The position numbers and the translations under genes are program-made. From Alphaproteobacteria bacterium (GTDB lineage Bacteria > Pseudomonadota > Alphaproteobacteria > Micavibrionales > Micavibrionaceae): a DNA stretch of 64,000 nucleotides. Of this stretch, positions 1 through 64,000 are shown piece after piece. The stretch spans positions 248,001-312,000 of the forward strand of contig JAUIIA010000003.1 of the NCBI GenBank assembly GCA_030432025.1. Direction: 5' to 3'. The notes below the pieces were generated by a model. That model was not told the DNA's origin and searched no databases. It saw nothing but the letters and a program-made list of their open reading frames with translations. Position 1 is the first letter of the stretch. Every line of letters begins with the position of its first letter.

Positions 1-436
1 GCTGCACGATAATCCCGCCACCCAGATGGATGGCCGTCGGGTCGGCCGCCAGAATGTCATTGACTTGTGTAGTTAGAAGGGTGGTTTCATCATTAATGAT
101 CTCCGGCGGGTTACCGGCAATGAAATCATCGCGAACGTTTTCTACAAAAGCTTCGGCCTGATCGATGATTCGCGCCGTTGCACGCAAACCTTCACTGGCC
201 AATTCAACGGTACGAATACTCTGGTTGATGCCGTCGAGAAGACGGCTCAAATCTGCTGCACGGTTTTGCAGGGAAGCTGAAGCAAAGAAGTTCTGGGGGT
301 CGTCAATCGCGCTGTTTACGCGTAATCCGGTGGCAAGTTTCAGTTGGACATCACCAAGGGTTCGTGCAGTTGCCTGCAACGCTGTCACCTGCCGCGAAAG
401 CGACGGTGGGAGTATACTACCCGTAATGTCGACCAT
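1..436 (-). CDS. Flagellin N-terminal-domain protein, truncated by the window edge
   Basis: The minus-strand frame is open from ATG at 436 to base 1, giving 145 codons with no stop. The translation has the flagellin N-terminal helical signature: a Leu-rich coiled-coil lead, then 'LATGLRVNSAIDDPQNFFA' and 'INQSIRTVELASEGL', matching the 'LSSGLRINSAKDD...' and 'ANDGISIAQTTEGAL' blocks of flagellins. A purine-rich site (AGAAGGA) lies about 6 nt before the ATG. Family knowledge: this helix packs in the filament core. The part after about residue 100 ('VENVRDDFIAGNPPEII...') does not look like classical flagellin, so this may be a flagellin-like or hook-associated variant with a different central domain. 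The C-terminus is outside the window. No flagellar assembly genes are visible nearby, apart from a FlgO-like lipoprotein downstream on the other strand. Confidence 0.75.
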   Translation of the reverse strand, partial: MVDITGSILPPSLSRQVTALQATARTLGDVQLKLATGLRVNSAIDDPQNFFASASLQNRAADLSRLLDGINQSIRTVELASEGLRATARIIDQAEAFVENVRDDFIAGNPPEIINDETTLLTTQVNDILAADPTAIHLGGGIIVQ

Positions 437-555
437 GCAGAATCCTTCTACAATCGTTACGTATTCTACGCTTCTAACCCTCTATTATGAAGAAAATTGA
501 TTAGGAAAGGGCTAATAATCGGCAAAATATCCTGTGGTTATTTATTCGCCAGATA

Positions 556-584
556 TTGCCAAAATGGGTTTTTTAGATGAGAAT
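556..584 (+). promoter_or_regulatory. Candidate sigma-70 promoter overlapping a Fur-like box
   Basis: TTGCCA (556-561), a 17-nt spacer and GAGAAT (579-584) resemble -35 and -10 elements. The -10 lies inside the Fur-box-like sequence, so a bound repressor would block RNA polymerase. This is inferred from sequence only. Confidence 0.4.
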
Positions 585-597
585 GATTATCACTAAC
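579..597 (+). promoter_or_regulatory. Fur-box-like operator
   Basis: GAGAATGATTATCACTAAC matches the classical 19-bp Fur consensus (GATAATGATAATCATTATC) at 15 of 19 positions by direct comparison. It lies 37 bp before the ATG of the small gene at 635 and about 140 bp from the divergent flagellin-like gene. Fur with Fe(II) represses iron-uptake and iron-sparing genes. Some alphaproteobacteria instead use Irr/RirA, so the cognate regulator is not certain. Confidence 0.55.
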
Positions 598-634
598 AAC
601 TGTGTTAACCATCTTTGAGCGAAAGGGGCGTTCA

Positions 635-844
635 ATGCTTTCAGACTTTTTAACCTTGGAAATCTATTTCGGATCCGAACAGTCAGCCGTGTATTTCGAG
701 GATCTGGCCAAACGATATGGCACCAACCGCGTGCAAAAAGCACTGGAGAAGGGCGATCTGCAATGTTCGAAATCCTGTGCCGGTGACAAATTGTTGATGT
801 GGCTATCCAATCAGGGGCGTAGCAAGGCGCTCACAACCGCATAA
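635..844 (+). CDS. Small conserved-looking protein of unknown function, possibly iron-regulated
   Basis: This 69-residue protein is not recognised. I chose ATG 635 over the in-frame GTG at 602 because AAAGGGG lies 6 nt before it and because the longer form would run into the operator region. The protein is mostly helical by composition ('AVYFEDLAKRYGTNRVQKALEKGDL'). It ends with a Cys pair in 'CSKSC', followed by a helix and a polar tail. There is no signal peptide or membrane segment, so it is probably cytoplasmic. The Fur-like site upstream suggests expression under iron limitation. The Cys pair could bind metal or form a disulfide, but two cysteines alone are weak evidence. Confidence 0.6.
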   Translation: MLSDFLTLEIYFGSEQSAVYFEDLAKRYGTNRVQKALEKGDLQCSKSCAGDKLLMWLSNQGRSKALTTA

Positions 845-970
845 AACCCTGACCGTTCCGGTCTTCTCGAAAAGCTCTATACGCTTCAATCCAGACTTGG
901 TATATTTACTCAGGAATTGTTCATGCCTGACGACAGGCAAACCCCAGATATCATCTTTGGAAGGATTTTC

Positions 971-1660
971 ATGCGTCATCTTCTTTTACTATCATCGTGC
1001 GTTTTCATGGTTGCGGCGTGCAAACCGATGTGGGACCCGACATTCGTTCCTTCCGGATACACTTACCATCACAACAAGTATAATTCGCCGAGCGGCAAGC
1101 ATGTCGAGCCGATTGGCTATGAATACAGCGCGGAAAAACACGAGCGCGTTATGCGCAAATGGAGAGACGCGGTCAGCGATCTGGTCCTTCGCGCCGAAGC
1201 ACACGGCATGCAGCCGATGGGCCCCGTAGCGTTAAGCACCGATCTGGAGCCAAGCGCATTTCAGGGCGCTTACGCGTATGTTCTGGGCAAGGAACTGATG
1301 GAAGCAGGCTATATGATCACGACTGATGCCGATCAGGATGGTGTAACGACATTGTACTACTCCGCATATGATCCCGAGCTGGGCGAAGATGTGGTGTATC
1401 AGGATCTGTATAATGATGATCCCGAATATTATAACGCGGACAACACATATTCGCCCGAGAGCAAGCCGCTTGAACTGGTTTTAGGCTTCAAGGGCGATGA
1501 TGTTCTCGACCACCGTGTCTCCGCTGTTCATAATATCCCGCTATATGATTATACCCCTGCAGGATATGCCAAGCCGCATGCCCGCCCGAAGAACGCTGTT
1601 CCGGGTGAGCGCGAGCCCGAAGATTTTGCCGAAAGCATGCCTGATGGCTTCAACGAATAA
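971..1660 (+). CDS. Putative outer-membrane lipoprotein, unknown function
   Basis: The 229-residue product begins with a signal peptide and lipobox (MRHLLLLSSCVFMVAAC), with the lipidated Cys at about residue 16. I chose ATG 971 over an in-frame ATG at 917 because GGAAGGA precedes it and the signal peptide starts there. The mature part is rich in Tyr, Asp and Glu, with a helical block 'RVMRKWRDAVSDLVLRAEA' and a Tyr-rich central stretch around 130-160. No family was recognised. The gene overlaps the next lipoprotein gene by 17 bp, so the two are probably co-expressed and may act together at the envelope. Confidence 0.7.
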   Translation: MRHLLLLSSCVFMVAACKPMWDPTFVPSGYTYHHNKYNSPSGKHVEPIGYEYSAEKHERVMRKWRDAVSDLVLRAEAHGMQPMGPVALSTDLEPSAFQGAYAYVLGKELMEAGYMITTDADQDGVTTLYYSAYDPELGEDVVYQDLYNDDPEYYNADNTYSPESKPLELVLGFKGDDVLDHRVSAVHNIPLYDYTPAGYAKPHARPKNAVPGEREPEDFAESMPDGFNE

Positions 1661-2237
1661 GCCTTTTTCAAAACTATTATTATTGTCTGCCTGCGTTTTG
1701 GCGGGTGCGAACCTGACCGCTTGCGGTCCCGCCGTTCTTGGTGGCACGGCACTGGGTGCCGCGGGTATGGGCGCGTTCGATCGTGATGAGACTGTACTGC
1801 TTGAGAAAAATTATGCTGCTGCCGATTACCTGATCCAACAGGCGGATGCATTTATGAACCGCCGTTATGATTTGATCATTGTCGAACCTCTGACCGATAC
1901 AACGCAGCCACTGGCCTCTCCTGATATCAATCGTCGTATCCCCGAGCAAATCGGCGTACGCCTGTCACAGCTTGGTTACCGCATGGATTTATCCAAGGTC
2001 GCAGGGTCGGTTGAGACCAATTACCTCAAGCCGACAATCACCAAGGGCGAAACACCTGACTTTATATTGTCCGGTAACTCGACACGCCGCGGTGGAGAAA
2101 TGGATGTCAGCTTGCGCATTGTTGATATCAAGGAACAGCGCGTTGTGGCGGCCTTTGATTATATTATCGAGATCAACAGCCGTGATCTTCGCGAAAGCGC
2201 GAAGCCTAAGCCCAAAATCATGCGCTTGGAAAACTAG
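1644..2237 (+). CDS. FlgO-like lipoprotein
   Basis: ATG 1644 lies inside the end of the preceding gene and gives a 197-residue protein with a lipoprotein signal ending in 'GANLTAC'. After 'GGTALGAAGMGAF' comes a FlgO-type domain: 'AADYLIQQADAFM', then 'IIVEPLTD', then 'IPEQIGVRLSQLGYRMDL', ending with strands like 'EMDVSLRIVDIKEQRVVAAFDYII'. FlgO proteins are outer-membrane lipoproteins needed for motility in Vibrio; related domains occur in other envelope assemblies. A flagellin-like gene stands at the window's left edge, which fits a surface-appendage role. The family call rests on the pattern of strands and helices, so function is tentative. A longer in-frame reading from 1497 would lose the signal peptide. 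Confidence 0.55.
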   Translation: MASTNKPFSKLLLLSACVLAGANLTACGPAVLGGTALGAAGMGAFDRDETVLLEKNYAAADYLIQQADAFMNRRYDLIIVEPLTDTTQPLASPDINRRIPEQIGVRLSQLGYRMDLSKVAGSVETNYLKPTITKGETPDFILSGNSTRRGGEMDVSLRIVDIKEQRVVAAFDYIIEINSRDLRESAKPKPKIMRLEN

Positions 2238-2269
2238 ATCAGCAAAAATTGAATTGTTCTGCGTCTGCC

Positions 2270-3025
2270 TTACCGGACGAGCAAGACATGGTAGAAATGG
2301 TTGTTTCCGTCCTGACTACATTGCACACATGCTTGCGGTGCGGGGTAGGGAACAGTCGGTGAATAGGCGGTATCCTGTTCGAACGTGCTCGGCTCCATCG
2401 TATTCGGTGAGGTGTTAAAGGCCCCGACGAAACGTCCCAGATCCCCCATAGCAACACAAGAGCCGGCACCATCACCGGCACCGTTGCCGGATGCGAGGCC
2501 TGTTCCTGTATCTTGTGGGCTGAGGGTTTGGTTATTCAGCGCATTCACGCGGTCGCAAAATTCTTGCGAAACATTCGGCAACACGGCGACTAACTCTGCG
2601 CGCCCGGTTCCCATACCGGGCACATGCGTGCCGCCGAAAAATTCCCATGGGCTACCGTCATTGACGCCGTCTGGCGGATCACGGTAAAGCGCCGCGCCGC
2701 CGTCCTTAGCGAAAATCTGGTCACGCGTATCAGTGTCGGCGGTCAGGTCACCATATTCGGTTGGTGCATCGGGATGTGCAAAGCGCAAGGCACTCTCACT
2801 CTGTCCGCTCTCCATAATATAATTCACGGCGCGCTCCAGTTCCGATGCGTAGCGCTGTGCTTCGGAAACACGGATGATCACGGTTTCCTTGTCGATATTA
2901 TTGCCGTCTGAACGTCCCGTAAATTGAATAGCGGCCGTTAGAAGGCCGATCAAAAAGATCGCAATCAGGATAATGAACAACACATTTCCGGATTGTTGTG
3001 AATGAAGGGGGGCTGGATTGTCCAT
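2270..3025 (-). CDS. Pseudopilin-like secreted protein, paralogue A
   Basis: This 251-residue protein begins with a short polar leader, then 'SGNVLFIILIAIFLIGLLTAA', a single hydrophobic helix like a type IV pilin/pseudopilin N-terminus but without the usual Glu5. The periplasmic part has a helix (about 35-70), a Gly/Ser/Pro-rich middle, Cys residues, and ends in 'HFYHVLLVR'. The gene at 8568-9353 has the same leader-helix motif and ends in 'VFYQVLLAR', so the two are diverged paralogues. The start at 3025 is 8 bp after the stop of the carboxypeptidase gene, so they are probably translated from one mRNA. No secretion ATPase, platform protein or prepilin peptidase lies in the window. Pilin-like is an inference from the N-terminus. 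Confidence 0.6.
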   Translation of the reverse strand: MDNPAPLHSQQSGNVLFIILIAIFLIGLLTAAIQFTGRSDGNNIDKETVIIRVSEAQRYASELERAVNYIMESGQSESALRFAHPDAPTEYGDLTADTDTRDQIFAKDGGAALYRDPPDGVNDGSPWEFFGGTHVPGMGTGRAELVAVLPNVSQEFCDRVNALNNQTLSPQDTGTGLASGNGAGDGAGSCVAMGDLGRFVGAFNTSPNTMEPSTFEQDTAYSPTVPYPAPQACVQCSQDGNNHFYHVLLVR

Positions 3026-3032
3026 GGCGAGC

Positions 3033-4388
3033 CTAGTTTTGTGGCGCGACGGGCAGGCAATCACGGATGAAGTTGCATGCATCCAAGGCTTCATCTTTGG
3101 TAAAGCCTGTCAAGCGACCGCGATATAGCCAGCCGTCTGTGGTTTTCAGCGGGGCGATTATCGGTTGCGCTTTGGAATAGGGCGATGGCAACTTACTTAA
3201 AACGTCTCTGATCGCTTTGTCTGAAGATGCTCTGCTTTTAAAGGCACCGATCTGAACCGACCATGGCGCGTTGCGCTTGATGGAAACGGGTTCGTATCTG
3301 GCCGAGATCAGCTTTGGCTGAACGCCCGCCGGTGTCGGGTCGTTGGTATGTGCGGCGATGGCGAGCAAGCCGGCTTCAATTCGTTTCGAGCTTGACGGGT
3401 CAAGGTCACCCTGTCCGATCAGCCTTTCAAAACCGGCTTTGAGGGCAGGATTATACTGTGCCAGTGTCTGCGCATATGCGGGCTTGCGCTGTGGCAATGG
3501 CGGAACAGGCTTGGCAATACGGATATTCTTAATCTTGGCAAAGCCTTCATCCAGAATATCTTTCATATGCGCGTTACGGGACTTTGAACTGCGTCCACCG
3601 AAGACAACACCGATGATGCGTTTTTCACCGCGTACGGCCGATGCGATCAGATTAAAGCCTGACGCGTTTATATATCCGGTTTTCATGCCGTCCATACCGG
3701 CATATGTATCCATCAGACGGTTATGGTTGCGGTATGTCTTTCCGGCATAGGTGAAATTCTTGCGCGAGAAATAGCGGTAGTAATTCGGGTAAACATTAAT
3801 AACGTAACGCCCCATCTTCGCCATATCGCGGGCAGTTGTGACCTGATTCGGGTCATGCAGCCCGGAAGCATTTTTAAAAGTCGTACGGCTCATACCGATT
3901 GCACGGGCTTTGGCAGTCATGCGCTGGGCAAAATTCCGTTCCGACCCTGCGTGATGTTCGGCTAAGGCAACGGCGACATCGTTCGCAGATTTGGTGACCA
4001 GAGCATAGATCGCATCTTGTACACGAATGCTGGAACCGGGTTTCAGGCCTAATTTACTGGGGACCATGCTCGCCGCGTGATTGGATATACGAATGCGGTC
4101 TTTAAGGTCTAGTTTGCCGCTTTCCAATGCTTCAAATGTCAGCAAAAGCGTCATGACTTTGGTTAAAGAGGCAGGGTGCAGGCGCTTGTTAGCGTAACGC
4201 TGCCTGAGAATCAGGCCCGTATCGGCATCCATAACGATCGAGGCATATTTTGGATTTTCCTTGGCCTGTGCGGGCTTTGGCACAGAGGCACCCCAGGAAA
4301 AGACAATCATCACGCATACACACAAAACCGACTTAATAACAGCTTGAAAAAAGGGCATTAATCTCTGTTTGTTTGTGTGTTTTATCAT
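3033..4388 (-). CDS. D-alanyl-D-alanine carboxypeptidase (S11, PBP5 type) with SPOR domain
   Basis: The 451-residue protein removes the terminal D-Ala from peptidoglycan stem peptides in the periplasm. The signal peptide is at about 11-42. The three penicillin-binding motifs are present: SLTK (Ser74, Lys77), SAN (134-136) and KTG (236-238). The C-terminal 80 residues ('WSVQIGAFKSRASSDKAI...GRLTGF') form a SPOR domain, which in known proteins binds denuded septal glycan and places the enzyme at the division site. A TTG three codons upstream is possible, but ATG 4388 has a GAG 5 nt before it. The pseudopilin-like gene follows after 7 bp. Length is normal for alphaproteobacterial dacA-SPOR proteins. 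Confidence 0.92.
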   Translation of the reverse strand: MIKHTNKQRLMPFFQAVIKSVLCVCVMIVFSWGASVPKPAQAKENPKYASIVMDADTGLILRQRYANKRLHPASLTKVMTLLLTFEALESGKLDLKDRIRISNHAASMVPSKLGLKPGSSIRVQDAIYALVTKSANDVAVALAEHHAGSERNFAQRMTAKARAIGMSRTTFKNASGLHDPNQVTTARDMAKMGRYVINVYPNYYRYFSRKNFTYAGKTYRNHNRLMDTYAGMDGMKTGYINASGFNLIASAVRGEKRIIGVVFGGRSSKSRNAHMKDILDEGFAKIKNIRIAKPVPPLPQRKPAYAQTLAQYNPALKAGFERLIGQGDLDPSSSKRIEAGLLAIAAHTNDPTPAGVQPKLISARYEPVSIKRNAPWSVQIGAFKSRASSDKAIRDVLSKLPSPYSKAQPIIAPLKTTDGWLYRGRLTGFTKDEALDACNFIRDCLPVAPQN

Positions 4389-4566
4389 GTCTCGCAATCT
4401 AAAAAAGATGTCCCGGAGAGTAAAAAATATAGGACTAGAATGCAGTGAGTGAAGCTATTTGCTTGTCACCACGATACCTTTTTAAGAATAATATTTTTTT
4501 TTGCCTCTGTCCAATAGGTTTATGGGTTATTCACCGTAAAACTCTTGTAAAACCGCGGGTTACCGA

Positions 4567-4584
4567 TTTGTGCAGTGCAGCAAA
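4567..4584 (+). promoter_or_regulatory. PhaR-like operator, site 1
   Basis: TTTGTGCAGTGCAGCAAA is an imperfect palindrome with overlapping TGC/GCA blocks, lying just before the -35 of the phasin promoter. PhaR repressors of Paracoccus and Rhodobacter bind TGC-rich sequences upstream of phaP. The core TGCAGTGCA recurs exactly at 4630-4638. Inference from sequence. Confidence 0.55.
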
Positions 4585-4590
4585 AAAATG

Positions 4591-4619
4591 TTGACAAGGA
4601 CGCGTACAGTTGATAGTGT
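4591..4619 (+). promoter_or_regulatory. Phasin gene promoter
   Basis: A perfect TTGACA (4591-4596), a 17-nt spacer and TAGTGT (4614-4619) preceded by an extended TG (4611-4612). The predicted start is near 4626, about 70 nt before the ATG. It lies between the two TGC-rich operator-like sites. Confidence 0.6.
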
Positions 4620-4628
4620 AGGGATATA

Positions 4629-4642
4629 TTGCAGTGCACAAA
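4629..4642 (+). promoter_or_regulatory. PhaR-like operator, site 2
   Basis: TTGCAGTGCACAAA repeats the TGCAGTGCA core of site 1 59 bp further on, just after the -10 element. The two sites bracket the promoter, as expected for repression by occlusion. Inference from sequence. Confidence 0.55.
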
Positions 4643-4697
4643 TTATACATAATTTCGATGTATTAACGTACTGGTTTGATTTTAAGAGGATATTTTC

Positions 4698-5621
4698 ATG
4701 GCTGATACAAAACAGACTGAAGCTTCAAAGGCAGCGAATAACAACGACGCCCAAAAGAAACCGCTGCAAAAGAAAATTATTAAACGCCCGGCGACAGCAC
4801 CAAAGGCCGCCGCAGCGTCTTCTCCGGAAGCAAAATCGGAGGCAAAAATGGCCCCTAAGGCGCCAGCAAAGAAAACAGCCGCCAAAAAATCGGCCGCTAA
4901 GAAAACGGTGAAGAAAAAAACAGCACCGAAAAAGACAACAACAACGAAAGCGAAGAAAACAGTGTCCAAAAAGACAACTGCTAAAAAGACAACTGCTAAA
5001 AAGACAACAGCGAAGAAGGCTACTCCGAAGAAAACTGCGGCCAAGAAGACAACAGTCAAGAAAGCCGCAACCAAGAAGTCTGTCGCTAAAAAGACACCAC
5101 CTAAAAAGGTGGCAAAGAAAAAAGCACCTGTGAAAAAGGCTGCGCCAAAAAAAGCCGCTAAAACGGCACCAAAGTCCGCGACGAAAATTGCGGCAAATAC
5201 TTCAATCTTTAATGTACAACCCCAAATCTTGGAGATCGTAAAAATGACTAAAGCACCATTCCAATTTGACCAACTCGCACAAGAAGCTACAGAAGCTGGC
5301 CGCGAAGGTTTCGAAGCATTCGTTAAATCCGGCACAATCTTTGCCAAGGGTTTTGAAGACCTGATCAAAACAGCCGCAAACCTGTCTCAGGACGCTGCTG
5401 AAAAGCAGGCTGAATTCGCTAAGCAACTGATGTCTTCTAAAACTCTGAACGAGTTCGCGGAAACACAGAACAAAATTGCACAAGCAAACTTCGACCAGTT
5501 CATGTCCGGCGCGACAAAGCTTTCTGAAATGAGCGTAAAAGTTCTGAGCGAAGGCAGCGAGCCAATCAACGCACAGCTGAACAAGACAATGCAAAAAGCC
5601 AACAAAGCGATGGCTGCTTAA
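4698..5621 (+). CDS. Phasin with histone-H1-like Lys/Ala N-terminal region
   Basis: This 307-residue protein has two parts. Residues 1-170 are made of KKTAAKK / KKTTAKK repeats like histone H1 tails, expected to bind DNA or polyanions. Residues 183-307 are a phasin domain of amphipathic helices ('FQFDQLAQEATEAGREGFEAF', 'AAEKQAEFAKQLM', 'AQANFDQFMSGATKLSEMSVK') that coats polyhydroxyalkanoate granules. An internal ATG at 5244 begins 'MTKAPFQFDQLA', typical of stand-alone phasins, with GGAG 9 nt before it, so a short form may also be made. Known parallels are PhaF (phasin plus C-terminal KPAA tail) and PhaM, which tie granules to the nucleoid; here the tail is N-terminal. A promoter with TGC-rich operator-like sites precedes it and a strong terminator follows. 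Confidence 0.85.
   Translation: MADTKQTEASKAANNNDAQKKPLQKKIIKRPATAPKAAAASSPEAKSEAKMAPKAPAKKTAAKKSAAKKTVKKKTAPKKTTTTKAKKTVSKKTTAKKTTAKKTTAKKATPKKTAAKKTTVKKAATKKSVAKKTPPKKVAKKKAPVKKAAPKKAAKTAPKSATKIAANTSIFNVQPQILEIVKMTKAPFQFDQLAQEATEAGREGFEAFVKSGTIFAKGFEDLIKTAANLSQDAAEKQAEFAKQLMSSKTLNEFAETQNKIAQANFDQFMSGATKLSEMSVKVLSEGSEPINAQLNKTMQKANKAMAA
4968..5012 (+). repeat. Tandem 15-bp repeat in the phasin tail coding region
   Basis: AAAAAGACAACTGCT occurs twice in tandem (4968-4982, 4983-4997), with a third copy at 4998-5012 differing at two bases. It encodes K-K-T-T-A units. Such repeats can change copy number by slippage, and 15-bp units would keep the frame. Confidence 0.8.
5244..5621 (+). other. 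Possible internal translation start: short phasin form
   Basis: ATG 5244 is in frame with the long gene, has GGAG at 5231-5234, and would give a 125-residue phasin without the basic region, close to the usual PhaP length. This is an alternative product of the same gene, not a second locus. Confidence 0.45.
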
Positions 5622-5647
5622 TTCAGCATTTATAATTCATGATCAAG

Positions 5648-5672
5648 CCCGGCGGTTTTCGTCGGGTTTTTT
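5648..5672 (+). terminator. Rho-independent terminator after the phasin gene
   Basis: CCCGGCG - GTTTT - CGTCGGG followed by TTTTTT: a 7-bp stem with one G-T pair, a 5-nt loop and a T-run, 26 bp after the stop codon. Confidence 0.85.
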
Positions 5673-5747
5673 CTTGCCTCGATTCTGGACGAATCCATAA
5701 AGCCGCCCTATTCTTAGTTATGAATTTTATGATAAAATGAAAGCATC

Positions 5748-6161
5748 ATGACAAAGACACGCAATGAGTTTGAACGCACGGATGTGCCGCGCTTGGATGA
5801 TCCCCCTGAATATGACGATATGGGCGACGGCGCGGATAACGATGCTGGTGGTGACCAGCAAGCGGACGAAGATACAGGCTTGATGCTGAAGACACGGCCG
5901 AAAACGAAAAAGCCGGCCATGTATAAAGTCCTGCTCCTGAACGACGATTACACACCGATGGAATTCGTGGTCCATGTGCTCGAACGTTTCTTTTCCAAAA
6001 ACCGTCAGGAAGCGACCGACATCATGTTACATGTCCACCGTCGCGGCGTCGGTATCTGCGGGGTCTTCACCTACGAAATCGCCGAAACCAAGGTCGCCCA
6101 AGTCATGGATTTCGCTCGCGCCAACGAACAACCGCTCCAATGCACGATGGAGAAGGAATAG
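5748..6161 (+). CDS. clpS: ATP-dependent Clp protease adaptor ClpS
   Basis: This 137-residue protein delivers N-degron substrates (those with bulky N-terminal residues) to ClpAP. The core (about residues 55-135) shows family features: '[24 protein letters not shown]' with the Asn-Asp pair that binds the N-terminal amine, '[24 protein letters not shown]', and an acidic end. Residues 1-50 form an acidic, probably disordered extension; flexible N-termini of ClpS are threaded into ClpA. It stands 70 bp before clpA on the same strand, the usual pairing. Aat, which makes the N-degrons, is encoded 6 kb downstream. Confidence 0.95.
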
Positions 6162-6231
6162 CGTCTAGCATCTGGTTCTTGGGGTCCGAATGGACTATAT
6201 TATAAGAAGAACCTTTTACTGCGGATAGACA

Positions 6232-8565
6232 ATGCTTTCACGGAATCTCGAACAAACCCTTCATAAAGCCCTTGCCGTCGCGGGGCAGTACCACCACGAA
6301 TACGCTACGCTGGAACATTTGCTCCATGCTCTGACAGATGATCAGGACGCGATGGCGGTATTACGCTCATGCGGTATTTCACTGCCCGATTTGCGCGACC
6401 AGTTGGCGCAATATATCGAGAATGAGCTGACCTACCTGATCAATACTGAAGCGGAAGAATCCAAACCGACCACGGCCTTTCAACGTGTGCTGCAGCGCGC
6501 GGCCATTCACGTGCAGTCCAGCGGACGTGAAGAAGTGACGGGTGCGAATGTGCTGGTTGCGCTGTTCTCCGAACGCGAAAGCCATGCGGTTTTCTTCCTT
6601 CAGGAACAAGACATGACTCGCTTCGATGCGGTGAATTACATTTCCCACGGCATTGCCAAAGTACCGAGTCAGAGCGATACGGGTAAAACCCCGCGCGGCA
6701 CGGACGAAGCCGCCGTGAATGAGATTAAGACGGGCGATGAAGCGCTCGATTCCTACTGCATCAACCTTAATCAAAAAGCGTTGGATGGTAAGATCGATCC
6801 GTTGATTGGCCGTGACAAGGAAATCGACCGCACAATTCAGGTGCTGTGCCGCCGTTCCAAAAATAATCCGATGTATGTCGGTGACCCCGGCGTCGGTAAA
6901 ACTGCAATTGCCGAGGGCCTTGCCAAGCGCATCGTCGAAAAAGAAGTCCCTGAAGTTTTGCATGACGCAACAATTTTCGCGCTGGATATGGGCGCGTTGC
7001 TCGCCGGTACACGTTACCGTGGTGACTTCGAAGAACGTCTGAAAATGGTCCTAAAGGAGCTGGAAGAAATTGACGGCGCTGTACTGTTTATTGACGAAAT
7101 CCACACCATCATCGGCGCGGGCGCAACATCAGGCGGCGCAATGGATGCCTCTAACCTCCTGAAACCTGCCCTGTCGAACGGATCACTGAAATGTATCGGC
7201 TCCACGACCTATAAGGAATTCCGCAACCACTTCGAGAAAGACCGCGCGCTTGTCCGCCGCTTCCAGAAGATCGATGTTGAAGAGCCCAGTATTGAAGATG
7301 CCATCGCAATTCTTATGGGTCTCAAACCCTATTACGAAAAGCACCACACGGTTGAATATACTGAAGAGGCGATCAAGGCCGCTGTCGAGCTGTCTTCTAA
7401 ATATATCGGCGACCGCAAACTCCCCGATAAAGCGATCGACATTATCGACGAAGTCGGCGCCGCGCAGATGCTGGTCCCTGCCGATCAGCGCAAAACCATA
7501 ATCGAGCGTGATGATATCGAAGGAGTAGTTGCCGCCATCGCCCGTATTCCTGCGGCGACGATGAGCAAGGATGACCGCGAATCTCTGCAGAATCTTGAGC
7601 GTGACCTGAAAACTATGGTTTACGATCAGGATAAAGCGATCGATATCCTGGTTGATTCCATCAAAATGGCGCGTGCAGGCTTGCGCGAAGATGAAAAGCC
7701 GATTGGTTCTTACCTCTTTAGCGGTCCGACAGGTGTCGGTAAAACCGAAGTCGCAAGACAATTGGCCAAGACACTGGGTATCGAACTAACCCGTTTTGAC
7801 ATGTCCGAATATATGGAGCGTCATTCCGTCTCCCGCCTGATCGGGACACCGCCGGGCTATGTCGGGTTCGAACAGGGCGGCTTGCTGACAGATAAAATCG
7901 ACCAGCACCCGCATTGTGTATTGCTTCTGGATGAGATTGAAAAAGCCCACCCCGATCTGTTCAACATCCTGTTGCAGGTCATGGATTACGGCAAGCTGAC
8001 CGACAATAACGGTAAGACCGTCGATTTCCGCAATGTCATTCTGATCATGACCACAAACGCAGGCGCGTCCGATCTGGCCAAAACGCCGATCGGTTTCGGT
8101 CGTGAAGTCGGAGACGGTCAGGATTCGTATGATGACAACGAAGCCATCACCAAAACATTCAGCCCCGAATTCAGAAACCGCCTCGATGCGATTGTACCGT
8201 TCCAGAATCTCTCCCATAAAACGGTTGAGAAAGTCGTCGAAAAATTCGTTGCGCAGCTCGAAGGGCAACTGGCGGACAAGAATATCGAGATCGTGCTGTC
8301 GAAGGCGGCGCGTAAATATCTGGCTGAGAAGGGCTATGACCCCGCCATGGGTGCGCGCCCGTTAAGTCGTATCATTCAGGAAAAGGTCAAACGTCCGCTG
8401 GCCGAGGAAATCCTCTTCGGTGATCTGGAAGGCGGCGGTACGGTCAAAGTCGACCTGAAAGATGACGAGATGACGTTCGATATCAAGAAGGGCAATAAAA
8501 AGCCGAAGCCAAAAAGCACAAAAGATAGTGATAGCGACGCGGCCGAAGAAGAGCCCGTTAAATAA
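6232..8565 (+). CDS. clpA: ATP-dependent Clp protease ATP-binding subunit ClpA
   Basis: A 777-residue double-AAA+ unfoldase that feeds proteins to ClpP. Residues 1-145 are the Clp N-domain that binds ClpS. D1 has Walker A 'GDPGVGKTA' (about 217-225) and Walker B 'VLFIDEIHT'. D2 has Walker A 'GPTGVGKTE' (about 497-505), Walker B '[13 protein letters not shown]' and the Clp C-terminal domain. 'TPIGFGRE' near residue 620 carries the IGF/IGL loop that docks into ClpP, so it should work with ClpP and not as a ClpB-type disaggregase. The charged tail after about 755 ('[14 protein letters not shown]') is longer than in E. coli. No clpP is in the window. Confidence 0.96.
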
Positions 8566-8567
8566 CT

Positions 8568-9353
8568 CTATCTCGCTAACAAAACCTGATAAAACACCCG
8601 CGTGCCCGAAGGCACATTATTTGTAGCATCGTCTGTCGTAAAACAGCCGTTCGGTTTTCCTTTCAGGCTCTCCGAACTGTCAGTTCCGCCATTGTTGTAG
8701 ATTTGTTTGGGCAAAACATATGTGCCCGTGAACTTCGGGTCACCCAAATTCCAGGGTGCAATATCATCTGTGGGAATATCGTCGCCTGGTGTAATTGTTT
8801 GCGTTTTTTCTGCAAGAGCTCTGCATACAGTTTCATTCACATACAAAACCATTAGCGTTAGTTCTGCTGAATTTGAAACATCGTTGCAACTTGATGGTGA
8901 ACTCAGGTTATCCGTGCCGATATTGTAAACACAGCTACCGCTCGTAAAGAACATCTCGCCGTAATATAAATTCCCGCTGTTTGAAGGCTCTAGCCATTCT
9001 TCTGTGGGCTGTATGTATGATAAACCGCCGCCGTCGGGATGAAAAACTTTACATTCATCTCTTGCTACCGGGCTGTGCTCATAGCCACTGACAGTGGAGT
9101 TTTCAAAGCTGATATCTTCATTTTCACATTGGTTCGAAATACGAAGATTTTGAACGGTCTGCCGGATATCCCGCGCATAGGCCAGAATCTCATCTGCCAG
9201 AATACTGGCTTTCTGCTCAGTGATCGCTTCCGCGTTTCCACTGCGCATCATATTAGATACGGCGAAGCTGAGCGCACCGAAAAGCGCGATGGCCACGAGA
9301 ATGATGAACAGGATGTTTCCGGATTCTGGCTGGACTTTATCTTGGTATTTCAT
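8568..9353 (-). CDS. Pseudopilin-like secreted protein, paralogue B
   Basis: This 261-residue protein starts with a short polar leader, then 'SGNILFIILVAIALFGALSFA', the same N-terminal helix pattern as the protein at 2270-3025. A long helix follows ('SILADEILAYARDIRQTVQNL'), then a Cys-containing β-rich region, ending with 'VFYQVLLAR'. I chose ATG 9353 because it gives the same leader length as the paralogue, although AAGGA sits unusually close to it; an in-frame ATG at 9395 is the alternative. The stop lies 2 bp from the clpA stop, convergent. It looks like an exported pilin-fold subunit, but no partner genes are nearby. It diverges from the gene at 9424. Confidence 0.6.
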   Translation of the reverse strand: MKYQDKVQPESGNILFIILVAIALFGALSFAVSNMMRSGNAEAITEQKASILADEILAYARDIRQTVQNLRISNQCENEDISFENSTVSGYEHSPVARDECKVFHPDGGGLSYIQPTEEWLEPSNSGNLYYGEMFFTSGSCVYNIGTDNLSSPSSCNDVSNSAELTLMVLYVNETVCRALAEKTQTITPGDDIPTDDIAPWNLGDPKFTGTYVLPKQIYNNGGTDSSESLKGKPNGCFTTDDATNNVPSGTRVFYQVLLAR

Positions 9354-9423
9354 ATCCTTGAATATATCACCCTTGGTTTTAATTTTCTGCCTCATTCTGG
9401 CTAAAATATGCTTTAATATTCAT

Positions 9424-10275
9424 ATGAGCAATCAAGGCTTTATAAATATTCTTGTCGCCGAAGACAACGAAGTCTCCCGCAATATGATGATGGGCATACT
9501 GCGCGCTCAGGGCTTTAACACGCACGGCGCGGAGAATGGTGACAGCGCGATTAAGGTCACGGAAGAGACCGATATTGATATGGCGCTGGTCGATGTGAAC
9601 ATGTCGCCCACCGGCGGATTCGAGTTCGTGAAACATACGCTGAGCAAGGGTTTAAAGATTCCCGTCGTGATTATTACAGGCGATGATTCAGCGGATTTGT
9701 TGATGGAAGCAAGTTCGCTCGGCATTGCCAAGGTCATGCAAAAGCCGGTTGCCCCCGACCGTTTGATCGAGACGGTTCACCGTATCCTGAAGCGTAAAGG
9801 TTTGAACCCGTCACCGTTGGCGGTGCAGGCCCATAACACGCGCTATACGCCCGAAGAATTGATGGATCAGACGATCGAGCTGGCCAGTGAAAATGCCCGC
9901 ACCGAAAGGGGCGGACCGTTCGCCGCGATTGTCGCTTCAGGCGAAGGACAGGTTCTGGGGACAGGTAAAAGCGGTAAAGCAGCACGCTTTGATCCCACCG
10001 CACATGCGGAGGTAATCGCCATTCGGCAGGCGGTCGAGAAATTGGGCAAGGACGATTTATCGGATTGTATTCTGTATTGTTCCAGCCAGCCGACCCGTAT
10101 CGGGAAGGCCTTGATCGAAAGTGTGGCTATTCCTGAAGTATATTACGGTCTTACGCATGAAGACACGGGCGGAATTTCCGAGCACAAGCAAGTCAAGGAA
10201 GCGGTGTATACGCAGCTTTGCCATGATCAGGCGCTGGAAATGTACAGGACGGCCAAGGCGGATAAGGCCGAATAG
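9424..10275 (+). CDS. Receiver domain fused to a degenerate cytidine/guanine-deaminase-like domain
   Basis: The 283-residue protein joins two domains. Residues 6-125 are a CheY-like receiver with the full phospho-acceptor set: Glu13-Asp14, Asp57, Thr85 and Lys107. Residues 140-275 follow the CMP/dCMP/guanine deaminase fold: 'ELMDQTIELASEN', 'GGPFAAIVAS', the His194-Ala-Glu196 motif, then 'LYCSSQPTRIGKALI' where active enzymes have 'LYxSCEPCPMCxGAI'. Both zinc cysteines of PCxxC are replaced (Thr224, Gly227), so zinc-dependent deamination looks unlikely. The later block 'VYYGLTHEDTGGI' is kept, so the fold seems intact. I infer a phosphorylation-controlled binding or allosteric role. I chose ATG 9424 because the upstream extension lies in the divergent promoter region. 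No histidine kinase is adjacent. Confidence 0.8.
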   Translation: MSNQGFINILVAEDNEVSRNMMMGILRAQGFNTHGAENGDSAIKVTEETDIDMALVDVNMSPTGGFEFVKHTLSKGLKIPVVIITGDDSADLLMEASSLGIAKVMQKPVAPDRLIETVHRILKRKGLNPSPLAVQAHNTRYTPEELMDQTIELASENARTERGGPFAAIVASGEGQVLGTGKSGKAARFDPTAHAEVIAIRQAVEKLGKDDLSDCILYCSSQPTRIGKALIESVAIPEVYYGLTHEDTGGISEHKQVKEAVYTQLCHDQALEMYRTAKADKAE

Positions 10276-10293
10276 CCGTCTTAAAAAACTGTT

Positions 10294-10755
10294 CTAGGCC
10301 AATTCAAAAATCGCATCGATTTCGACAGCAACACCCAGCGGCAGAGACGGCGCACCAACGGCAAAACGTGCATGTTTGCCTTGTGTGCCCATAATTTCCA
10401 CCATCAGATCCGATGCACCGTTCACGACTTTCGGGTGATCCGTGAAATCGGGCGTGCAATTTACAAAAGCGCCGAGCTTTACCAGTTGCTTGATACGGCT
10501 CCAGTCGCCGACGACAGCGGCGTTGGCTTGCGTCAGAATGTTCAGCGCGCAGGCACGGGCGGCATTCATACCGTCTTCGATGGTCAAGTCCTCACCCAGA
10601 CGACCTGTATGCATCTTTTCGCCGTTCAGGAATGGAATCTGACCCGCCACAAAAAGCTGGTTGCCGCTGACCACGTATGGGACGTAATTTGCTGCCGGTG
10701 CGGCTGCCTGCGGTAATTCGTAGCCTAATTCTTGCAATTTTTCGAGAAGTTCCAT
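10294..10755 (-). CDS. RidA/YjgF/Rid family protein
   Basis: A 153-residue protein of the Rid superfamily, trimeric enzymes that hydrolyse reactive enamines/imines released by PLP enzymes or bind small molecules. Visible are the fold blocks 'YVPYVVSGNQLFVAGQIPFLNG', 'MNAARACALNIL', 'IKQLVKLGAFVN', and the conserved end 'ARFAVGAPSLPLGVAVEIDAIFE'. The Arg of the RidA active site ('R(S/T)xVxVxxLP') has the related form 'ARFAVGAPSLP', as in the YjgH/Rid2-like 'RSAVGVxxLP' group, so I keep the family name and not ridA itself. It is cytoplasmic, with normal length. It is convergent with the fusion gene before it, at a 19-bp gap. Confidence 0.9.
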   Translation of the reverse strand: MELLEKLQELGYELPQAAAPAANYVPYVVSGNQLFVAGQIPFLNGEKMHTGRLGEDLTIEDGMNAARACALNILTQANAAVVGDWSRIKQLVKLGAFVNCTPDFTDHPKVVNGASDLMVEIMGTQGKHARFAVGAPSLPLGVAVEIDAIFELA

Positions 10756-10822
10756 AAGTCAGGGGTGTCCTTTTGTTGTTTTCGTGATATTAGTTTCTAT
10801 CGGCTATTTGTAAAGGATAAGC

Positions 10823-11218
10823 ATGGGCCTGTTGAAATTTTTGGGTGTTTTGTCACCTGTCTATATGAATGTATTCGGTGCGTTATCCGGCGGTGAAAAA
10901 GTCGGCGAAGACGCATTGGGTAATCGTTACTATAAAGGCAAGCCGCGCCCCGGTTACAAGCGTGAGCGCCGCTGGGTTATGTACAAGGATCAACCCGAGG
11001 CATCAAGCGTGCCTCCTGAATGGCATGGCTGGCTTCACCACCAGACAGACGCGGTGCCAAGTGATGGCGAGGAAAGCTTCCGCCGCCCGTGGCAAAAACC
11101 GCATCAAGCGAATATGACAGGCACAAACCAAGCTTACCGCCCACCCGGCCACGTGCTGGAAGGCGGGAAACGCGATAAGGCTTATGGTGATTACAAGGCG
11201 TGGACTCCGCCAGAATAA
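10823..11218 (+). CDS. NADH:ubiquinone oxidoreductase NDUFA12-family accessory subunit
   Basis: A 131-residue homologue of the mitochondrial 17.2-kDa complex I subunit (NDUFA12/B17.2), found in alphaproteobacterial complex I. Diagnostic blocks are 'VGEDALGNRYYKGK', 'RRWVMYKDQPEASSVPPEWHGWLHHQTD' (split here by a variable residue or two relative to homologues) and the C-terminal 'YRPPGHVLEGGKRDKAYGDYKAWTPP'. AAAGGA precedes the ATG by 6 nt. It is followed after 17 bp by mlaD and then a DUF2155 gene, a neighbourhood conserved in alphaproteobacteria. It sits on the matrix (cytoplasmic) face of complex I near the joint of the two arms. The main nuo operon is outside the window. Confidence 0.93.
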   Translation: MGLLKFLGVLSPVYMNVFGALSGGEKVGEDALGNRYYKGKPRPGYKRERRWVMYKDQPEASSVPPEWHGWLHHQTDAVPSDGEESFRRPWQKPHQANMTGTNQAYRPPGHVLEGGKRDKAYGDYKAWTPPE

Positions 11219-11235
11219 ATTAAGGGAAAATATCT

Positions 11236-11712
11236 ATGAAGCGCAGTGTAGTTGAAACACTTTTGGGAGCCGTGGTCATTGTCGTGGCCGTCGTCTTTCT
11301 GACATTCAGTTATCGGGTTGCGGGCGTTGGTGCCGTTAGCGACGGATACGAAGTTGTCGCGCATTTCTCCGGCATTGGCGGTCTTCAGGCCGGTGATGAC
11401 GTACAGATCAGCGGTGTCAAAGTCGGTAATGTCAGCCGCGTGGAACTGGACCCTGAAACTTACCTGGCCCGTGTTTTCATTATGGTCGACAGTTCGGTCA
11501 AACTCCCCATTGATACAGCCGCCCTGATCAGTAGCGAAAGCTTACTCGGCGGACGTTTTCTGGCGCTGGAACCCGGTGCGGAAGAAGAGCTACTGGAAAA
11601 TGGCGGCCGCATAGAATACACACAGGCCCCGCAGAATCTGGAACAACTCCTTGGTCAGTTCATCTTCAGTGTTTCTGATGAAGGTGGCAATGACGAGAAT
11701 GCGTCCAACTAA
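11236..11712 (+). CDS. mlaD: MlaD-family (MCE domain) lipid transport protein
   Basis: A 158-residue protein with one N-terminal membrane helix (about residues 7-27), then an MCE domain ('YEVVAHFSGIGGLQAGDDV', 'ISGVKVGNVSRVELDPETYLARVFIMVD', 'IDTAALISSESLLGGRFLALEPG'). MlaD forms a hexameric ring on the periplasmic side of the MlaFEB ABC transporter and carries phospholipids to keep outer-membrane asymmetry. AGGG stands before the ATG. It lies between the NDUFA12 gene and a DUF2155 gene that overlaps its end. mlaE and mlaF are not in the window. Confidence 0.92.
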   Translation: MKRSVVETLLGAVVIVVAVVFLTFSYRVAGVGAVSDGYEVVAHFSGIGGLQAGDDVQISGVKVGNVSRVELDPETYLARVFIMVDSSVKLPIDTAALISSESLLGGRFLALEPGAEEELLENGGRIEYTQAPQNLEQLLGQFIFSVSDEGGNDENASN

Positions 11713-12220
11713 GATGTCAAAAGTCCGCGCGCATATCGGATTGATTGTATTTGCGGCCTTGGCCCTTTCATCTTCCATTGTGTTTGCCCGCGCCAGTATC
11801 GACTACCCGATCGTACAATTACGCTCTCTCGACAAAATAACTGCCCGTACGCAAGTGTTTGAGGCGCAAGTCGGCAAGACGATTAAATTCGGCTCCGTTT
11901 ACATCAAGGTACAGGCCTGCCGTAAGGCCCCTGAACTGGAACAACCGGAATCCGCTGCTTTCCTGCAAATCTGGGAAGTACCGTCGGAAACCGATAACGA
12001 GGAAACCAAGCCCGAATGGATTTTCAGCGGCTGGATGTTTGCATCCTCCCCCGGTCTTTCGGCGATGGACCACCCGATCTACGATGTATGGGTGTTGGAT
12101 TGTTTATCAAATGAAGAAGAACAGACCTCTAGCGAAGAGGCCGAAACCGGTGAGGTGAAAGAAGGCGAAGGTGTTGTCGAAGACACGGAAAGCCCCGAAG
12201 CTTCGGAACTGGAAGAATAA
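11699..12220 (+). CDS. DUF2155 periplasmic protein
   Basis: A 173-residue secreted protein with signal peptide 'HIGLIVFAALALSSSIVFARA'. The domain has the family's pattern: 'FEAQVGKTIKFGSVYIKVQAC', 'AAFLQIWEVP', 'WIFSGWMFASSPGLSAMDHPIYDVWVLDC', with two Cys that may pair. Alphaproteobacterial DUF2155 proteins are encoded next to mlaD/NDUFA12; their function is unknown. The C-terminal 40 residues are very acidic (Glu-rich) and look disordered. The start is uncertain: ATG 11699 overlaps mlaD by 14 bp, and ATG 11714 directly follows the mlaD stop; both keep the signal peptide. Confidence 0.82.
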   Translation: MRPTKMSKVRAHIGLIVFAALALSSSIVFARASIDYPIVQLRSLDKITARTQVFEAQVGKTIKFGSVYIKVQACRKAPELEQPESAAFLQIWEVPSETDNEETKPEWIFSGWMFASSPGLSAMDHPIYDVWVLDCLSNEEEQTSSEEAETGEVKEGEGVVEDTESPEASELEE

Positions 12221-12225
12221 CGCGC

Positions 12226-12903
12226 TTAATTCAGTTCTTTGCGCGCTTCGAAATATTCTGCAATCAAAGCCGCTTCCGACATCCCCTCTAATTTAAAATC
12301 CGCATTCAGCTTTGTCGCAACGCGTAAGCGTTCAATATATGCGCCGTGAGAGACTTCATAGACACCAAACTGCTTGAGGTGCTCATTGACGAATTGCGTA
12401 TCCAACAATGTGTATCCGCCCTTCCACAGACGGGCACATAGATGCACCAACGCAACCTTGCTGGCATTGCTTTCACGACTGAACATACTCTCGCCGAAAA
12501 ACGCGCTACCGACGGATACGCCATACAACCCGCCAACAAGTTTGCCTTTCGTATTTCGGCATTCCACACTGTGTGCGTGGCCGCGTTCATGCAATGTGCA
12601 ATAGGCTTTGATGATCGGTTCGTTAATCCAAGTCTCGGGCCTGTCTTCTCTGAAAGCTGCACATTCCCGCATCACACCTTCAAAATCCGTATCAAAAGAA
12701 ATAGTAAACGTATCGTTTCGTTTTGTGTTTTTACGCACCAGCTTCTTCAAGGATGTGGGAACATGTAGATCGAGAATAGGAAGTTGTCCGCGCTCGTCAG
12801 GACAGATCCAATGCACATACGGGCTGTCCCCATTATAGGCCATGGGGAACAAGCCTTGCTTGTAGGCTTCGATCAATAATTCAGGCGTCAAGACGAGCTG
12901 CAT
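12226..12903 (-). CDS. aat: Leucyl/phenylalanyl-tRNA--protein transferase
   Basis: This 225-residue enzyme adds Leu or Phe from aminoacyl-tRNA to proteins with N-terminal Lys/Arg, creating N-degrons read by ClpS. Family blocks are 'LIEAYKQGLFPMAY', 'DERGQLPI', 'TWINEPIIKAYCTLHERGHAHSVE', 'LVGGLYGVSVGSAFFGESMFS' and 'LLDTQFVNEHLKQFG'. It is cytoplasmic, with normal length. clpS-clpA lie 6 kb away on the other strand. It is the last gene before the DUF2155 gene (convergent, 5-bp gap). A TATAAT element ends only 6 nt before the ATG, suggesting a leaderless transcript. Confidence 0.96.
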   Translation of the reverse strand: MQLVLTPELLIEAYKQGLFPMAYNGDSPYVHWICPDERGQLPILDLHVPTSLKKLVRKNTKRNDTFTISFDTDFEGVMRECAAFREDRPETWINEPIIKAYCTLHERGHAHSVECRNTKGKLVGGLYGVSVGSAFFGESMFSRESNASKVALVHLCARLWKGGYTLLDTQFVNEHLKQFGVYEVSHGAYIERLRVATKLNADFKLEGMSEAALIAEYFEARKELN

Positions 12904-12909
12904 ACCCTT

Positions 12910-12915
12910 ATTATA
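12910..12915 (-). promoter_or_regulatory. Perfect -10 element just before aat
   Basis: On the minus strand TATAAT (12915-12910) ends 6 nt upstream of the aat ATG, so transcription would begin at or next to the start codon. A weak -35 candidate (TCGCAA) is 17 nt upstream. There is no Shine-Dalgarno sequence with proper spacing. Confidence 0.45.
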
Positions 12916-12968
12916 GGGAAATCAGGGCAGAATTGCGATATTTGCGAAAGTGGCGCTGCAGCAAGCGT

Positions 12969-14306
12969 TTAGCGCTCTTTGAGCTGGTTCTCCAACCATT
13001 TGATGGAGTATTCACCGCTGATAAATTCTTCCTGCTGCAAAATCCAGTCATGCAATGGCAGGGTGGTTTTCACACCTTCCACGATGGTCTCGCGGATCGC
13101 GCGACGCAGGCGACGAATACATTCCTCACGGTTACGGCCATGGACGATCAGTTTCCCGATCATGGAATCGTAATATGGCGGAATGGAGTAGCCTGCATAA
13201 ATCGCGGAATCAAAACGAATACCCAAACCACCCGGTGCGTGGAACTGTGTAATCTTACCGGGTGACGGGATGAATGTGTCCGGGTCCTCGGCGTTGATAC
13301 GGATCTCGATCGCATGGCCACGGAAACGCAAAGGACGCTTCATCGTCAATTCTTCACCGGCGGCAACGCGGATTTGCTCGGCGATCAAATCGATACCTGT
13401 GATCATTTCGGTCACGGGATGCTCAACCTGAATACGCGTATTCATTTCCATGAAATAGAACTGCTCGTCCTCATACAGGAACTCGATTGTACCCGCACCG
13501 CGATACCCCATTTCACGAATGGTTTTGGCGGCCAAAGAACCGATTTCCTCGCGTAGCTCATCAGTTAGAACGGGTGAAGGTCCCTCTTCGACAAGCTTCT
13601 GGTGGCGGCGCTGGACCGAGCAATCACGCTCGCCCAAATGAATGGCATTGCCGTGTGTGTCGCCAAAGACCTGAATCTCGATATGTTTCGGGTCTTTAAG
13701 GAATTTCTCTATATAGACGGTGGAATCACCAAAGTTTGCTTCGGCTTCGGTGCGGGCGCGATTGAACAATTCGACGAACTGGTCTTCGCTCTCGACCACT
13801 TGCATCCCTTTACCACCGCCGCCGCTGGCGGCTTTGATAATAACAGGTAGGCCCATATCTTTGGCAATTTTCAGGCCTTCTTCGGCTGTCTCTACGCCGC
13901 CGTCCGAACCCGGAACAACAGGCAGGCCCAGCTCTTTAACAGTCTGTTTAGCGGTGACCTTATCACCCATCTGCTCGATATGTTCAGGCGTCGGGCCGAT
14001 AAAGGCAAAACCGTGCTCTTCGACCATGCGGGCGAATTGCGCGTTCTCTGACAGGAAACCGTAACCGGGGTGAATCGCATCTGCACCTGTTAACGCGGCA
14101 GCGCTCAGGATCGCAGGTATGTTAAGATAGGAATCACGACTTTGCGCAGGACCGATACAGACGGACTCATCCGCCAATCGTACGGCCATAGCATTGGCAT
14201 CCGCAGTCGAGTGCACCGCTACGCTTTCGATACCCATTTCCTTACAGGCACGAATAACGCGCAAAGCAATTTCACCGCGGTTGGCTATCAGGATCTTTTT
14301 AAACAT
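12969..14306 (-). CDS. accC: Acetyl-CoA carboxylase biotin carboxylase subunit
   Basis: This 445-residue ATP-grasp enzyme carboxylates biotin on AccB using bicarbonate and ATP, the first step of fatty acid synthesis. Domains in order: N-terminal preATP-grasp '[18 protein letters not shown]'; ATP-grasp with the Gly-rich loop '[12 protein letters not shown]'; active-site '[15 protein letters not shown]'; C-terminal '[12 protein letters not shown]'. Length is normal. The start lies 5 bp after accB with GAG 8 nt before it. accB-accC form an operon, probably with the genes upstream on this strand. Confidence 0.97.
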
Positions 14307-14311
14307 TGAAT

Positions 14312-14764
14312 TTACTCGACAACCATCAACACATCGCCGAATTCGACGGGTTGTCCGTTATCAACCAGTATTTGTGTGACGGTTCCGCCTTTTTCAGCCT
14401 TGATCGGGTTCATAACCTTCATGGCTTCGATAATCATGACCGTATCACCGGCCGCTACTGTGTCACCTTTCTTCACGAATGGTGGAGCGCCGGGTTCACC
14501 TTGGAGGTATGCAGTACCCACCATAGGGGATGTCACGGCACCCGGATGTGCGTGCGCAACCGTGTCAGGGGCGCTTGTATTCGCAACTTGTGGCACAGCC
14601 GGATCGGAAGCCATATTCACGCCGGGCGCAGCAGCCGCGACGACAGTACCGCCGCCTTTGCTGACGCGGATGGCTTTATCGCCGTCAGCTACTTCAATCT
14701 CGTTAAGACCTGTTTCATCCAGCAGGTCGGCAAGCTCTTTAATCGCTTTTGAATCGATTTTCAT
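14312..14764 (-). CDS. accB: Acetyl-CoA carboxylase biotin carboxyl carrier protein
   Basis: A 150-residue carrier. The N-terminal helical part (1-60) is followed by an Ala/Pro-rich linker and the biotinyl domain (about 75-150) with '[14 protein letters not shown]', where Lys of AMKVM is biotinylated. It carries carboxyl from AccC to the carboxyltransferase (AccAD, not here). It is upstream of accC in one operon. The sequence just before the ATG has no convincing Shine-Dalgarno. Confidence 0.96.
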
Positions 14765-14803
14765 ATGTGAGGAGTCTTTGTTGTTGTTGATCTGTCTTGA
14801 TTA

Positions 14804-15229
14804 CTAAAGTTCTGACAGTATTTCAAGAGCCTGCAGATATCCATCGACACCTTTACCCGCAATGACTTGACTGGCAAGTGGCTCTATGTAGGAAGTATGG
14901 CGGAATCCTTCACGTGTTTTCGGGTCAGAAATATGTACCTCGATTATAGGGATATCCAGCATTTTCAGCGCATCATGGATCGCAACCGATGTATGCGTGT
15001 AGGCGGCGGCATTGATGACGACACCATCGAATTGCCCTCTGGCGGCCTGAATCCAGTCTACGAGTTCGCCCTCATGGTTGGATTGACGAAAATCGATGCT
15101 ATGGCCCAGTTCCTGCGCCTTTTCAATGCATAACCCCTTCACGTCATCCAGTGTTTTATCGCCGTAAATCTCCGGCTCACGCAGACCCAGCATATTCAGG
15201 TTCGGTCCGTTGAGAATCAGTATCTTCAA
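14804..15229 (-). CDS. aroQ: Type II 3-dehydroquinate dehydratase
   Basis: A 141-residue shikimate-pathway enzyme that dehydrates 3-dehydroquinate. Motifs: 'NGPNLNMLGLREPEIYG' with the catalytic Arg/Tyr loop, 'RQSNHEGELVDWIQ', 'VINAAAYTHTSVAIHDAL' and 'IEVHISDPKTREGFRH' with the catalytic His. The start appears to be TTG 15229, which overlaps the stop of the upstream PCu(A)C gene (TTGA), with GGAG 7 nt before it; the next ATG would remove the N-terminal strand. In alphaproteobacteria aroQ commonly precedes accB-accC, as here. Confidence 0.95.
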   Translation of the reverse strand: MKILILNGPNLNMLGLREPEIYGDKTLDDVKGLCIEKAQELGHSIDFRQSNHEGELVDWIQAARGQFDGVVINAAAYTHTSVAIHDALKMLDIPIIEVHISDPKTREGFRHTSYIEPLASQVIAGKGVDGYLQALEILSEL

Positions 15230-15702
15230 GGTGTTTCTCCCGGTTTAACGACTTTGACCATAATATCGCGGCGGTTATCATCACCGAAATACAGCGTCAT
15301 CGGAAATTCAGCACCGACTTCTAACGGGGCTTTGAGATCAAACAGCATAATATGGTGGCCCATCGGTTCCAATGTCAGTGTCTCGTCATTATTCAGCTCA
15401 TAATGCTCGACTTCACGCATCATCATAACATCGCCGTCCATTATGTGAGTGTGCAATTCGACACGCTCGGCCACATCTGTTTCCGCTTTGGTCAAAAACA
15501 TCGGTGTCGCCTCGTAATCTTCCGGCTGATCCAGTTCGAACTGGTCTTCACGGTGAATAGACATGAAAACAGCCGCGTTTTTCTGCACGGATGTGGTTCC
15601 ATAGGCATAGGGAGCTTCAATCGTCAGTGAATTTTTTGTCTTGGCTGTGGCAAAATTGATGCCCACCAAGAACACGCCCAGAATCATCAAGATGCGTTTC
15701 AT
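15226..15702 (-). CDS. PCu(A)C-family periplasmic copper chaperone
   Basis: A 158-residue protein with signal peptide (1-20). The PCu(A)C domain shows the Cu(I) ligand pattern: 'VELHTHIMDGDVMMM' (His84/86, Met88, Met93-95) and 'LEPMGHHIMLFDL' (His116/117, Met119). Such proteins deliver copper to the Cu_A site of cytochrome oxidase or hold periplasmic copper. It overlaps aroQ by 4 nt and lies beside two DsbA-like genes, suggesting a periplasmic copper/thiol group. AAAGG precedes the ATG. Confidence 0.85.
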   Translation of the reverse strand: MKRILMILGVFLVGINFATAKTKNSLTIEAPYAYGTTSVQKNAAVFMSIHREDQFELDQPEDYEATPMFLTKAETDVAERVELHTHIMDGDVMMMREVEHYELNNDETLTLEPMGHHIMLFDLKAPLEVGAEFPMTLYFGDDNRRDIMVKVVKPGETP

Positions 15703-15738
15703 AGTTCGTAACCTTTAAATATTTAGTCTTGGGAGTAT

Positions 15739-16359
15739 TTATAGCGTTCTGGCGCGGTCAAACAAGTCTTGTAGTAAAGTACTGGATGGCAGCGGGCCGT
15801 TCACATGCACGATCATTTTTCCGTTCACCAGCAGGGCGGGGAGTATCTGACCGTTTAGACTGGTCAGGTTATCGACATTATCCTGAATTTGGTTGCGCAC
15901 TTGCTCGCTGTTCATGTCTTGCTCAAGACGAACACTGTCCAGCTCATGTTCTAACGAGAAGTTCGAGATAAAATTTTGGTCAACGACGCGGTATTCCTCC
16001 ATCAAGGAATTATGGGCTTCCCTCATTTTACCTTGCATAGCGGCGGCGTAAACCAGCTTGGCTGCATTGGCACTTGGGTCGTCTAAGCCTTTCGGGGAAA
16101 TAGGGCGCGGTATGAATTTAACATTACTGTCATCCTGTATCGCCTTGCTCAAAAGAGGGTGAAGGTTACGGCAGGGCTGACAGTTATAGTCGAGATATTC
16201 AACGACAATGAGATCCGTATCACCGTTTTCCGGCGCAATTATTTGGCTCTCTTCTGCACTTTGTGCATATGACAGCGCCAGACCGATCCTGGCGCTATCG
16301 AAAATAAGATAGCCGCTCAGCAAAATAACAATTGCGAGAAAAAGTCGGTAAAGTATCAA
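15739..16359 (-). CDS. DsbA-family thiol-disulfide oxidoreductase, membrane-anchored (CQPC)
   Basis: A 206-residue thioredoxin-fold protein with one N-terminal hydrophobic segment (about 3-20) and no obvious cleavage site, so it may stay membrane-anchored in the periplasm. The active site is 'EYLDYNCQPCRNLHPLL' (Cys60, Cys63). The helical insert and 'LNGQILPALLVNGKMI' with the cis-Pro segment follow DsbA/ScsC. The start is TTG 16359 with GGTGG 6 nt upstream; there is no ATG before the active site. It follows the next DsbA-like gene after 3 bp, so the two are translationally linked. It is smaller and lacks the N-terminal helical domain of its neighbour. Confidence 0.85.
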   Translation of the reverse strand: MILYRLFLAIVILLSGYLIFDSARIGLALSYAQSAEESQIIAPENGDTDLIVVEYLDYNCQPCRNLHPLLSKAIQDDSNVKFIPRPISPKGLDDPSANAAKLVYAAAMQGKMREAHNSLMEEYRVVDQNFISNFSLEHELDSVRLEQDMNSEQVRNQIQDNVDNLTSLNGQILPALLVNGKMIVHVNGPLPSSTLLQDLFDRARTL

Positions 16360-16362
16360 GGC

Positions 16363-17133
16363 TTAACCACCATCAGAGTCGTTTTTACGGGCATCTGCGA
16401 TTGCGCCTTTAAGACCGTCTTCGCCGATATATCCGGGAATGAACTTGTCACCAACGATGAAAGCAGGCGTGCCGGTTACTCCGATTTCACGGCCGACTTT
16501 AGTCACCATATCCAGTTCTTTGTCGATTTCACCGCTATCGATAGCGGCTTTGGCTTTATCGACATCCAGACCGACTTTTTCGCCCAATTTTTTCAAATTG
16601 TCTTCGTCCTTGGGACCGCGATGTTCCATCAAAGCGACGTGATAATCAAAATATTTACCCTGCTTGTGCGCAGCGAGAGCCCACTGGGCAGCCGTTTTTG
16701 ATGTCGGGCCGAGGATAGGCATTTCCTTGAATACGAAACGTACATTCGGGTCGGCTTCGGAGATTTTTTGAATATCGGGAAGTGCTCGTTTGCAGTAACC
16801 GCAATTGTAATCAAAGAATTCGACAACTGTGACATCCGCGTCCGGGTTACCGATAGACGGTGCATCCGCGCGTGTCAGATATTCTCTGTTATCGATAATT
16901 TTCTCTTCGGCTTGTTTCTGCTCGCGCTCGGCTTCTTGTGAGCGGTAGGCTTCGATAGCTTCGATAACGATTTCGGGGTTTTCTTTCAGATATTCCTGAA
17001 TGACTTTGCCAATCTCTTCTTTTTGAGCAGCGTCAAATGCGTCTTCCGCATGGGCCTGCATTGCCGATAGGCCTGCCACACACGTAATCAGCGCAGTACC
17101 GAGTAAAATCTTGTTTTTGAAAGGACTTGTCAT
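16363..17133 (-). CDS. DsbA-family (ScsC-like) thiol-disulfide oxidoreductase (CGYC)
   Basis: A 256-residue periplasmic protein. The signal peptide is at 1-29. A helical segment (about 35-80, 'GKVIQEYLKENPEIVIEAIEAY') matches the N-terminal oligomerisation region of ScsC-like proteins. The thioredoxin/DsbA domain has active site 'FFDYNCGYCKRALPDI' (Cys111, Cys114) and the cis-Pro loop 'IGVTGTPAFIVGD'. ScsC-type proteins are disulfide isomerases or copper-binding oxidoreductases. It is first of a two-gene run with the CQPC protein. GGGAG stands 7 nt before the ATG. Confidence 0.9.
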   Translation of the reverse strand: MTSPFKNKILLGTALITCVAGLSAMQAHAEDAFDAAQKEEIGKVIQEYLKENPEIVIEAIEAYRSQEAEREQKQAEEKIIDNREYLTRADAPSIGNPDADVTVVEFFDYNCGYCKRALPDIQKISEADPNVRFVFKEMPILGPTSKTAAQWALAAHKQGKYFDYHVALMEHRGPKDEDNLKKLGEKVGLDVDKAKAAIDSGEIDKELDMVTKVGREIGVTGTPAFIVGDKFIPGYIGEDGLKGAIADARKNDSDGG

Positions 17134-17246
17134 TCATATTCTCCCGTTTTCAAGTCGTTGGGGGCTCTTGATTCATAGTAGCCCATATCACGTTGCGATA
17201 AAGTAAATTCGTTCAAAATACCCAAAAGTTACGTAGAAAAGCCAAA

Positions 17247-18629
17247 TTACAGCTGTTCCAAGTTATTGATATGGTTCAAAATATCCTTGGCTTTGATCCA
17301 TTCTCTGCTGCCTGTATCGAACCCTGAGAGCGCAGCTTCGGCTTGCGCCCTGGCATAGGGCAGGCGGCGCTGTAACACAGCTTCTTCGGCCAAATGCAGT
17401 TTCGCGAGGCTTTCATGCCCTAAACGTCCATGCGCGGTCGCAAGTAATCTATGTACGCGGGTTGAGTTCGGTTCCTTGATCACGGCGCGGTCCAGATGCT
17501 CGATCGCTTCTTGTAAAACGTCTTGTCCTTCGCTGCTTTCCATCAATGCATGGGCCAGAGCGATGCGGATCAGCGCCGCATCGGGCAAAAGCTGTACAGA
17601 TTGCTGATAATAAGGAATGGCTTCGCGTACGCGGCCGAAATCAACCAGCATCTGGCCTTTTAGCTCCAGATAATACGGATTGTTCTGTTCGGTCTCTATC
17701 AAAGCATCAATGCGGCGCAAAGCGGTTGGAATATCGTTGAGGCGATAGGCGGCAATGGCGCGCGCATATTGCGCGGGGATCGAAGTATCACTGTCGGGAT
17801 AAAGCGAGCCGACGCGTTCCGGGTTGGTAAACCCCTCCAGCTTGGCTTTGATCATCGCATGCTGTCTTATCCAACGCTGCGGTAACGGCTTGTCTTTATA
17901 CGGGCTTTTGGCAATCAAGGTATCGACGGCTTCGATCCTTTTCACGGTCAGCGGGTGGGTGCGGACATATTCGCTTTGCTGACTGGCGGGTAGCAACTCC
18001 TGACCACTCAGTTTTTCCAGAAATGATGAAAGACCGGACGGGTTCATACCCGCCTCGTCCATATATTTATAAGCAGCCTGATCGGCGCTGGATTCATTAA
18101 CGCGGCTATGGGCCAGAAAACGGCGGCCAGCAATATTCTGTGATCCGCCGATAATGGCGCTGGCTGCTCCGCCTTCGCCCGTGAGTACCGCAACACCGAT
18201 ACCCAAAACCGCACCCAGAATGCTCTCGTAAGACGCACGCTCATAGGCAAGCCGTGTTGAAATCAGGTGTCCGCCCGCAATGTGACCCATTTCGTGTGCC
18301 ATAACGCCGATTACTTCACCGGGGCTTTCGCTTTTGGTGATCAGGCCCGTATAGAAAAAGATATTTGCACCACCGGCGACAAAGGCGTTGATCTGGTCAC
18401 TCTGCACCAGCACGATATTGACGTTGTTTTCCCCGATATTGGAGGCTTGCAAAAGCGGCTTGGACCACTCTGCGAAGATATTCTCGATCTCCGTATCACG
18501 TATGATCGACAGACCCTTGCTTTGCGCTTGTGTTTGATGGAATGGCAATAAAAGCGCTGCTAAAAAAGATACTGACCACAGAGTAAGCTGTATCTTTGCT
18601 TTGATGTTTGGTGTCATATGTCGCATCAT
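17247..18629 (-). CDS. M48 family metalloprotease with TPR repeats (BepA/YfgC-like)
   Basis: A 460-residue periplasmic protein. The signal peptide is at 1-37. The M48 domain has zinc motif HEMGH (His112-His116) and the third ligand Glu in 'NESSADQAAYKYMDEAGM'. From about 290 on there are TPR helices ('AQYARAIAAYRLNDI', 'NPYYLELKGQMLVDFGR', 'ALIRIALAHALMESS'). BepA degrades or helps assemble outer-membrane proteins such as LptD. Two ATGs are tandem at the start (18629, 18626), with a third at 18617; all keep the signal peptide. It is divergent from the small membrane protein gene. Confidence 0.93.
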   Translation of the reverse strand: MMRHMTPNIKAKIQLTLWSVSFLAALLLPFHQTQAQSKGLSIIRDTEIENIFAEWSKPLLQASNIGENNVNIVLVQSDQINAFVAGGANIFFYTGLITKSESPGEVIGVMAHEMGHIAGGHLISTRLAYERASYESILGAVLGIGVAVLTGEGGAASAIIGGSQNIAGRRFLAHSRVNESSADQAAYKYMDEAGMNPSGLSSFLEKLSGQELLPASQQSEYVRTHPLTVKRIEAVDTLIAKSPYKDKPLPQRWIRQHAMIKAKLEGFTNPERVGSLYPDSDTSIPAQYARAIAAYRLNDIPTALRRIDALIETEQNNPYYLELKGQMLVDFGRVREAIPYYQQSVQLLPDAALIRIALAHALMESSEGQDVLQEAIEHLDRAVIKEPNSTRVHRLLATAHGRLGHESLAKLHLAEEAVLQRRLPYARAQAEAALSGFDTGSREWIKAKDILNHINNLEQL

Positions 18630-18684
18630 AAGTTCTTATTTGGTTCAAATAAACATGCACGTCTAGTCTTTATACGTATTATTT

Positions 18685-19029
18685 ATGGGTTTCATTCTCA
18701 ATTGGATTGATCTTATTTGGTTGCCGGTCGGTGTTTTTGCTGTACATAAACAGCATAAAGCATGGGCGGCGGGGTATTTTATCAGCTGTATGATCATGCT
18801 GCGTCTGCAGACCGAGCTGATCCAGTCGACGGGGTTCAAGGACGGGTTTACAGGGTTGATTGAAATGGATGTGTTTACCCGCGGCCAGCTGACCTACACG
18901 TTTTTCTACATCCTGTATATCGGCCTCGCGATTTACTCACCGGGGACCAGGGGCACGATCTTCATGGCGGCCACAATTTCCCTGTTTTTCGCGGCTATGT
19001 TAACATCCATGGTCATTATGGCGATTTAG
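18685..19029 (+). CDS. Small integral membrane protein, unknown function
   Basis: A 114-residue protein with about three to four membrane helices: 'IDLIWLPVGVFAV', 'AAGYFISCMIMLRL', 'YTFFYILYIGLAIY' and 'FMAATISLFFAAMLTSMVIMAI'. No family was recognised. It starts 12 bp before rlmE and probably shares its transcript. No strong Shine-Dalgarno is visible. Confidence 0.7.
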   Translation: MGFILNWIDLIWLPVGVFAVHKQHKAWAAGYFISCMIMLRLQTELIQSTGFKDGFTGLIEMDVFTRGQLTYTFFYILYIGLAIYSPGTRGTIFMAATISLFFAAMLTSMVIMAI

Positions 19030-19040
19030 AAAGACCACAA

Positions 19041-19703
19041 ATGAGACGCAACAAAGCCAAAGAAAAAGTCAAAACCGCAAAAGGGCGTAAAACCGCTTCA
19101 ACCAACTGGTTAAAGCGCCAGTTGAACGACCCCTATGTCGAGAAAGCCAAAAAGGAAGGCTATCGCGGACGTGCGGCGTACAAGCTGATCGAGATGAACG
19201 AGAAACTCGATATCCTCAAAGAAGGGCAGGTGATCGTTGATCTGGGCGCTGCCCCCGGTGGCTGGTGTCAGGTCGCGACTGAAAAAGGCGCCAAAGTCGT
19301 TGCCATCGATCTGCTGGAAATGGATGAACTGGCCGATGTCGATGCCATTCAGATGGATTTCATGGATGATGATGCGCCTGATCGCCTGAAAGATATGATC
19401 CGCCAATACAATGATGACGGGCTGGCCGACTGCGTTCTGTCCGATATGGCACCGAACACGACCGGCCATAAACAAACAGATCATTTGAAAATCATGGCCG
19501 TGGTTGAGGCCGCTTACTGGTTCGCCAAGGAAGTTCTGAAGCCCGAGGGCGTGTTCATCGCAAAGGTGCGGCAAGGCGGCGCGCAAAATACGTTACTGGC
19601 GGAAATGAAGCGTGACTTTAAGACCATCAAACACATGAAACCCCCCGCCAGCCGTAAGGAATCGTCCGAGCAATATCTGATTGCGACCGGTTTTAAAGGC
19701 TAG
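19041..19703 (+). CDS. rlmE: 23S rRNA (uridine(2552)-2'-O)-methyltransferase RlmE (FtsJ/RrmJ)
   Basis: A 220-residue SAM-dependent methyltransferase that methylates U2552 in the ribosomal A-loop late in 50S assembly. The Lys/Arg-rich N-terminus binds RNA. The SAM motif is 'VDLGAAPGGWCQVA'. The K-D-K-E tetrad is visible: Lys in 'GRAAYKL', Asp in 'VLSDMAPNTTGHK', Lys in 'VFIAKVRQGG', and Glu in 'SRKESSEQYLI'. Normal length. Its TAG stop overlaps the stop of the convergent gene (CTAG). Confidence 0.96.
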   Translation: MRRNKAKEKVKTAKGRKTASTNWLKRQLNDPYVEKAKKEGYRGRAAYKLIEMNEKLDILKEGQVIVDLGAAPGGWCQVATEKGAKVVAIDLLEMDELADVDAIQMDFMDDDAPDRLKDMIRQYNDDGLADCVLSDMAPNTTGHKQTDHLKIMAVVEAAYWFAKEVLKPEGVFIAKVRQGGAQNTLLAEMKRDFKTIKHMKPPASRKESSEQYLIATGFKG

Positions 19704-20332
19704 TGTACAGGGCCAAATTCTTCAAAACGACGTACTTTTTCGATTAACGGTACTTCATCACGCGTGGAGATGATCACGGTCGGCGTATGGGCTTTCTCAT
19801 CCGCCATGGAGCTTTCTACACCCGCTTGACGCGCATTGAGCAAAACGCACATCTCGATCCCGCCCAAACGGCTCAGAACGGATTTCATCGCCCTGTATCC
19901 CGATGTATTCCGCAACGGGCCATAGCCGTCGATCATATCCGCATCATCCAGACTGTAAACTTGCGATACGGGGCCTTGCGCGCATTCCAGATCGACAATC
20001 AAAGTGCTGTCAGCCTCGGTACAATCCAGAACCGTAACATCGTAATCTGCAGCCTGCGCACCAAACTCCTTGAGAACATCCTGCTGGATACGTTCGGGCA
20101 ATATATGTTTCCACCAGTTATCGTAATCCAGCCTGATATGCGACAGGTCGGCAGTGATATGGACGAGTGGCCCGTGTCTTTCCGTCATATCTTTGATTGT
20201 GGGAATAATACCGTTCGCTATGGTCGTAAATTCATTGTCCATGGCCTGCAAAGTGCTTCTGAAAGCCCAGACTTCTTCTTCGGTGGGTTGGACGGCCTGT
20301 CGAAAGGCATCCGTATACTCAATGATACTCAT
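19700..20332 (-). CDS. Conserved-looking protein of unknown function
   Basis: This 210-residue cytoplasmic protein has no signal peptide or membrane segment, and I recognise no domain. It has a helical N-terminus ('YTDAFRQAVQPTEEEVWAFRSTLQAM') and an α/β C-terminal half with 'VVTVLD'-like strands, 'GPLRNTSGYRAMKSVLSRLGG' and 'TPTVIISTRDEVPLIEKVRRFEEF'. ATG 20332 has CAGGG 6 nt before it; a TTG at 20395 would extend it into the intergenic region. It is convergent with rlmE (shared CTAG) and divergent from guaB. Confidence 0.65.
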   Translation of the reverse strand: MSIIEYTDAFRQAVQPTEEEVWAFRSTLQAMDNEFTTIANGIIPTIKDMTERHGPLVHITADLSHIRLDYDNWWKHILPERIQQDVLKEFGAQAADYDVTVLDCTEADSTLIVDLECAQGPVSQVYSLDDADMIDGYGPLRNTSGYRAMKSVLSRLGGIEMCVLLNARQAGVESSMADEKAHTPTVIISTRDEVPLIEKVRRFEEFGPVH

Positions 20333-20398
20333 AGCGGCCCTGTTTTTCGTAAAATAAGCATTATTAGCAAAAGATTTCAAGTCTTTGTACGACAAAGC

Positions 20399-20426
20399 TT
20401 TACATCTGCAGAATTTCCGCTATAAC
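20399..20426 (+). promoter_or_regulatory. guaB promoter
   Basis: TTTACA (20399-20404), a 16-nt spacer and TATAAC (20421-20426), each 5 of 6 with consensus. The predicted start is about 35 nt before the guaB ATG. Confidence 0.65.
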
Positions 20427-20453
20427 TCTCATGCAAATTCAAACACTGGCTAG

Positions 20454-21953
<1,500 letters not shown>

Positions 21954-22652
21954 TCAAGGCTTACAAGACGAAGCTAAAGGCTCTGAATTAAATGGTTTAG
22001 AGCTGCTTATGACATTCAAGTATAGTCTGTGAATGGTTTTAGCTTGGCTTTTGTTGCCCTCTCTCCGTTCCAAGGTCGCTAAATTTTTTAAAGCCAGGTC
22101 ATGCCCAGTCATGGCAGCTTTGCAGTACCAATATCGTGCTTTATTGAAATCTCGGCCGAGTTTGCTGTTTCTGCCATCAAAATACCATTTGCCTAGAGAG
22201 TTTTGTGCGTTAGGCCAGCCTGTTTTTGCGGCCTTTAATAGTTGTTTTTCGACTAGCTCGTACTTGCCCATTTTTTTATAGAGCAGCCCTAAGTTATGTG
22301 ATGAGCTAACAATTCCCTGTGCATCGGCTTTTTTGTACCAATATTCAGCCTTCTCAAAATCATAATTGCCTTCGTTTTCGGGATGAAAATCATACCACCA
22401 ACCCAGAGTATTCTGAGCTTCTGCGTGACCATGTTCGCCAGCGTCAATCATATAGGAAATCGCTTGATCGCGGGTTTCTCTGTCGCTGAAATAATAATTA
22501 GCAAGCTCGAATTCCGCAGGCGAATAGTCAAAAAAAGCTAGTGCTTTTAGCGTAGTAATATGCGTTTTTTCTGCTTGAAATGTTATCAGGAGTACCAGAG
22601 CTGCACAGCAAGCGATTACTACAGCTGAAAAAATATTATTGAGATTTAACAA
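21954..22652 (-). CDS. Sel1-like repeat (TPR-type) protein with N-terminal membrane anchor
   Basis: A 232-residue protein with an N-terminal hydrophobic helix (8-26). Sel1 repeats follow, for example 'GHAEAQNTLGWWYDFHPEN', 'GIVSSSHNLGLLYKKMGKYE', 'GWPNAQNSLGKWYFDGRN' and 'KARYWYCKAAMTGHDLALKNLA'. Sel1 proteins are protein-interaction scaffolds, often exported. The only upstream start is TTG 22652, so the N-terminus is uncertain. Base composition is visibly more AT-rich than its neighbours guaB and the epimerase, hinting at transfer. The stop abuts the guaB stop. Confidence 0.75.
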   Translation of the reverse strand: MLNLNNIFSAVVIACCAALVLLITFQAEKTHITTLKALAFFDYSPAEFELANYYFSDRETRDQAISYMIDAGEHGHAEAQNTLGWWYDFHPENEGNYDFEKAEYWYKKADAQGIVSSSHNLGLLYKKMGKYELVEKQLLKAAKTGWPNAQNSLGKWYFDGRNSKLGRDFNKARYWYCKAAMTGHDLALKNLATLERREGNKSQAKTIHRLYLNVISSSKPFNSEPLASSCKP

Positions 22653-22746
22653 ATCGTGCAGGCCTTTGGTTGGGTTTTAGCTAGCAGACGATATCTTGCC
22701 ATGATTTCAGTATTTATCAATTTGTTAGAGCCAATTTAACATAAGC

Positions 22747-22775
22747 TTGCATTTTTCATAACGCAATGTTATAAC
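22747..22775 (+). promoter_or_regulatory. Promoter of the epimerase gene
   Basis: TTGCAT (22747-22752), a 17-nt spacer and TATAAC (22770-22775). The ATG is at 22811, with CAGG just before it. Confidence 0.6.
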
Positions 22776-22810
22776 ACCCGCCTCTAATACAAAAAAGAGC
22801 AGGTGCAGGC

Positions 22811-23695
22811 ATGGCCAACGTTACGGTCATCGGTAAAAACAGCAATTTGGCGCAGTTTCTGGCGAAGAAGCCCGAAACGGCGGATTGGCTGTTTCTTTCC
22901 CACGAAGATGTGAAGACCCGCGAGGCTGAAATCCGCGCCAGTGATGTGGTCATCAATTTTGCTGTACACCCTGATGTTGTCGCCAAAGGCGAAGTCACCC
23001 CCGAAACCGATCTGGATTCCCAAATTGCCGAAATGCTGGCCGATACGCCCGCACATTTCATTATGGCCAGCTCCCGCAAAGTGTATGGCGAGCATCCTGA
23101 ACAGCCTGAAATTACAGTTGAAAGCGCACTTAGCCCCGAAGATCCATATGGCGCGGCTAAAAAGCAAATTGAGGAAAACGTTGCGGCGCGTATGCCCGCC
23201 GATCGTTTAACGGTCTTGCGCCTGACCAACATTGTTGGTTGGAACCATAAGGACCTCTCACAAAAAGGGTTCGCGGGGCATGTTTTTAATGAGCTATGCA
23301 CCAAAGGCGGCATGGTCGAACTTGAATACGACCCTGATTGTCTGCGTGACTTCCTGCCGCAGGAAAAATTCTGTGAGGTTATGATTGCGCTGGCCGAAGA
23401 CCCGAAAAGCGGCACATTCAATCTTGGTTCAAATCGCCCACTCATGATCGGCACGCTGGTGACTGCATGGGCGAAAGGCTACGGTGATGAAGGCATGATG
23501 CTTATCGACCGCCAGCAGGAACGTTACCCTGACGTTTACCTAAGAAGTGATGAAATCTACGCGCAAACAGGCGTTGAAGCGCTTAGTGAAGATGAGCTTA
23601 TTAATACATTGCGCGCCGATGGACAGGCTTTGCGTGAATGGCATTCCCCGCCGCATTCCGGCCATGACGAAATCGAAGTCTGGGGCATGCGCTAG
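22811..23695 (+). CDS. NAD-dependent epimerase/dehydratase family protein
   Basis: A 294-residue extended short-chain dehydrogenase/reductase. The N-terminus has 'VTVIGKNSNLAQFL', a variant of the nucleotide-binding GxxGxxG. 'VVINFAVHP' follows, then 'IMASSRKVYGE' with the catalytic Ser region, the active-site YGAAK (Tyr-x3-Lys), and 'LRLTNIVGW'. The C-terminal half resembles sugar-nucleotide epimerases ('LRDFLPQEKFCEVMIALAE', 'FNLGSN'). The substrate is probably a nucleotide sugar, but this cannot be decided. It is monocistronic by spacing, with its own promoter. Confidence 0.85.
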   Translation: MANVTVIGKNSNLAQFLAKKPETADWLFLSHEDVKTREAEIRASDVVINFAVHPDVVAKGEVTPETDLDSQIAEMLADTPAHFIMASSRKVYGEHPEQPEITVESALSPEDPYGAAKKQIEENVAARMPADRLTVLRLTNIVGWNHKDLSQKGFAGHVFNELCTKGGMVELEYDPDCLRDFLPQEKFCEVMIALAEDPKSGTFNLGSNRPLMIGTLVTAWAKGYGDEGMMLIDRQQERYPDVYLRSDEIYAQTGVEALSEDELINTLRADGQALREWHSPPHSGHDEIEVWGMR

Positions 23696-23774
23696 GCATC
23701 CCGCACGCCATCTCTTTTTATTAGCTAATATTCACGGTCTCTGATAGTGTCGCGGCGAATTTAGAGGATAACCG

Positions 23775-25064
23775 ATGAAACCCGCATCCCGCATTGAAGC
23801 CACAATAGAAGTTCTGACCCGCATTCAGGACCAAACCCGCGTTCCTATGGACAGCGTGGTTGGTGATTATATGCGCCAACGTCGTTATATCGGTGCAAAA
23901 GACCGTAAGGAAATCGCCGAGCGTGTCTATGACATGACCCGTGCGCATGCCCGTTTGGGCTGGTGGCTGGATAAGGTGGGAGCACAGGACACACCGCGTG
24001 AGCGTGTAATTGCATGGCTGGCGCTGGGGGAGCAAATCGATGCCGCCCGTGCCAAAACACTGTTTGATGGTTCCAAATACGCCCCTGAAGCGCTAAATGA
24101 CAAAGAAGCCAAGCGTTTTGGTCATCTTGAGGGCCGTTCTTTCGATCATCCCGATATGCCGACCGAGATAAAGCTTGAATGTCCCCCTGAATATGCGGAC
24201 AGCCTGAAATCTTATTTCGGCGCGGCTTTCGAGGCGGAAATGGCCGCCATGATGGAGCCGGCCACTCTGGACTTGCGCGTGAACACATTTGTTCTGACCC
24301 GTGAAGAAGCGATGGAGTCCCTTAAAAAGGACGGCGTAAAGACCGAAACAACACCGCACTCCCCTTGGGGCTTACGTTGTGCGCACAAGGCATATCTGGC
24401 GAAAACAAAGGCCCTGACTAAAGGCCATGTCTCCATTCAGGATGAAGGCTCGCAGCTCATCGCCTATATGTGTGCCGCAAAGCCGGGCATGCAGGTTCTG
24501 GATTATTGCGCAGGCGCGGGCGGCAAGACATTGGCACTGGCCGCAATGATGAAGCGCAAAGGCCGTATTGTTGCCATGGATAACGATGAAAAGCGCCTGA
24601 TGAAGGGTAAGCAGCGATATAAGAAATCCGGCCTTGCCGATATTATCGAAGCCCGTCCGATTGATGATAAGGGCCGTAAATGGCTCAAACGTCAGAAGGG
24701 CAAGTTCGATGTTGTCCTCACTGATGTCCCGTGCAGCGGAACCGGCACATGGCGCCGTAACCCCGATATGCGCTGGCATACATATGGTCCTGAACTGGCC
24801 GAGCTGATTGAAATTCAAAAAGATATTCTCGAACGTGCATCGAAGATGGTGAAGCCCGAAGGGCGCTTGGTTTACGCGACATGCTCGCTTTTGCCCGAAG
24901 AAAACGAAAACCAAATCGAAGCGTTCCTGCAAGCGAACCCCGACTTCGAAGTGGTGCCGACACCGGAAGAGCTCGGCACGCCATATATGCGTCTCACCCC
25001 GCACCGTCACAACACTGACGGGTTTTTCGCGGCTACCCTTCAAAGGAAGGCTGACTTGTCTTAA
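23775..25064 (+). CDS. RsmB/NOP2-family rRNA m5C methyltransferase
   Basis: A 429-residue SAM-dependent RNA:cytosine-C5 methyltransferase. Residues 1-110 resemble the NusB-like helical domain of RsmB. The catalytic domain has 'VQDEGSQLIAYMCAAKPGMQVLDYCAGAGGKTLALA' in two parts (substrate motif and SAM motif I). The two catalytic cysteines lie in 'DVPCSGTGTWRRNPD' and 'YATCSLLPEENENQI'. AGAGGA precedes the ATG. Alphaproteobacteria often carry several such paralogues, so the exact cytosine target is not certain. Confidence 0.9.
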   Translation: MKPASRIEATIEVLTRIQDQTRVPMDSVVGDYMRQRRYIGAKDRKEIAERVYDMTRAHARLGWWLDKVGAQDTPRERVIAWLALGEQIDAARAKTLFDGSKYAPEALNDKEAKRFGHLEGRSFDHPDMPTEIKLECPPEYADSLKSYFGAAFEAEMAAMMEPATLDLRVNTFVLTREEAMESLKKDGVKTETTPHSPWGLRCAHKAYLAKTKALTKGHVSIQDEGSQLIAYMCAAKPGMQVLDYCAGAGGKTLALAAMMKRKGRIVAMDNDEKRLMKGKQRYKKSGLADIIEARPIDDKGRKWLKRQKGKFDVVLTDVPCSGTGTWRRNPDMRWHTYGPELAELIEIQKDILERASKMVKPEGRLVYATCSLLPEENENQIEAFLQANPDFEVVPTPEELGTPYMRLTPHRHNTDGFFAATLQRKADLS

Positions 25065-25115
25065 ACTGCTGGCGGCATACTTGAATGCCTGAACCAACAG
25101 GAGAGAGACCGTCAC

Positions 25116-25808
25116 ATGGAAAAGTTCGTAATCCTTTTTATCGTCACATCGCAGGCACTCATGCCGGGCACGACAACGCCGACAGGTGTATGGCTGGAAG
25201 AACTGACAACGCCTTATTACGCTTTTGTTGATCAAGGCCATGAAGTCGAAGTCGTGTCGGTATCGGGCGGTGAAATCCCGATAGACCCAAGATCCTTAGG
25301 CGAAGACTCACAAAAAGAAGAGAGCGTTATTCGCTATAACAAGGATGAGGGGTTGCAAGCGCTCATCAAAAATACACGCGCAGCCAAAGATGTCGATATT
25401 CACAAATATGATGCGGTCTTCTTTCCCGGTGGTCACGGTACAATGTGGGATTATCCCGATAACCCTGATCTCAAACCGATTATTGAGACCGCACTGGCAT
25501 TGAACAAGCCTGTAGCCGCTGTCTGTCATGGTCCTGCTGTGCTCGTCGGTGTAGAAACCGCTGATGGCACACCCCTCGTCAGGGGGCGTAAAATCTCCGC
25601 GTTTCTGGATAGTGAGGAAGAGGCAGTGGGCCTGACCAATGAAGTCCCGTTCTTGCTGGAAACGCGCTTACGCGAATTGGGAGCGGAGATAGTCAAAGCT
25701 GAAGATTTTCAGCCAATAGCTACGGTAGACGGTTTATTGGTAACAGGACAAAATCCCGCATCCGCCAAACCCGTTGCCGAAGAAGTGATCAAGCTTTTGG
25801 AAAAATAA
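25116..25808 (+). CDS. DJ-1/PfpI superfamily protein (Hsp31-like, type 1 glutamine amidotransferase fold)
   Basis: A 230-residue protein of the DJ-1/PfpI superfamily. It has the nucleophile elbow 'AAVCHGPAVLVG' (Cys near 138) and the acidic pocket 'VFFPGGHGTMWD', plus 'GRKISAFLDSEEEAVG' typical of Hsp31/class III members, where Cys-His-Asp/Glu gives glyoxalase III, deglycase-like or holdase activity. GGAGAGAG lies upstream of the ATG. It sits alone between rsmB-like and an unknown convergent gene. Confidence 0.9.
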   Translation: MEKFVILFIVTSQALMPGTTTPTGVWLEELTTPYYAFVDQGHEVEVVSVSGGEIPIDPRSLGEDSQKEESVIRYNKDEGLQALIKNTRAAKDVDIHKYDAVFFPGGHGTMWDYPDNPDLKPIIETALALNKPVAAVCHGPAVLVGVETADGTPLVRGRKISAFLDSEEEAVGLTNEVPFLLETRLRELGAEIVKAEDFQPIATVDGLLVTGQNPASAKPVAEEVIKLLEK

Positions 25809-25814
25809 TATGGG

Positions 25815-26453
25815 TTAAGCGTGCGCGCCCAATTCATCATAAGGCGGCTGCCAGCCTTCGGCTTTAAGCATGGCTTCACCCTTGCTTAGCAATCCCTGAA
25901 ACTGATTATCCAGACCGACAACCAAATCAGTCGCTCTCAATATGCGCGCTGCTTGCGGCCCGTGATTTGTATGACGTTTCAAGAAATTCGCAAACCCTTC
26001 CGGCAGCTTAACACCATGATCATTGGCAACACGCTCAAAAGCTGTCGGGCCCATGGTTTTGGTATCCAGAAGAAGCTGGATTTCGTCTACCTTTGACGCA
26101 ATATCTGAGACAACGGACTGACCATGTTCGGTTGTAACAGCACGGCTGAGCTGATCGGCTTTGGCCATCATGAAGAATCTGGATTTTTCGGGAGTATAGC
26201 CGACACGGTCGGTTACTGTTTCGCCGTTCTTGACTTCAGTTCCGGCATTCAGTCTGACACATGTCAGAATATCATCTGCGTGATAAGCATTGTAAATCGC
26301 TTGTGTGCGTTGTTCTGGTGCATCATATTCGGCTTGGCTGGCCTCTACGAGTGCCTTGATCAACGCAAAGTCCTGATCAACGTCTTCACCGCCTTCGGAA
26401 AGTCCTAGAATTTCACGAGCCTGTGGCTCCATATCTTCGAATGTAATGCCCAT
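25815..26453 (-). CDS. Unknown cytoplasmic protein
   Basis: A 212-residue protein, not recognised. It is mostly helical and charged with no signal peptide: 'GITFEDMEPQAREILGLSEGG', 'ALIKALVEASQAEYDAPEQRTQAIYN' (split), and 'TAFERVANDHGVKLPEGFANFLKRH'. ATG 26453 has AGGA 11 nt upstream; a TTG at 26474 is possible. It is convergent with the PfpI gene (6-bp gap) and lies after the metE terminator on the same strand. Confidence 0.65.
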   Translation of the reverse strand: MGITFEDMEPQAREILGLSEGGEDVDQDFALIKALVEASQAEYDAPEQRTQAIYNAYHADDILTCVRLNAGTEVKNGETVTDRVGYTPEKSRFFMMAKADQLSRAVTTEHGQSVVSDIASKVDEIQLLLDTKTMGPTAFERVANDHGVKLPEGFANFLKRHTNHGPQAARILRATDLVVGLDNQFQGLLSKGEAMLKAEGWQPPYDELGAHA

Positions 26454-26533
26454 AATTTTTCTTATCCTGTTCAAAAAGTTGCAAAAATATACAACACCGC
26501 AGAGATTATGTAAAGTTTTTAAGCTTTGGATGT

Positions 26534-26559
26534 AAAAAAGCCCCGTATTTCAGGGGCTT
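26534..26559 (-). terminator. Rho-independent terminator after metE
   Basis: On the minus strand AAGCCCC - 8-nt loop - GGGGCTT followed by a T-run (A-run 26534-26539 on the plus strand), about 27 bp after the metE stop. Confidence 0.88.
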
Positions 26560-26585
26560 GATTAAATCTGTATGAGGGTTAAGTC

Positions 26586-28922
26586 TTAAGCAGCTTCAGC
26601 AGCTTTTGACTCTTCGCGCATGTGTTTGGCCGCTGTGACCATGTTTTTCAGCGCTTCCTTAACTTCCGGCCAACCGCGTGTCTTCAGACCACAGTCAGGG
26701 TTCACCCAGATCTGACGCTCGTCCAGAACCTTCTTGGCTTTTTCAAGAAGCTGAGTCATCTCATCAACGCTCGGAACACGTGGAGAGTGAATGTCGTATA
26801 CGCCCGGACCAATCTCGTTCGGGTATTTGTAATCTACGAAGGCATCCAGCAATTCCATCTGTGAACGTGAAGTCTCGATAGAGATCACATCCGCATCCAT
26901 CGCGCCGATGGAGTCAATAACGTCATTGAACTCGGAGTAGCACATATGCGTGTGGATTTGTGTTTCGTCTTCAACACAGCAAGATGTCAGACGGAAGTTC
27001 TCAACCGCATTGTCGAGATATTCTTTCCAGTCATCACGACGCAGAGGCAAACCTTCACGGAATGCTGCTTCATCGATCTGGATCATCTTGATGCCGGCTT
27101 CTTCCAGGTCAGACACTTCATCGCGGATCGCCAAGGCAATCTGACGGGCTGTGTCGTTACGTGGCTGATCGTCACGAACAAATGACCATTGCAGGATCGT
27201 GATCGGGCCTGTCAGCATGCCCTTCATGATCTTTTCTGTCTGGCTCTGTGCGTATTTGGACCATTCAACAGTCATTGGCTCAGGTCTTGAAACATCACCG
27301 AAGATGATAGGCGGCTTCACGCAACGTGAACCGTAAGACTGTACCCAACCGAATTTAGAGAACGCGAAACCCTTCAGCTGTTCGCCGAAATATTCCACCA
27401 TGTCGTTACGCTCCGGCTCACCGTGAACCAGAACATCGATGTCGGCTTCGTGTTGGAAGTCCACAACTTCGCGGATTTCCTTTTCCATCGCTTGCTTGTA
27501 ACCGGCTTCGTCCAGTTCGCCTTTCTTGAAAGCGGCACGGGCTTTACGAATTTCCTGCGTTTGCGGGAAAGAACCGATTGTTGTTGTCGGGTAAAGCGGG
27601 ATATTCAAAGCAGCATGTTGCGCTGTCTGACGTGCAGCAAAAGCAGACTTACGCTCTTTCATATCATCGCTGATATTCGCAACACGGTCTTCGACGGCCT
27701 TGTCGTGGATACGTGTTGAGGTTTCGCGTGCATTTTGTGCTTGTTCGCTTGTCGCAAGTTCAGCAGCGATTTTCTCGCGGCCTTCATTTACACCTTTGGC
27801 AATTGCGGCAATCTCGTCAAGTTTCTGTGTGGCGTAAGCCATCCAGCCCTTAAGTTCGTCATCCAGTTGTGTCTCGGAGTTCAGATCAACAGGCGTGTGC
27901 AGCAAGGAGCAGCTTGGGCCGACAAATACGCGGTCCGTACCAAGTGCTTCAACAGCTTTCTCGGCCTTACCAAGAGAGTCAGCCAGATCGTTTTTCCAGA
28001 TGTTACGACCATCAACCAGACCAAGAGACAGGATCTTCTCATCACCGATCAGTGACAGAGCTTGCTCGATATCTTTTTCCGGGCTGTTTGCAGTTGTATT
28101 TGCACGACCGGAACCACGGCACAGGTCAATATGAATAGCATCGACAGGCAGGCTGAACGCCAGCTCAGCATTGTCTTTCAAGCTTTCGAAATATGTCGCA
28201 ACCAAAACCTGCAGACCTTCTGGCTTTTCCAGCTTGTCGTATGCAGTCTTGATCACGCCTTGACCGATTTCACAAAGGTCGAGGGAGAATACAGGCTCGT
28301 CAATCTGAACCCATTTCGCACCGCGCTCTGCCAATCCTTTGAGGATTTCGTTATAGGCAGGGATCAATGTCTGTACGAACTCTTCATGCTTGAAGCCGTC
28401 ATATTGTGGCTTACCGAGGAATGTGTATGTCGCAGGACCAACAATCACAGGGCGTGTTTCGATGCCGTGTGCTTTGGCTTCTTCATATTCGTCGAAGATT
28501 TTTGTCGAAGACAGTTTAGGTGTCATGCCTTCTTCGAATTCAGGAACGATGTAGTGGTAGTTAGTGTCGTACCATTTCGTCATTTCCATGGCTGTCACGT
28601 CAACGCCGTCTTTTTGTGCGCCGCGGGCCATAGCAAAGTATGTATCAAGATCGATCTTGCCGCCGTCATGCTTGTAACGGGAAGGGATCAGACCCAGTGT
28701 TGTTGTCAGGTCGAGAATTTGATCGTAATACGCGAAGTCGTTTGATGGAATGATATCCAGACCGGCATCCTTTTGGCGCTTCCAGTTTTGTGCGCGCAAG
28801 TCCTTACCGATTTCCAGCAATTCTTCCTTGCTGCTTTTACCTTTCCAGTATGCTTCGACCGCTTTCTTCAATTCGCGCATCGGGCCGATACGTGGAAATC
28901 CTAAATTCGTTGCCAATACCAT
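26586..28922 (-). CDS. metE: Cobalamin-independent methionine synthase
   Basis: A 778-residue enzyme that transfers methyl from 5-methyltetrahydrofolate(polyglutamate) to homocysteine. The start 'MVLATNLGFPRIG' is the family's usual N-terminus, with AGAAGGA 8 nt before ATG 28922. The C-terminal catalytic barrel has zinc ligands in 'IHTHMCYSEFNDVI' (His, Cys) and 'WVNPDCGLKTRGW' (Cys). The internal duplication of MetE is intact. It is preceded by a SAM-II riboswitch and followed by a strong terminator. metF is encoded 2.5 kb upstream on the same strand. Confidence 0.97.
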   Translation of the reverse strand: MVLATNLGFPRIGPMRELKKAVEAYWKGKSSKEELLEIGKDLRAQNWKRQKDAGLDIIPSNDFAYYDQILDLTTTLGLIPSRYKHDGGKIDLDTYFAMARGAQKDGVDVTAMEMTKWYDTNYHYIVPEFEEGMTPKLSSTKIFDEYEEAKAHGIETRPVIVGPATYTFLGKPQYDGFKHEEFVQTLIPAYNEILKGLAERGAKWVQIDEPVFSLDLCEIGQGVIKTAYDKLEKPEGLQVLVATYFESLKDNAELAFSLPVDAIHIDLCRGSGRANTTANSPEKDIEQALSLIGDEKILSLGLVDGRNIWKNDLADSLGKAEKAVEALGTDRVFVGPSCSLLHTPVDLNSETQLDDELKGWMAYATQKLDEIAAIAKGVNEGREKIAAELATSEQAQNARETSTRIHDKAVEDRVANISDDMKERKSAFAARQTAQHAALNIPLYPTTTIGSFPQTQEIRKARAAFKKGELDEAGYKQAMEKEIREVVDFQHEADIDVLVHGEPERNDMVEYFGEQLKGFAFSKFGWVQSYGSRCVKPPIIFGDVSRPEPMTVEWSKYAQSQTEKIMKGMLTGPITILQWSFVRDDQPRNDTARQIALAIRDEVSDLEEAGIKMIQIDEAAFREGLPLRRDDWKEYLDNAVENFRLTSCCVEDETQIHTHMCYSEFNDVIDSIGAMDADVISIETSRSQMELLDAFVDYKYPNEIGPGVYDIHSPRVPSVDEMTQLLEKAKKVLDERQIWVNPDCGLKTRGWPEVKEALKNMVTAAKHMREESKAAEAA

Positions 28923-28946
28923 GACTATAATCCTTCTCAAGTTTTC

Positions 28947-29021
28947 TTAATGCCGCTCACTATAGAGAGCGACAATGTTAAATAAAAGCACCTTTATGGG
29001 GGAATAATTTATGCAATCCAT
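28947..29021 (-). other. Possible 24-codon leader ORF between SAM-II and metE
   Basis: ATG 29021 begins 5-8 nt after the conserved GCTAAAG end of the aptamer and runs 24 codons to TAA at 28947, 24 nt before the metE ATG. AAAG is the only ribosome-site-like sequence and it lies in the aptamer end. It may be chance; alternatively its translation could be gated by the aptamer. Confidence 0.3.
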
Positions 29022-29025
29022 GCTG

Positions 29026-29076
29026 GCGCTTTAGCTTTGTTGACGCGGTGCAAGCTGCAGTAGTCAAATCCCGCGA
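29026..29076 (-). promoter_or_regulatory. SAM-II (SAM-alpha) riboswitch upstream of metE
   Basis: On the minus strand, helix P1 is CGCGG (29075-29071) with CCGCG (29048-29044). The loop keeps GATTTG, then CTTGCA before the P1 3' strand, and the tail has GCTAAAG (29035-29029). Loop AGCTT (29056-29052) is complementary to AAGCT (29037-29033), the H-type pseudoknot of SAM-II. This class occurs mainly in alphaproteobacteria, before methionine genes. Binding of S-adenosylmethionine normally turns the downstream gene off. Confidence 0.85.
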
Positions 29077-29107
29077 TTGGCCCTAACTAGCCACGGTTTT
29101 CAGGCAA

Positions 29108-29113
29108 TGTCAA
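29108..29113 (-). promoter_or_regulatory. -35 element of the metE promoter
   Basis: A perfect TTGACA on the minus strand, about 32 nt before the aptamer. The -10 is weak (TAGTTA at 18-nt spacing). A GC-rich hairpin (CCCCG-TTCC-CGGGG) sits between it and the upstream kinase gene. Confidence 0.4.
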
Positions 29114-29137
29114 CACCCCCGGGAACGGGGACTGGAT

Positions 29138-30172
29138 TTACATGATTATGTATTTCTGCTCATCGTCACCCGGATCAAGAGTAAAGGTGAATTCACGTCC
29201 CATATCATCTCTGATGTTATCGGCCCATTGCATACCGGGATAACGGATTTTGATCGAGGCAACAGCCGTACCGAATTGCGCGGAGCTCAAGATGTCATGA
29301 CCGCGAGCAAGGTGATGCAGGAAGCCCGCATTACGCGTGTCCCCTGCAGCCAGTGCATATTTCTGACCGCTCCAGGGTTGTACCGGAATTTCAAAATGTT
29401 GACCCATGAGCCGCGCTTGAACAGGACATGCTCCGTCAGACATGAGAATATTCCGAACGTCATAATCCTGGACAAGTTTTCCCATCAGCGTCATCGGATC
29501 TGCGACATTGTCAGGCATGCCGTCTACGATTGCGTCGCTCGGTACCATCAGGATGTCTGCACGGCTGAGCATTTCATTGATCATGCCACCGATTGTTGGT
29601 TCTTTCGGCCACTCACTCTGACCCCAATCTATAACCAGCGGCTTGTTATACTGGTTGGCTGACCGTGCGGCCATTACGCCCATTCTGGGTTTTTTGGGAT
29701 CGACGAAAACCACATCGGCGCCGCGAACCTCGTTGTCGATTGTCTCTTCAATGCCCAACGCCATTTCAAGAGGGTTTTCAACATCGTCCTTAACGATGTT
29801 CCGGCCACCCGTATGCTCGGTTACGGAATTAAATGACAAGGCGCTCTCGCCGCGGGTCGCGTCAATATAATCAATCTCGCTTTCCGCCAGAATTTCTGTA
29901 GCTGCTATGTGCGCAAGGCGCGCACGCAGATTGCTGGCTGGCGGTCTTCCCATACGGGTAATCAGTTTGATGTAGGATTGGCTGCCAAACGCCTTATCGA
30001 GCTTTTGTAGCGCTTGGACGCAATTACCGGCGCCGCCGCCAAGTCGGATTTCTGAGCTTTGTGCTGGAATTTTACCATCAGGTTTAAAGGGGGTGCCGGG
30101 CGCTAAGACGTGATTATCATCAACGGTGATCGCGCCTACGACCAGTATTCTTGGGATATGCAGTGTACTCAT
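29138..30172 (-). CDS. PfkB/ribokinase-family carbohydrate kinase
   Basis: A 344-residue kinase. PfkB signature 1 is 'RLGGGAGNCVQALQKL'. The signature 2 region is 'ALAAGDTRNAGFLHHLARG', where AAGD replaces the usual GAGD but keeps the catalytic Asp. N-terminal 'ILVVGAITVDDNHVL' is typical. The substrate is not evident; heptose, adenosine and sugar kinases share this form. ATG 30172 fits the β1 strand; TTG 30214 is an alternative. It lies between metF/secreted protein and metE on the same strand, but metE has its own promoter and riboswitch. Confidence 0.85.
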   Translation of the reverse strand: MSTLHIPRILVVGAITVDDNHVLAPGTPFKPDGKIPAQSSEIRLGGGAGNCVQALQKLDKAFGSQSYIKLITRMGRPPASNLRARLAHIAATEILAESEIDYIDATRGESALSFNSVTEHTGGRNIVKDDVENPLEMALGIEETIDNEVRGADVVFVDPKKPRMGVMAARSANQYNKPLVIDWGQSEWPKEPTIGGMINEMLSRADILMVPSDAIVDGMPDNVADPMTLMGKLVQDYDVRNILMSDGACPVQARLMGQHFEIPVQPWSGQKYALAAGDTRNAGFLHHLARGHDILSSAQFGTAVASIKIRYPGMQWADNIRDDMGREFTFTLDPGDDEQKYIIM

Positions 30173-30239
30173 TAATTTATTAACCCTGTTCTCTTGGGCT
30201 AATGTGAGTAGCAAATTTTGTACGAAAATGGCAAGAAAA

Positions 30240-30635
30240 TTATTTAACTGGCAATATTCCTTTGTGTTTGCCGAGTTTGCCGCAATATTGAACCCAGTCC
30301 ATATTTTCGTTCATATTGGCCATCAATGTAGCGGTCGAAGCTGACAGCCAGCGGCTATCCCATTTCTCACCTAAACGCGGAAGCTGTTCCGCGATATAAC
30401 CACTCGCCTGTCCTTCGGATTCGGCTTGCTTATAAGCCTCGTTCAGAAAGACTTCCGAACCTTTTTTAAGCTTATCAAGCTGTTCTTGCGACTTGCCTTT
30501 TTGTGCCGCGGATATACGCATGACCTTAAAAATAACCGAACATTCGGCAAGGCTGACGGAAATCGGCTGCGTGTTCTGCGCCATTGATGGTGTGCCGATT
30601 ACGGCGAGGATACAGGTGAGTATTAAACGTTTCAT
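30240..30635 (-). CDS. Small secreted protein, unknown function
   Basis: A 131-residue product with signal peptide 'MKRLILTCILAVIGTPSMAQ'. The mature part is helical with two Cys ('LAECSVIFKVM', 'WVQYCGKLG') that may pair. No family recognised. Its ATG overlaps the metF stop (ATGA), so it is co-translated with metF. Confidence 0.65.
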   Translation of the reverse strand: MKRLILTCILAVIGTPSMAQNTQPISVSLAECSVIFKVMRISAAQKGKSQEQLDKLKKGSEVFLNEAYKQAESEGQASGYIAEQLPRLGEKWDSRWLSASTATLMANMNENMDWVQYCGKLGKHKGILPVK

Positions 30636-31504
30636 GCTGCCTCCGCTTTATGTCCCAATGCTTCGCAAACATCACTGGTGATCGGGGCCTTGTTCATGGA
30701 ATAGAAATGTAAGTGCGGTAACCCTTTCGCCACCAGATCTTCGGCTTGCAGGATCAAAATATCGGTTGCGACTTTCTGCGCGTCTTCACCGCCATTTTCC
30801 AGACCGTCGAATTTTTCATGCAGCCATTGCGGGATAGTCGCATCACAGCGTGCGGAAAAACGCACGAGGTTTTCAAAATCATGAATCGGCATCAATCCGG
30901 GCTGCATCGGTGTTGTGATTCCGGCTTTTTCACATTTTTCAACGAAATCGAAATAGATATCATTATCGAAGAAATACTGGGTTGTGATCGCATCCGCACC
31001 CGCTCCGCATTTCTTTTTCAGATGCTCGATATCCGCATCCAGTGTCGGTGCATCGGGGTGTTTTTCCGGATAAGCGCCGACGGTGACCTTGAAATCGTTC
31101 TTCTCTTTAATCGCCTCGATAAAATCGTACGTGTAGGCGTAATATTCATCGCCGACAAAGTCTTCGAAGCTCGTACCTTTCGGCAAATCCCCGCGTAATG
31201 CGACGATATGATGTACGCCGTTATCCCAGAGTTTATCGAGATATTCGTCCAGTTCTGCCTTGGTCGTGCTCAGGAATGATAAATGCGCCGCCAGCGGAAT
31301 ATCCGTACCGCGTTCCTGCACGAGGGCACGCATTTTCTGCAAGGATTCTAGTGTTCCGCCTTTGGTTGAACCGCCCGCACCATAGGTACAGGTCATATAT
31401 TTCGGTCCATAGGACATTAGGACTGGAACGGCCGCCCATAAGCTCTCGGCCATGGCCTCGTTCTTGGGCGGGAAAAATTCGAATGAAATGCTAGGCTGTG
31501 TCAT
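30632..31504 (-). CDS. metF: 5,10-methylenetetrahydrofolate reductase
   Basis: A 290-residue FAD-dependent barrel enzyme that makes 5-methyltetrahydrofolate, the methyl donor for MetE. Family blocks: 'SFEFFPPKNEAM', 'TYGAGGSTKGGTLE', 'HIVALRGDLPKG', 'AYPEKHPDAPTLDADIEHLKKK', 'ITTQYFFDNDIYFDFVEKC' and 'IMPIHDF'-like 'LMPIHDFENLVRF'. ATG 31504 fits the family start; a GTG at 31543 would add an odd extension. metE is on the same strand 1.7 kb downstream, so the last two methionine steps are clustered. Confidence 0.95.
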   Translation of the reverse strand: MTQPSISFEFFPPKNEAMAESLWAAVPVLMSYGPKYMTCTYGAGGSTKGGTLESLQKMRALVQERGTDIPLAAHLSFLSTTKAELDEYLDKLWDNGVHHIVALRGDLPKGTSFEDFVGDEYYAYTYDFIEAIKEKNDFKVTVGAYPEKHPDAPTLDADIEHLKKKCGAGADAITTQYFFDNDIYFDFVEKCEKAGITTPMQPGLMPIHDFENLVRFSARCDATIPQWLHEKFDGLENGGEDAQKVATDILILQAEDLVAKGLPHLHFYSMNKAPITSDVCEALGHKAEAA

Positions 31505-31609
31505 AATATCAAGTAAGCATATAAATTTTAGAAAGCAAGCCACGATTTATTTGCACGGGTCGTGCGAGCGCATCTTTACGAAAGGCCCGTTTTGGCGTAC
31601 ATCTCTAGC

Positions 31610-32275
31610 ATGAAATGGTTTTTTACCCTCATTATCATATGTATTTCAGTGACTAGCGCCTTTGCGCAGACTGAAGACCTGCCGAATTTGAAGCAGCTCG
31701 ACTTCGATAGGAATTTTTCCTACAAAACCAGACCGAAAACAGAATGGCGCGAATGTAAAAGCGACAATGAATGCGAACTTTTCCGCTATGGCTGTTTCGA
31801 CACGATCGCTATCCTTAAAAAATACCGTGACGATGTCGAAGAACGTTATTACGACGAGCTGAAACGCGACCCACGCGTTATGAATTGTCTCCATATCTCG
31901 AAAAGTGACTATGTTGGTGAAATTACCCCGCTATGCCGTAAAGGCCGTTGCGGCGCATGGCAGCATCAAAAATGCCTTGATCCTCCGGCGTGCGATCTTA
32001 TGTACCAAGAGACCTGCAACTACGAAGAGCGCATTTACACGGATGAAACGTCCGAAAACTTTGGGGTGAGCAGACAAGAGCTTTTCGCACTCGACATCGA
32101 TATGTGCGAGGAAAAATGTAAGAAATTCTATGTTAAAAGATTGAAACACCTGAAAAATATAGATGTGCCGCGTGTCGCGATGGAATGTACTTTTAATGAC
32201 ATCATCGCGGTGACCGGCGATAAAACATTCGAAACTGCCCCGACGCAGGGTGATCCGCAACAACTAAACAAATAA
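31610..32275 (+). CDS. Cysteine-rich secreted protein, unknown function
   Basis: A 221-residue protein with signal peptide 'MKWFFTLIIICISVTSAFA'. The mature part has 12 cysteines, an even number that suggests six disulfides, consistent with export to an oxidising compartment. Charged helices separate the Cys clusters ('ECKSDNECELFRYGCFD', 'LCRKGRCGAWQHQKCLDPPAC', 'MCEEKCKKFY'). 'C(K/x)SDxEC...GC' resembles small periplasmic or extracellular domains with an opening Cys triplet, but I do not recognise the family. It is divergent from metF, with guaA 21 bp downstream. Confidence 0.7.
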   Translation: MKWFFTLIIICISVTSAFAQTEDLPNLKQLDFDRNFSYKTRPKTEWRECKSDNECELFRYGCFDTIAILKKYRDDVEERYYDELKRDPRVMNCLHISKSDYVGEITPLCRKGRCGAWQHQKCLDPPACDLMYQETCNYEERIYTDETSENFGVSRQELFALDIDMCEEKCKKFYVKRLKHLKNIDVPRVAMECTFNDIIAVTGDKTFETAPTQGDPQQLNK

Positions 32276-32296
32276 CCCACACTGAATAAAAAACTT

Positions 32297-33913
32297 ATGT
32301 CCGCACAACCTGATACTACTACTGAAAACCAGTCCGATACCCCCGATCTGGAAGTCCATGAGCAACACGAACACATCCTGATCCTCGATTTCGGATCACA
32401 AGTGACGCAGCTGATTGCCCGCCGCCTTCGTGAAAGCGGAGTATATTGTGAAATCTGGCCGTTTAATCACGCCGACGAAGACAAGATCAAAGCCTTCGAC
32501 CCGAAGGGGATTATCCTCTCCGGCGGTCCGTGCAGCGTTCTGGATGACGATGCTCCGTCCGCACCCGACATCGTCTTCGAAATGGGCGTACCCGTTTTCG
32601 GCATCTGCTACGGCCAACAAACAATGGTTCAACAACTCGGCGGTAAGGTCGAGGGCGAGCAATCTCGTGAATTCGGCCGTGCGACGGTCGAGGTCGTCGA
32701 CGAATCCAAAATCGCCGCAGGCGTCTGGAGTCCCGGTAACGAAGAACAGGTCTGGATGAGCCATGGCGATCACGTTGCCGAACTGCCCGACGGTTTCCGC
32801 GTTATTGCCAAATCCGAAGGCGCACCGTTTGCCTTCATCGCCGATACCGATCGCCGTTTTTACGGTGTGCAGTTCCACCCCGAAGTCGTGCATACACCGC
32901 ACGGTAAAGACCTGTTGCGTAACTTCACGCACAATATTTGCCGCTGTTCGGGCGACTGGACCATGGCGGCCTTCCGCGAGGAAGCGGTGGCTAAAATCCG
33001 CGAGCAAGTGGGCGATGGCAAAGTTATTTGCGGTCTTTCGGGTGGCGTAGATTCTTCAGTGACCGCTGTTTTGCTGCACGAAGCCATCGGTGACCAGCTC
33101 ACCTGTATTTATGTCGATACCGGCATGATGCGTTCCAATGAAAGTGCGCAGGTAGTCGAGTTATTCCGCGATCATTACAACATTCCGTTGATCCACGAAG
33201 ATGTCGGCGATCTGTTTTTGGGGGAGCTTGAAGGTGTCGCCGACCCCGAAGTCAAGCGTAAGACAATTGGTCGTTTGTTCATCGAAGTTTTCGAAAAGCG
33301 CGCGAAAGAAATTGGCGATGCAAAATATCTGGCCCAAGGCACACTCTATCCAGATGTGATTGAATCCGTTTCCTTTACCGGCGGCCCGTCTGTGACCATC
33401 AAATCTCACCACAATGTTGGCGGTTTGCCTGAACGTATGGACTTGCAACTCGTCGAACCACTTCGTGAGTTGTTCAAGGATGAAGTGCGCGAGCTGGGCG
33501 TGGAGCTTGGCATGCACGAAGATTTCGTTAAACGTCACCCATTCCCGGGGCCGGGTCTGGCCATTCGTATGCCGGGCGAGATCACTCGCGAAAAACTCCA
33601 AATCCTGCGTAAAGCGGATGATGTTTATCTCGATGAAATCCGTAAAGCGGGTCTTTATGATGAAATCTGGCAGGCATTTGCCGTGCTCTTGCCCGTCAAA
33701 ACAGTTGGCGTTATGGGCGATGGCCGTACATATGATTACGTTTGTGCCCTGCGCGCCGTGACATCAACCGATGGCATGACGGCGGATTACTACCCGTTCA
33801 GCCATGAATTCCTGGGCCGCGTCTCCACGCGCATTATCAACGAAGTCCATGGCATCAACCGCGTCACCTACGACATCACCTCAAAACCCCCCGGCACCAT
33901 CGAGTGGGAGTAA
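32297..33913 (+). CDS. guaA: GMP synthase (glutamine-hydrolysing)
   Basis: A 538-residue enzyme that aminates XMP to GMP. The N-terminal glutamine amidotransferase (about 25-215) has nucleophile '[11 protein letters not shown]' and '[10 protein letters not shown]'. The ATP-pyrophosphatase has P-loop '[15 protein letters not shown]'. The C-terminal dimerisation domain has '[12 protein letters not shown]' and ends in 'PPGTIEWE', the family's C-terminus. A 25-residue polar N-terminal extension is present. guaB lies 10 kb upstream. Confidence 0.98.
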
Positions 33914-33916
33914 AGC

Positions 33917-35284
33917 GTGTCAGTAGAGGCAATTGGAATTAAACAGGAAATAAACCGTTTAAGAAAAGAGCTTCATAGTGAAAAGCGTCTCAACGCAGAG
34001 GGTTATTTTCAAGTAAGTGAAAAAGAACTCACGGAATATTTTTTAAAATGCCTTCGTCTTTTTAGAGACTTAAACGAAAAATATCCTGATGAATTACTGA
34101 ACAATTCAAAAATCGCTGAAAACGTATTTCGATTTGAAAGAATAAAAAGTTCTTTCCTTTTTAAAGGAATTGCTAGAGCAGCTAGAAATCATGAAACAGG
34201 TGATTGGAACAGTTTAAAATCACCATACAAATTGTTCCCAATCATATTCTCAGATTGCCGTCTTGACGAATGCATTCTAGAAGAAAGCGCAAAAGCTCAT
34301 CTTTTCGCTTCTTTCCAACTGGAAAATAATAGCTCTGTGGGAAGAGCAAAATTTTCCAGTGATTTCTTTGAAATGCGGTGTATAGGCAAAATTTCTGTAA
34401 GAAATTGCCTTATTGAAAATATTTCATTTTCTATGATTGGAAGCAGTGCTTTTAGAATTCCAATAAGTTTTTATGATTGTATTTTTAAATATGGTTTTTT
34501 TGCCAATGCTGCGCATTTTAGCGCACCTTTAACAATGAAAGGGTGTTCTTTTAATCAAGACGATCAAAGTAACCCTTCAGCAAAAGTGATCTTCAACAAT
34601 GCTGAATTTTCAACGAGCACGGAATTTTCTGAATGTAATTTCTATACGTCTCCAAAATTCCATGAGGCGAAAATGCATTCCGATACGTCTTTTCATTTAA
34701 CGAACTTTCATGACGTATCAAGTGATGCTGCTGAAGGTGATTACAGAGCTTTAAAGCAGCTTATGCACGGCACAGGTGCAGAAAATGAGGCTTTAAAATT
34801 TCATGCTTTAGAAATGGAAAGCCGGAAAAACACGGTATTACCTAAAATAACTCAAGTTTTTCATCGCGAATTTCCAGCGTCACTGTCTTCTCATTTTTTG
34901 AAAATTTTTAATGATTACGGCCGGAATTACTTCCTTCCTTGGTATTGGCTCCTTTGGTTTACTGGAGTGTTTTTTGTCTTGTACTCCGCCTTAGGAGTTT
35001 TTGATATGGGCGTAAGCTGCAATCTGAAAAAATTTGGCGATGCAGAACTTTGGCTACAAAGTTATTGCCAAGCAGAAATGTTAAATGATCCTTTTGCATT
35101 TTTAATGCGTAACTTTGTTTATGCATCTCATCGTGCTTTTGGCCCTTTAGGTTTGGTATTGGATTCTGGGTTATTGAGCGCTAATAGCGGATGGGTCAAA
35201 TTCTTATCCTTTACTCAAGTTATATTCTCTTCGATAATCTGGTATTTGATTATCATTCAGCTTAGAAGGCAATTCAAACTATAA
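33917..35284 (+). CDS. Pentapeptide-repeat-like protein with C-terminal membrane helices
   Basis: A 455-residue protein, much more AT-rich than guaA. Residues 1-50 are coiled-coil-like. Residues 110-270 contain irregular five-residue units with a hydrophobic residue or Phe/Cys at the centre ('FSDCRLDECILEES', 'MKGCSFNQ', 'FNNAEFSTSTEFSECNFYT', 'HLTNFHD'), like pentapeptide-repeat β-helices. 'DYRALKQLMHGTGAENEALKFHALEME' is the helical linker seen in pentapeptide proteins with a terminal ion-channel-like region. Two membrane helices (about 335-360, 428-450) end the protein. The GTG start lies 3 bp after the guaA stop. Probably acquired horizontally; function unknown. Confidence 0.7.
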   Translation: MSVEAIGIKQEINRLRKELHSEKRLNAEGYFQVSEKELTEYFLKCLRLFRDLNEKYPDELLNNSKIAENVFRFERIKSSFLFKGIARAARNHETGDWNSLKSPYKLFPIIFSDCRLDECILEESAKAHLFASFQLENNSSVGRAKFSSDFFEMRCIGKISVRNCLIENISFSMIGSSAFRIPISFYDCIFKYGFFANAAHFSAPLTMKGCSFNQDDQSNPSAKVIFNNAEFSTSTEFSECNFYTSPKFHEAKMHSDTSFHLTNFHDVSSDAAEGDYRALKQLMHGTGAENEALKFHALEMESRKNTVLPKITQVFHREFPASLSSHFLKIFNDYGRNYFLPWYWLLWFTGVFFVLYSALGVFDMGVSCNLKKFGDAELWLQSYCQAEMLNDPFAFLMRNFVYASHRAFGPLGLVLDSGLLSANSGWVKFLSFTQVIFSSIIWYLIIIQLRRQFKL

Positions 35285-35439
35285 TTTTACATAATTCGAC
35301 ACCCTGTACATTAGTATGTTAGAATAAAAAGAAAAGATAGGGGCAGGTACGCGGAGCGGATGAATTTCCACGTTGCCTACATAGCGCGGCTTTAGTAGAT
35401 TGAATTTCCTGTGTGAATTTCAAAAAGAAATAATTTCAA

Positions 35440-35934
35440 GTGGCGTTTAATTTTAAAAATATCAAGGTTCTGATTGCTGACGATGACGCGACCATATGTA
35501 TGGTCATAGCGAACATTTTCCGCACGCTGAAAGTCAAGGAGTGCTTGACGGCGCATGATGGCGAAGAAGCGTTGGAGTTGTTTAAGCAACATAAACCGGA
35601 TTTGGTCCTGACGGACTGGAATATGAAAGAAATGTGTGGATTGGACCTCGCGAGAGCCATCCGCCAGATAGATAAAGAAACAAACGGCGTAACCCCCGTA
35701 ATTTTGACCTCGGGATACGCCAACATGGAGAAGGTCAAAGAGGCAATAGATACGGGTGTGAACGAGTTTCTGTTGAAGCCGTTCTCGGTCAATGATCTGG
35801 CTACGCGTGTAGCATACGTTATTGAAAACCCGCGAGAGTGCATAGATATACAGGGGTATTTCGGTCCGGACCGTCGCCGTAGCGACACCGATGCATATGA
35901 AGGACCGGACCGCAGAAATGGGGAAGTGAACTAA
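35440..35934 (+). CDS. CheY-like response regulator with GPDRR tail
   Basis: A 164-residue receiver-domain protein: 'VLIADDDATICMVI' (acidic pair), phospho-Asp in 'LVLTDWNMKEMCGLDLA', Thr/Ser in 'VILTSGYAN', Lys in 'FLLKPFS'. After the domain, the tail repeats a short motif, 'YFGPDRRRSD' and 'YEGPDRR', as found in single-domain regulators of alphaproteobacteria. No output domain. The start is GTG 35440 with weak ribosome-site sequence. The next gene begins at the base after its stop, so it is likely the partner. Confidence 0.88.
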   Translation: MAFNFKNIKVLIADDDATICMVIANIFRTLKVKECLTAHDGEEALELFKQHKPDLVLTDWNMKEMCGLDLARAIRQIDKETNGVTPVILTSGYANMEKVKEAIDTGVNEFLLKPFSVNDLATRVAYVIENPRECIDIQGYFGPDRRRSDTDAYEGPDRRNGEVN

Positions 35935-36429
35935 ATGACGCTGGACGAACAAAGCTCAAAGGATTTGATGCAAACTGTTCTGGATCATTACTTGAAGCAC
36001 CATGAAATTGTGCTCAAGAAACTTATGCATGCTCAAAAAGCGACAGAAATGAGCATGGAGCTGTTGCGGGAAATGGCGAACGCCGACCTGGCTAATAATC
36101 TTGATGCGCAATGGTCGGAAATTATTACAATGTTCAGCGATTTTGGCGCGGATGAAGATGAGCTGTTTGGTATCGAGGAGGTCCTTGGGTCCGTGCCGAC
36201 ACCGATCAAGGAGCCGTACGTCGAATTGGTTGAAAATGACGAGGAGATACAAGAGCTTAAGAAAGACCTTGATAGTCAGGAATACCGTAAAGCCAGAGAG
36301 GCAATCCGTAAGGTACAGGCGGAACCGAACCCTATGACCGGGATGACCGCAGTGGAGTACGAGAAGTCAGCCGAAGAAAGCGAATATGTCACGGCTCTAA
36401 AATTCACACCGCAAGCCAGAAAACGCTAG
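35935..36429 (+). CDS. Unknown protein encoded with the response regulator
   Basis: A 164-residue soluble, acidic, helical protein. ATG 35935 directly follows the regulator's TAA. An N-terminal helical segment ('SSKDLMQTVLDHYLKHHEIVLKKLMHAQ', split by turns) could form a coiled coil. Later parts are Glu-rich. No family recognised. Tight coupling suggests it senses, binds or is controlled by the regulator. Confidence 0.65.
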   Translation: MTLDEQSSKDLMQTVLDHYLKHHEIVLKKLMHAQKATEMSMELLREMANADLANNLDAQWSEIITMFSDFGADEDELFGIEEVLGSVPTPIKEPYVELVENDEEIQELKKDLDSQEYRKAREAIRKVQAEPNPMTGMTAVEYEKSAEESEYVTALKFTPQARKR

Positions 36430-36435
36430 GCTTCA

Positions 36436-37647
36436 CTAAACCGATCTTTCCAACAATAAATGATTGCCAAGACGCATGCTGTCCAGCGTGTTGATCATCT
36501 CTTGTCCTTGTTTCAGGACATGACTGTCCTCGAATGTTTCTCCTTCGGCCTGCCGTGCGAGGATATAATCCGCAATCATATAGGCTTTCAGAATACGGTG
36601 ATTAACCGTGGTGTCATGCATGGTTTCCGAACCGCTAGGCGCAAGAGTCAGGTCGATCACGTCATCACCGGCCACCAGATCATAACCGAAATTCTGCTCG
36701 TCCTGCCCCTTGATATAAATCCAGTTCGCATCCGTCATATTGAACCATTTCGCGTTGGTTTCGCCCCATGAGTTGTTCATGGTACCAGCGGATAGCAGGA
36801 TCGGCCCTGCATAGGCTGTGCGCCCGTTATCGCGGATGACTTCCTTTAGCCGCTCGATAAAACTAGGGTCGTGCGTCATCACCATATCCAACTTCGCGGC
36901 CGCCAGTTGCTGCTCGGGTTTTATGCCGGGATACTCGTGTACACGGGACTCGTATTCGGGACGCAAGGCGACCGAACCGCTAATCGCTTCCTCGAAAAAT
37001 TCCTTCGCCGCATTATCGATGATGACCTCTTCTGTAATGATGTGCTCACCATCTTCATTCGGCTCGGTCTCGATATATCCGCCGACGGCGACCAGCTTTC
37101 CGCACGGTTTACGGACATTGATCTCATACAGTGTTTCCATACCGCTTTCATCGCGGCGGCTGACCAGCCCCAAAACATCGACGATACTGTTACTACCCCA
37201 CAGGCCGCTTGATCGCCCAGAGATTCCGGTATCCTCGTAATACGGATTAATCGGCAGACCGTCCTTGCCGAATTCAATCGGAACGCCCGTCATGGTCGCA
37301 CGACGCGTCCCCAGATGATTAAACTGCTCACGGCGGTCGATTTGCCCGTCATCCGGGTCGACATAGGGCAGGTCCTGACCCTGCCAGGCATCGAAATACG
37401 GCGCTTCCCGATTATAACGCGACCCAATGCCGCCGCGCGTTTGCACATGCCACGCAATCGGCATAAAGGGTACTTCGCTCTTTGTGTAATCAAATGCGGC
37501 TCTGATCAAGCCTGCCGCTACTTTGGTTGCTGGATCGTCTGGAAAATCGTTGATGGCGGCTTGTAAACTCAAACTGACATGGTCCGCCGTCCCGATGGGC
37601 GGTTTGGACGGGTCCAGATACTCAGCTTTCAACCGTGGCATACTCAT
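36436..37647 (-). CDS. NUDT9-like Nudix hydrolase (putative ADP-ribose pyrophosphatase)
   Basis: A 403-residue protein. From residue 80 on it follows human NUDT9 and the TRPM2 NUDT9H domain: 'GISGRSSGLWGSNSIVDVLGLVSRR', then 'LVAVGGYIET' (GG 189-190), and 'NAAKEFFEEAISG' (Lys215-Glu216...Glu219-Glu220) matching the REFGEEA part of the Nudix box, then 'GRTAYAGPI', 'NNSWGETNAKWFNMTD' and 'LVAGDDVIDL'. Between the GG and the Glu helix lies a 20-residue acidic insertion, so spacing of the Nudix box is not canonical. NUDT9 hydrolyses ADP-ribose to AMP and ribose-5-phosphate. Whether it is active needs the insertion to leave metal-binding Glu residues in place. Residues 1-75 are not recognised. Confidence 0.65.
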   Translation of the reverse strand: MSMPRLKAEYLDPSKPPIGTADHVSLSLQAAINDFPDDPATKVAAGLIRAAFDYTKSEVPFMPIAWHVQTRGGIGSRYNREAPYFDAWQGQDLPYVDPDDGQIDRREQFNHLGTRRATMTGVPIEFGKDGLPINPYYEDTGISGRSSGLWGSNSIVDVLGLVSRRDESGMETLYEINVRKPCGKLVAVGGYIETEPNEDGEHIITEEVIIDNAAKEFFEEAISGSVALRPEYESRVHEYPGIKPEQQLAAAKLDMVMTHDPSFIERLKEVIRDNGRTAYAGPILLSAGTMNNSWGETNAKWFNMTDANWIYIKGQDEQNFGYDLVAGDDVIDLTLAPSGSETMHDTTVNHRILKAYMIADYILARQAEGETFEDSHVLKQGQEMINTLDSMRLGNHLLLERSV

Positions 37648-37720
37648 ATCCGCATATAAGCAATATGAAAATAATCAGGCAAGCAAAAACGGCTCTGAAC
37701 GCGGATTTTATCGGGGGGAT

Positions 37721-38794
37721 CTACTGTGCGGCGATCTGCGGCTGCTCGGCGGCGGTCTCGATCATGTGCTTGTAATCACTGATCAGCTTTTTAACGACGA
37801 CGTCTTTGCTGAATAATTCCTCGTAAGTCTTCGTGCCGCCCTTCACCAGCTTTTCTGCCAGCTTCTCGTCAGTCGCGATCTGCTGGATTTGTGCGGCGAG
37901 CGTCTGCGCATCATCAATATCATGCAGCAATCCGTCTTGCTCATGGGTGACATATTGGCTCGCCCCTGCGGCCTTTGCTGCGATCAAGGGTACGCTTGCA
38001 AACCATGCTTCGGCGATCACTGTGCCGAACGGCTCGTAGCGCGACGGCAAAACACAAATGTCGGCGATGTCCAATAATGCTGCGCGGTCATTACGCCAAC
38101 CCAGAAAACGCACGCGGTCATCCAGACCCATTTTGCTGCACATTTTTTCGTATTTTTTCTGATCTGGCCCATCACCCGCCAGCAGATAATAGATATTCGG
38201 CGTTGTCGCATCCGCCGCTTCCAGCAACGTATCCACGCCCTTTTTCCAGTGCATGCGCGACAGCAGCAACACGACTTTTGCGTCTTCGGGCACATCGAAA
38301 TCTGCGCGGCTGACGGGCTTATCTTCGGGCAAAGTACCGAATGTATGGCCGACAAATGCTCGGGACGGGTCCGCAATATTTTCTTTGATGTGACGAACGA
38401 TGTCGCGTGTCACGCCCATGTAAAAATCGGATGAACGGTAATTCTTCAAATCGTAATAGCCGCCGAACCACCCCAGCACGGGCACACCCGTATCCGCAGG
38501 CATAAAGGATGCCGCACGGCTCATCCAGCAATGGACAAGGTCGGGCTGGAATTCGGCAATCGCTTTTTTGATGATCTTTTGCTCGGCGCGTTTCTTGAAA
38601 CGGTTGAAGGTCAACGGCGTATAGGGAATATCCCGTGCCTCCATCGCATTAACACGGTTCGGATGCGGACGGCATAATACGCGTTGCTCCACACCTTGCT
38701 CATGCAGGGCGCACATCGCGTCCTGGCTAAATTGTTCTGCTCCGCCTGTCGGCGCACCAGCTACTATATGGAGGATCTTCAGCTTTTCACTCAT
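37721..38794 (-). CDS. Glycosyltransferase, GT4 family
   Basis: A 357-residue GT-B enzyme. The N-terminal domain has 'ILHIVAGAPTGGAEQF', typical of GT4. The C-terminal domain has 'VLLLSRMHWKKGVDTLLEA', 'YLLAGDGPDQKKYEKM' and the donor motif 'LPSRYEPFGTVIAEAWFASVPLIA' (E-x7-E). The substrate is unknown; glycans of the envelope are likely. ATG 38794 fits; a TTG at 38830 is upstream. It follows the RluA-type gene at a 45-bp gap on the same strand. Confidence 0.9.
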   Translation of the reverse strand: MSEKLKILHIVAGAPTGGAEQFSQDAMCALHEQGVEQRVLCRPHPNRVNAMEARDIPYTPLTFNRFKKRAEQKIIKKAIAEFQPDLVHCWMSRAASFMPADTGVPVLGWFGGYYDLKNYRSSDFYMGVTRDIVRHIKENIADPSRAFVGHTFGTLPEDKPVSRADFDVPEDAKVVLLLSRMHWKKGVDTLLEAADATTPNIYYLLAGDGPDQKKYEKMCSKMGLDDRVRFLGWRNDRAALLDIADICVLPSRYEPFGTVIAEAWFASVPLIAAKAAGASQYVTHEQDGLLHDIDDAQTLAAQIQQIATDEKLAEKLVKGGTKTYEELFSKDVVVKKLISDYKHMIETAAEQPQIAAQ

Positions 38795-38839
38795 GGCGCG
38801 CAGTGTGCCGTACGGATGGGCGAAATTCAAGCGTGAAGT

Positions 38840-39514
38840 CTAAAACGGAGAAGGATCGGAGATGGTGATCAATTCACCGTCTTTCGGACGGTGCAGGGTA
38901 ATCTCCTGCGCATGAAGCAATAACCTATCCGCGGACTGGTACACATCTTCTGGTGCGTAAAACGGATCGCCGAGAATAGGGTGGCCAATCTCCGCCATGT
39001 GCACGCGTAATTGGTGTGATCGTCCCGTCAGCGGTGTTAGTTGCAATAGCGAGTCATCTGAACCGCGCTCCAGAACTTTCCAGCTCGTTTGCGAAGGCTT
39101 GCCGTGCTCATAACAGACCATCTGCCGCGGACGGTTGTCCCAGTCACAGCGCAAGGGCAGGTCAATATGACCCTCATCCGCCTCCGGAATGCCCCAAACC
39201 CGCGCAATATAGGTCTTTTGCACCTTACGGCGCTCGAACTGTTTACCGAGATTGGCCTGCGCGTCTTTGTTCATCGCCATGACGAACACACCGCTGGTCT
39301 CAAGGTCGAGTCTATGCACCAGTAGTGCGTTCGGATATTCACCCTTGGCGCGGGTTTCCAGACTGTCTGCATGATCTTCGGCTTTGCCGGGCACGCTGAG
39401 TAATCCGCTGGGCTTGGACAGCACCAGCAGATCATCATCCTGATACAGAATATTAAGAGGGGTATTCGGCGGGTTGTACTGAAATGGCCTAGGACTCAAA
39501 GACAACTTTGACAC
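38840..39514 (-). CDS. RluA-family RNA pseudouridine synthase
   Basis: A 224-residue pseudouridine synthase with catalytic 'HRLDLETSGVFVMA' (Asp), 'ILYQDDDLLVLSKPSGLLSVPG', and 'LTPLTGRSHQLRVHMAEIGHPILGD'. There is no S4 domain, as in RluA/TruC-type enzymes. The target uridine in rRNA or tRNA cannot be told. The start is GTG 39514, overlapping the end of the upstream small gene by 26 bp; TTG at 39505 is an alternative. Confidence 0.92.
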   Translation of the reverse strand: MSKLSLSPRPFQYNPPNTPLNILYQDDDLLVLSKPSGLLSVPGKAEDHADSLETRAKGEYPNALLVHRLDLETSGVFVMAMNKDAQANLGKQFERRKVQKTYIARVWGIPEADEGHIDLPLRCDWDNRPRQMVCYEHGKPSQTSWKVLERGSDDSLLQLTPLTGRSHQLRVHMAEIGHPILGDPFYAPEDVYQSADRLLLHAQEITLHRPKDGELITISDPSPF

Positions 39515-39719
39515 CGCGCTTTTTGAAGTAGCTTTGCATCATCTTGCGGCCCGAACGGTTGTTCTGCGACAGTTTCTGCGGATCAAAATGCGCTTCGGTC
39601 ACACCGTAGGCATTCATCGCGTCTTTCAACGCAAGGATATGCAGGTCGATATCCAGATTATCGTTTCTCAAAGACTCATAGATCGCTTCTTTAGCTTCTT
39701 CGACTGACAACGTGCCCAT
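39489..39719 (-). CDS. Small unknown protein
   Basis: A 76-residue cytoplasmic protein: 'VEEAKEAIYESLRNDNLDIDLH', then 'FDPQKLSQNNRSGRKMMQSYF' and a basic end. Not recognised. AAAGGA stands 8 nt before ATG 39719. It overlaps the RluA-type gene, so they are co-expressed. The basic 'RSGRKMMQSYFKKRGVK' region could bind RNA, but this is a guess. Confidence 0.6.
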   Translation of the reverse strand: MGTLSVEEAKEAIYESLRNDNLDIDLHILALKDAMNAYGVTEAHFDPQKLSQNNRSGRKMMQSYFKKRGVKVVFES

Positions 39720-39765
39720 GACAAAATCCTTTTATTTTCGTTTCTTTTGCTTTATCAAACTGCGC

Positions 39766-39885
39766 ATGAGCACACAACAAAAAGACACCTTGAAAAAAAT
39801 GCTGCTGACGGGCACACATCTTGCGCCATCAAGTCACGGCGCGGGCTGCGCATGCTGTATGCCTGAAGAGGATGAAGAAGAGTAG
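39766..39885 (+). CDS. 39-codon ORF with Cys-x-Cys-Cys and acidic tail
   Basis: ATG 39766 to TAG 39885. The product is a basic helix-like start ('QKDTLKKMLLTGTHLAPSS'), then 'HGAGCACCMPEEDEEE'. The three clustered cysteines with a His before them look like a metal site. It diverges from the 76-residue gene and ends 13 bp before the convergent glycosyltransferase gene, which fits a real gene. There is no clear ribosome-binding site, so it stays tentative. Confidence 0.4.
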   Translation: MSTQQKDTLKKMLLTGTHLAPSSHGAGCACCMPEEDEEE

Positions 39886-39898
39886 GTTACTCTTTGAT

Positions 39899-40840
39899 CT
39901 ATTCGGCGGCTGCGCGCACGCCTTCTGCATGTGTTCCGGCTTCCTGAATAACACGAGGACTGATACGACCGCGAACATGTTCGACGATTCCCGTCGCGCA
40001 GATATTGAACGGACGTACGCGGCTGCCTTGATTAGGGCCTAATACGTATGCTTGTCCGTAACGGTCAGTTACATTGCCTTCACCGTAATGGCCGCCTGCA
40101 TTCACCTGAATAGGTTTGCTGAGCATTTCAACGCGGCGTTCGAATTTGCGCCATAGCGGCTCTTTGTGTTTGAGATCGGAAATGCGCGTCATTTCTTCTT
40201 CAACGTGGTCGCCGTCTACCATGTTCTCGACACGCGCTCTATCGTCATGCTGAATGACCCCTAAAAAGGCCATGTTTTCCATGCGTAGATGACGGCAACC
40301 AAGGCTTCTGGCGCGTTGCATGAAGTCATTGTCTTCCATGCCCCAGCCCTGATAATTCTCGTCATAGCCGTGGATTTGTTCAAAATCTTCTCTGCGAATT
40401 GAAATGCGGCCGAAAAAGCCGCGCTCATCCGCACTGAAATAACGGCTGACTTTGTGAGAAGGGTTTACGACGGCATTCGGCGTATTGGTATAAACACGCT
40501 CCAGATATTTGGAAAAGCCCAACCCCAGGAAATTATCAGCATCCAGATTGCACAGCACATCACCCGTTGCGAGGCGGTGAGCCATGTTTTTGGCGTGTGA
40601 CATGTGAAAATGCTCGGGATCTTCGGTGCGGTAATATTTCAAAACACCGGAATCCAGATAGGGCTGCAGGTTCGGGTCATTCAAAATCCAGTCGCCTATA
40701 CCATCATTACTGTTGTAATCCAGCACGACAAACTCAACGTCAGGACCATCGGGAAGAAGGTTCTGACGAATATTGGTGAGCAGAGTTTCCTGTAAATGGT
40801 GGGTTCTGCCCATGCATGTCGTACAAAATGATATTTTCAT
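39899..40840 (-). CDS. Glycosyltransferase, GT2/GT-A type with galactosyltransferase-like C-terminal region
   Basis: A 313-residue GT-A protein: 'KISFCTTCMGRTHHLQETLL', 'VEFVVLDYNSNDGIGDWI', the DxD-type 'LCNLDADNFLG', and 'GYDENYQGWGMEDNDFMQRA', the Glyco_transf_7C metal/substrate motif. It probably transfers a hexose to an envelope or secreted glycan. It stands alone, divergent from pdxS. Upstream sequence is AT-rich. Confidence 0.85.
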   Translation of the reverse strand: MKISFCTTCMGRTHHLQETLLTNIRQNLLPDGPDVEFVVLDYNSNDGIGDWILNDPNLQPYLDSGVLKYYRTEDPEHFHMSHAKNMAHRLATGDVLCNLDADNFLGLGFSKYLERVYTNTPNAVVNPSHKVSRYFSADERGFFGRISIRREDFEQIHGYDENYQGWGMEDNDFMQRARSLGCRHLRMENMAFLGVIQHDDRARVENMVDGDHVEEEMTRISDLKHKEPLWRKFERRVEMLSKPIQVNAGGHYGEGNVTDRYGQAYVLGPNQGSRVRPFNICATGIVEHVRGRISPRVIQEAGTHAEGVRAAAE

Positions 40841-40940
40841 GATTGAGGATATATAACAAAAAACACGAAAAAAGCAATATATTTTTCATAACACATATTT
40901 TGCGACATTTTTTTCACTGGAATCTTTGCATTCCCGCGCC

Positions 40941-40954
40941 ATATGTGTACATAT
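40941..40954. promoter_or_regulatory. Palindrome upstream of pdxS
   Basis: ATATGTGTACATAT: arms ATATGT and ACATAT are perfect inverted repeats around GT. It lies 41 bp before pdxS, partly where a -10 would be. It could be an operator for a vitamin B6-linked regulator, but none is seen nearby. Confidence 0.35.
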
Positions 40955-40994
40955 AGCGAAATTACAAACCAGATTATGGATAAGGAATACTGAT

Positions 40995-41894
40995 ATGGGC
41001 TCTAACACTGGCTCTCCAAACGTTATCAATATTAAAACTGGCCTTGCCGAAATGCTAAAAGGCGGCGTCATTATGGACGTTGTAACCGCCGAACAAGCCA
41101 AGGTCGCAGAAGACGCAGGCGCAGTTGCCGTTATGGCGCTGGAACGCGTACCTTCCGACATTCGTAAAGCCGGTGGCGTGGCCCGCATGAGCCCGCCGGA
41201 AGTTATCGAAGAAGTGATGAACACGGTGTCCATTCCTGTGATGGCGAAATGCCGTATCGGTCATTTTGCCGAAGCGCAAATTCTTGAGCAGATGGGCGTT
41301 GACTATATCGACGAGTCCGAAGTTCTGACACCTGCTGATGAAGAATTCCACGTTAATAAGCATGACTTTAAAGTCCCGTTCGTTTGCGGTGCTAAAAACC
41401 TTGGTGAAGCCCTGCGTCGTATCGGCGAAGGTGCGGCATTGATGCGTACTAAAGGCGAGCCTGGTACAGGCAACATCGTTGAGGCCGTGCGTCACATGCG
41501 CCAGATCAACAACGAAATCCGTAAAGTCGTAAACGCTGATGAAGCCGAATTGATGACCATCGCCCGCGACATGGCAGCCCCTTACGAGCTTTTGAAGATC
41601 GTTCGTGCCGAAGGCAAACTGCCTGTGCCTAACTTCGCAGCAGGCGGCATCGCAACACCTGCAGATGCTGCGCTTTGCATGCAACTGGGTGCGGAAACAG
41701 TCTTCGTTGGTTCCGGTATCTTCAAATCCGAAAACCCCGAGAAATACGCAAAAGCCATTGTTAAGGCGACAGCGCACTACAATGACCCGGCCATCGTTCT
41801 TGAAGCGTCTAAGGAGCTTGAAGGTGTAGCGATGCGCGGTACTGAAATCTCCGAGATTGAAGAACCGATGAAAATGGCTAACCGCGGTTGGTAA
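40995..41894 (+). CDS. pdxS: Pyridoxal 5'-phosphate synthase lyase subunit PdxS
   Basis: A 299-residue TIM-barrel enzyme that makes PLP from ribose 5-phosphate, glyceraldehyde 3-phosphate and ammonia supplied by PdxT. Highly conserved blocks: '[28 protein letters not shown]' (in two), '[21 protein letters not shown]', '[20 protein letters not shown]', '[16 protein letters not shown]', '[16 protein letters not shown]' and '[14 protein letters not shown]'. ATG 40995 has AAGGA upstream. pdxT is 1.1 kb downstream with two genes between. Confidence 0.97.
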
Positions 41895-41899
41895 TAAAC

Positions 41900-42238
41900 A
41901 TGAACACGGCAGCCCCACAACAGGTCGAGCAAAAAACGCCTTTCGAATTGGCGCATGAAGCTTTTGACCGTCAGGCTGCCGTTGTGAATGCCCAGATGGG
42001 TTTTATGCACGCACAGATATTGCCGCCGCGCCATATCGGAACATCCCTCGCAGATATTGATAACGCCTATGGCCTGATGGTGGAGGCGTTTGGTAATTTA
42101 ACGGCAATTGCTGAAGACGCGGGTGTGGAGCTTCCCGAAGCGGCCGCACAAAAGTTCGATATGCTTGCCGGCTCTTACGCCCTATTCTCCGGTACGGACT
42201 CACATCCGTCCGATGCCCTCATCGCATCACTTTCTTAA
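41900..42238 (+). CDS. Unknown protein between pdxS and pdxT
   Basis: A 112-residue soluble protein that starts 5 bp after the pdxS stop. It is helical: 'PFELAHEAFDRQAAVVNAQM', 'ADIDNAYGLMVEAFGNLTAI' and 'PEAAAQKFDMLAGSYALF'. No family recognised. Proximity to pdxS suggests co-expression. Confidence 0.65.
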   Translation: MNTAAPQQVEQKTPFELAHEAFDRQAAVVNAQMGFMHAQILPPRHIGTSLADIDNAYGLMVEAFGNLTAIAEDAGVELPEAAAQKFDMLAGSYALFSGTDSHPSDALIASLS

Positions 42239-42292
42239 AAAATTAAGAATTACGCATTGCTTTTTTAATGCGCTTTGATAAGTTTGTCCGCC

Positions 42293-43015
42293 ATGAAAGT
42301 CTTAATTTTTTTACTATTTCTTTTCGCCCTTCCTCACATTGCTTTTGCAGGCACCGTTAGCTCTGTCAGCGGCCCGACCGTGACAAAGGGTAAAACTAAA
42401 GTTGAAGCGCGTGTCGGATACAGCGAGGATGACGATGGTTCTTCCTCGGACGAACGCCTGCGGACTCAGGTATATGTCGACCACGGTTTTACAGATATGT
42501 TCGCCGCCCGTATCACCGCTGATCAGGATAAGCGCAAAGGTGACAATTACGAGCATGACAATCTCGACTTTATGGGACGCTTTCATGTTCTGAATAAGGG
42601 TGACTATGGCTTCGACCTGGGCGCCCGTGTCCAATACACCATGAAAGACGGCGATAAAAAGCCGGACAGTGTGAAGCTCGGTCTTTACGAACAAATCCCT
42701 TATGAGGATTACCAGTTTCGCTTTGTTCAGCGCATCAGCCATGAAGTCGGTGAAGATAGCGATGGCGGCCTATCTGCGGAACTCCGTGTACAAGGGACAA
42801 AGAAGTTCGGTGATTACAGATTGGGCCTCGAAGGATTCCACGATTTCGGCAAGCTGAACGAGCTGTCAGGTTACAGCGATCAGGAACATGAATTCGGTCC
42901 TGTCTTTAAAGGCAAACTGCCATATGACCTGTCTTTTGAAACAGGCTACCGCGCCGGAATTTCCAAAGCCGCACCGGATCATAACTTTAAACTCTTTATT
43001 TCCCGCAGCTTTTAA
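42293..43015 (+). CDS. Putative outer-membrane β-barrel protein
   Basis: A 240-residue protein with signal peptide 'MKVLIFLLFLFALPHIAFAG'. It then has alternating polar/hydrophobic strands ('TKVEARVGYSE', 'LRTQVYVDHGFTDMFAARITAD', 'YGFDLGARVQYTM', 'YRLGLEGFHDFG', 'LSFETGYRAGIS') and a C-terminal Phe ('KLFISRSF'), as needed for β-barrel insertion. About ten strands are possible. Function unknown. It lies between pdxS and pdxT, 14 bp before pdxT. Confidence 0.7.
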   Translation: MKVLIFLLFLFALPHIAFAGTVSSVSGPTVTKGKTKVEARVGYSEDDDGSSSDERLRTQVYVDHGFTDMFAARITADQDKRKGDNYEHDNLDFMGRFHVLNKGDYGFDLGARVQYTMKDGDKKPDSVKLGLYEQIPYEDYQFRFVQRISHEVGEDSDGGLSAELRVQGTKKFGDYRLGLEGFHDFGKLNELSGYSDQEHEFGPVFKGKLPYDLSFETGYRAGISKAAPDHNFKLFISRSF

Positions 43016-43029
43016 TCTATTTCATTCTC

Positions 43030-43629
43030 ATGAGTGAAAAACAGACCATCGGTTGCTTGGCCCTGCAGGGCTGCGTTGAACGCCACCGTCCTCACATTGA
43101 GGCGCTGGGGTTTGACTTCGCGCCTGTCAAAACGGCCAAGGATTTTGAGGCCGTTGCCGGCTTTATCCTGCCCGGTGGTGAAAGCACGACGATGCTGAAA
43201 CTGATCGACCGTTTCGGCTTGTGGGATGCGCTGGCCGAACAATTCAAAGCCAAGCCCGTTTGGGGCATATGTGCGGGCTCGATCCTGATCGCTGAGAAAG
43301 TGTTCTATTCCTCCAAACGTGTTGGTGAGGAGCAAACCAAACAGGTGCAGAAATCGTTCGGTCTTATTCCGATGACGGTTGAACGCAACGGCTACGGGCG
43401 TCAGGTCGATAGCCACACGGCAAACGTAAACGGTTATGAGGTCTCCCTTATCCGTGCACCGATCATTCAGGATGTCGCCAATGATGTAGAGGTTAAAGCC
43501 AGCCATCAGGACGATCCGGTCTGGGTTGATTACGGCCAATATATGGCGACAACTTTCCATCCCGAACTGACTTTTGATTTCCCCTCACCGATGCACAGCG
43601 CGTTTGCCGATAAAGTCAAAGCCTCCTGA
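43030..43629 (+). CDS. pdxT: Pyridoxal 5'-phosphate synthase glutaminase subunit PdxT
   Basis: A 199-residue class I glutaminase that gives ammonia to PdxS. Visible are 'IGCLALQGCVERHRPHIEALG', 'FILPGGESTTMLKLIDR', nucleophile 'VWGICAGSILIAEKV' (Cys), and the His-Glu pair in 'TTFHPELTFDF'. PdxT homologues usually have 'GLALQGAV' and 'FHPELT', so the match is strong. The PdxS and PdxT genes are not adjacent, which is less common. Confidence 0.95.
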   Translation: MSEKQTIGCLALQGCVERHRPHIEALGFDFAPVKTAKDFEAVAGFILPGGESTTMLKLIDRFGLWDALAEQFKAKPVWGICAGSILIAEKVFYSSKRVGEEQTKQVQKSFGLIPMTVERNGYGRQVDSHTANVNGYEVSLIRAPIIQDVANDVEVKASHQDDPVWVDYGQYMATTFHPELTFDFPSPMHSAFADKVKAS

Positions 43630-43683
43630 TATCACCTCTAAAAGCGTAGTCAGCGCCGCGTAACGGTGTTATTCTTACTGCCT

Positions 43684-45318
43684 ATGTTTAGAAATTTCCT
43701 CCATATGGTCACGGGTGAAGCGCGCGAAAAGCGCCCCGTCAAGATGCCGGACTCCGACCTGCAATTCCGTGAAAAGGTCCGTCAGGACCAGATGCATGAT
43801 TGCAAAGCCTACACCGACCTGAAGGTTCGTTTCCGTGATCTGGGCCGTATGAACGCAATCATCGAAACGCTGGGCCGTGATTTTCTGACCGCTATGCCGC
43901 AAGGTGCATATCAAAGCCGTCTCGGGCAGATGGCGTTTCTATACCGCCGCATGCACGAAGATTTAACCGCCGATGATGTTCAGAGCTGGCTGGATGACGC
44001 GCAGGAACATCTCTACGCCAAGCCGGGCGAATGGGACAAATGGGATCAGGCAAATTTGCGCGAAATGGTCAATATGTATCTGATGTATGCGCATGTTGAC
44101 CCCGAGCTGATGGAGCATAAGGCGCGCCTTTCATTCGAGGGACGAAACCGTCACAAGCAATTGAAAGAGACAGGCGATTGGGAGCAGGCCAAAGGCTTTC
44201 TTTCTGAACAGATCGAATTACACCGCCGCATTGCCGATGCCCGCTGCGCCGTCACGGAAGAAAAATCTCATTACCAGATGCTGATGCAGGAATTCATGCC
44301 CGGCATGACGGTGTTCGAAGTCGAGCGTTTATTCTATGCGCATGAAAAGGCATTGAAAGAGATGCTGCCCGACATTCTGAAAAAGCAAAAAGCCGAGCCG
44401 GAGCCGATTGCTTTGAATGGCGAGTATGAATCCGAAGCGCAAATGTGGCTCAACCACTCCTTGCTTGAAGTGCTCGGTTTTGATTTCGAGCGCGGCGGCC
44501 TTTACGAGACCGGGCATAACCCCGTCGAGGGTGGCACGGTGGATGATACCCGTCTGGTGATCTCCAACGTCGATGAAACCAACTTTATGGACTCGATGAA
44601 AAGCGCCCTGCATGAGGGCGGTCACGGCCTGTACATTCAAGGCTTGCCGCGTCAGCAATGGCGCTATCAACCCGTCGGCATGGATCTCGGCGCGGCGATG
44701 CATGAATCCCAGGCCTTGCTCGTTGAAATGATCATCGGCCGCATGCAGGAATTTTTCGAATTCCTCTCTCCGCGGCTTGAAGGGCTGTTTCACGGCATCA
44801 ATTCACCTGCATTGTCACCGGAAAATCTCTTTTCTCTGAAAACCCGCGTTAACCCGGGCGTAGACCGTAAAAAAGCCGATGAGGTAACATATTTTTATCA
44901 CGTGGTTTTGCGCTACCGCCTTGAACGCGATTTGATCGAAAAGGATCTGGACATCAAGGATTTGCCCGAAGCATGGGTGGAAGGGATCCACTCCACATTG
45001 GGTGTTCTACCGGAAAACCATCTTGATGGCTGCCTGCAGGACGTTCATTGGTTTGTCGGTAAATTCGGCTATTTCCCGTCCTATGCGCTGGGTCACATGA
45101 TGGCGGCGCAAATCTTTGCCACCATGCAAAAAGCGATCCCGAACCTCAGGGGTAAAATTGCCGAAGGCGAGTTCTCAGAAATCAAGGAATGGCTGATACA
45201 GAATATCTATTCCAAAGGGCGGCTTATGACATTATCCGAAACACTCGAGCAGGCGACAGGAAAGCCGCTGGAAGCAAGGTTTTTGGAAAAACATATCCGT
45301 AAACGCTACTTAAGCTAA
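43684..45318 (+). CDS. Carboxypeptidase Taq (M32) family metallocarboxypeptidase
   Basis: A 544-residue cytosolic metalloprotease with zinc motif 'SALHEGGHGLYIQGL' (HExGH) and downstream 'GMDLGAAMHESQALLVEMIIGR' where the Glu is the third ligand, 'ADEVTYFYHVVLRYRLERDLI', and 'YALGHMMAAQIFA', all typical of M32. It removes C-terminal residues from peptides. I chose ATG 43684; GTG 43666 and ATGs at 43705 or 43744 are possible, and the first 35 residues look non-conserved. thrC follows with its own promoter. Confidence 0.92.
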   Translation: MFRNFLHMVTGEAREKRPVKMPDSDLQFREKVRQDQMHDCKAYTDLKVRFRDLGRMNAIIETLGRDFLTAMPQGAYQSRLGQMAFLYRRMHEDLTADDVQSWLDDAQEHLYAKPGEWDKWDQANLREMVNMYLMYAHVDPELMEHKARLSFEGRNRHKQLKETGDWEQAKGFLSEQIELHRRIADARCAVTEEKSHYQMLMQEFMPGMTVFEVERLFYAHEKALKEMLPDILKKQKAEPEPIALNGEYESEAQMWLNHSLLEVLGFDFERGGLYETGHNPVEGGTVDDTRLVISNVDETNFMDSMKSALHEGGHGLYIQGLPRQQWRYQPVGMDLGAAMHESQALLVEMIIGRMQEFFEFLSPRLEGLFHGINSPALSPENLFSLKTRVNPGVDRKKADEVTYFYHVVLRYRLERDLIEKDLDIKDLPEAWVEGIHSTLGVLPENHLDGCLQDVHWFVGKFGYFPSYALGHMMAAQIFATMQKAIPNLRGKIAEGEFSEIKEWLIQNIYSKGRLMTLSETLEQATGKPLEARFLEKHIRKRYLS

Positions 45319-45335
45319 TGGCGCGGCCGCACGGA

Positions 45336-45364
45336 TTGACACTTTACCTAAATCATCATACTAA
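45336..45364 (+). promoter_or_regulatory. thrC promoter, nearly leaderless
   Basis: TTGACA (45336-45341), a 17-nt spacer and TACTAA (45359-45364). The expected start is about 3 nt before the thrC ATG, and no Shine-Dalgarno is present, so the mRNA may be leaderless. Confidence 0.5.
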
Positions 45365-45373
45365 TCGGGCGTT

Positions 45374-46816
45374 ATGAGCGAATTGACCAAATCGAATTTT
45401 ATCTCCACACGTGGCCATGCCGTTAAAGACGGTAATCAGCCTATTACTTTCGAAGATGTGTTGCTGGAAGGGCTGGCGCCCGATGGTGGCCTCTACATTC
45501 CGACGGAATGGCCCAAGCTGGACATCGAGGACTTACGCGACAAGCCATATACGGAAGTGGCCTACGCGGTGATGAAGGCCTTTGTCGGCGATGCCATTAC
45601 CGAAGATGATTTTAAAGCGATTATTGCCGAAACTTACGGCTCCGAAATTTTTGATCACCAATGCGTGACACCGCTGACGCAGCTTTCTGAAAAGCACTGG
45701 CTGATGGAATTGCACCGTGGCCCGACACTGGCATTCAAGGATGTGGCGTTACAGCTTCTGGGCCGTTTATTTGACCACGTACTGGCCCGTCGCAATGAAC
45801 ACGTTACCATCGTTGGTGCAACATCCGGTGATACAGGGTCCGCAGCAATCGAAGGCTGCAAGGCGTGCGAACATGTCGATATTTTCATTCTGCATCCGAA
45901 GGGCCGCGTATCCGACGTGCAGCGCAAACAGATGACCACCGTGAAGGCACCGAACGTGCACAACATCGCGGTCGAAGGCACGTTTGATGATTGCCAAAAT
46001 ATGGTCAAAGATATGTTCAGCGACCGCGCTTTCCGCACGGAAATGAATCTTTCCGCGATCAATTCGATCAACTGGGCGCGCATCATGGCGCAGATCGTCT
46101 ACTACGTAACAACTGCGCTTGCACTTGGCGCACCTGAACGCAAAGTCTCATTCAGTGTACCTACGGGCAACTTCGGAAATGTCCTGGCTGCGCATGTCGC
46201 CCGCAAAATGGGCTTGCCGATCGAGGCTCTCATCGTCTCCTCTAACCGCAATGACATTCTGACGCGTTTCTTTGAACATGGTGCAATGAAGCTCGAAGGC
46301 GTGGAGCCGTCCTTAAGCCCGTCCATGGATATCCAGATTTCCAGCAACTTCGAACGCTACCTGTTTGAACTTATGGGCCGCGATCATGCGGCTTTGGCGC
46401 AACTGATGCTGTCATTCAAGGAAACGGGCTCATTCGAAGTAAGCGACGAACAAATCAATCAGGCACGTGCCGACTTCAAGGCACATCGCTGTAATGACGA
46501 AGACACGCTGGCAACCATCAAACGTTGTTATGAGGAAACCGCCGAAGTCATCGACCCGCATACTGCTGTGGGTCTGAGCGGTGCGTTCGCGCATGAAGAC
46601 GAACTGGAAGGTGCCATTGTTACATTGGCGTGCGCCCATGCGGCAAAATTCCCCGATGCTGTTGAAAAGGCAATCGGCGTAAGGCCCGGCTTGCCGGATC
46701 GTTTGCATGATCTTTTCGAACGCGAAGAATATCTCGATGCATTGCCGAATGATCTGGAAGCGGTGCAAAATTTCGTTCGTGATCATTCAAAAGTAAAACA
46801 GAAAAGTGCAGCATAA
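45374..46816 (+). CDS. thrC: Threonine synthase
   Basis: A 480-residue PLP enzyme that converts O-phosphohomoserine to threonine. 'FISTRGHAVKDGNQPITFEDVLLEGLAPDGGLYIP' (in pieces) is the family's N-terminal block. The PLP lysine is in 'HRGPTLAFKDVALQLLG'. 'IVGATSGDTGSAAIEGCK' and 'SINSINWARIMAQIVYY' are conserved, and 'VPTGNFGNVLAAHVARKMGLPI' is the phosphate-binding loop. The M16 protease gene begins 1 bp after its stop. Confidence 0.97.
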   Translation: MSELTKSNFISTRGHAVKDGNQPITFEDVLLEGLAPDGGLYIPTEWPKLDIEDLRDKPYTEVAYAVMKAFVGDAITEDDFKAIIAETYGSEIFDHQCVTPLTQLSEKHWLMELHRGPTLAFKDVALQLLGRLFDHVLARRNEHVTIVGATSGDTGSAAIEGCKACEHVDIFILHPKGRVSDVQRKQMTTVKAPNVHNIAVEGTFDDCQNMVKDMFSDRAFRTEMNLSAINSINWARIMAQIVYYVTTALALGAPERKVSFSVPTGNFGNVLAAHVARKMGLPIEALIVSSNRNDILTRFFEHGAMKLEGVEPSLSPSMDIQISSNFERYLFELMGRDHAALAQLMLSFKETGSFEVSDEQINQARADFKAHRCNDEDTLATIKRCYEETAEVIDPHTAVGLSGAFAHEDELEGAIVTLACAHAAKFPDAVEKAIGVRPGLPDRLHDLFEREEYLDALPNDLEAVQNFVRDHSKVKQKSAA

Positions 46817-46817
46817 A

Positions 46818-48080
46818 ATGAGCGGCGTTCAAACTACGACATTAGAAAACGGCTTACGTATCGTCACCGATACCGTAGCGGATATGCATACGGTGGCTGC
46901 CGGAATTTGGGTAGGGGTCGGTGCGCGTCATGAAAGCCTCGAAGTCAATGGCGTGGCACACATGGTTGAACATATGCTCTTCAAGGGCACGCAAAAACGT
47001 GATGCGTTGCAGATCGCCGAGGAGATCGAGAATGTCGGTGGCTCCATGAACGCATATACGGGCCGTGAAATCACGGGCTACTATGTGCATTTGCTGGCTG
47101 ATGATCTGCCGCTGGGCCTTGAGGTCCTGAGCGACATGTACCTCAACTCTACACTTCCCGAAGACGAGATTGAGCGTGAGCGCGGTGTTATCCTGCAGGA
47201 AATCGGTATGTATAACGACACACCCGATGAATTGGTGTTCGATGTTTATTCCGAAACCACATATCCTGATCAGGCTTTGGGCGCGCCAATTCTGGGCCGT
47301 GCCGAAAACATTCAGGCCATGACGCAACAAAATCTGCGCGACTACATCACCAATTCATATCAAGCTAAAAACACGGTGATTTCTGCGGCCGGTAACGTGC
47401 AGCATGATGAATTTGTTGCGCGCGTGAAAAACACATTTGAACTGCAGCAAAATGGTGAGCCACCTGCGGCATCAGCAGCAAAATATACGGGCGGCGAAAC
47501 CCGTATTGAAAAAGATCTGGAACAAAGCCACTTCATTCTCGGCTTTCAAGGTATACCGCGCTTGGACGATAATATTTACGCGGCGCAGCTCCTATCCGCA
47601 GTTTTGGGTAGCGGCATGTCTTCAAGATTGTTTCAGGAAGTGCGTGAAAAGCGCGGCCTTGTATATTCGATTTACTCCTATCACCATGCATTTCAGGACG
47701 ATGCACAATTCGCGATTTATGCGGGTACAGGGCCGGAAAAGATGGATGAAATCATTCCGGTCATATGTGATGAGTTGCAAAAAGTCGTGACTGACGTCAG
47801 CGAAGAGGAACTCAACCGTGCGAAGTCGCAAATGAAGGCTGGCATGGCCATGGCGCAGGAATCCATGGGTAATCGGGCGGATTATCAGGCTAAATTCATG
47901 ATTTTGCGCGGCGAAAGTTACAATGTTGATGAGATTGTAAAACGTGTAGAAAGTGTGCAGCTTGATGATATTAAAAATGCCGCACAACGTATTTTTACAA
48001 CCCCGCCGACTTTGGCCGCTCTTGGCCCGCTGCAAAAGCTGGAGTCTTACGAAAGTATCCAAAAACGCTTGGCGGCCTAG
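46818..48080 (+). CDS. M16 family zinc metallopeptidase (mitochondrial processing peptidase β-like)
   Basis: A 420-residue pitrilysin-family protease. The inverted zinc motif HMVEH (His48, Glu51, His52) and the distal Glu in 'ERGVILQEIGM' are present, with N-terminal 'TTLENGLRIVTDTV' and 'VWVGVGARHE'-like 'IWVGVGARHESLE'. The C-terminal M16 half has the 'R/Y' pair region 'SSRLFQEVREKRGLVYSIYSY'. Alphaproteobacterial members next to thrC are related to the ancestor of mitochondrial MPP; their substrates are not well known. ATG 46818 follows the thrC TAA after 1 nt. The next gene follows after 2 nt. Confidence 0.93.
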   Translation: MSGVQTTTLENGLRIVTDTVADMHTVAAGIWVGVGARHESLEVNGVAHMVEHMLFKGTQKRDALQIAEEIENVGGSMNAYTGREITGYYVHLLADDLPLGLEVLSDMYLNSTLPEDEIERERGVILQEIGMYNDTPDELVFDVYSETTYPDQALGAPILGRAENIQAMTQQNLRDYITNSYQAKNTVISAAGNVQHDEFVARVKNTFELQQNGEPPAASAAKYTGGETRIEKDLEQSHFILGFQGIPRLDDNIYAAQLLSAVLGSGMSSRLFQEVREKRGLVYSIYSYHHAFQDDAQFAIYAGTGPEKMDEIIPVICDELQKVVTDVSEEELNRAKSQMKAGMAMAQESMGNRADYQAKFMILRGESYNVDEIVKRVESVQLDDIKNAAQRIFTTPPTLAALGPLQKLESYESIQKRLAA

Positions 48081-48082
48081 TC

Positions 48083-48697
48083 ATGGTTTGGCCTGTTTTA
48101 AAATTTCGTAATCCCAAACATCCCTCTTTTCCTGCAATAGAACTGGCATCGGCGCGTATATATATGCGACCGCCATCTGTAGACGATGCAAAAATGTGGG
48201 CGGAAGTCAGAGGCCGTAACATCAATCATATCCAGCCTTTTGACCCGAAATGGCCGGATGACGCGCTGACCGAGGAATTATATAAGCGCAGAATTTCACG
48301 ACAGTTCTATGAATGGCAGCATGACCGTGGTCGTGCCTTTCTGATTTTCGACATTCATAATGATGCACTCATCGGCGGCATGAACATCAACAATATTTGC
48401 CGCGGTGCTGCACAATACGCAGCACTCGGTTTCTGGATTGATCAGGACTGCGAAGGGCAGGGTTTGATGCGCGAAGCGCTCGAACTGACGCTCGAATATT
48501 GTTTTGAAGATCTGCTATTACAACGCGTGAATGCTTCTTGCTTACCTCACAATGAACGCAGCAAAAAAACCCTTCTGGCTGTTGGCTTTAAAGAAGAAGG
48601 GTTTGCAGAAAAGTATTTACAAATCAATGGGGTAAGAGAAGATCATATTCTTTTTGGTTTGCCGAAAGAAAGCTGGATGCAGCATAAAGACGATTAG
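48083..48697 (+). CDS. GNAT family N-acetyltransferase (RimJ-like)
   Basis: A 204-residue acetyltransferase similar to RimJ/RimL: 'IYMRPPSVDDAKMWAEVR', 'GGMNINNICRGAAQYAALGFWI', the acetyl-CoA motif 'DCEGQGLMREALELTLEYCFEDLLLQRV' (Q/R-x-x-G-x-G/A form is Gln-Gly-Leu-Met-Arg-Glu-Ala), and 'HNERSKKTLLAVGFKEEGFAEKYL'. It probably acetylates an N-terminal residue, perhaps of a ribosomal protein. It is the third gene of a thrC-M16-GNAT operon. Its TAG overlaps the stop of the convergent dgkA. Confidence 0.9.
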   Translation: MVWPVLKFRNPKHPSFPAIELASARIYMRPPSVDDAKMWAEVRGRNINHIQPFDPKWPDDALTEELYKRRISRQFYEWQHDRGRAFLIFDIHNDALIGGMNINNICRGAAQYAALGFWIDQDCEGQGLMREALELTLEYCFEDLLLQRVNASCLPHNERSKKTLLAVGFKEEGFAEKYLQINGVREDHILFGLPKESWMQHKDD

Positions 48698-49068
48698 AAA
48701 AACTTCGGTATTGCAATCATCACCCACGCGAAGCCGCAAAAAACCAGCGCCATAAATACGGCGGCCGATCCCATATCTTTAGCTTCTTTAGAAAGCTCGT
48801 GCCTCTCGGTCGAGATACGGTCAATGGCCCGTTCGATCGCGGTGTTTAGCATTTCGGTAATCAGCACCAGTACAACGGAGCCGAGCAGTACGATTTGTTC
48901 GACATTCGTGTCACCAATCCAGAACGCCGCCGGAACCATCAGCGCCGTCAGGTAGATTTCCTGCCGGAATGCCTCTTCGGTGCGGAAACAGGCGCGAAAT
49001 CCCTGTAATGAAAACTTGAATGCGTTGATAATGCGGCGAATGCCCGTGTTACCTTCAGGAGGAGCCAT
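48694..49068 (-). CDS. dgkA: Diacylglycerol kinase
   Basis: A 124-residue integral membrane kinase that phosphorylates diacylglycerol (or undecaprenol in some bacteria). The family signature 'VLVLITEMLNTAIERAID' carries the catalytic Glu residues. 'EEAFRQEIYLTALMVPAAFWI' and 'AKDMGSAAVFMALVFCGFAWVMI' give three membrane helices. The N-terminus 'RRIINAFKFSLQGFRACFRTE' is the surface helix. AGGAGG precedes the ATG closely. Confidence 0.95.
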   Translation of the reverse strand: MAPPEGNTGIRRIINAFKFSLQGFRACFRTEEAFRQEIYLTALMVPAAFWIGDTNVEQIVLLGSVVLVLITEMLNTAIERAIDRISTERHELSKEAKDMGSAAVFMALVFCGFAWVMIAIPKFF

Positions 49069-49146
49069 GATGCGCTATCCTTCTTCTAAACCATTTCCCT
49101 GACAATCAGCTTGGCACGGTTTGGCCTCTATTTCAATCGGATGCTA

Positions 49147-49746
49147 CTAGGCTTGACCGCTTGTATCGGTCGTCAGTAGAGCAGGGTCGAGCCCCATCTT
49201 GTTTAGCGCCAAGTTCCATTTTGCACCTGTATCATGATTAAAGACAATCTCGGGATCGGGATCGAGTACCAGCCACGCATTCTGCTGTAATTCGGTTTCC
49301 AATTGTCCTGCGCCCCATCCGGCATAGCCCAGAATAAACAAGGCATGATCCGGTCCTTTGCCTTTGACCACTTCCTGTAATGCGTCCGTTGTTCCGGTCA
49401 GGCTGAATTCAGGGGAGATTTTGATCGTATCTTTGTTGGTAAATTCGGGGGAATGAAGCAAAAACCCGCGTGACCCTTCGACAGGGCCACCGCTCATGAC
49501 GGGCATTTTCAACTGGTCCAGATCAACCTCGATATTGGAGTTTAGTCCAATATTATCAATGATTTGCTTGAAATCCACATCCGGAACTTCAGTATTGATG
49601 ACAAGGCCCATTGCACCTTTTTCATCATGCACGCACATGAAAATGACGGAGTGGTGAAAGCGCGGGTCGCCAATACCCGGCATCGCCAGCAATAACTTGC
49701 CTGTCAGATAAGCGGCTTCAATTTCAGGTGATTTATCGTCCACCAT
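49147..49746 (-). CDS. YqgE/AlgH family protein
   Basis: A 199-residue protein of the UPF0301 family: 'LTGKLLLAMPGIGDPRFHHSVIFMCVHDEKGAMGLVIN' (in parts), 'VMSGGPVEGSRGFLLHS', and 'ALFILGYAGWGAGQLETELQQNAWL', the family's Trp-Gly-x-Gly-Gln-Leu-Glu motif. The fold is known; the function is unclear, with a regulatory role for alginate (AlgH) proposed in Pseudomonas. It is divergent from the DsbD-N gene. Confidence 0.95.
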   Translation of the reverse strand: MVDDKSPEIEAAYLTGKLLLAMPGIGDPRFHHSVIFMCVHDEKGAMGLVINTEVPDVDFKQIIDNIGLNSNIEVDLDQLKMPVMSGGPVEGSRGFLLHSPEFTNKDTIKISPEFSLTGTTDALQEVVKGKGPDHALFILGYAGWGAGQLETELQQNAWLVLDPDPEIVFNHDTGAKWNLALNKMGLDPALLTTDTSGQA

Positions 49747-49823
49747 TGTGTCTTTTCACTTGTTTCTGCGAATATACATCATATTTATTGAATAGATAAA
49801 GCGTACCAAAAACTGAGGCAGCT

Positions 49824-50699
49824 ATGCGAGCACAAAACCAAAAAACATTCCTGCGGAACATTATTGTGTTCTCCGCCGCTTTACTGAGCTTTCTGATTTT
49901 CATGAGTACTGTCGCCGAGGCCGGACAGTCCGAATGGGCCGTGTCTGACAATGTCAGGGCACGCTTACTTTCAGGCGCGGAAACAATCGGCGATGACACG
50001 CAAATCCAGGCCGCACTGGAAATCGACCTTTCCGATGGATGGCATACATACTGGAAGCATGCCGGCGATAGCGGCCTGCCAATACGCTTTAACTGGGAAG
50101 AGTCCGAAAATGTGAAAACTGTCGATGTCTCATACCCTGTGCCTTTGCGCAAAACAGAACTGAACATCCTCACCGTCTATGCTTATGACGAGCGTATTAT
50201 CTTGCCGATGACCATTGATCTGGAAGAGGCGAATACAGACAGCGCTCTTGATCTCGATCTGCAGCTCATGGTGTGTAAGGAAATATGTGTCCCCGACCAG
50301 CTCGACTTGTCACTCATGATAGAAGCAGGCAAAGGCAAAGAGTCACCGCAACTTAAAATCATTGAATCCGCTAAGCGCAAAGTGCCCTACAAGCAAGGCA
50401 AAGAGTCACAGAGAGCGGATTTATATATTGATACGATCGTAACAGGCGCGGACGCGATTGTTGTAAATGCCCACATGAAACGCGGACCTGACAAGGCGCT
50501 GGCTATTGCCCATACGGGTGAATACGCACTGACTACGAAGCCGCAATATACGGCGGACGAAAATGATCAAAGCCGCGTCATGATTACCATCCCCAAGCCG
50601 GAAGATATCGAAAACCTGATGCAGGAATTGAACGGCAAAACCCTGACGATTGTTTTGAGTGATGGTCGTGATGCCGTCGAAAAAGCGATTGAATTCTAA
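49824..50699 (+). CDS. Stand-alone DsbD/ScsB N-terminal-domain periplasmic protein
   Basis: A 291-residue protein with signal peptide (about 1-34). It carries the immunoglobulin-like domain found at the N-terminus of DsbD/ScsB: 'DLSDGWHTYWKHAGDSGLPIRFNWEESENV', 'YPVPLRKTELNI', 'YDERIILPMTIDLEE', and the redox Cys pair 'CKEICVP'. Residues 200-290 form a second, weaker domain. It lacks the membrane electron-conducting and thioredoxin domains of full DsbD, so it must accept electrons from another protein or only bind. Its TAA overlaps the stop of the convergent glycosyltransferase gene. Confidence 0.85.
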   Translation: MRAQNQKTFLRNIIVFSAALLSFLIFMSTVAEAGQSEWAVSDNVRARLLSGAETIGDDTQIQAALEIDLSDGWHTYWKHAGDSGLPIRFNWEESENVKTVDVSYPVPLRKTELNILTVYAYDERIILPMTIDLEEANTDSALDLDLQLMVCKEICVPDQLDLSLMIEAGKGKESPQLKIIESAKRKVPYKQGKESQRADLYIDTIVTGADAIVVNAHMKRGPDKALAIAHTGEYALTTKPQYTADENDQSRVMITIPKPEDIENLMQELNGKTLTIVLSDGRDAVEKAIEF

Positions 50700-51805
50700 A
50701 GCGTGGCGTAAATAGACGCTGTGCGTTCCGCCACCGTTTTCACATCATATTCGGTCTCGCAATATATGCGCGCTTCTGTGCCCATAACTTCACATTTATC
50801 ACGGTCTTTTAGCAAAGCCACGATGGCACTTGCCGTTGCTTGCGGGTCCTTAATCGGCACCAGCAATCCGGTCTTTTCATGAATGATTGCTTCCTTACAT
50901 CCCGGATGATCGGTGGTGATGATCGGCCGCCCGACCGCGGCGGCCTCCAACAACACACGCGGAACACCTTCACCGTAATAGGACGGGTAAACAATCAGGC
51001 TGGAATGTTCCAGCAAGCCCGGCATGTCATCGACACGCCCCAGCCACGTAACGGGTGAACCGTCCAGCATGGCCTCCATCTCTTCTTTTGTAATCGCGGC
51101 GGGGTTGTGTTTGGTCTCACCGCCGGCGATCTGGAAATCCGCCCCAACGTCTTTGGCGGCAATCTTGGCTGCTTCGATAAACACGCTCACGCCTTTGTTA
51201 TGGACGAGGCGCGTGGGCATCAACACAACCGGTTTGGCTTCTTTTGGCAGCGGGTGTACCGCGAACTTGGCCGTGTCCACACCTGACCCACGGATCAGCG
51301 TCGTGTTCTCTACTTTGGCCAATCCCATATAGGTGAAGATTTGCTGGTCATCCTCATTCTGGAATATCAAATGCGGGCGGGCGAGGTTGAAAACCAGAAA
51401 GAAAAGCGGGGTCAACAGCGTGCGGATAATCACGGGCTTTATGCCTTCACCGCGGAACAAATAGCCCAGCCCCGCCAGCGTATAGACGCGCTCAATCCCG
51501 CCGGTAAATAATGTCGCAAGCCCTAAGATAAACGCATATTTAAGCGTTACGATATGCACCAGATCGGGCGTGTTGACCTGTATCGCGTCACGTAATTCAC
51601 CCATAAGCGCCAGCGCGGCAAAAGGCCCGAACTTGCTTTTCGGGCGTGGCAAAGGGTGGATTTTGAAATCAGTTTGCACGCTTGGCACGTCTTCGCACAG
51701 CAAGCCAATGGTCACATCATGGCCCATGTCTTTCGCGGCGTTGGCCGTGTGGATACGTGTATCCCAATCGCTTTCATCGAAAATATAAAGAACCTTGCTC
51801 GCCAT
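50696..51805 (-). CDS. Glycosyltransferase, GT4 family
   Basis: A 369-residue GT-B enzyme like those of capsule or exopolysaccharide loci. The N-terminal part has 'VLYIFDESDWDTRIHTANAA' and a hydrophobic stretch 'IRTLLTPLFFLVFNLARPHLIF'. The C-terminal part has 'VLMPTRLVHNKGVSVFIEAA', 'FQIAGG' and 'YPSYYGEGVPRVLLEAAAVGRPIITTDHPG' (E-x7-E). ATG 51805 overlaps the asnB stop as TGATG, with GAGGTGG upstream, so translation is coupled. The pair probably makes or modifies a surface polysaccharide. Confidence 0.9.
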   Translation of the reverse strand: MASKVLYIFDESDWDTRIHTANAAKDMGHDVTIGLLCEDVPSVQTDFKIHPLPRPKSKFGPFAALALMGELRDAIQVNTPDLVHIVTLKYAFILGLATLFTGGIERVYTLAGLGYLFRGEGIKPVIIRTLLTPLFFLVFNLARPHLIFQNEDDQQIFTYMGLAKVENTTLIRGSGVDTAKFAVHPLPKEAKPVVLMPTRLVHNKGVSVFIEAAKIAAKDVGADFQIAGGETKHNPAAITKEEMEAMLDGSPVTWLGRVDDMPGLLEHSSLIVYPSYYGEGVPRVLLEAAAVGRPIITTDHPGCKEAIIHEKTGLLVPIKDPQATASAIVALLKDRDKCEVMGTEARIYCETEYDVKTVAERTASIYATL

Positions 51806-53727
51806 CACATCCACCTCTTGTGCCATGCCTGAAACATTAGCACGGCCCACAGGGCTTCGCCATTGCGGCCTTGTCCGTCCAGATGCCGCGTCCATGTATC
51901 ACGCACCATAGATGCATCTAGCAAGCCTTGTTCTTTCAAGGCTTTTTCATCTAGTAAATCTTCCGCCCAGTCACGAAGCGGGCCGCGCAACCATTCCGCC
52001 ACGGGAATGGCAAAACCTTGTTTCGGGCGCTCGAACAATTTTTCAGGCACGTGCTTTTTCAGCACTTGCCGCAACAACCATTTGCCTTTTTGATCGCGGA
52101 TCTTCACATGCTCGGGCAAACGCCAGCAATATTCGAACACGCGGTGATCCAGCAGCGGCGCACGCGCCTCTAAAGATACCGCCATGCTCGCACGGTCAAC
52201 CTTGGTCAAAATATCATTCGGCAGATACCCGACCGTATCCCACAGCATCATCTTTTCGGCAAAGGACAGGTCGGCACGCGGTAATGGCAGCACAGATTCA
52301 TATATGTCTTTTTCGGTCACGGGTGCGGGCAACCATTTGCAGATCAAGCGCTCATACACTTCTTCCTGCGTGTTCAGCGACATGATCCGCGCCGCTTTTT
52401 GCAGTTTGTATCCGAATTGCGGTTGGCTGGGGCGCAAGCGGTCGAGCGGTCCTTCGGGCAGGCGCTGCAATGTTCCTGAAATACCTGAGCGCATGATTTT
52501 GGGCATCATCCGCATTGTCTTCCATATTTTCGGACCCATCGTATGGCGGACATACCCGCCGAGCATTTCATCACCGCCATCACCCGACAGAGCGACCGTC
52601 ACATCCTCACGTGCAAACTTGCTGACCAGATAGGTCGGAATGGCCGACATATCCGCAAACGGTTCGTCATACATTTCGGGCAATTTGGGAATAACATCCA
52701 ACGCATCTTGTCCCGTACAGATATGCTCGTGATGGTCCGTGCCCAGATGCTGCGCAATGTCCTTCGCATATTGGGCTTCGTTATAATCCTGTTCTTCAAA
52801 ACCGATCGCATAGGTTTTAACCGGCGAGCCTGCATATTTTTGCATCAAGGCCACAACGGTCGAGCTATCAATTCCGCCCGATAAAAACGCGCCGAGCGGA
52901 ACATCGGATATCATCCGGTCCGTAACACAAGTGCTCAACAGACGTTCGAAATCATCGATAATGCTGTGATCGGGTTTTGCCACGGCGTTGATCTTGCTGT
53001 CATCGACCAGACGCACAGGGTCCCAGTAGGATTTCATCTCATCCAGCAGATCATCACCGCTGCGCAAGTTGGACAGGTCTAGGCTCATGCGGTGACCTGC
53101 GGGCAATTGCCAGACATTGTAATAAATCGTCTCCGGCGCTTCGATATAGTTTAGGCGCAGGAAGCCTTGCAGGGCATAGGCGTTGATTTGCGCATCAAAC
53201 GCGGGATGCGCACGTAGGGTTTTCAGCTCCGATCCGAAAACAAGATTGTCACCCGCCCAGCCGACATAAAGCGGCTTCTTGCCCAGCCTGTCCCGCACGA
53301 AATGCAGCATCTTGTCCTTGCGGTCCCACAACACGAACGCAAACATGCCATTGGTTTTCTGTAAGGCTTGGTTCAGCCCCCATTGCTCGACAGCAGCCAG
53401 AAACACTTCCGTGTCGCTACGGCCCTTAAACTGTACATTTTTGACTTCCAGCTCACGACGCAGTTCCTGAAAGTTATAAAACTCGCCATTGAAGATGATC
53501 ATATAGCGCTCGGATGCCGAGGCCATCGGCTGTTCACCGTCTTTGGTCAGGTCAATAATAGACAAGCGGCGGTGCGCCAGAACCAGCGGGGTGTCGGGAT
53601 CTTGCCATAAATTGCCGCTATCGGGGCCGCGATGCATAATCGTATCGGACATTTTCTGCCCCATAACATGCAATTCGCTACGGCTCGCGCCGGCCTTCAA
53701 AGCAAAAAAACCTGTAAAACCGCACAT
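51805..53727 (-). CDS. asnB: Asparagine synthase (glutamine-hydrolysing)
   Basis: A 640-residue enzyme. The N-terminal class II glutaminase has Cys2 ('MCGFTGFFALKAG') as nucleophile, with 'HRGPDSGNLW' and 'FNGEFYNFQELRREL'. The synthetase domain has P-loop 'FLSGGIDSSTVVALM' and 'ALSGDGGDEMLGGYVRH'. Such AsnB forms next to glycosyltransferases are common in exopolysaccharide loci, where they may amidate a sugar or acid; either role is possible. First gene of an operon with the GT4 gene. Confidence 0.95.
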   Translation of the reverse strand: MCGFTGFFALKAGASRSELHVMGQKMSDTIMHRGPDSGNLWQDPDTPLVLAHRRLSIIDLTKDGEQPMASASERYMIIFNGEFYNFQELRRELEVKNVQFKGRSDTEVFLAAVEQWGLNQALQKTNGMFAFVLWDRKDKMLHFVRDRLGKKPLYVGWAGDNLVFGSELKTLRAHPAFDAQINAYALQGFLRLNYIEAPETIYYNVWQLPAGHRMSLDLSNLRSGDDLLDEMKSYWDPVRLVDDSKINAVAKPDHSIIDDFERLLSTCVTDRMISDVPLGAFLSGGIDSSTVVALMQKYAGSPVKTYAIGFEEQDYNEAQYAKDIAQHLGTDHHEHICTGQDALDVIPKLPEMYDEPFADMSAIPTYLVSKFAREDVTVALSGDGGDEMLGGYVRHTMGPKIWKTMRMMPKIMRSGISGTLQRLPEGPLDRLRPSQPQFGYKLQKAARIMSLNTQEEVYERLICKWLPAPVTEKDIYESVLPLPRADLSFAEKMMLWDTVGYLPNDILTKVDRASMAVSLEARAPLLDHRVFEYCWRLPEHVKIRDQKGKWLLRQVLKKHVPEKLFERPKQGFAIPVAEWLRGPLRDWAEDLLDEKALKEQGLLDASMVRDTWTRHLDGQGRNGEALWAVLMFQAWHKRWM

Positions 53728-53829
53728 AAAATTCTATATTTCTTGTTAGACGGTGACTTTAGCCAAAAGAGTTTGGTAAAATGAGTTATACACTAAATCA
53801 AGCCATATGAAATAAGAGGGTATGCCTTC

Positions 53830-54432
53830 ATGAACATCGATCTGTTATTTACAGCGCAAGGCGAAGCAGGACTGATCTCGAGTGAAAACTTGGTTCAGAA
53901 GGTCGCGGGCGTTGTTTTTGATACACAGAGCGGGATTCTGACCCTCGAATATGTTGATATGGACTTTCTGGAGCTGAATATCCCAGTTGAGAGCGATTTT
54001 AACGCCACGCTGGATATGTGCCCGCAAATCCATGTCGGCGCCATCAAGGAGGGCAATATCGCCCAAGCCTATCAGGTCCCGTTCATGTTCCTGGATGATC
54101 CGTACCGTACGGAAGCCTTCAAAAGTGTAAGGCAGCCCCCCAATCCGCTGGAAGCGTTTAATTATTTCGTGAAAGCTGCTGTTTTTGGCCAACCTGTTCA
54201 CCGCGATGATTTAAGCGACGACAGCACTATGGGCTGCATTCTGGGTGACGCTGTGCCGTCATCCCTGCAATTCGCACCGCACCTTGCGCGTCGTCATCAA
54301 ATGGAAGTTGCCCCGAAATCCGCACCATCCGGTCCGGGGCCGAGCGCACCGGGGCTTGGCGGCGGTGGCGGTGGTGGCACACCGATCGGACGTATCACAC
54401 GTGACGACGGTAACAAAAAGTCCGACGATTAA
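53830..54432 (+). CDS. Unknown protein with Gly/Pro-rich tail
   Basis: A 200-residue soluble protein, not recognised. Residues 1-130 are β-rich: 'GVVFDTQSGILTLEYVDMDFLELNIPVES', 'CPQIHVGAIKEGNIAQAYQVPFMFLDD'. The tail (165-200) is Pro/Gly-rich with seven consecutive Gly, likely disordered. No signal peptide. It lies between asnB (divergent) and dps on the same strand. Confidence 0.65.
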   Translation: MNIDLLFTAQGEAGLISSENLVQKVAGVVFDTQSGILTLEYVDMDFLELNIPVESDFNATLDMCPQIHVGAIKEGNIAQAYQVPFMFLDDPYRTEAFKSVRQPPNPLEAFNYFVKAAVFGQPVHRDDLSDDSTMGCILGDAVPSSLQFAPHLARRHQMEVAPKSAPSGPGPSAPGLGGGGGGGTPIGRITRDDGNKKSDD

Positions 54433-54519
54433 GCCTGATTTTCCGCCAAAAATCTGAACTTTTTCTTTATTTGTACGTTCGTCTAGATGAATTCACAAAA
54501 CAAAGGAGATCACGTTCAA

Positions 54520-54969
54520 ATGACACAGTCAGATATTCAAAAAGAACTCAAAATTGTTTTGGCCGATACATTCGTGTTGTACTTCAAAACCCACGCATTC
54601 CACTGGAATGTGACGGGTCCGCGTTTCCGCAGCCTTCATGGAATGTTCGAAGAGCAATATACCGAAATGTGGAAGGCGACTGACGAGATTGCCGAACGCA
54701 TCCGCACAATCGGCGCGTTTACGGGCAACAACCCCAGCGACATCATGAAAGATGCGACCTTGGATCATGTCAGCCAAACACCCGATGCCAACGAAATGAT
54801 CAAAATGCTGGCCAATGATAACCGCGAAATCGTGAAGTCATTGAAAAAGGCAGCAGAAGTCGCGGTCGAAAATGATGACGCGGCAACGGAAGATTTGATG
54901 ATTGAGCGCATGCAGGCGCACGAAGAAGCGGCCTGGATGCTCGAAAGCTCTATTGATAAAGCAGCTTAG
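54520..54969 (+). CDS. dps: Dps-family DNA-protecting ferritin
   Basis: A 149-residue ferritin-like protein that oxidises and stores iron in a dodecamer and protects DNA. The Dps signature is 'THAFHWNVTGPRFRSLHGMFEEQYTEMWKATDEIAERI' (in parts), with ferroxidase His and Asp/Glu residues. I chose ATG 54520 with AAAGGAGA about 10 nt upstream; ATG 54487 lacks a ribosome site. Its TAG overlaps the stop of the convergent methyltransferase gene. Confidence 0.92.
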   Translation: MTQSDIQKELKIVLADTFVLYFKTHAFHWNVTGPRFRSLHGMFEEQYTEMWKATDEIAERIRTIGAFTGNNPSDIMKDATLDHVSQTPDANEMIKMLANDNREIVKSLKKAAEVAVENDDAATEDLMIERMQAHEEAAWMLESSIDKAA

Positions 54970-55619
54970 AGTTTTTTAAACAGCAGACAATGAGTGTGGG
55001 CATATTCAGGCTCCGTATCGGTCCAGCGAATTAAGGTTTCGCCCACGGGTTTAAGGGATTTGGAAACGACAATGCTCAAATCTCGCACTAGAGGCGTGTA
55101 ATTCGCTTTGTGATGTAGGTTATCGGCTTGCACAACAATGAGCGCATTGCGTTTCATGATGTTGGCGACAGCCGCGAAAATATGCCCCATTCGTTCTAAA
55201 TAACATTCATACCCCGCATAGTTAGGATCACCGCCGTAAAGTGGGTTCCATTTATGGTGCGATGGCATAAAGGGTGGCGATGTTACGCACAAATCCATTT
55301 TCGGATAACCGAAATTGGCGCAATCAGCGGCATCGCCATGTCGGACATTCTGCCAATGTTCAAGTTGCCCCGCCGCCCACTCAAAACGTTCGTAATCCGC
55401 TTCTATACCATAAGGAATGCGTTGCAGCTTTTCCGCAACAAAGGCCGTTGTTCCGAAGCCGAGAAACGGATCAAAAATTTTCGCCTCTTTTTTAGAAAAA
55501 TGCCCGATGAAATAAGCAGGCAGACTCTCCGAATATTGATCGGAATTGTCTTCACCCTCAGGCGCCTGAGCGGGTTTGGTATAGGGAAGTTCGATAAATG
55601 GCGGATATTCGGACTTCAT
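54966..55619 (-). CDS. Orphan N4/N6 DNA-methyltransferase-like protein
   Basis: A 217-residue SAM-dependent methyltransferase. Motif I 'IFDPFLGFGTTAFVAEKL' comes first and motif IV 'CVTSPPFMPSHHKW' after it, the order of α/γ-class amino-methyltransferases. TSPP suggests N4-cytosine, but this is not decisive. No restriction endonuclease or target-recognition domain is nearby, and the protein is small, so it is an orphan. Other nucleic acid substrates are possible. It is cytoplasmic, convergent with dps. Confidence 0.75.
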   Translation of the reverse strand: MKSEYPPFIELPYTKPAQAPEGEDNSDQYSESLPAYFIGHFSKKEAKIFDPFLGFGTTAFVAEKLQRIPYGIEADYERFEWAAGQLEHWQNVRHGDAADCANFGYPKMDLCVTSPPFMPSHHKWNPLYGGDPNYAGYECYLERMGHIFAAVANIMKRNALIVVQADNLHHKANYTPLVRDLSIVVSKSLKPVGETLIRWTDTEPEYAHTHCLLFKKL

Positions 55620-55637
55620 CTTTAACGCTATCGATTA

Positions 55638-56723
55638 TTATTGAGCTTTGCGGATTTTGCGCCACTTGGCGACATTGGCATTATGCTCGGACAAGGTGCG
55701 GGCAAATGCATGTCCGCCTGTCCCGTCAGCAACGAAATAGATGAAATCATGCTCTTCGGGGTCGAGTACGGCCCTGATCGACGCTTCGCCGGGGTTGGCA
55801 ATCGGTCCGGGCGGTAAGCCGGGATATTTATACGTGTTGTACGGTGAGTCGACATCCAAATCTTTTCTCAGCAAGCGACGTCCCAACGGACCCATACCGT
55901 CATCTTTGTGCTTCCCGCCGTTCAGGGCGTAAATCACGGTTGGGTCTGTCTGCAGTGCGATGTTCTTACGCAAACGGTTAACAAACACGCCCGCAACGGT
56001 GCGGCGCTCGGCTGCGACGGCAGTTTCTTTCTCAACAATCGAGGCCAAAATCAAAACATCACCGACGGTTTTAAGCGGCGCTGGGGCGGTCGAACATTCT
56101 TCATCCATAAAATCGGTTAAGGATGCATCACCCATTTTTTCAAGCAAGATACCGCAAGCCGGAAGAATGGTTTGCTCCATGGCATCTTCCATACGCTGCA
56201 GAATTTTCGAGCGCGGTTCGTCTTTCTGGTAATCGTAAGTATTCGGCATCAAAACGCCCTCTGCGGGAACCTTTGCCACCTCACCCGATAAATTTTCGAC
56301 CCCCTTCAGCAACCGAACAACTTCGAAGCTGGTCAGCCCTTCACGCACGGTTACTCGGCGGCCAACGGTCTTGCCCTCGGCCATCATCCACATAATGTCG
56401 TGCGCACTCATAGCGGGTTGGATTTCGTATTCACCGGCTTTCAGGAATGTGTGCTGACCCATAACGGTCATGCCAATCTGAAAAATGAACGGGTCCTCGA
56501 TTAAGCCGTCTCGATAGAGCATACCCGCAATTTGGTTTCCGCTTGAACCGCGCTCAACGACAAACAATGTTGGCTCTGTCGCAGGACCGTCTTTGGTGAA
56601 TTGCATCGACCCCCACCAAAAGGCGAGCGCCGCGAGAATCACAGCCAGTGTTGAGGAATAAACAATGAGGCCGAGAATAAACTGACCGCCGGAGAGTTTT
56701 CGCTTTTTGCCCTCGTCGGTCAT
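55638..56723 (-). CDS. mltG: Endolytic murein transglycosylase MltG
   Basis: A 361-residue inner-membrane lytic transglycosylase that cuts nascent glycan strands and sets their length. The membrane helix is at about 13-35. A LysM-like region ('LFVVERGSSGNQIAGMLYRDGLIED') comes next. The catalytic domain has 'ILASIVEKETAVAAERRTVAGVFVNRL' with the catalytic Glu and 'LQTDPTVIYALNG', 'SPYNTYKYPGLPPGPIANPGEASIRAVLDP'. It follows fabF after 6 bp, the order found in many proteobacteria. Confidence 0.96.
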   Translation of the reverse strand: MTDEGKKRKLSGGQFILGLIVYSSTLAVILAALAFWWGSMQFTKDGPATEPTLFVVERGSSGNQIAGMLYRDGLIEDPFIFQIGMTVMGQHTFLKAGEYEIQPAMSAHDIMWMMAEGKTVGRRVTVREGLTSFEVVRLLKGVENLSGEVAKVPAEGVLMPNTYDYQKDEPRSKILQRMEDAMEQTILPACGILLEKMGDASLTDFMDEECSTAPAPLKTVGDVLILASIVEKETAVAAERRTVAGVFVNRLRKNIALQTDPTVIYALNGGKHKDDGMGPLGRRLLRKDLDVDSPYNTYKYPGLPPGPIANPGEASIRAVLDPEEHDFIYFVADGTGGHAFARTLSEHNANVAKWRKIRKAQ

Positions 56724-56729
56724 GGTTGT

Positions 56730-58001
56730 TTAGACCGCCTGCATAATCACAGAGGCATTGGTGCCGCCAAACCCGAAGGAGTTGGAGAGAACAGTCTTGA
56801 TCTCTTTTTCTTTCGCTTCCTTCGGCACAAGGTCGATGCCCGTGCAGTTCTCGGACGGATTGTCGAGGTTCAGCGTTGGCGGCATGACACCGGTCTCCAG
56901 AGTTTTCAGCGCGTAGATCGCTTCAACAGCGCCCGCAGCACCCAGCAAGTGGCCGATAGCGGATTTTGTTGAGGACATGGACATTGTATCCAACGCGTTG
57001 GAGAACAGACGCTTCACTGCACCGAACTCGATGCCGTCACCAACAGGTGTAGACGTACCATGCGCATTCACATAGTCGATATCTTCGGGGTTTAGTTTCG
57101 CACGCTTCAATGCGGCTTCCATGGCGCGGTATCCGCCATTGCCGTCTTCGGCAGGGGACGTGATGTGATGCGCGTCACCGGAAAGGCCATAGCCCGTCAC
57201 TTCGCCGTAGATCTTCGCGCCGCGCTTTTTCGCGTGCTCGTATTCTTCCAGCACAACAACGCCTGCACCTTCACCGATAACAAAGCCATCGCGTGCATCA
57301 TCCCATGGACGGGATGCCGCTTCGGGGGTGTCGTTATACCCTGTTGAAAGGGCACGTGCGGCCGCAAAACCAGCAACACCCAAACGGCAAACGGCGCCTT
57401 CGGCACCGCCTGCAATCATTACATCGGCATCATCCAGTGCGATTAAACGCGCAGCATCGCCAATCGCGTGCGTACCCGTGGCACAGGCTGTAACGACCGA
57501 GTGGTTCGGTCCCTTATAGCCGTATTTGATGGACACATGACCGGAGATCAGGTTGATCAAGGCCGCAGGGACAAAGAAAGGCGAAAGACGGCGTGGGCCG
57601 CGTTCATTCATAATCGTGGAGGATTTATAAATCTCGTCCAGACCGCCGATACCCGAACCGATCAAAACACCTGTACGGTTGAACGCTTCATCATCTGATG
57701 GTTCCCAACCTGAATCTTTAATGGCTTCCTGCGCCGCCGCCATACCGTAAACGATAAAGATATCGACTTTGCGCTGCTCTTTCGGCGCCATGAACAAATC
57801 GGGGTTGAACGCGCCGTTGGTCGGGTTTTCGTCTTCACTGCGTGGAATAATACCCGCAATCTGCGAAGGAATATCGGACACATCGAAATGTTCGATCTTC
57901 TTGATACCGCTTTTTCCAGCGGTAATTTCGCTCCAGTTATGGTCAACACCCACACCAAGCGGGGAAACCATCCCCATTCCGGTAACAACGACACGTCTCA
58001 T
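56730..58001 (-). CDS. fabF: β-Ketoacyl-ACP synthase II
   Basis: A 423-residue condensing enzyme of type II fatty acid synthesis. The Cys-His-His triad is visible: 'VVTACATGTHAIGDA' (Cys), 'VNAHGTSTPVGD' and 'STKSAIGHLLGAAGAVEAI' (His), ending 'NSFGFGGTNASVIM'. It extends acyl-ACP with malonyl-ACP. GGAG lies before the ATG. acpP is 74 bp upstream with a hairpin between them. Confidence 0.97.
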   Translation of the reverse strand: MRRVVVTGMGMVSPLGVGVDHNWSEITAGKSGIKKIEHFDVSDIPSQIAGIIPRSEDENPTNGAFNPDLFMAPKEQRKVDIFIVYGMAAAQEAIKDSGWEPSDDEAFNRTGVLIGSGIGGLDEIYKSSTIMNERGPRRLSPFFVPAALINLISGHVSIKYGYKGPNHSVVTACATGTHAIGDAARLIALDDADVMIAGGAEGAVCRLGVAGFAAARALSTGYNDTPEAASRPWDDARDGFVIGEGAGVVVLEEYEHAKKRGAKIYGEVTGYGLSGDAHHITSPAEDGNGGYRAMEAALKRAKLNPEDIDYVNAHGTSTPVGDGIEFGAVKRLFSNALDTMSMSSTKSAIGHLLGAAGAVEAIYALKTLETGVMPPTLNLDNPSENCTGIDLVPKEAKEKEIKTVLSNSFGFGGTNASVIMQAV

Positions 58002-58026
58002 TCTTTTTATCTCCTAGATGCAAAGA

Positions 58027-58051
58027 CAGCCGCACATAGCTAGCGCGGCTG
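58027..58051 (-). other. Hairpin between acpP and fabF
   Basis: CAGCCGC - 11-nt loop - GCGGCTG, a 7-bp perfect stem with no T-run after it. It could be a partial terminator or mRNA 3'-protecting structure that lets acpP be made in excess over fabF. Confidence 0.5.
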
Positions 58052-58075
58052 ACATTCTTAAGTAACTAAAAACGC

Positions 58076-58315
58076 TTACTCAGCAGCGTTTTCTTTGATG
58101 AAATTGATGGCATCACCGACAGTTTGGATTTTCTCGGCAGCATCATCTGGAATTTCTACGCTGAATTCTTCTTCAAACGCCATGACCAACTCGACAGTAT
58201 CGAGGGAGTCTGCGCCCAAATCATCAATAAAGCTGGCATCTTCTTTAACTTTGTCTTCTTCGACGCCCAGATGTTCAACAACAATCTTTTTCACGCGATC
58301 GGCAATGTCACTCAT
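58076..58315 (-). CDS. acpP: Acyl carrier protein
   Basis: A 79-residue acidic four-helix protein. Ser of '[21 protein letters not shown]' carries 4'-phosphopantetheine. It holds growing acyl chains for FabD, FabG and FabF, which are encoded around it. Normal length. GGAAG is before the ATG. Confidence 0.97.
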
Positions 58316-58449
58316 TGTTCTTCCTTGTCTTAATTACTTGTGATTATTCGGTTTGAATGTCTTTAACAGCCCCGAACTTTACCAGCCCGCGTCCCGATTG
58401 CAAGACATTTTGTTGAATTAGCATAACCTTATGAGATTACAAACCTTTT

Positions 58450-59115
58450 TCAATATTTAGCGTGGTCCTCAATGTGGATAAGGGAATCGATGATCGCGTC
58501 TGCACCCGCGTCTTTGAGCGCTTTTGCGGCTTTTTCGGAATCATGCGACGTGCCGACATAACCCAGAACGTGGATGTCAGCGGCCCGTGCAGCCGCCACG
58601 CCTGCGGGGCTATCCTCGATAATCAGGGTGTTTTCGGGCTTGGTCTGCATCTTATCGCAGGCAAACAGGAATAAATCGGGCGCAGGCTTTGGTTTTTCGA
58701 CCTGAATCTTGGTAAAAATGCGCTCTTCGCCGAAATAATCGAACAATCCGGTCACGGTAAGGCTTTTAATGACGTTGTTCCGCTCGCCGTTTGACCCTAC
58801 ACACATCTGATGACGGGTTGAAAGTGTGTTCAGCACGACATCGGCGTGCGGCGCGGCCTCGAAATCGTGATTCATCTTGTCATTCGCGATACGGATATAA
58901 CGTTCGATAATGTCATCGGGCATTTTCTCGCCGTGATGCTCTTCCAGCGTATGGCGGATGGTGCTCCAGCTTTGCCCCGTAAACCGCTCCATACAGAGCT
59001 CGGGCGTATATTCGGCATAGCCGATCTCGTTCAGCAACTCTGAAGTAATGGAGTTATAGAGATATTCGCTATCGACGAGCGTGCCGTCGCAATCAAAGAT
59101 AATCAGGTGGTGCAT
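58450..59115 (-). CDS. HAD-superfamily hydrolase (phosphatase/phosphoglucomutase-like)
   Basis: A 221-residue HAD hydrolase, subclass I cap: motif I 'IIFDCDGTLVDSEYLYN' (nucleophile Asp), motif II 'CVGSNGERNNV', Lys in 'EKPKPAPDLFLFA', motif IV 'LIIEDSPAGVAAARAA'. The cap resembles GS-like phosphatases and β-phosphoglucomutases. Substrate unknown. It is inserted between acpP and fabG, which are more often adjacent. Confidence 0.9.
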   Translation of the reverse strand: MHHLIIFDCDGTLVDSEYLYNSITSELLNEIGYAEYTPELCMERFTGQSWSTIRHTLEEHHGEKMPDDIIERYIRIANDKMNHDFEAAPHADVVLNTLSTRHQMCVGSNGERNNVIKSLTVTGLFDYFGEERIFTKIQVEKPKPAPDLFLFACDKMQTKPENTLIIEDSPAGVAAARAADIHVLGYVGTSHDSEKAAKALKDAGADAIIDSLIHIEDHAKY

Positions 59116-59155
59116 AATCTGCTACACTATATAGGTGGGAACAAAGGGAGAGGAA

Positions 59156-59734
59156 ATGAAAATTCGTAAATTTCTGGCAATTGCCTGTTTATCTTTATGC
59201 ATCGTCGCGCCGGTTAGTGCGCAGGACATGACGCTCGATGAAGCCTATATGCAGGTCCATAACAAGCAGCGCAAACCCTATAACCCCGAACAAACACATA
59301 TATCGGCACCAGATGCCAAATATCTCGATCATTACTTCTTCGCCGCTGATCTGGCGATGCGGGCGCGGGTCATGACTTTGCGTCACTTCAACGGGCAGGC
59401 CCGTGCCATGAGCACGGAGCGCTATAACAAGGAAATCGACAGCATTGTCGAAAGTTTCAATATGATCGACACGCCTTCACATCTTCGTAAACCCGAAGCA
59501 TTGCTGATTCAGGCGATCCGCGACCAGCAGGAATTTTTTAATGAATGGAGAAACGCCGAAGGCACACCGCGCTACGAGCAATTAAAGAAAAACTATCTCA
59601 GTCACCCGAAAGTGGTCAGCTCGCATAGATTGTTGATTGCGGCCTACAGCTTGCTGAAACGGCAATACCCCAGAGAGACCGCCGCCAACCAGCAGTCTTT
59701 CTATGATCACTTATGTGCGCTTGATTTTATTTAG
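59156..59734 (+). CDS. Secreted protein, unknown function
   Basis: A 192-residue protein with signal peptide 'MKIRKFLAIACLSLCIVAPVSAQ'. The rest is helical: 'LDHYFFAADLAMRARVMTLRHFN', 'YNKEIDSIVESFNMIDTPSHL', 'LIQAIRDQQEFFNEWRNAE'. Not recognised. GGGAGAGGAA directly before ATG 59156 decides the start. It overlaps the convergent small membrane gene by 8 bp. Confidence 0.7.
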   Translation: MKIRKFLAIACLSLCIVAPVSAQDMTLDEAYMQVHNKQRKPYNPEQTHISAPDAKYLDHYFFAADLAMRARVMTLRHFNGQARAMSTERYNKEIDSIVESFNMIDTPSHLRKPEALLIQAIRDQQEFFNEWRNAEGTPRYEQLKKNYLSHPKVVSSHRLLIAAYSLLKRQYPRETAANQQSFYDHLCALDFI

Positions 59735-59969
59735 TTTCATTAGGTGCGGTTAAGTGAATTTTTGTAACAAAAAGGCAAAGCTGGTTTAGCATCAAAAAAG
59801 CGCTGGCCCCTAATCCTAGACCTGTAAGATCTGCTAAAGCTCCAGTCGGAATATCTAACCCAAAAAACTTGAGTACGTAAGAAACCAAGACAAGCAGTAT
59901 TACGGTTTGCAAAACAATTATATTTGCCAATGTTAGAAAATTCGTAAGCTTTACAGCAAAGGCTTTCAT
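59727..59969 (-). CDS. Small two-helix membrane protein, unknown function
   Basis: An 80-residue protein with two hydrophobic segments: 'LTLANIIVLQTVILLVLVSYVL' (12-33) and 'LGLGASAFLMLNQLCLFVT' (51-69). More AT-rich than fabG next to it. Inserted in the fab cluster. No family recognised. Confidence 0.55.
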   Translation of the reverse strand: MKAFAVKLTNFLTLANIIVLQTVILLVLVSYVLKFFGLDIPTGALADLTGLGLGASAFLMLNQLCLFVTKIHLTAPNETK

Positions 59970-59980
59970 CTTTTTTCCCT

Positions 59981-60718
59981 TTATATCATGGCCATGCCGC
60001 CATTCACATGAATGGTCTGGCCTGTGACATATGCGGCTTCATCGGACGCAAGGAACACAACCGCTGCGGCGATGTCTTCGGATGAACCCATCTTACCCGC
60101 AGGAATAGTCGAATTGATTTTCGCTTTTTGTTCATCATTCAAGGCGTCGGTCATCGCTGTGGCAATAAAGCCGGGCGCGACGCAGTTGATCGTAATGCCG
60201 CGGCTTGCAACTTCCGCCGCCATCGCCTTGCTCCACCCGATCATACCGGCTTTGGATGCAACATAGTTACACTGGCCGGGGTTACCCGTCACACCCACAA
60301 CAGATGCGATGTTGATCACGCGACCGCTACGGCGTTTCATCATTCCGCGTTGCAGGGCCTTGGCGAGTTTGAATGTCGATGTCAGGTTCACATCCAGAAC
60401 CGTCTGCCAGTCTTCATCACTCATGCGCATGGACAAACCGTCACGTGTCAGGCCCGCATTATTCACCAGAATATCCACCTGACCCATTTCCTCTTCGGCG
60501 CGTTTGGCCAATTCGGCAGCGGCCTCACCGCTTGAAAGGTCAGCCGTCAGAACGCTCACACGATCGCCCAGCTCGTTGGCGAGTGCTTCCAGCTTGTCTG
60601 TATTACGGCCCGAAATGCCGACATGTGCACCGGCACCGTGCAATGCTTTTGCAATCGCACCGCCAATACCGCCTGTTGCACCTGTGACGAGGGCTGTCTT
60701 ACCGCTTAAATCAAACAT
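59981..60718 (-). CDS. fabG: 3-Oxoacyl-ACP reductase
   Basis: A 245-residue short-chain dehydrogenase that reduces β-ketoacyl-ACP with NADPH. Motifs: 'ALVTGATGGIGGAIAKAL' (nucleotide binding), 'DILVNNAGLTRDGLSMRM' (NNAG), Ser in 'INIASVVGVTGN', and YVASK (Tyr-x3-Lys). The end 'YVTGQTIHVNGGMAMI' is typical. It begins 2 bp after fabD. Confidence 0.97.
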   Translation of the reverse strand: MFDLSGKTALVTGATGGIGGAIAKALHGAGAHVGISGRNTDKLEALANELGDRVSVLTADLSSGEAAAELAKRAEEEMGQVDILVNNAGLTRDGLSMRMSDEDWQTVLDVNLTSTFKLAKALQRGMMKRRSGRVINIASVVGVTGNPGQCNYVASKAGMIGWSKAMAAEVASRGITINCVAPGFIATAMTDALNDEQKAKINSTIPAGKMGSSEDIAAAVVFLASDEAAYVTGQTIHVNGGMAMI

Positions 60719-60720
60719 AT

Positions 60721-61668
60721 TTAACCTTTCAGTTTTTCAATCAGTGTCTCGATATCTTCGGGATTTTCAGCATTCATGCAAGTGATCTCTTTATCAATCC
60801 GGCGGATCAGTCCACACAACACTTTGCCCGAACCCAGCTCGACTATCTCTTCGACGCCAAGCTCTTTCATGTTCAGCACGGATTCGCGCCAGCGCACCAT
60901 GCCTGTCACCTGATCGACCAGCAATTTACGGATCTGGTCGGGGTCTTCGGTTGGTTCCGCTGTCACGTTCGCAACGACAGGGACAAGCGGAGCTTTCATA
61001 TCGGTTTCAGCCAGAGCTTCTTGCATCGCATCGGCGGCCGGACCCATCAATGCGCAGTGGAATGGCGCGGATACAGGCAGGATCACCGCACGTTTTGCGC
61101 CTTGCTCGGATGCCAGATCAACCGCACGCGCAACCGCGTCCTTGTGGCCACTGACCACGACCTGACCAACGGAGTTATCATTGGCGGCGGCACAAACCTG
61201 ATCTTTTGCCGCATCGCTGGCGATCTGCTCGACTTCTTCGAAAGACAGCCCCAAAACGGCTGCCATCGAACCGACACCAACAGGCACGGCTTTTTGCATC
61301 GCCTGACCGCGCAGCTTCAAAAGACGCGCCGCATCAGTAATAGAGAACGTCTCGGCCGCCGTAAGCGCCGAATATTCACCCAAAGAGTGGCCGGCGACAT
61401 ATTTTATAGCGTCCTTAAAATCGATTCCGCCCTGTTTTTTCAGCACCTGAACAACGGCCATAGAAACGGCCATTAAGGCTGGCTGTGTGTTCTCGGTCAG
61501 GTTCAAGTCCTCTTCGGGCCCCTCAAACATCATTTTGGAGAGATTTTGTGACAATGATTCGTCGATTTCTTCGAAAACTTCGCGGGCTTCGGCAAACGTG
61601 TCATACAATTGTCGGCCCATACCCACAGCCTGTGAGCCTTGTCCGGGGAAGATAAATGCGCGTGTCAT
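60721..61668 (-). CDS. fabD: Malonyl-CoA:ACP transacylase
   Basis: A 315-residue enzyme that loads malonyl onto ACP. The start 'MTRAFIFPGQGSQAVGMG' is the family's N-terminus. The nucleophile is in 'VAGHSLGEYSALTAAE' (Ser), Arg in 'LLKLRGQAMQKAVP', His in 'VSAPFHCALMGPA', and the end is 'VEIVELGSGKVLCGLIRRI'-like. AAGGAG lies 11 nt before ATG 61668, which decides the start over longer readings. First gene of the fabD-fabG run. Confidence 0.97.
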   Translation of the reverse strand: MTRAFIFPGQGSQAVGMGRQLYDTFAEAREVFEEIDESLSQNLSKMMFEGPEEDLNLTENTQPALMAVSMAVVQVLKKQGGIDFKDAIKYVAGHSLGEYSALTAAETFSITDAARLLKLRGQAMQKAVPVGVGSMAAVLGLSFEEVEQIASDAAKDQVCAAANDNSVGQVVVSGHKDAVARAVDLASEQGAKRAVILPVSAPFHCALMGPAADAMQEALAETDMKAPLVPVVANVTAEPTEDPDQIRKLLVDQVTGMVRWRESVLNMKELGVEEIVELGSGKVLCGLIRRIDKEITCMNAENPEDIETLIEKLKG

Positions 61669-61800
61669 ATAGTGTTTTACTCCTTGGTTTGTCTTTTTTA
61701 TTAGAGAAATATAATGTCCTAAATTAGAAAAAGACTTTAATTTTATATCGCTTCGCACAACAAAAATTGCAATAAAAGTTTGCAAATATTATGCGGCTAT

Positions 61801-61875
61801 GAGATTTTAATCTCCTACTGCACATTTTTATTGAGTTTTTTAACCGGGATAACAAGTCCTTTTTTGAAATCCCGG
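61801..61875. repeat. Inverted repeats in the fabD upstream region
   Basis: In the 279-bp divergent spacer before fabD, GAGATTTTAATCTC (61801-61814) is a perfect palindrome with a 2-nt centre, and CCGGGAT (61844-61850) pairs with ATCCCGG (61869-61875) over an 18-nt loop. Either might be a regulator site for fatty acid synthesis or an RNA hairpin. No T-run follows on either strand. Confidence 0.4.
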
Positions 61876-61947
61876 CGAAGTGCGTTTTTGACCTGTGCAT
61901 TAAAGAATTAGAGCAAACAAACATATTTTAGGGAGAGAAGATATTAT

Positions 61948-62274
61948 ATGACGGAAAACATTCACCATCGTATTAAACACTTGATTGAAGAGACGAATGA
62001 CGCATTCGAAAGCTGTGCAGGATGCATGAATATTGATTACGCCGCTTTTGCATCCATGCGTTTACCGGAATTCAAAGAATTGCTGAACAAGCCTGATATG
62101 ACCGGCAATGAGTTGCGCCGCATTTTACGCGAGGGAAGACGCTCGCATAAAACGACTAACCCTGACGGTTGCTGGGCGACATTTATTGCCCATCACATTT
62201 CCAAAAGCACGAACCAGAACACACAAGAAGCCTTCGAGTATGGTCTGGACAAGGTTTACAACAAAAAACCTTGA
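61948..62274 (+). CDS. Unknown soluble protein
   Basis: A 108-residue protein with GGGAGAGAAG about 9 nt before the ATG. It has two Cys in 'FESCAGCMNIDY', a helix 'LPEFKELLNKPDMTGNELRRIL' and a C-terminal part 'CWATFIAHHISKSTNQNTQEAF'. Not recognised. It lies upstream of rpsF on the same strand, separated by a large inverted repeat. Confidence 0.65.
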   Translation: MTENIHHRIKHLIEETNDAFESCAGCMNIDYAAFASMRLPEFKELLNKPDMTGNELRRILREGRRSHKTTNPDGCWATFIAHHISKSTNQNTQEAFEYGLDKVYNKKP

Positions 62275-62310
62275 TTTATCGCGCCTTTTAAGTCTATATA
62301 CCCGCATACT

Positions 62311-62349
62311 TAATCAACCTCGCTGACTGTAACGTACAGTCAGCTTGAT
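62311..62349 (+). promoter_or_regulatory. Large inverted repeat in the rpsF leader region
   Basis: GCTGACTGT (62321-62329), a 5-nt loop AACGT, and ACAGTCAGC (62335-62343) are perfectly complementary. AATCAA (62311-62316) and TTGATT (62344-62349) extend the pairing across a 4-nt bulge. No T-run follows on the plus strand, so it is a weak terminator. It may be an operator or an mRNA leader element, ending 60 nt before rpsF. Confidence 0.55.
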
Positions 62350-62409
62350 TATGACCCTGATTTCAATGAGGAAAGAACGGGTTATAAGGCAACTCATGAG
62401 GAGAAAAAT

Positions 62410-62796
62410 ATGCCTGTATATGAAACCGTGTTTTTGGCACGGCAGGACCTGAGTGAAAAACAGGTCAACGACATCACTGAAAAATATTCCGACGTCATCA
62501 AAAAAGACGGCGGTAAAATCCTGAAAACAGAACAATGGGGCCTGCGCACGCTGGCTTACAAAATCAACAAGGCCCGCAAGGCACACTATGTACTTGTTGA
62601 GTTTGATGCACCCGGTACGACAGTAATCGAGCTTGAGCGTTTGCTCCGCCTCGACGAAGATATCATGCGTTCATTGTCCCTTCGCTTGGACGAGCCGACT
62701 GAAGGCGCGTCTATAATGATGGGCGGCGATAAAGACCGTGATGACGACCGCAAAGATCGTAAATCAGATAAATCAGACAAGAAGGAAGCCGCATAA
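62410..62796 (+). CDS. rpsF: 30S ribosomal protein S6
   Basis: A 128-residue protein of the small subunit platform that pairs with S18. Family blocks: '[23 protein letters not shown]', '[30 protein letters not shown]' (in parts), '[22 protein letters not shown]'. The C-terminal tail is Asp/Lys-rich (100-128), longer than in E. coli core. GAGGAG precedes the ATG. Its stop overlaps the rpsR start (TAATG). Confidence 0.97.
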
Positions 62797-63086
62797 TGTC
62801 ACCTGCAGATGTACCTACAGTAAAGCGCCCGTTTTTCCGTCGTAAGAAAACATGTCCTTTCACAGGCCCGAATGCGCCTGCGATTGACTGGAAAGACACA
62901 AAAACGTTGAGCCGTTACATTTCCGAGCGCGGAAAAATTGTTCCTAGCCGTATCACGGCCGTATCCCAGAAAAAACAGCGTGAGCTGGCCAAAGCCATCA
63001 AACGCGCACGTTTCATGGGCCTGCTGCCATATGTTCAAACCGAAAGCGAAGGGCCTCGTCACCAGTCACGTGGCAGACGCTCTTAA
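62796..63086 (+). CDS. rpsR: 30S ribosomal protein S18
   Basis: A 96-residue protein that binds S6 and 16S rRNA. Conserved: 'FRRKKTCPF', '[50 protein letters not shown]' (in parts). The N-terminus is extended by about 10 residues. It starts inside the rpsF stop and is followed by rplI after 20 bp. Confidence 0.97.
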
Positions 63087-63106
63087 GACTTTTAAGGAGA
63101 ATATAA

Positions 63107-63910
63107 ATGTCTACACAAGTTATCCTATTGGAACGCGTTGAGAAGCTCGGTGAGCTTGGCGACGTTGTGAATGTAAAGCCGGGTTACGCCCGTAATTACC
63201 TGTTGCCGCAAAAGAAAGCTTTGCGCGCCAGCAAATCCAACATTGCCTATTTCGAAGGGCAGAAAAAGCAGCTTGAAGCTGATAACGAAAAGCAGAAGAA
63301 AGAAGCTGAGAAGACAGCCAAGAAGATCGAAGGTGCTATCGTATCCTTGATCCGCGCGGCTTCTGAAAGCGGACAGCTTTACGGTTCAGTAAACTCTCGT
63401 GACATCGCCAACGGCTTGTCCGAGAAAACAGGCGAAGACATCGCCCGTTCAATGGTGAAAGTGAACCAGAACTACAAGCTGATCGGTCTGTTCCCTGTGA
63501 ATGTCCAGCTTCACCCGGAAGTTATTGTTGAAGTAACAATCAACATTGCGCGTTCCGACGAAGAAGCCGAGACACAAGAGAAAACAGGTAAGGCGCTTAT
63601 CGCTGATTCTGAAGAGACAGTCGAAGAAGTTATGGCTGAAGCCGAAGCTGAAATCGAAGCGATCGAAGAAGAAGCATTGGCCGAAGTCCTCGAAGAGGGC
63701 GCTTTGGAAGCTGAAAAAGAGCGTCAGGCTGAAGCTGCTGAAGAAGCTGCTGAAGAAGCCAAGAAAGCTGAAGAGCGCGCTGCTAAAAAAGCTGAAAAAG
63801 ACGCTGCGAAAGCTGCTGAAGAAGCCGCTGCTGCTGAGGAAGCCGAAGCTGCTGAAGGTGCAGAAGAAGCACCGGCTGAAGAAGCTGCCGAAGAAGACAA
63901 AGCCGAATAA
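63107..63910 (+). CDS. rplI: 50S ribosomal protein L9 with long Ala/Glu-rich C-terminal extension
   Basis: A 267-residue protein. Residues 1-150 are normal L9: 'VILLERVEKLGELGDVVNVKPGYARNYLLPQKKALRA' (in parts), the connecting helix, and the C-domain 'LYGSVNSRDIANGL...VELHPEVIVEVTINI'-like. Residues 165-267 are an added tail of Glu, Ala and Lys ('EAEAEIEAIEEEALAEVLEE', 'AEEAAEEAKKAEERAAKKAEK'), expected to be a charged helix or disordered. Family length is usually near 150. AAGGAG precedes the ATG. A terminator follows 31 bp after the stop. Confidence 0.95.
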   Translation: MSTQVILLERVEKLGELGDVVNVKPGYARNYLLPQKKALRASKSNIAYFEGQKKQLEADNEKQKKEAEKTAKKIEGAIVSLIRAASESGQLYGSVNSRDIANGLSEKTGEDIARSMVKVNQNYKLIGLFPVNVQLHPEVIVEVTINIARSDEEAETQEKTGKALIADSEETVEEVMAEAEAEIEAIEEEALAEVLEEGALEAEKERQAEAAEEAAEEAKKAEERAAKKAEKDAAKAAEEAAAAEEAEAAEGAEEAPAEEAAEEDKAE

Positions 63911-63941
63911 GCTTTTCTCTTTTAAGTCGAAATTCGAAACA

Positions 63942-63972
63942 AAGCCTGCCACTTATGTGCGCAGGCTTTTTT
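63942..63972 (+). terminator. Rho-independent terminator of rpsF-rpsR-rplI
   Basis: GCCTGC-CAC-TTAT-GTG-(C)-GCAGGC, a 9-bp stem with one bulged C, flanked by AA/TT and followed by TTTTTT. Confidence 0.88.
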
Positions 63973-64000
63973 CATCCCCGTTATTCACACCCTGTAATGC

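Follow-up and report, generated by a model that had tools for sequence, protein, structure and literature searches.

Response regulators whose output domain is a former enzyme are a known kind of protein. In RssB, a receiver is joined to a PP2C fold that lacks active-site residues, and phosphorylation of Asp58 favours substrate binding (PMC7226468). CpdR of Caulobacter consists of a receiver only, and its own phosphorylation governs its control of ClpXP (PMC11519897).

The protein described here is encoded in a 64,000-nucleotide stretch of alphaproteobacterial DNA (the window), and its output domain, a dead guanine deaminase, is new. It resembles RssB, the ClpXP adaptor of E. coli and Pseudomonas, in its N-terminal receiver, its C-terminal dead enzyme fold and, as we propose, its Clp ATPase partner. 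It differs in that the output is a deaminase fold instead of PP2C and in that the linked genes are clpS-clpA, not clpX. CpdR is a further precedent for a receiver that controls a Clp protease in an alphaproteobacterium, although CpdR lacks an output domain and the window protein has a second domain. The likeness to RssB, a receiver followed by a catalytically dead output fold, is an analogy of architecture only: the protein scores 62.1 bits against the NCBIfam RssB equivalog (cut-off 329) and 51 bits against that for CpdR (cut-off 180), and its C-terminal domain is a deaminase fold, not an RssB-type PP2C-like domain. By these curated cut-offs its receiver is no nearer to RssB or CpdR than a generic receiver, which counts against the role in ClpAP proteolysis that we favour below.

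ClpA has a known adaptor in ClpS, and we know of no ClpA adaptor that is regulated by phosphorylation. The deaminase fold has a non-catalytic role in ADAT3/Tad3, which belongs to a different branch of the superfamily and is, to our knowledge, not fused to a receiver. The nearest relative of the C-terminal half is guanine deaminase (GuaD/GDA; B. subtilis, 1wkq/1tiy), which, judged by orthologues in the sister family f6, would also be its ancestor; the window protein differs in having a receiver fused in front and in lacking the zinc Cys pair, a Trp, the GFDD segment and the terminal Tyr. An earlier note on this DNA, made from the sequence alone, knew of no described system with a receiver and a pseudo-deaminase so paired, and a full-text search of the literature searched found none. 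Two papers name both clpA and guanine deaminase, and a link between the two is not a topic of their titles or abstracts.

A receiver fused to a deaminase fold without its zinc site

The gene and its main features are as follows; conservation counts here and below come from 42 aligned copies in the family of the window genome, which is that of Micavibrio aeruginosavorus.

9424..10275, + strand: gene for the fusion of receiver and pseudo-guanine-deaminase (283 aa; full-length homologues in the family)
9448..9777, + strand: receiver domain, residues 9-118 (PF00072)
9592..9594, + strand: codon of Asp57, the predicted phospho-acceptor (residue check and family alignment)
9850..10149, + strand: deaminase-fold domain, residues 143-242 (PF00383; Foldseek)
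10003..10011, + strand: HAE motif, residues 194-196, the former zinc His and catalytic Glu, kept (H 41/42, E 42/42)
10090..10104, + strand: P-T-R-I-G, residues 223-227, in place of PCxxC (family alignment)

Homology begins at about the ATG at 9424, and the open frame extends farther upstream, with a GTG at 9220. Residues 9-118 match the Pfam Response_reg profile (E 3.7e-20, 72.6 bits, cut-off 30.2), and the acidic pair Glu13-Asp14, the acceptor Asp57, Thr85 and Lys107 together make up a complete phospho-receiver, with the Asp acceptor, acidic pair, Thr/Ser and Lys expected of PF00072. The earlier note had listed Asp57, Thr85 and Lys107, to which Asp14 can be added. In the family, D14 is kept in 36 of the 42 copies, D57 in 38, and T85 and K107 in 40 each. 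The closest paralogue of this receiver in the window genome is a single-domain receiver on contig 19 (L187, about 64048-64401).

Residues 143-242 match dCMP_cyt_deam_1 (E 6e-15, 55.4 bits, cut-off 25). An AlphaFold model built with 49 homologues has a mean pLDDT of 92 and a pTM of 0.61; each domain is modelled with confidence, which does not extend to their mutual orientation. When the model was searched with Foldseek, B. subtilis guanine deaminase (1tiy/1wkq) ranked first and receivers next; both alignment and Foldseek make this enzyme the closest relative of the C-terminal half, and the PF00383 score places that half in the deaminase fold. The Pfam, PDB and Foldseek scores rule out a chance match. 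The protein is not a TadA-type tRNA adenosine deaminase by the NCBIfam equivalog (40.9 bits, cut-off 150), and a TadA-like deaminase whose motifs are intact is encoded separately in the window genome.

Aligned to the B. subtilis enzyme, CEPCPMC becomes S-Q-P-T-R-I-G: the two zinc Cys are T224 and G227, as the earlier note had read them, and the third Cys of active relatives (CEPC) is S221. The His-Cys-Cys ligand set of an active guanine deaminase (HAE...PCxxC) is therefore incomplete, and the catalytic Glu of HAE remains (E196, 42/42). The Cys are present in 43/43 aligned active relatives. The replacement is fixed in the family (P 42/42); of the two substitutes, whose invariance the earlier note had made a test of its idea, T224 is invariant (42/42) and G227 falls just short (39/42). 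Compared with the 43 active relatives, positions 221-235 have changed as a block (C221S, C224T, C227G, A230L, A234V, R235G), and N157, R188, C215, C219, H245, Y262 and Q264 are newly conserved.

Could the protein nonetheless deaminate, through a different metal site or with no metal? We consider this very improbable. His194 and Glu196 are conserved, as is much of the fold, but both Cys positions, the Trp, GFDD and the terminal Tyr have changed together, and a second, unrelated loss described below removed H, E and both Cys from a fusion whose frame is still kept. The earlier note had allowed that other residues might supply a zinc site; among the 42 copies no Cys is invariant (C215 39/42, C219 36/42), so a replacement site with Cys ligands is unlikely. 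We infer that deamination has been lost.

If the domain is not an enzyme, its pocket might still serve as a sensor, and the earlier note suggested one for nucleobases or nucleotides. In such a scheme the pocket would bind a purine, a nucleotide or another small molecule, and receiver and ligand would jointly gate the output via a partner. GGP, Asn183 (86%), D190-P191, His194 and Glu196 are kept, and R188, newly conserved (95%) just before HAE, could meet a phosphate. However, the Trp that follows the zinc helix in 100% of active relatives is Ser in 83% of the family, the GFDD segment (FDD in 100% of the active set) is absent, the C-terminal Trp/Tyr are gone, N183 is Ser in the window species itself, and retention of H194 and E196 could be structural. 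Because the Trp, GFDD and terminal Tyr have gone as well, guanine binding is doubtful; the pocket does not support the sensor idea, and we regard a ligand sensor as unlikely.

Conservation and origin of the altered site

The fusion is matched in 43 of the 104 genomes of the window's family (E <= 1e-30; one match is a fragment), and an orthologue is present in the cultivated predator M. aeruginosavorus. In a tree, the 42 pseudo-domains group into a single clade (100/100), whose stem is 1.49 changes per column long; this length keeps the tree from placing the clade within the guanine deaminases. Close pairs give dN/dS values of 0.007-0.074 in the dead domain and 0.007-0.102 in the receiver, which place the dead half, like the receiver, under purifying selection. 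The single clade, the conserved residues and the low dN/dS mark the protein as a maintained pseudoenzyme, not a relic. A sequencing error or local decay is ruled out by this selection and by invariance across about 20 genera.

That the protein is a decaying relic without function is barely credible, since the selection data already contradict it. The fusion is missing from about 60 of the 104 family genomes, and G053, a very near relative of the window genome (ClpA 97% identical), has lost it by clean deletion; but residues are invariant over about 20 genera, frames are intact in nearly all copies and dN/dS is low. Two family genomes carry an intact stand-alone guanine deaminase, possibly acquired (L181 in G101; L182 in G034).

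When was the zinc site lost? The earlier note held that homologues with the cysteines would point to a lineage-specific decay or a sequencing error. Such homologues exist in f6, which gives that objection half its force, but they date the loss and do not indicate recent decay. In nine f6 genomes a fusion of the same architecture lies in the same slot, directly 3′ of clpS-clpA, with CEPCPMC and the terminal Tyr intact. As these orthologues are intact, the loss appears derived and old, and that it happened once, before the family's fusion clade diversified, is well supported. The two families are mirror images: f6 combines an active enzyme with a weakened receiver, which keeps Asp57 and Lys107 but has lost Asp14 and mostly Thr85, whereas the window's family combines a dead enzyme with a complete receiver. 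A profile of f6 receivers scores most family receivers above most other receivers of the window genome, which makes a single origin of the fusion likely. The core of the earlier note's proposal, a pseudo-deaminase under the control of a receiver, is thus upheld: the loss is old and happened once, the substitutions are fixed, the domain is under purifying selection and its fold is predicted with confidence.

Other contents of the slot after clpA suggest what came before and after. Four f6 genomes have a stand-alone guanine deaminase there (L151-L154), and in three further families of Alphaproteobacteria a guanine deaminase adjoins or lies near clpA, in some with RidA nearby; an ancestral clpA-linked guanine deaminase with a derived zinc-site loss is likely. 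Stand-alone guanine deaminases beside or close to clpA, in f6 and, in other families, at L118, L122, L125 and L127, reflect an old linkage. A receiver alone occupies the slot in G141 of family f7 and in five genomes of the window's family (G004, G036, G016, G067 and G059), and in G053 the slot holds nothing; tblastn found no remnants of a deaminase domain behind the receiver-only genes at the slot. One order would thus hold guanine deaminase alone after clpA, receiver with active deaminase, receiver with dead deaminase and receiver alone, a series of stages from metabolic enzyme to signalling domain in which active and dead forms occur at the same locus. Such a natural series is rare and bears on the timing and the causes of the step from an enzyme to the pseudoenzyme that takes its place.

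A second zinc-site loss occurs in family f2. There the fusion occupies a different locus, with AIM24 and an SNase-like gene after it, and keeps the zinc Cys in four genomes. In G104 (L185:3758-4558, - strand), HAE has become KAV and PCxxC has become PEPMS, with GFDD and the terminal Tyr still in place; this fusion adjoins a receiver gene, AIM24 and the SNase-like gene, and its domain is otherwise enzyme-like with its frame kept. Judging by the sequences, this loss is independent of that in the window's family. Samples of 385 genomes of the class and 398 of the phylum held no fusion outside the order, and the strong matches there were stand-alone deaminases only.

Neighbouring genes and a divergent pilin-like gene

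The fusion lies among the following genes of the window.

5748..6161, + strand: clpS (PF02617, E 9e-37)
6232..8565, + strand: clpA (translation; homologues across the order)
8568..9395, - strand: divergent gene for a pilin-like single-pass membrane protein, starting 28 bp from the ATG of the fusion
10294..10755, - strand: RidA-family gene, convergent neighbour (PF14588, E 4.7e-32)
12226..12903, - strand: aat, leucyl/phenylalanyl-tRNA-protein transferase (PF03588, E 3.3e-63; conserved gene order)

The usual order in the family is clpS-clpA-(pilin-like, minus)-fusion(+)-ridA(-)-NDUFA12-mlaD-DUF2155-aat(-)-accC-accB. In most family loci the pilin-like gene stands between clpA and the fusion, so that the two are not co-transcribed there. 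Its product has no Pfam match; its model shows a long N-terminal helix and then beta strands, and Foldseek returned nothing significant, the best match being a type IV pilin (E 1.7). A paralogue is encoded elsewhere in the window (2270-3094, - strand).

It is possible that the fusion regulates this envelope protein, for instance when a pilus-like structure is assembled or turned over, and that the two genes form a unit. They adjoin in 26 of 40 family loci, are inverted together relative to their flanks at L055, L056 and L058, and stay together at loci without clpA next to them (L060, L065, L072, L076 and L080); in G053 (L131), both are cleanly missing between clpA and ridA, with clpS-clpA kept. 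Nevertheless, in at least eight family loci no pilin-like gene adjoins the fusion (L057, L061, L062, L082, L088-L091), the pilin-like gene occurs at the slot without the fusion at L136, L141 and L169, and other genes flank the fusions of f6 and f2. We consider this explanation improbable, more so than a ligand sensor, though both are serious alternatives to the reading that follows.

A candidate regulator of ClpAP

The reading that we prefer is of a non-enzymatic response regulator whose pseudoenzyme output acts on ClpAP, to which we would give a probability of roughly 0.4. Its usual position beside clpA points to a probable signal-controlled protease helper, and the clpS-clpA context together with extra clpP genes favours regulated proteolysis over nucleobase sensing. 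Also counted for it are the fixed change of the zinc site, selection on the protein, the related forms beside clpA in f6, f7 and other families, and the precedents of RssB and CpdR. The sequences themselves establish the fusion, the complete phospho-site, the loss and fixation at the zinc site, the purifying selection and the linkage to clp genes.

How might such a regulator have arisen and worked? An active guanine deaminase beside clpA would have been joined to a receiver within the order, and, after a single loss of the zinc site in a common ancestor of the family's fusions, it would have been fixed as a non-catalytic binding domain. Phosphorylation of Asp57 in the cell could then alter the packing of the receiver on the pseudo-deaminase domain, or the dimerisation of that domain, so as to expose or hide a protein-binding surface. 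Through this surface the protein may contact ClpA and serve ClpA(S)P as a regulator or as an adaptor for substrates, which it would deliver in the manner of RssB. The Clp step, for which the evidence is gene linkage alone (clpS-clpA and clpP), is tentative. If it holds, the locus may represent a new class, a response-regulator adaptor for ClpAP made from a dead guanine deaminase and evolved through clpA-linked stages, a proposal that we make with slightly more reserve; the locus is a testable candidate for a phospho-regulated ClpA adaptor.

Several observations count against a ClpAP regulator. The link to clpA may stem from a gene order that was inherited, as the clpA...NDUFA12-mlaD-DUF2155-aat block is present without the fusion in family f5. 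The pilin-like gene intervenes. Moreover, clpA is nearly universal (homologues in 136 of the 142 genomes of the order), yet about 60 of the 104 family genomes do without the fusion, and G053 has lost it while keeping clpS-clpA.

An extra ClpP paralogue (PF00574, E 7e-48 to 1e-77) lies divergent from the fusion in four copies (G102, G027, G038 and G039; loci L084, L085, L086 and L087), which come from genomes of the M. aeruginosavorus type and from two further genera. A search of 14 genomes turned up eight extra full-length ClpP genes, six of them at the clpA/fusion locus. Asp14 or Asp57 is missing from the receivers of the four fusions that adjoin an extra ClpP (4/4), vs 3/38 of the others; as the four come from related lineages, this loss amounts to one or few events.

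The extra ClpP genes at the clpA locus are L084:8934-9788, L085:7145-7909, L086:8947-9948, L087:8997-9941, L135:2344-2955 and L140:8588-9301. A second, diverged ClpA paralogue stands in tandem behind clpA at L085, L086, L087, L135, L138 and L140. The order is clpA-clpA2-pilin-clpP-receiver in G016, and clpA-clpA2-pilin-clpP, with no receiver, in G041.
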